From contig RFFQ01000142.1 of the NCBI GenBank assembly GCA_003697105.1, forward strand, positions 1-6,705: a stretch of 6,705 bases of DNA, in the 5' to 3' direction. Under the pieces are notes generated by a model. That model searched no databases. It worked only from the letters and a program-made list of their open reading frames with translations, and was not told the origin of the DNA. The DNA is from Gemmatimonadota bacterium. Its GTDB lineage: Bacteria; 4572-55; J002. How positions within the stretch are numbered: the first letter of the stretch is position 1; each line of letters opens with the position of its first letter. Positions 1 through 6,705 of the stretch are shown here, in pieces. Both the position numbers and the translations under genes were made by a program.

Positions 1-522
1 CGTGGCAAAACCATTGGTACAGAACCGGATGCTATTGAAGGTTTGACCATAATAGTCAAAGTCAAAGCCTAAATCGAACGGGCCGACGTTGGTATCGTCC
101 CCCAGACCGGTGATCAGCGTACCGCTTTCGCTGATGTCATTCCATTCATAACTGGGACCGCCACCTTCATCGCTGTCAATCCAGCTATAACCGTACCAGT
201 CGGGTCCACCCGAACCCCGCAAAGATGGTGTACCGGTACCACGTACATCGTCACCTTTGCGAACATCGGATTCTTGACCAATGATTGTTTCTTTCGGAGT
301 GACCGTTGCACGATTATCATCAAATTCAACCGCGATACTATAAGTTAAGTCCGCATCGCCGGTATTTGAGATGGTCATCATTTCCGTATAATCCGTCATA
401 CCGAAATCGAGTGTTACATCGAATTCAGTCGGATCAACTTCAATAGTCTGACCCAGTGCAGTGGAAGCACCAAGAAAGAACACTAAACATATCACAAGCG
501 TGATAAACTGTTTAGAATTCAT
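1..522 (-). CDS. Secreted surface protein, N-terminal part (gene runs off the left edge)
   Basis: The first 174 codons of a minus-strand gene are open from ATG 522 to the window edge. The start is supported by an AGGAGG 10 nt upstream and by a Sec signal peptide: a charged start (MNSKQ), a hydrophobic core at residues 6-18 and a likely cut after ALG at 22-24. Residues about 28-65 (VDPTEFDVTLDFGMTD, then ISNTGDADLTYSI) look like an ASH/BACON-type immunoglobulin-like beta domain. After a Gly-rich linker, residues 106-174 (GPDWYGYSWIDSDEGGG, GTLITGLGDD, PFDLGFDFDYYGQTF) match by eye a module I associate with large exported multi-domain proteins of FCB-type and candidate-phylum bacteria. The catalytic or adhesive part, if any, lies outside the window, so the final function (adhesin, protease or other) cannot be told. 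The gene has its own long leader and is unlikely to be part of the pilus operon. That it is exported is confident; the domain names are moderately so. Confidence 0.8.
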   Translation of the reverse strand, partial: MNSKQFITLVICLVFFLGASTALGQTIEVDPTEFDVTLDFGMTDYTEMMTISNTGDADLTYSIAVEFDDNRATVTPKETIIGQESDVRKGDDVRGTGTPSLRGSGGPDWYGYSWIDSDEGGGPSYEWNDISESGTLITGLGDDTNVGPFDLGFDFDYYGQTFNSIRFCTNGFAT

Positions 523-532
523 AAGGCAAAAA

Positions 533-538
533 CCTCCT
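533..538 (-). promoter_or_regulatory. Ribosome binding site of the secreted-protein gene
   Basis: AGGAGG on the minus strand lies 10 nt before ATG 522. It fixes the start of the partial secreted protein, which has a clean signal peptide from exactly this codon. Confidence 0.8.
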
Positions 539-547
539 TATAACTTG

Positions 548-589
548 AAAAAAAAGAAACGAATTAAATAATGTAGAGTGAAAAAAAAA
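548..589. repeat. Two homopolymer A/T tracts in the leader
   Basis: On the plus strand there are eight A (548-555) and nine A (581-589), read as U8 and U9 in the minus-strand leader, 26 and 59 nt upstream of the start codon. Tracts of this length are prone to slippage. The U9 tract also sits inside the spacer of a weak promoter-like pair, TTGTAG and TACATT with a 17-nt gap (570-598). They may equally be simple unstructured U-rich leader sequence. Confidence 0.6.
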
Positions 590-598
590 CAACTACAA
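570..598 (-). promoter_or_regulatory. Weak possible second promoter for the secreted-protein gene
   Basis: TTGTAG (593-598) and TACATT (570-575) are separated by 17 nt, which contains the nine-T tract. Matches to the sigma70 consensus are 3/6 and 4/6, so this could be chance in AT-rich DNA. It would matter only if the hairpin at 648-696 really ends the upstream transcript. Confidence 0.2.
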
Positions 599-630
599 CT
601 TGGGGTAGATTCTGAAGATATTACGCGGTA

Positions 631-642
631 ATCACCTCCTTA
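631..642 (-). promoter_or_regulatory. Orphan extended Shine-Dalgarno-like sequence
   Basis: The minus strand reads TAAGGAGGTGAT, the exact complement of the conserved 3' end of 16S rRNA (AUCACCUCCUUA) over 12 nt. It begins just after the U tract of the hairpin at 648-696. No ATG, GTG or TTG follows at a usable distance; the only nearby GTG lies within the motif and meets TAA after four codons. The next real start is 109 nt away and has its own AGGAGG. It may be a ribosome standby site, the relic of a small reading frame, or part of a regulatory switch. Confidence 0.5.
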
Positions 643-647
643 AATAG

Positions 648-696
648 AAAAACCGCTCTGAGGAGTATCGGTATCAGACCGTATCCCGCAGAGCGG
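648..696 (-). terminator. Strong hairpin plus U5: intrinsic terminator or attenuator in the leader
   Basis: On the minus strand an 8-bp perfect stem CCGCTCTG / CAGAGCGG (689-696 with 653-660) is followed directly by TTTTT (648-652). The 28-nt interior is itself partly paired: CGGT and ACCG close a CTGAT loop, flanked by symmetric ATA/ATA internal mismatches. This is the best terminator shape in the window. It lies between the upstream promoter (863-889) and the coding start at 522, so it either ends a small RNA or acts as a conditional terminator for the downstream gene. Confidence 0.6.
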
Positions 697-774
697 CTTA
701 TCCAACACATTTAAAGTTCATACAATTAAACCACCATGTATAAAAATCCCCGCCAGTAGTGCTTGAATGTAGAG

Positions 775-826
775 AAAAACTGATAATCATCATGTAATAG
801 CCTAGCTATATTACTAAAGTATCAGT
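775..826 (-). terminator. AT-rich hairpin followed by a T tract
   Basis: The outer stem ACTGATA / TATCAGT (7 bp, 820-826 with 779-785) encloses an inner stem GTAAT-AT-AGC / GCTATTAC (805-814 with 794-801, 2-nt bulge, 3-nt loop). On the minus strand the 3' arm runs into TTTTT (775-779, first T shared with the stem). It is AT-rich, so it is a weak terminator at best, but the double stem is unlikely to be accidental. It could be one domain of a structured leader. Confidence 0.4.
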
Positions 827-860
827 CGCTATAAACAGATATACGCTGCAATTCTCGTTT

Positions 861-889
861 ACATTACAGGAAAAAGATAAAATTGTCAA
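861..889 (-). promoter_or_regulatory. Sigma70-like promoter upstream of the secreted-protein leader
   Basis: A perfect -35 TTGACA (884-889) is followed either by TGTAAT (863-868, 15-nt spacer, 5/6 match) or by TAATGT (861-866, 17-nt spacer, 3/6 match). Transcription would start near 855, giving a leader of about 330 nt. The -35 box is preceded by the same GC bases as the pilM promoter, so both carry TGCTTGACA. Confidence 0.5.
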
Positions 890-942
890 GCACTTTTTAT
901 GTGGGCAAAAACCACCTCTTTATACGTAAATTATTAGAATTG

Positions 943-978
943 AAAACGTTACCAACATAACGTGGGGTAAACCGTTTT
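943..978 (-). terminator. Weak terminator-like hairpin after pilQ
   Basis: About 40 nt after the pilQ stop, two alternative hairpins are possible. One is compact, ACGTTA / TAACGT with a 6-nt loop followed by TTTC (946-963). The other is longer, AAAACG..TTACC with GGTAA..CGTTTT and a 2-nt bulge (943-978). Neither has a GC-rich stem or a long U tract, so termination of the pil operon here is plausible but may be leaky. Confidence 0.3.
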
Positions 979-1016
979 CTCAAATTTTTTTGATAAAGAC
1001 CGTTTTTTGACCGCCC

Positions 1017-2861
1017 TTATCCTCGATCTGCCCGTTCGTATTCTTTCACCGGGGGCTTGATAACCGTAGGAGTGACAAAAATCATCAATTCCCGTTTATT
1101 TAAGGTACTGCGTTCGCTTCGGAAGAGCTGGCCAAAAACTGGTAAATGTCCCAAAAAGGGTACAACGCTTTTTGAGCGGTTGCGGTCGGTACTCATTAAG
1201 CCACCAATTACCGCCGTAGCGCCATTATCCACCATCACCCGTGTTTCGGCATCATCTTTATTAATCAACTCCTGACCGGCAGCTTCTGGGGCGATAGAAC
1301 TCACTTCAACGTATAAATCCATCAGTACCTTATCATCTGCGATCACATGTGGGGTGACGCGTAACGTTACCCCAATATCTTCTGTTTTTTGAGTAACTTC
1401 AGTACCTTCCGGCGATTTTTCGGTACGGGTACGCCCTTGACCCGCGTGGATTTTCGCCTCTTCATTATCGAGCACCGTAATTCGCGGTTCAGAGAGTGTT
1501 TCACCCTGTCCTTGATCTTCTAGCATCTGGATCATGGCACTAATATCGATGGTCGATAATAAAGTACCAAATCGAAAAGCGGTCGTCCCTAACAACGGAA
1601 AGCTTGTCTCGCCTTCCGCATGGGTATCCACTAACGGATTCCCAAAATTACCGGCACTCCAATTAATTCCAAATTGTTTTGTAGCATTGGGGGCAATGGA
1701 AACCACCTTTGCTTGAATAACAACTTGAGGGATATACGTATCCAGTTTAGTTAATAATGCCCGGGCTTCTTCTATATAAGAAGGTAAATCCGTCATAATA
1801 ATCGAATTCGTCCGCCGGTCAACTTGAATACTGCCTTTGGGGGATTTAACTCGCGATAATGCCGGCTGAATCTCGCTCGCGGTTGCATACTGCACTTTAA
1901 TTACTTCCGTGGTAAACGGCAACAATTCCTCTAATTCTTGTTGATTTCGCAATTTCTGGCGTTCAATTTGGTCAAATTCATTTTTAGTGACCACCCGAAT
2001 AATTCCATCTTCTTCTTCGATCGCCACAAAATTACTCACATCCAAAATGAGGTCCATCGCCCGGCGCCACGGCACATCAATTAGGCGCATTGAAATAAGC
2101 CCCCCGACGGCATTACTTGCCACAATGTTCACATTCCCGTAATCCGCTAAGAATCGGAGTACATTACGCACATCCGCTTTGATCAAATCAAATGAGATCA
2201 ATTTCTCTTCTTCCAGAGCGGCATCTTCTGCGTCTTCTTCCATCCCCGGGGTTTGCGGATTTTCCACCACAATAAAATCATCTCCTGCGACATAGGCGGG
2301 GCGGTCATCTGTACCGGTTTGCACCGGAGGTAAATAATCTCCATCGGGAGAAACCGGAGAAGGATTAGTGGATGAACTGGTACGGTCCATTTGGGGTTTC
2401 GATTCGGGTGGGGACGGTGTCTCTGTGGGCAAGCCTTCACCTTCTTTAAAGCCCATCGTGTCAATGGCAACAATGAGGTTATTTTCTTCCGTCAGGATAA
2501 GGTATGAGGCGCGCTCTGCCAAATCGATCACAATCCGAACGGTGGGTTCGGGGAGTTCCTCAAATAAATCTCGTTGCCCCACACGAATAGCGGTGATCCC
2601 CTTTGCTTCTAAATTTTCGAGGATACTGGTTCGGACTTTATTTTGTGCATTTTTACAATCGATCACGATCCGGTGGGGCCGGTCCATCATAAAATCTTCA
2701 TAAATAACCGGACCATCGGCTTTGATGGTAACATACGTTGTTTCCCCCACTTGTCGAATATCAATGTCCGATATCTCATACGCCCAACTGTTGGAAAGTC
2801 CAACACCCACGCATAAGATGATGCAAAATGTCATCAACTTGAAGATGTGACTTATCGTCAT
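1017..2861 (-). CDS. pilQ: Type IV pilus secretin PilQ
   Basis: A 614-aa outer-membrane secretin, the pore through which the pilus fibre leaves the cell. A Sec signal peptide ends near SWA at 25-27. An AMIN-type peptidoglycan-binding domain covers about 28-135, followed by a Pro/Ser/Thr and acidic linker at 140-218. An STN/N0 domain lies at about 220-296 (ISFDLIKADVRNVLRFLADY), an N1 domain at about 315-372 (VIKVQYATASEI, RTNSIIMTDLP), and the secretin core at about 375-605. The family signature VPFLGHLPVFGQLFRS is at 567-582 and the final strand ELMIFVTPTVI at 591-601. There is one AMIN domain, so it is compact beside many PilQ proteins of 700 residues or more. The start overlaps the pilP stop (ATGA), with AAGGAGG 8 nt before the ATG, inside the pilP end. 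It is the last gene of the operon. That it is a secretin is certain; PilQ rather than a type II GspD follows from the AMIN domain and the pilMNOP neighbours. Confidence 0.96.
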   Translation of the reverse strand: MTISHIFKLMTFCIILCVGVGLSNSWAYEISDIDIRQVGETTYVTIKADGPVIYEDFMMDRPHRIVIDCKNAQNKVRTSILENLEAKGITAIRVGQRDLFEELPEPTVRIVIDLAERASYLILTEENNLIVAIDTMGFKEGEGLPTETPSPPESKPQMDRTSSSTNPSPVSPDGDYLPPVQTGTDDRPAYVAGDDFIVVENPQTPGMEEDAEDAALEEEKLISFDLIKADVRNVLRFLADYGNVNIVASNAVGGLISMRLIDVPWRRAMDLILDVSNFVAIEEEDGIIRVVTKNEFDQIERQKLRNQQELEELLPFTTEVIKVQYATASEIQPALSRVKSPKGSIQVDRRTNSIIMTDLPSYIEEARALLTKLDTYIPQVVIQAKVVSIAPNATKQFGINWSAGNFGNPLVDTHAEGETSFPLLGTTAFRFGTLLSTIDISAMIQMLEDQGQGETLSEPRITVLDNEEAKIHAGQGRTRTEKSPEGTEVTQKTEDIGVTLRVTPHVIADDKVLMDLYVEVSSIAPEAAGQELINKDDAETRVMVDNGATAVIGGLMSTDRNRSKSVVPFLGHLPVFGQLFRSERSTLNKRELMIFVTPTVIKPPVKEYERADRG

Positions 2862-3682
2862 CTTCCATCCCTCCTTGAGTTTTCACTCTGAAGCCGGCGC
2901 TGAACGTCTTCAATCAACGGATCCTCTCGATTGACAATCGTCCCAACTTTCATCGTCTTTGATAATAATTGTTTCCCGGAGAATTCATCTTCAACTTCAA
3001 AAATAATTTCATCCGTAAGAATGCTGTGAACTCGACCATTACTCACCCGGTCACCTTCCTGAAGATAGTAGGCAAATCCATTGCCATCTTGGACTAATGC
3101 GACACGACCATCAACACCATCCAAAATACCGAAAAGCTCGATACTCGTAACATCCAGTTCACCTTCGGGCTGGGGCAGATTTCCTTGGCCTTCACTATTA
3201 TTTCTGGAGGATCGCTTTTGGTCTTTAATCAAAGGTGCAAACGGGTCACGAGCCGAACTCCGGCGATACACATATTTTGGCTCGCTGACCGCTTCCTCTT
3301 CTTTAACATCTGGTTTGAACTGAAATACATCCGGTTTGGACGTCTCTGTCGGGATTGATGGTTTACCAATATCCGTGGTATCAAGACTCCCAATAGGTGG
3401 TTTCCCGGCTTCCTGAGAATCCGCAACAACAGGTGGTTTAGGACGGGGTTTCGGTTTGGGTTGGCGCTGCTGGGGTTTGACAGGAACTTCATCTTCCTGA
3501 CCAAACAACGATTTAACCCAATTAATCGCACCACTGATAAACCCTTCATCGGAGCTTTCAGCAGGTTCTTCCCATTCATCTTCTTGAGCAAAGACATCAA
3601 CATGTCCTTCATTCAACGTCATGAGGCTCAAGACAAGCAATACACCCAACAGCACGCTCACTTTACCAATCTTCAAATTCAT
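2858..3682 (-). CDS. pilP: Type IV pilus assembly protein PilP
   Basis: A 274-aa periplasmic protein linking the inner-membrane PilN/PilO pair to the N0 region of PilQ. The start at 3682 is chosen because GGAGG lies 8 nt upstream and because it opens a clear signal/anchor segment (MNLKIGKVSVLLGVLLVLSL); an upstream in-frame start would add 20 residues of pilO antisense-phase sequence. A possible signal cut follows VFA at 30-32. Residues 67-93 form a Pro/Lys-rich linker (QQRQPKPKPRPKPP), as expected for a flexible periplasmic spacer. RDPFAP at 145-150 is the motif typical of PilP. The beta domain follows at about 175-245 (IELFGILDG, VALVQDGNGFAYYLQEGDRV). Unlike the PilP lipoproteins of Pseudomonas and Neisseria, it has no cysteine anywhere, so it cannot be lipid-anchored itself. 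It overlaps pilO by 20 nt and pilQ by 4 nt, which suggests coupled translation. Confidence 0.93.
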   Translation of the reverse strand: MNLKIGKVSVLLGVLLVLSLMTLNEGHVDVFAQEDEWEEPAESSDEGFISGAINWVKSLFGQEDEVPVKPQQRQPKPKPRPKPPVVADSQEAGKPPIGSLDTTDIGKPSIPTETSKPDVFQFKPDVKEEEAVSEPKYVYRRSSARDPFAPLIKDQKRSSRNNSEGQGNLPQPEGELDVTSIELFGILDGVDGRVALVQDGNGFAYYLQEGDRVSNGRVHSILTDEIIFEVEDEFSGKQLLSKTMKVGTIVNREDPLIEDVQRRLQSENSRRDGR

Positions 3683-4289
3683 CCACCTCACCTCCATCGC
3701 TGTCAGAGCCACCCGGCGGTGCCATACCTTCCTTAAACGCAAAGGCGTTTACCGTAAAATCAACTTGGATATTTTGGTCACTCTCATTTGATTTGAACGG
3801 CTGAATGCTAATTTTTTCGACCTTCACAATCCGCTTAAAGTTCGCAACATCAGCAAAAAACTCGGCAAGGTCATGGTAAGTTGAGGTCGCTTTAATCTGG
3901 AACGGATGCGTTTCGACAACCGCACTACCGCCCGAAGTTACCGGTGCCGGTCTTATCTCTTTAATTGTGACATTTCGCGTGACCGCGGTATTCGTCAATT
4001 GAACAATCAACCGGGCAACTTGTTTTTTGCTAGGCAACCGTGCACTCACATCTTCCCATTTTTCATTGAGTTTGTCCAATTCCTGCTGAATCATGGGTAA
4101 TCGATTTGCAACGGCACGAACTTGGTCGAGATCATTCTGCAACTTAGAAAGCTCTTCTTGTTTTTTTACCACTTCTGCTTTCGCCGGACTTAACAAATAG
4201 TTATAACCCCCGTACGCCACCCCCAAAATCAGCAAAATCATCACCAACAACACCTGTATTACAGGGTCTTTCAAATCAATGTCATTCAT
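3663..4289 (-). CDS. pilO: Type IV pilus inner-membrane protein PilO
   Basis: A 208-aa bitopic inner-membrane protein that pairs with PilN and contacts PilP. It has a short cytoplasmic N-terminus (MNDIDLKDP), one membrane helix at about 10-32, a coiled coil at about 36-82 and a PilO ferredoxin-like periplasmic domain at about 90-186 (NVTIKEIRPAPV, FQIKATSTYHDLAEFFADVANF). Length and layout fit the family. A Gly-then-acidic tail (GGSDSDGGEVDEFEDW) follows; part of it is dictated by the DNA, because the pilP ribosome binding site and start lie within these codons. The gene starts 46 nt after the lipoprotein stop, with AAGGTGG about 10 nt before the ATG. In most pil operons pilO follows pilN directly, so the separation here is unusual. 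Confidence 0.93.
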   Translation of the reverse strand: MNDIDLKDPVIQVLLVMILLILGVAYGGYNYLLSPAKAEVVKKQEELSKLQNDLDQVRAVANRLPMIQQELDKLNEKWEDVSARLPSKKQVARLIVQLTNTAVTRNVTIKEIRPAPVTSGGSAVVETHPFQIKATSTYHDLAEFFADVANFKRIVKVEKISIQPFKSNESDQNIQVDFTVNAFAFKEGMAPPGGSDSDGGEVDEFEDW

Positions 4290-4335
4290 GTGATTACCAC
4301 CACCTTAACTTACGGGTAGGATTCTCCCTATTTCA

Positions 4336-4785
4336 TCACTGAAATTGGGTCAAATACACCGGCTGTAAATTCCGCTCTTCAGATACACTGACAAAAATAT
4401 TTTGAACATTATACGAGAATGTCTGACCTTTTGTATCCGTAAACGTGTAGGTTAAAGAGACAAACGCTTGATAAAACGGTTCATAGGTTAAGTTTCCGTC
4501 GTCATCTTGGGTAGGAAACGTTAAATACTGGTTGAACCGGTACACCCCATTTTCATCCGTATAAAGCACATCTGTAAACGTGCCTTGGTCACCGTTTGCA
4601 GTCGAAGCAAGCACAGAAACCTCTACCATGACCTCCGGTACTCCGACCGGAATTAACGGCGATTGCAAGACCGTCCCGCTCAGTTCAAAATTATCTGGAT
4701 CATCTTCGGCTTGATCACAACTGAATAACGAAAAGGCGATACCGCCGATCAAGACGGCGAAAATCAGATGTTTTATGCCTACCAT
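4336..4785 (-). CDS. Small lipoprotein with a transthyretin/carboxypeptidase-regulatory-like domain, inside the pil operon
   Basis: A 149-aa predicted lipoprotein. After a short basic start (MVGIKH) and a hydrophobic stretch at 7-19, the lipobox LFSC ends at Cys23; Phe at -2 is unusual but acceptable. Asp24 at +2 is the residue that, by the E. coli rule, keeps lipoproteins in the inner membrane; whether that rule holds here is unknown. An acidic spacer (DQAEDDPDN) leads into one beta-sandwich domain: SGTV at 36-39, VGVPEVMVEVSV at 47-58 and the turn YTDENGVYRF at 75-84. These are typical of carboxypeptidase-regulatory or prealbumin-like repeats. No catalytic motif is seen. The start has GAGGTGA just upstream, and the gene lies 21 nt after pilN and 46 nt before pilO, so it is probably co-transcribed. 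A role in pilus machine assembly, stability or anchoring is inferred from position only. I know no named pil gene that matches. Confidence 0.85.
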   Translation of the reverse strand: MVGIKHLIFAVLIGGIAFSLFSCDQAEDDPDNFELSGTVLQSPLIPVGVPEVMVEVSVLASTANGDQGTFTDVLYTDENGVYRFNQYLTFPTQDDDGNLTYEPFYQAFVSLTYTFTDTKGQTFSYNVQNIFVSVSEERNLQPVYLTQFQ

Positions 4786-4806
4786 GATTCACCTCAATCT
4801 AAACAA

Positions 4807-5457
4807 TTAGCTATGGTCTTCTGCCAAAGGAGCACCCAAGGACTCTGGAGCAACCAGTTTTATCCGCATTTCAAACTCATACAATTGGTAATCACCGACA
4901 AGGGTCCGTTGTTTTTGACCCGTTCTGGAAGACATCAATTCAATATCGGCGGGGTCTGCCACAATATCACTTCGTTCTAACCGGTAAATCAGCTCTGCCA
5001 CGCGCACATTCGAAAACGCTTCACCTTTTAGCAAGATCGCCGGTCGTCCAGCAGAGGATTGGTCTCTGATTTCCGTAATCCAGACTTGTTCCGGAAGTGA
5101 ATGTGCCAGTTGTTCCATTACTTGCACCCAATAAAATCGATTTTGATCGAGGCGCTCAACCTCTCTTAGCCGTTCATTGGTCATAGTGCGTTTTTCTTCC
5201 AACGCCTCAACCTTTTGTTTTTCTGCTTTGCGGCGGCTTAACTCGGCATTGACTTCAGCAATCTGTTGGTTAAGGTCGGCTTTTTGACCTTCCAGACTGC
5301 GCCACCAGATAAAAATACCCATTACGACAACCACCAACACAACCGCCGGAATCAAAATGCGTAAATCAAGAAGATTTAGACCTCCACCACCGCTGATCTC
5401 TTCTATATCGGCGCCTTTTCCCCGGTCTTCCGGTGGCAATAAATTAATTCTAATCAT
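4807..5457 (-). CDS. pilN: Type IV pilus inner-membrane protein PilN
   Basis: A 216-aa bitopic protein. Its cytoplasmic tail begins MIRINLLP, the conserved motif that docks into PilM. A Gly-rich stretch (ISGGGG) leads to one membrane helix at about 33-51 (ILIPAVVLVVVVMGIFIWW). A coiled coil spans about 54-105 (QQIAEVNAELSRRKAEKQ), then the fimbrial-assembly periplasmic domain about 106-200 (YWVQVMEQLAHSLPEQVWITEI, AELIYRLERSD). It forms heterodimers with PilO. It starts 1 nt after the pilM stop without a strong Shine-Dalgarno sequence, so translation is probably coupled to pilM. Domain order and length are normal for the family. Confidence 0.95.
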   Translation of the reverse strand: MIRINLLPPEDRGKGADIEEISGGGGLNLLDLRILIPAVVLVVVVMGIFIWWRSLEGQKADLNQQIAEVNAELSRRKAEKQKVEALEEKRTMTNERLREVERLDQNRFYWVQVMEQLAHSLPEQVWITEIRDQSSAGRPAILLKGEAFSNVRVAELIYRLERSDIVADPADIELMSSRTGQKQRTLVGDYQLYEFEMRIKLVAPESLGAPLAEDHS

Positions 5458-5458
5458 G

Positions 5459-6505
5459 CTATTTACCCGGCTTTCTTAAGGCAAGACCAATACCAACCAT
5501 CAACAATGGAGCAATCTGCTCTGGGTCTTCCCCACGAAAAATATCAATATCATAATCTACCGTTTTGAGCGGATTAGCAATTTCAACCGGTACCCCATGA
5601 TGCTGTCCGAGATAATCTGCTAACCCTACAATCCGCGCATTACCTCCACTAAGCACAATTCGATCCACGCCATCGGCGCTCGCCGTGCGAACAAATGAAA
5701 ACGACCGGTCAATGCTGTTCGCAAGGTCTTCCACTACCGATTCAAGAATCGGTTGCAATTCATCCGGTGAGACATCGTCCACCGGCTCTCCTTTTAACAA
5801 AGCGATGGAGGTTTCGTAAGTTTGGTTGAGATTTCGTTGAATGGCTTCCGTAAACGTCTTACCCGCAACAAAAATTTCCTTTTGAAAGATAGGGTGACCC
5901 TCCCGAATGACAATCAAATTAGAAACCTCCGAACCAACATCGATTAAGGCGATGGTTTCCGGCGAGATGCCATAATTTTCTTCGTAAGAATTCATCATGG
6001 CAAAATTATCCAAATCAATAATCACCGGTACCAGCCCGGCTTCCCGAATCAAGTCAACGCGGGTATTAATCATATCTCGTTTGGCAGCAACAAGTAACAC
6101 ACTCATCTGCCGGTCACTACTTTGGTCATCAATGATCTGTAAGTCTAAATAAACCTCATCAATATCAAATGGAACATGTTGTTCCGCTTCCCACCGGATC
6201 GCCTCGCGGGCTTCTTCTTCCTTCATCTTATCCATCGTGATCGGTTTCATGATCACGGCTCGACCACTGACAGACGTCACGACATGTTTGGTTTTCAGAC
6301 CGGTTTCTTCCCACAGTTCCCGGATGGTCTCAATCACAAGGTCCCGGTCCATAATTTCACCTTCAACAATGGCTTCCGGAAGCAACGGCTTGACGCCAAA
6401 GTTTTCCAGACTATACCCTTTGCCGCTTTTTTTCAATTCAACAACTTTAATCAGATGGCTCCCGATATCCAGCCCCACCGCCGGTGTGACTTTCTTAAAA
6501 AACAT
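5459..6505 (-). CDS. pilM: Type IV pilus actin-like ATP-binding protein PilM
   Basis: A 348-aa cytoplasmic actin/FtsA-fold protein that binds the PilN tail and couples the membrane complex to the cytoplasmic motor parts. The nucleotide-site motifs are visible: phosphate 1 GLDIGSHLIKVVE (11-23), phosphate 2 LIDVGSEVSNLIV (187-199) and the adenosine loop LSGGNARIVGL (285-295). The family block IRWEAEQHVPFDIDEV is at 103-118. I chose ATG 6505 (MFFKKVTPAVGLDIGS), the usual PilM opening; an in-frame TTG at 6517 would add four residues but would place its ribosome site directly against the codon. The ribosome site for 6505 is modest (AAGG about 12 nt, GGGA 7 nt away). It is the first gene of the operon, about 45 nt downstream of the predicted transcription start. 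Confidence 0.96.
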   Translation of the reverse strand: MFFKKVTPAVGLDIGSHLIKVVELKKSGKGYSLENFGVKPLLPEAIVEGEIMDRDLVIETIRELWEETGLKTKHVVTSVSGRAVIMKPITMDKMKEEEAREAIRWEAEQHVPFDIDEVYLDLQIIDDQSSDRQMSVLLVAAKRDMINTRVDLIREAGLVPVIIDLDNFAMMNSYEENYGISPETIALIDVGSEVSNLIVIREGHPIFQKEIFVAGKTFTEAIQRNLNQTYETSIALLKGEPVDDVSPDELQPILESVVEDLANSIDRSFSFVRTASADGVDRIVLSGGNARIVGLADYLGQHHGVPVEIANPLKTVDYDIDIFRGEDPEQIAPLLMVGIGLALRKPGK

Positions 6506-6558
6506 GGTCGTTCCCAACCTTGAAGGTGATAAACATAGCGGTTTACAATGCTTTAAAG

Positions 6559-6588
6559 ATCATATCATAGACGTTTCAACACTGTCAA
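6559..6588 (-). promoter_or_regulatory. Sigma70-like promoter of the pilM operon
   Basis: A perfect -35 TTGACA (6583-6588), an 18-nt spacer and -10 TATGAT (6559-6564, 5/6 match) point at pilM. Initiation is expected near 6552, leaving a short leader of about 45 nt. A second TATGAT copy overlaps it, but with only a 13-nt spacer. The -35 box shares TGCTTGACA with the promoter at 861-889. Confidence 0.7.
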
Positions 6589-6651
6589 GCAAATTTTCTA
6601 TACCCGATTATTCCGGCTTCCGGTCTTGCAAATGGGTTAATAGAATCAAAT

Positions 6652-6676
6652 GAGCCAAATCGTAGTGATTTGGCTC
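6652..6676. terminator. Perfect 10-bp hairpin, possible terminator of an upstream gene
   Basis: GAGCCAAATC and GATTTGGCTC flank a 5-nt loop (GTAGT). Neither side has a good U run: the plus strand continues GGTTTG and the minus strand ATTTGATTCT. It could terminate a minus-strand gene lying to the right of the window, or be a protein-binding palindrome. The rest of 6589-6705 shows no credible gene. Confidence 0.4.
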
Positions 6677-6705
6677 GGTTTGTCAGGCGATTTCCATAGC
6701 GTTTA

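Follow-up and report, generated by a model that had tools for sequence, protein, structure and literature searches.

A lipoprotein gene in a fixed place between pilN and pilO: a probable accessory part of the type IV pilus machine

The window described here, an entire contig of 6,705 bases (G000:C18) from a draft genome of 4.18 Mb with 97% completeness, carries a pil operon on its minus strand. The order of its genes, as called from open reading frames, is pilM, pilN, a lipoprotein gene, pilO, pilP and pilQ. All five Pil neighbours score over the Pfam cut-offs (PilM_2, PilN, PilO, PilP and, for PilQ, AMIN/Secretin). The features are the following:

6559..6588, minus strand: promoter-like site upstream of pilM, TTGACA-18-TATGAT (11/12, consensus match only)
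5459..6517, minus strand: pilM (PF11104, E=3e-69)
4807..5457, minus strand: pilN (PF05137, E=3e-13)
4790..4795, minus strand: ribosome-binding site of the lipoprotein gene, GAGGTG, 4 nt 5' of the ATG (sequence)
4336..4785, minus strand: lipoprotein gene of the pilN-pilO slot, 149 aa (open reading frame; recovered by a profile built without the window protein, E=3.7e-12; same slot in 28 genomes)
4717..4785, minus strand: signal peptide and lipobox (LFS-C) of the lipoprotein, codon of the lipidated Cys23 at 4717-4719 (sequence; cysteine conserved in alignment A8)
4300..4306, minus strand: ribosome-binding site of pilO, AAGGTGG (sequence)
3663..4289, minus strand: pilO (PF04350, E=1e-27)
about 2858..3682, minus strand: pilP, likely start MNLKIG (PF04351, E=3e-6)
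1017..2861, minus strand: pilQ, secretin with AMIN domain (PF00263, PF03958, PF11741)

The lipoprotein gene is found where the sequence-only reading had placed it, 21 nt from pilN and 46 nt from pilO, and has the ribosome site which that reading described. The site upstream of pilM is the sole strong promoter-like site, judged by consensus match only. The N-terminus of the window PilP reads as an ordinary signal peptide with no lipobox, and the protein contains a long linker that is acidic and rich in proline. Downstream of pilQ, after about 490 nt of non-coding sequence, positions 1-522 hold the start of a secreted protein cut at the contig end, with weak similarity to a HYDIN/VesB-like Ig domain (E=0.003).

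The lipoprotein begins with MVGIKHLIFAVLIGGIAFSLFS, followed directly by C, forming a lipoprotein signal whose lipobox reads L-F-S-C, in agreement with the lipoprotein nature claimed earlier. The phenylalanine at position -2 is unusual; homologs have ordinary lipoboxes at the same cysteine, for example AGC, GSC or SAC. Cys23, with which the signal peptide ends, is invariant among the aligned complete members of the family (alignment A8), in which an acidic N-terminal tether is also conserved and the turn motif T-D-x-x-G is nearly invariant. The mature protein, read from its sequence, consists of the lipidation cysteine, an acidic tether of about 9-20 residues and one compact domain. By manual count, aspartate directly follows the cysteine in 19 of 28 readable members. 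Aspartate at position +2 is an inner-membrane retention signal in enterobacteria only. Since aspartate is the usual residue after the cysteine, the inner membrane is slightly favoured as the site of the lipoprotein; a 284-kb sample of the genome yielded eight credible lipoproteins, two of them with aspartate at +2, too few for an argument on localisation.

A single transthyretin/carboxypeptidase-regulatory-like beta domain had been assigned to the protein, and this assignment is supported only as far as an unspecific beta-sandwich. The AlphaFold2 model of the window lipoprotein, built from two sequences only, is all-beta with 6-7 strands and has low confidence (pLDDT 59.8); the protein from locus L039, described below, gave an unusable model (pLDDT 43.8). 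Comparison of the window model with the PDB returned many unspecific sandwiches of the Ig, CBM20 and TTR kinds, the best at Z 7.4 and TTR-52 at Z 6.3. One beta-sandwich domain is therefore probably present, as modelled, and the transthyretin-like label is plausible but unproven; the window protein does contain the motif TDENGxY. Scans of the lipoprotein against Pfam and NCBIfam found no family above cut-off, and the PDB holds no solved structure matching the family. The NCBIfam model TIGR04134 (lipo_with_rSAM) matched over 62 residues at E=6.5e-5, below its cut-off (23 against 39.8 bits), so that the protein does not qualify as a member; both are small lipoproteins with weak similarity, and they differ in gene context.

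A single-sequence search of 60 genomes with the window lipoprotein matched only the gene itself; it took L039 and iterated profile searches to reveal the family. In L039 (Gemmatimonadetes MGR_bin187), pilN and pilO are 503 nt apart, and the distance is filled by a gene for a 160-aa lipoprotein, which is separated from pilN by 16 nt and from pilO, the next gene, by 4 nt. A profile of the proteins from the order to which L039 belongs led to five more distant Gemmatimonadota members, all in the slot, and a profile of this second Gemmatimonadota group found the window protein at E=0.0014 among 7153 open reading frames, with L039 as the only other match. Compared directly with the proteins of the L039 order, by BLASTP or by profile, the window protein gave no significant match; the homology is shown through the intermediate Gemmatimonadota members and through a profile made without the window protein. 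This profile, built after members from the phylum of genome G314 and from genome G263 had been added, recovers the window gene as the sole match in its 4.18-Mb genome. Because a profile that never saw the gene matches it genome-wide at E=3.7e-12, the window gene is, on sequence grounds, more than a chance match. The same search added genomes G284, G527, G399 and G262, all with the gene in the slot.

In total, 29 genes were found in 28 genomes, and in 28 of the 28 they lie between pilN (or a fused pilM-pilN reading frame) and pilO on the same strand, in many cases overlapping pilO or standing a few nucleotides from it. The carriers are the window genome, all six genomes examined from the L039 order of Gemmatimonadota, five more Gemmatimonadota genomes, 11 of the 39 genomes of the G314 phylum (all 11 in the slot), G263, which has two copies, and the four genomes added last. 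At least four phyla are represented, counted from the window genome, Gemmatimonadota (two clades), the G314 phylum, whose 39 listed genomes include none of the other carriers, and G263, alone in its phylum; G284, G527, G399 and G262 stand outside this count. In 386 genomes from across the domain, all matches at E<=1e-6 lie in the pilN-pilO slot, and the best match outside it is a lipoprotein of G056 (a frame of 117 aa, E=4.9e-6) with no pil genes nearby. Among 395 Gemmatimonadota genomes the gene is confined to the two known clades, and its distribution is therefore patchy. The literature searched, which included few subscription journals, contained no paper naming a gene between pilN and pilO.

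Several of these loci show peculiarities of their own. In the G314 phylum and in G284, G527, G399 and G262 (L113-L123, L153-L156), a single uninterrupted reading frame covers both the pilM and the pilN match, a fusion with a layout like that of GspL in type II secretion. The two lipoprotein genes of G263 (L112 / L125) are tandem and divergent, and its PilP is lipidated. In G073 (L101 / L178 / L183) two frames, 54221-54379 and 54384-54677, together make up the lipoprotein gene, which is broken by a frameshift or an assembly error. G385 (L163) encodes a weakly similar lipoprotein (E=0.006 genome-wide) directly after pilO, possibly a relative that has moved.

In a wider survey, 80 loci around PilM were scanned for the distance between pilN and pilO. 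In practically all of them the two genes overlap or lie within 40 nt of each other, and in about 70 pil loci without the lipoprotein gene they are adjacent, which implies that little else is tolerated in the slot. G001, a member of the same class and the sole relative compared in the window's phylum, has a pilN-pilO gap of 115 nt with no gene inside, and its PilP carries the lipobox FTGC. Comparison with related genomes gives a divided answer for the earlier suggestion that the product of the gene is a candidate part of the alignment complex: against it, the gene is missing between pilN and pilO in the nearest relative; for it, no confident member of the family was found elsewhere.

Pairwise dN/dS values of the lipoprotein gene between close relatives are 0.11-0.23, indicating purifying selection, close to those of pilO (0.07-0.23) and slightly above them. 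On a quick tree of PilM, PilN and PilO, with long branches flagged (the window and G001 among them), the presence of the gene requires about five changes, located in deep clades, and at least four of these are forced by well-supported branches. This pattern is compatible with ancient presence and repeated loss as well as with several separate gains at the same slot; repeated independent landing of one family in one slot, if true, would itself imply a functional link.

We propose that the product of the gene is probably a lipoprotein dedicated to the type IV pilus machine as an accessory part, a lipid-anchored subunit of the PilMNOP alignment complex that would contact Pil proteins. Occurrence at one fixed operon place in several distant groups suggests that it is an overlooked part of this machine and not a stray gene. 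The more specific version, with chances slightly better than even, is that of an unnamed fifth subunit, lipid-anchored, that would be assembled together with PilN and PilO across several phyla (that of the window, Gemmatimonadota and two or more others), would coexist with PilP and would have been lost repeatedly. The lipoprotein would be made together with PilN and PilO, its lipid would anchor it on the periplasmic side, with a slight preference for the inner membrane, and its beta domain may dock on the periplasmic ring of PilN/PilO (or PilP). Once docked, it could brace the alignment complex or tie it to the envelope, in a role comparable to that of TssJ, which braces TssM in the type VI secretion machine. 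Most surveyed pil operons, that of G001 included, lack the gene, and the pilus machine therefore works without this lipoprotein.

Absence of the gene from G001 and from most pil operons would also be expected of a passenger, an unrelated envelope lipoprotein merely sharing the operon, and so would the fast evolution that leaves the window protein 14-29% identical to other members in the alignment. Such a passenger is nevertheless very unlikely because the slot is fixed: it is identical in all carriers across phyla, no confident member occurs elsewhere, and the gene is under purifying selection. The same observations strengthen two views put forward from the sequence alone, that the gene belongs to the operon and that its product is a candidate extra part and not an unrelated passenger. 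The PilP proteins suggest another role. PilP has an ordinary signal peptide in most carriers, as in the window, and a lipobox in the gene-less G001, as if the lipoprotein replaced the lipid anchor of PilP and tethered PilP, PilN and PilO where the lipobox had been lost. This replacement is improbable, since PilP is non-lipidated in many loci without the gene too, and in G263 a lipidated PilP occurs together with the gene; a strict complement of lipoprotein and PilP lipobox fails across loci.

The lipoprotein could alternatively act at the outer membrane as a pilotin, carrying or stabilising the PilQ secretin and encoded in the pilN-pilO slot, not beside pilQ. Small lipoproteins are the usual pilotins of other secretin systems (PMC3213119), and the canonical PilW/PilF (TIGR02521) was found over cut-off in none of the 25 genomes searched, carriers included. 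Genomes without the gene likewise have no TIGR02521 protein over cut-off, so this absence does not discriminate, and the argument for a pilotin from the missing PilW was rejected. The slot adjoins genes for inner-membrane proteins. The known pilotins of type IV pili are TPR proteins, whereas the lipoprotein is predicted to be all-beta and has no TIGR02521 match in the NCBIfam scans. A pilotin is unlikely.

In standard systems PilN, PilO, PilP and PilQ form a chain in which PilP is an inner-membrane lipoprotein (PMC3724824). PilP (PF04351) is likewise encoded in the operon and periplasmic, is a lipoprotein in many species, and contributes a beta-sandwich domain to the PilMNOP complex, as the protein described here would; the window, however, has a separate pilP downstream, and its lipoprotein does not match PF04351, the only hit being Big_9 at E=0.11. 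A lineage-specific extra gene inside a pil operon has a parallel in Thermus thermophilus PilW, the product of an additional gene of the pilMNO-Q operon; PilW connects the secretin with the platform in the inner membrane (PMC13039148). Its gene lies between pilO and pilQ, and the protein takes the place of PilP, whereas the extra gene of the window lies between pilN and pilO with pilP also present and encodes a lipoprotein. In the Thermus protein a GspC-HR-like domain is combined with a membrane helix. TssJ, the outer-membrane lipoprotein of type VI secretion, is also short; it has a transthyretin-type beta-sandwich and binds a periplasmic domain of an inner-membrane partner (PMC3213119). The likeness lies in the short lipoprotein, the beta-sandwich of the window protein being unconfirmed and its model of low confidence; no sequence relation between the two was found, and the machines differ. 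TssJ is absent from the VIA-align rows for the window model, which counts as no evidence against the likeness. The PilMNOP alignment complex is commonly treated as a fixed core. A conserved lipoprotein gene between its two partner subunits, present in several phyla, suggests that a component of the machine has been missed across a wide and largely uncultured range of bacteria. The short protein is a concrete subject for experiments on the bracing of the inner-membrane platform within the envelope, and further lineage-specific pilus parts could be sought through the same operon slot.

Both the window genome and G001 have a second pil locus (L008 on G000:C24 and L007 on G001:C50, respectively). 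In the former, pilN and pilO overlap. The latter was considered as a second case of an interrupted pair and rejected: its pilN-pilO gap of 527 nt (L007:10056-10582) holds short broken reading frames only (MKFPYGMSDFYQLIT...) and no lipoprotein. These frames may represent a decayed AAA-ATPase-like/PD-(D/E)XK gene. Both second loci have the order pilT, pseudopilins, pilMNOPQ, a very large lipoprotein (1064 aa in L008 and 631 aa in L007) and a pilB-type ATPase, and the large lipoproteins, judged by eye, contain Ig-like repeats.
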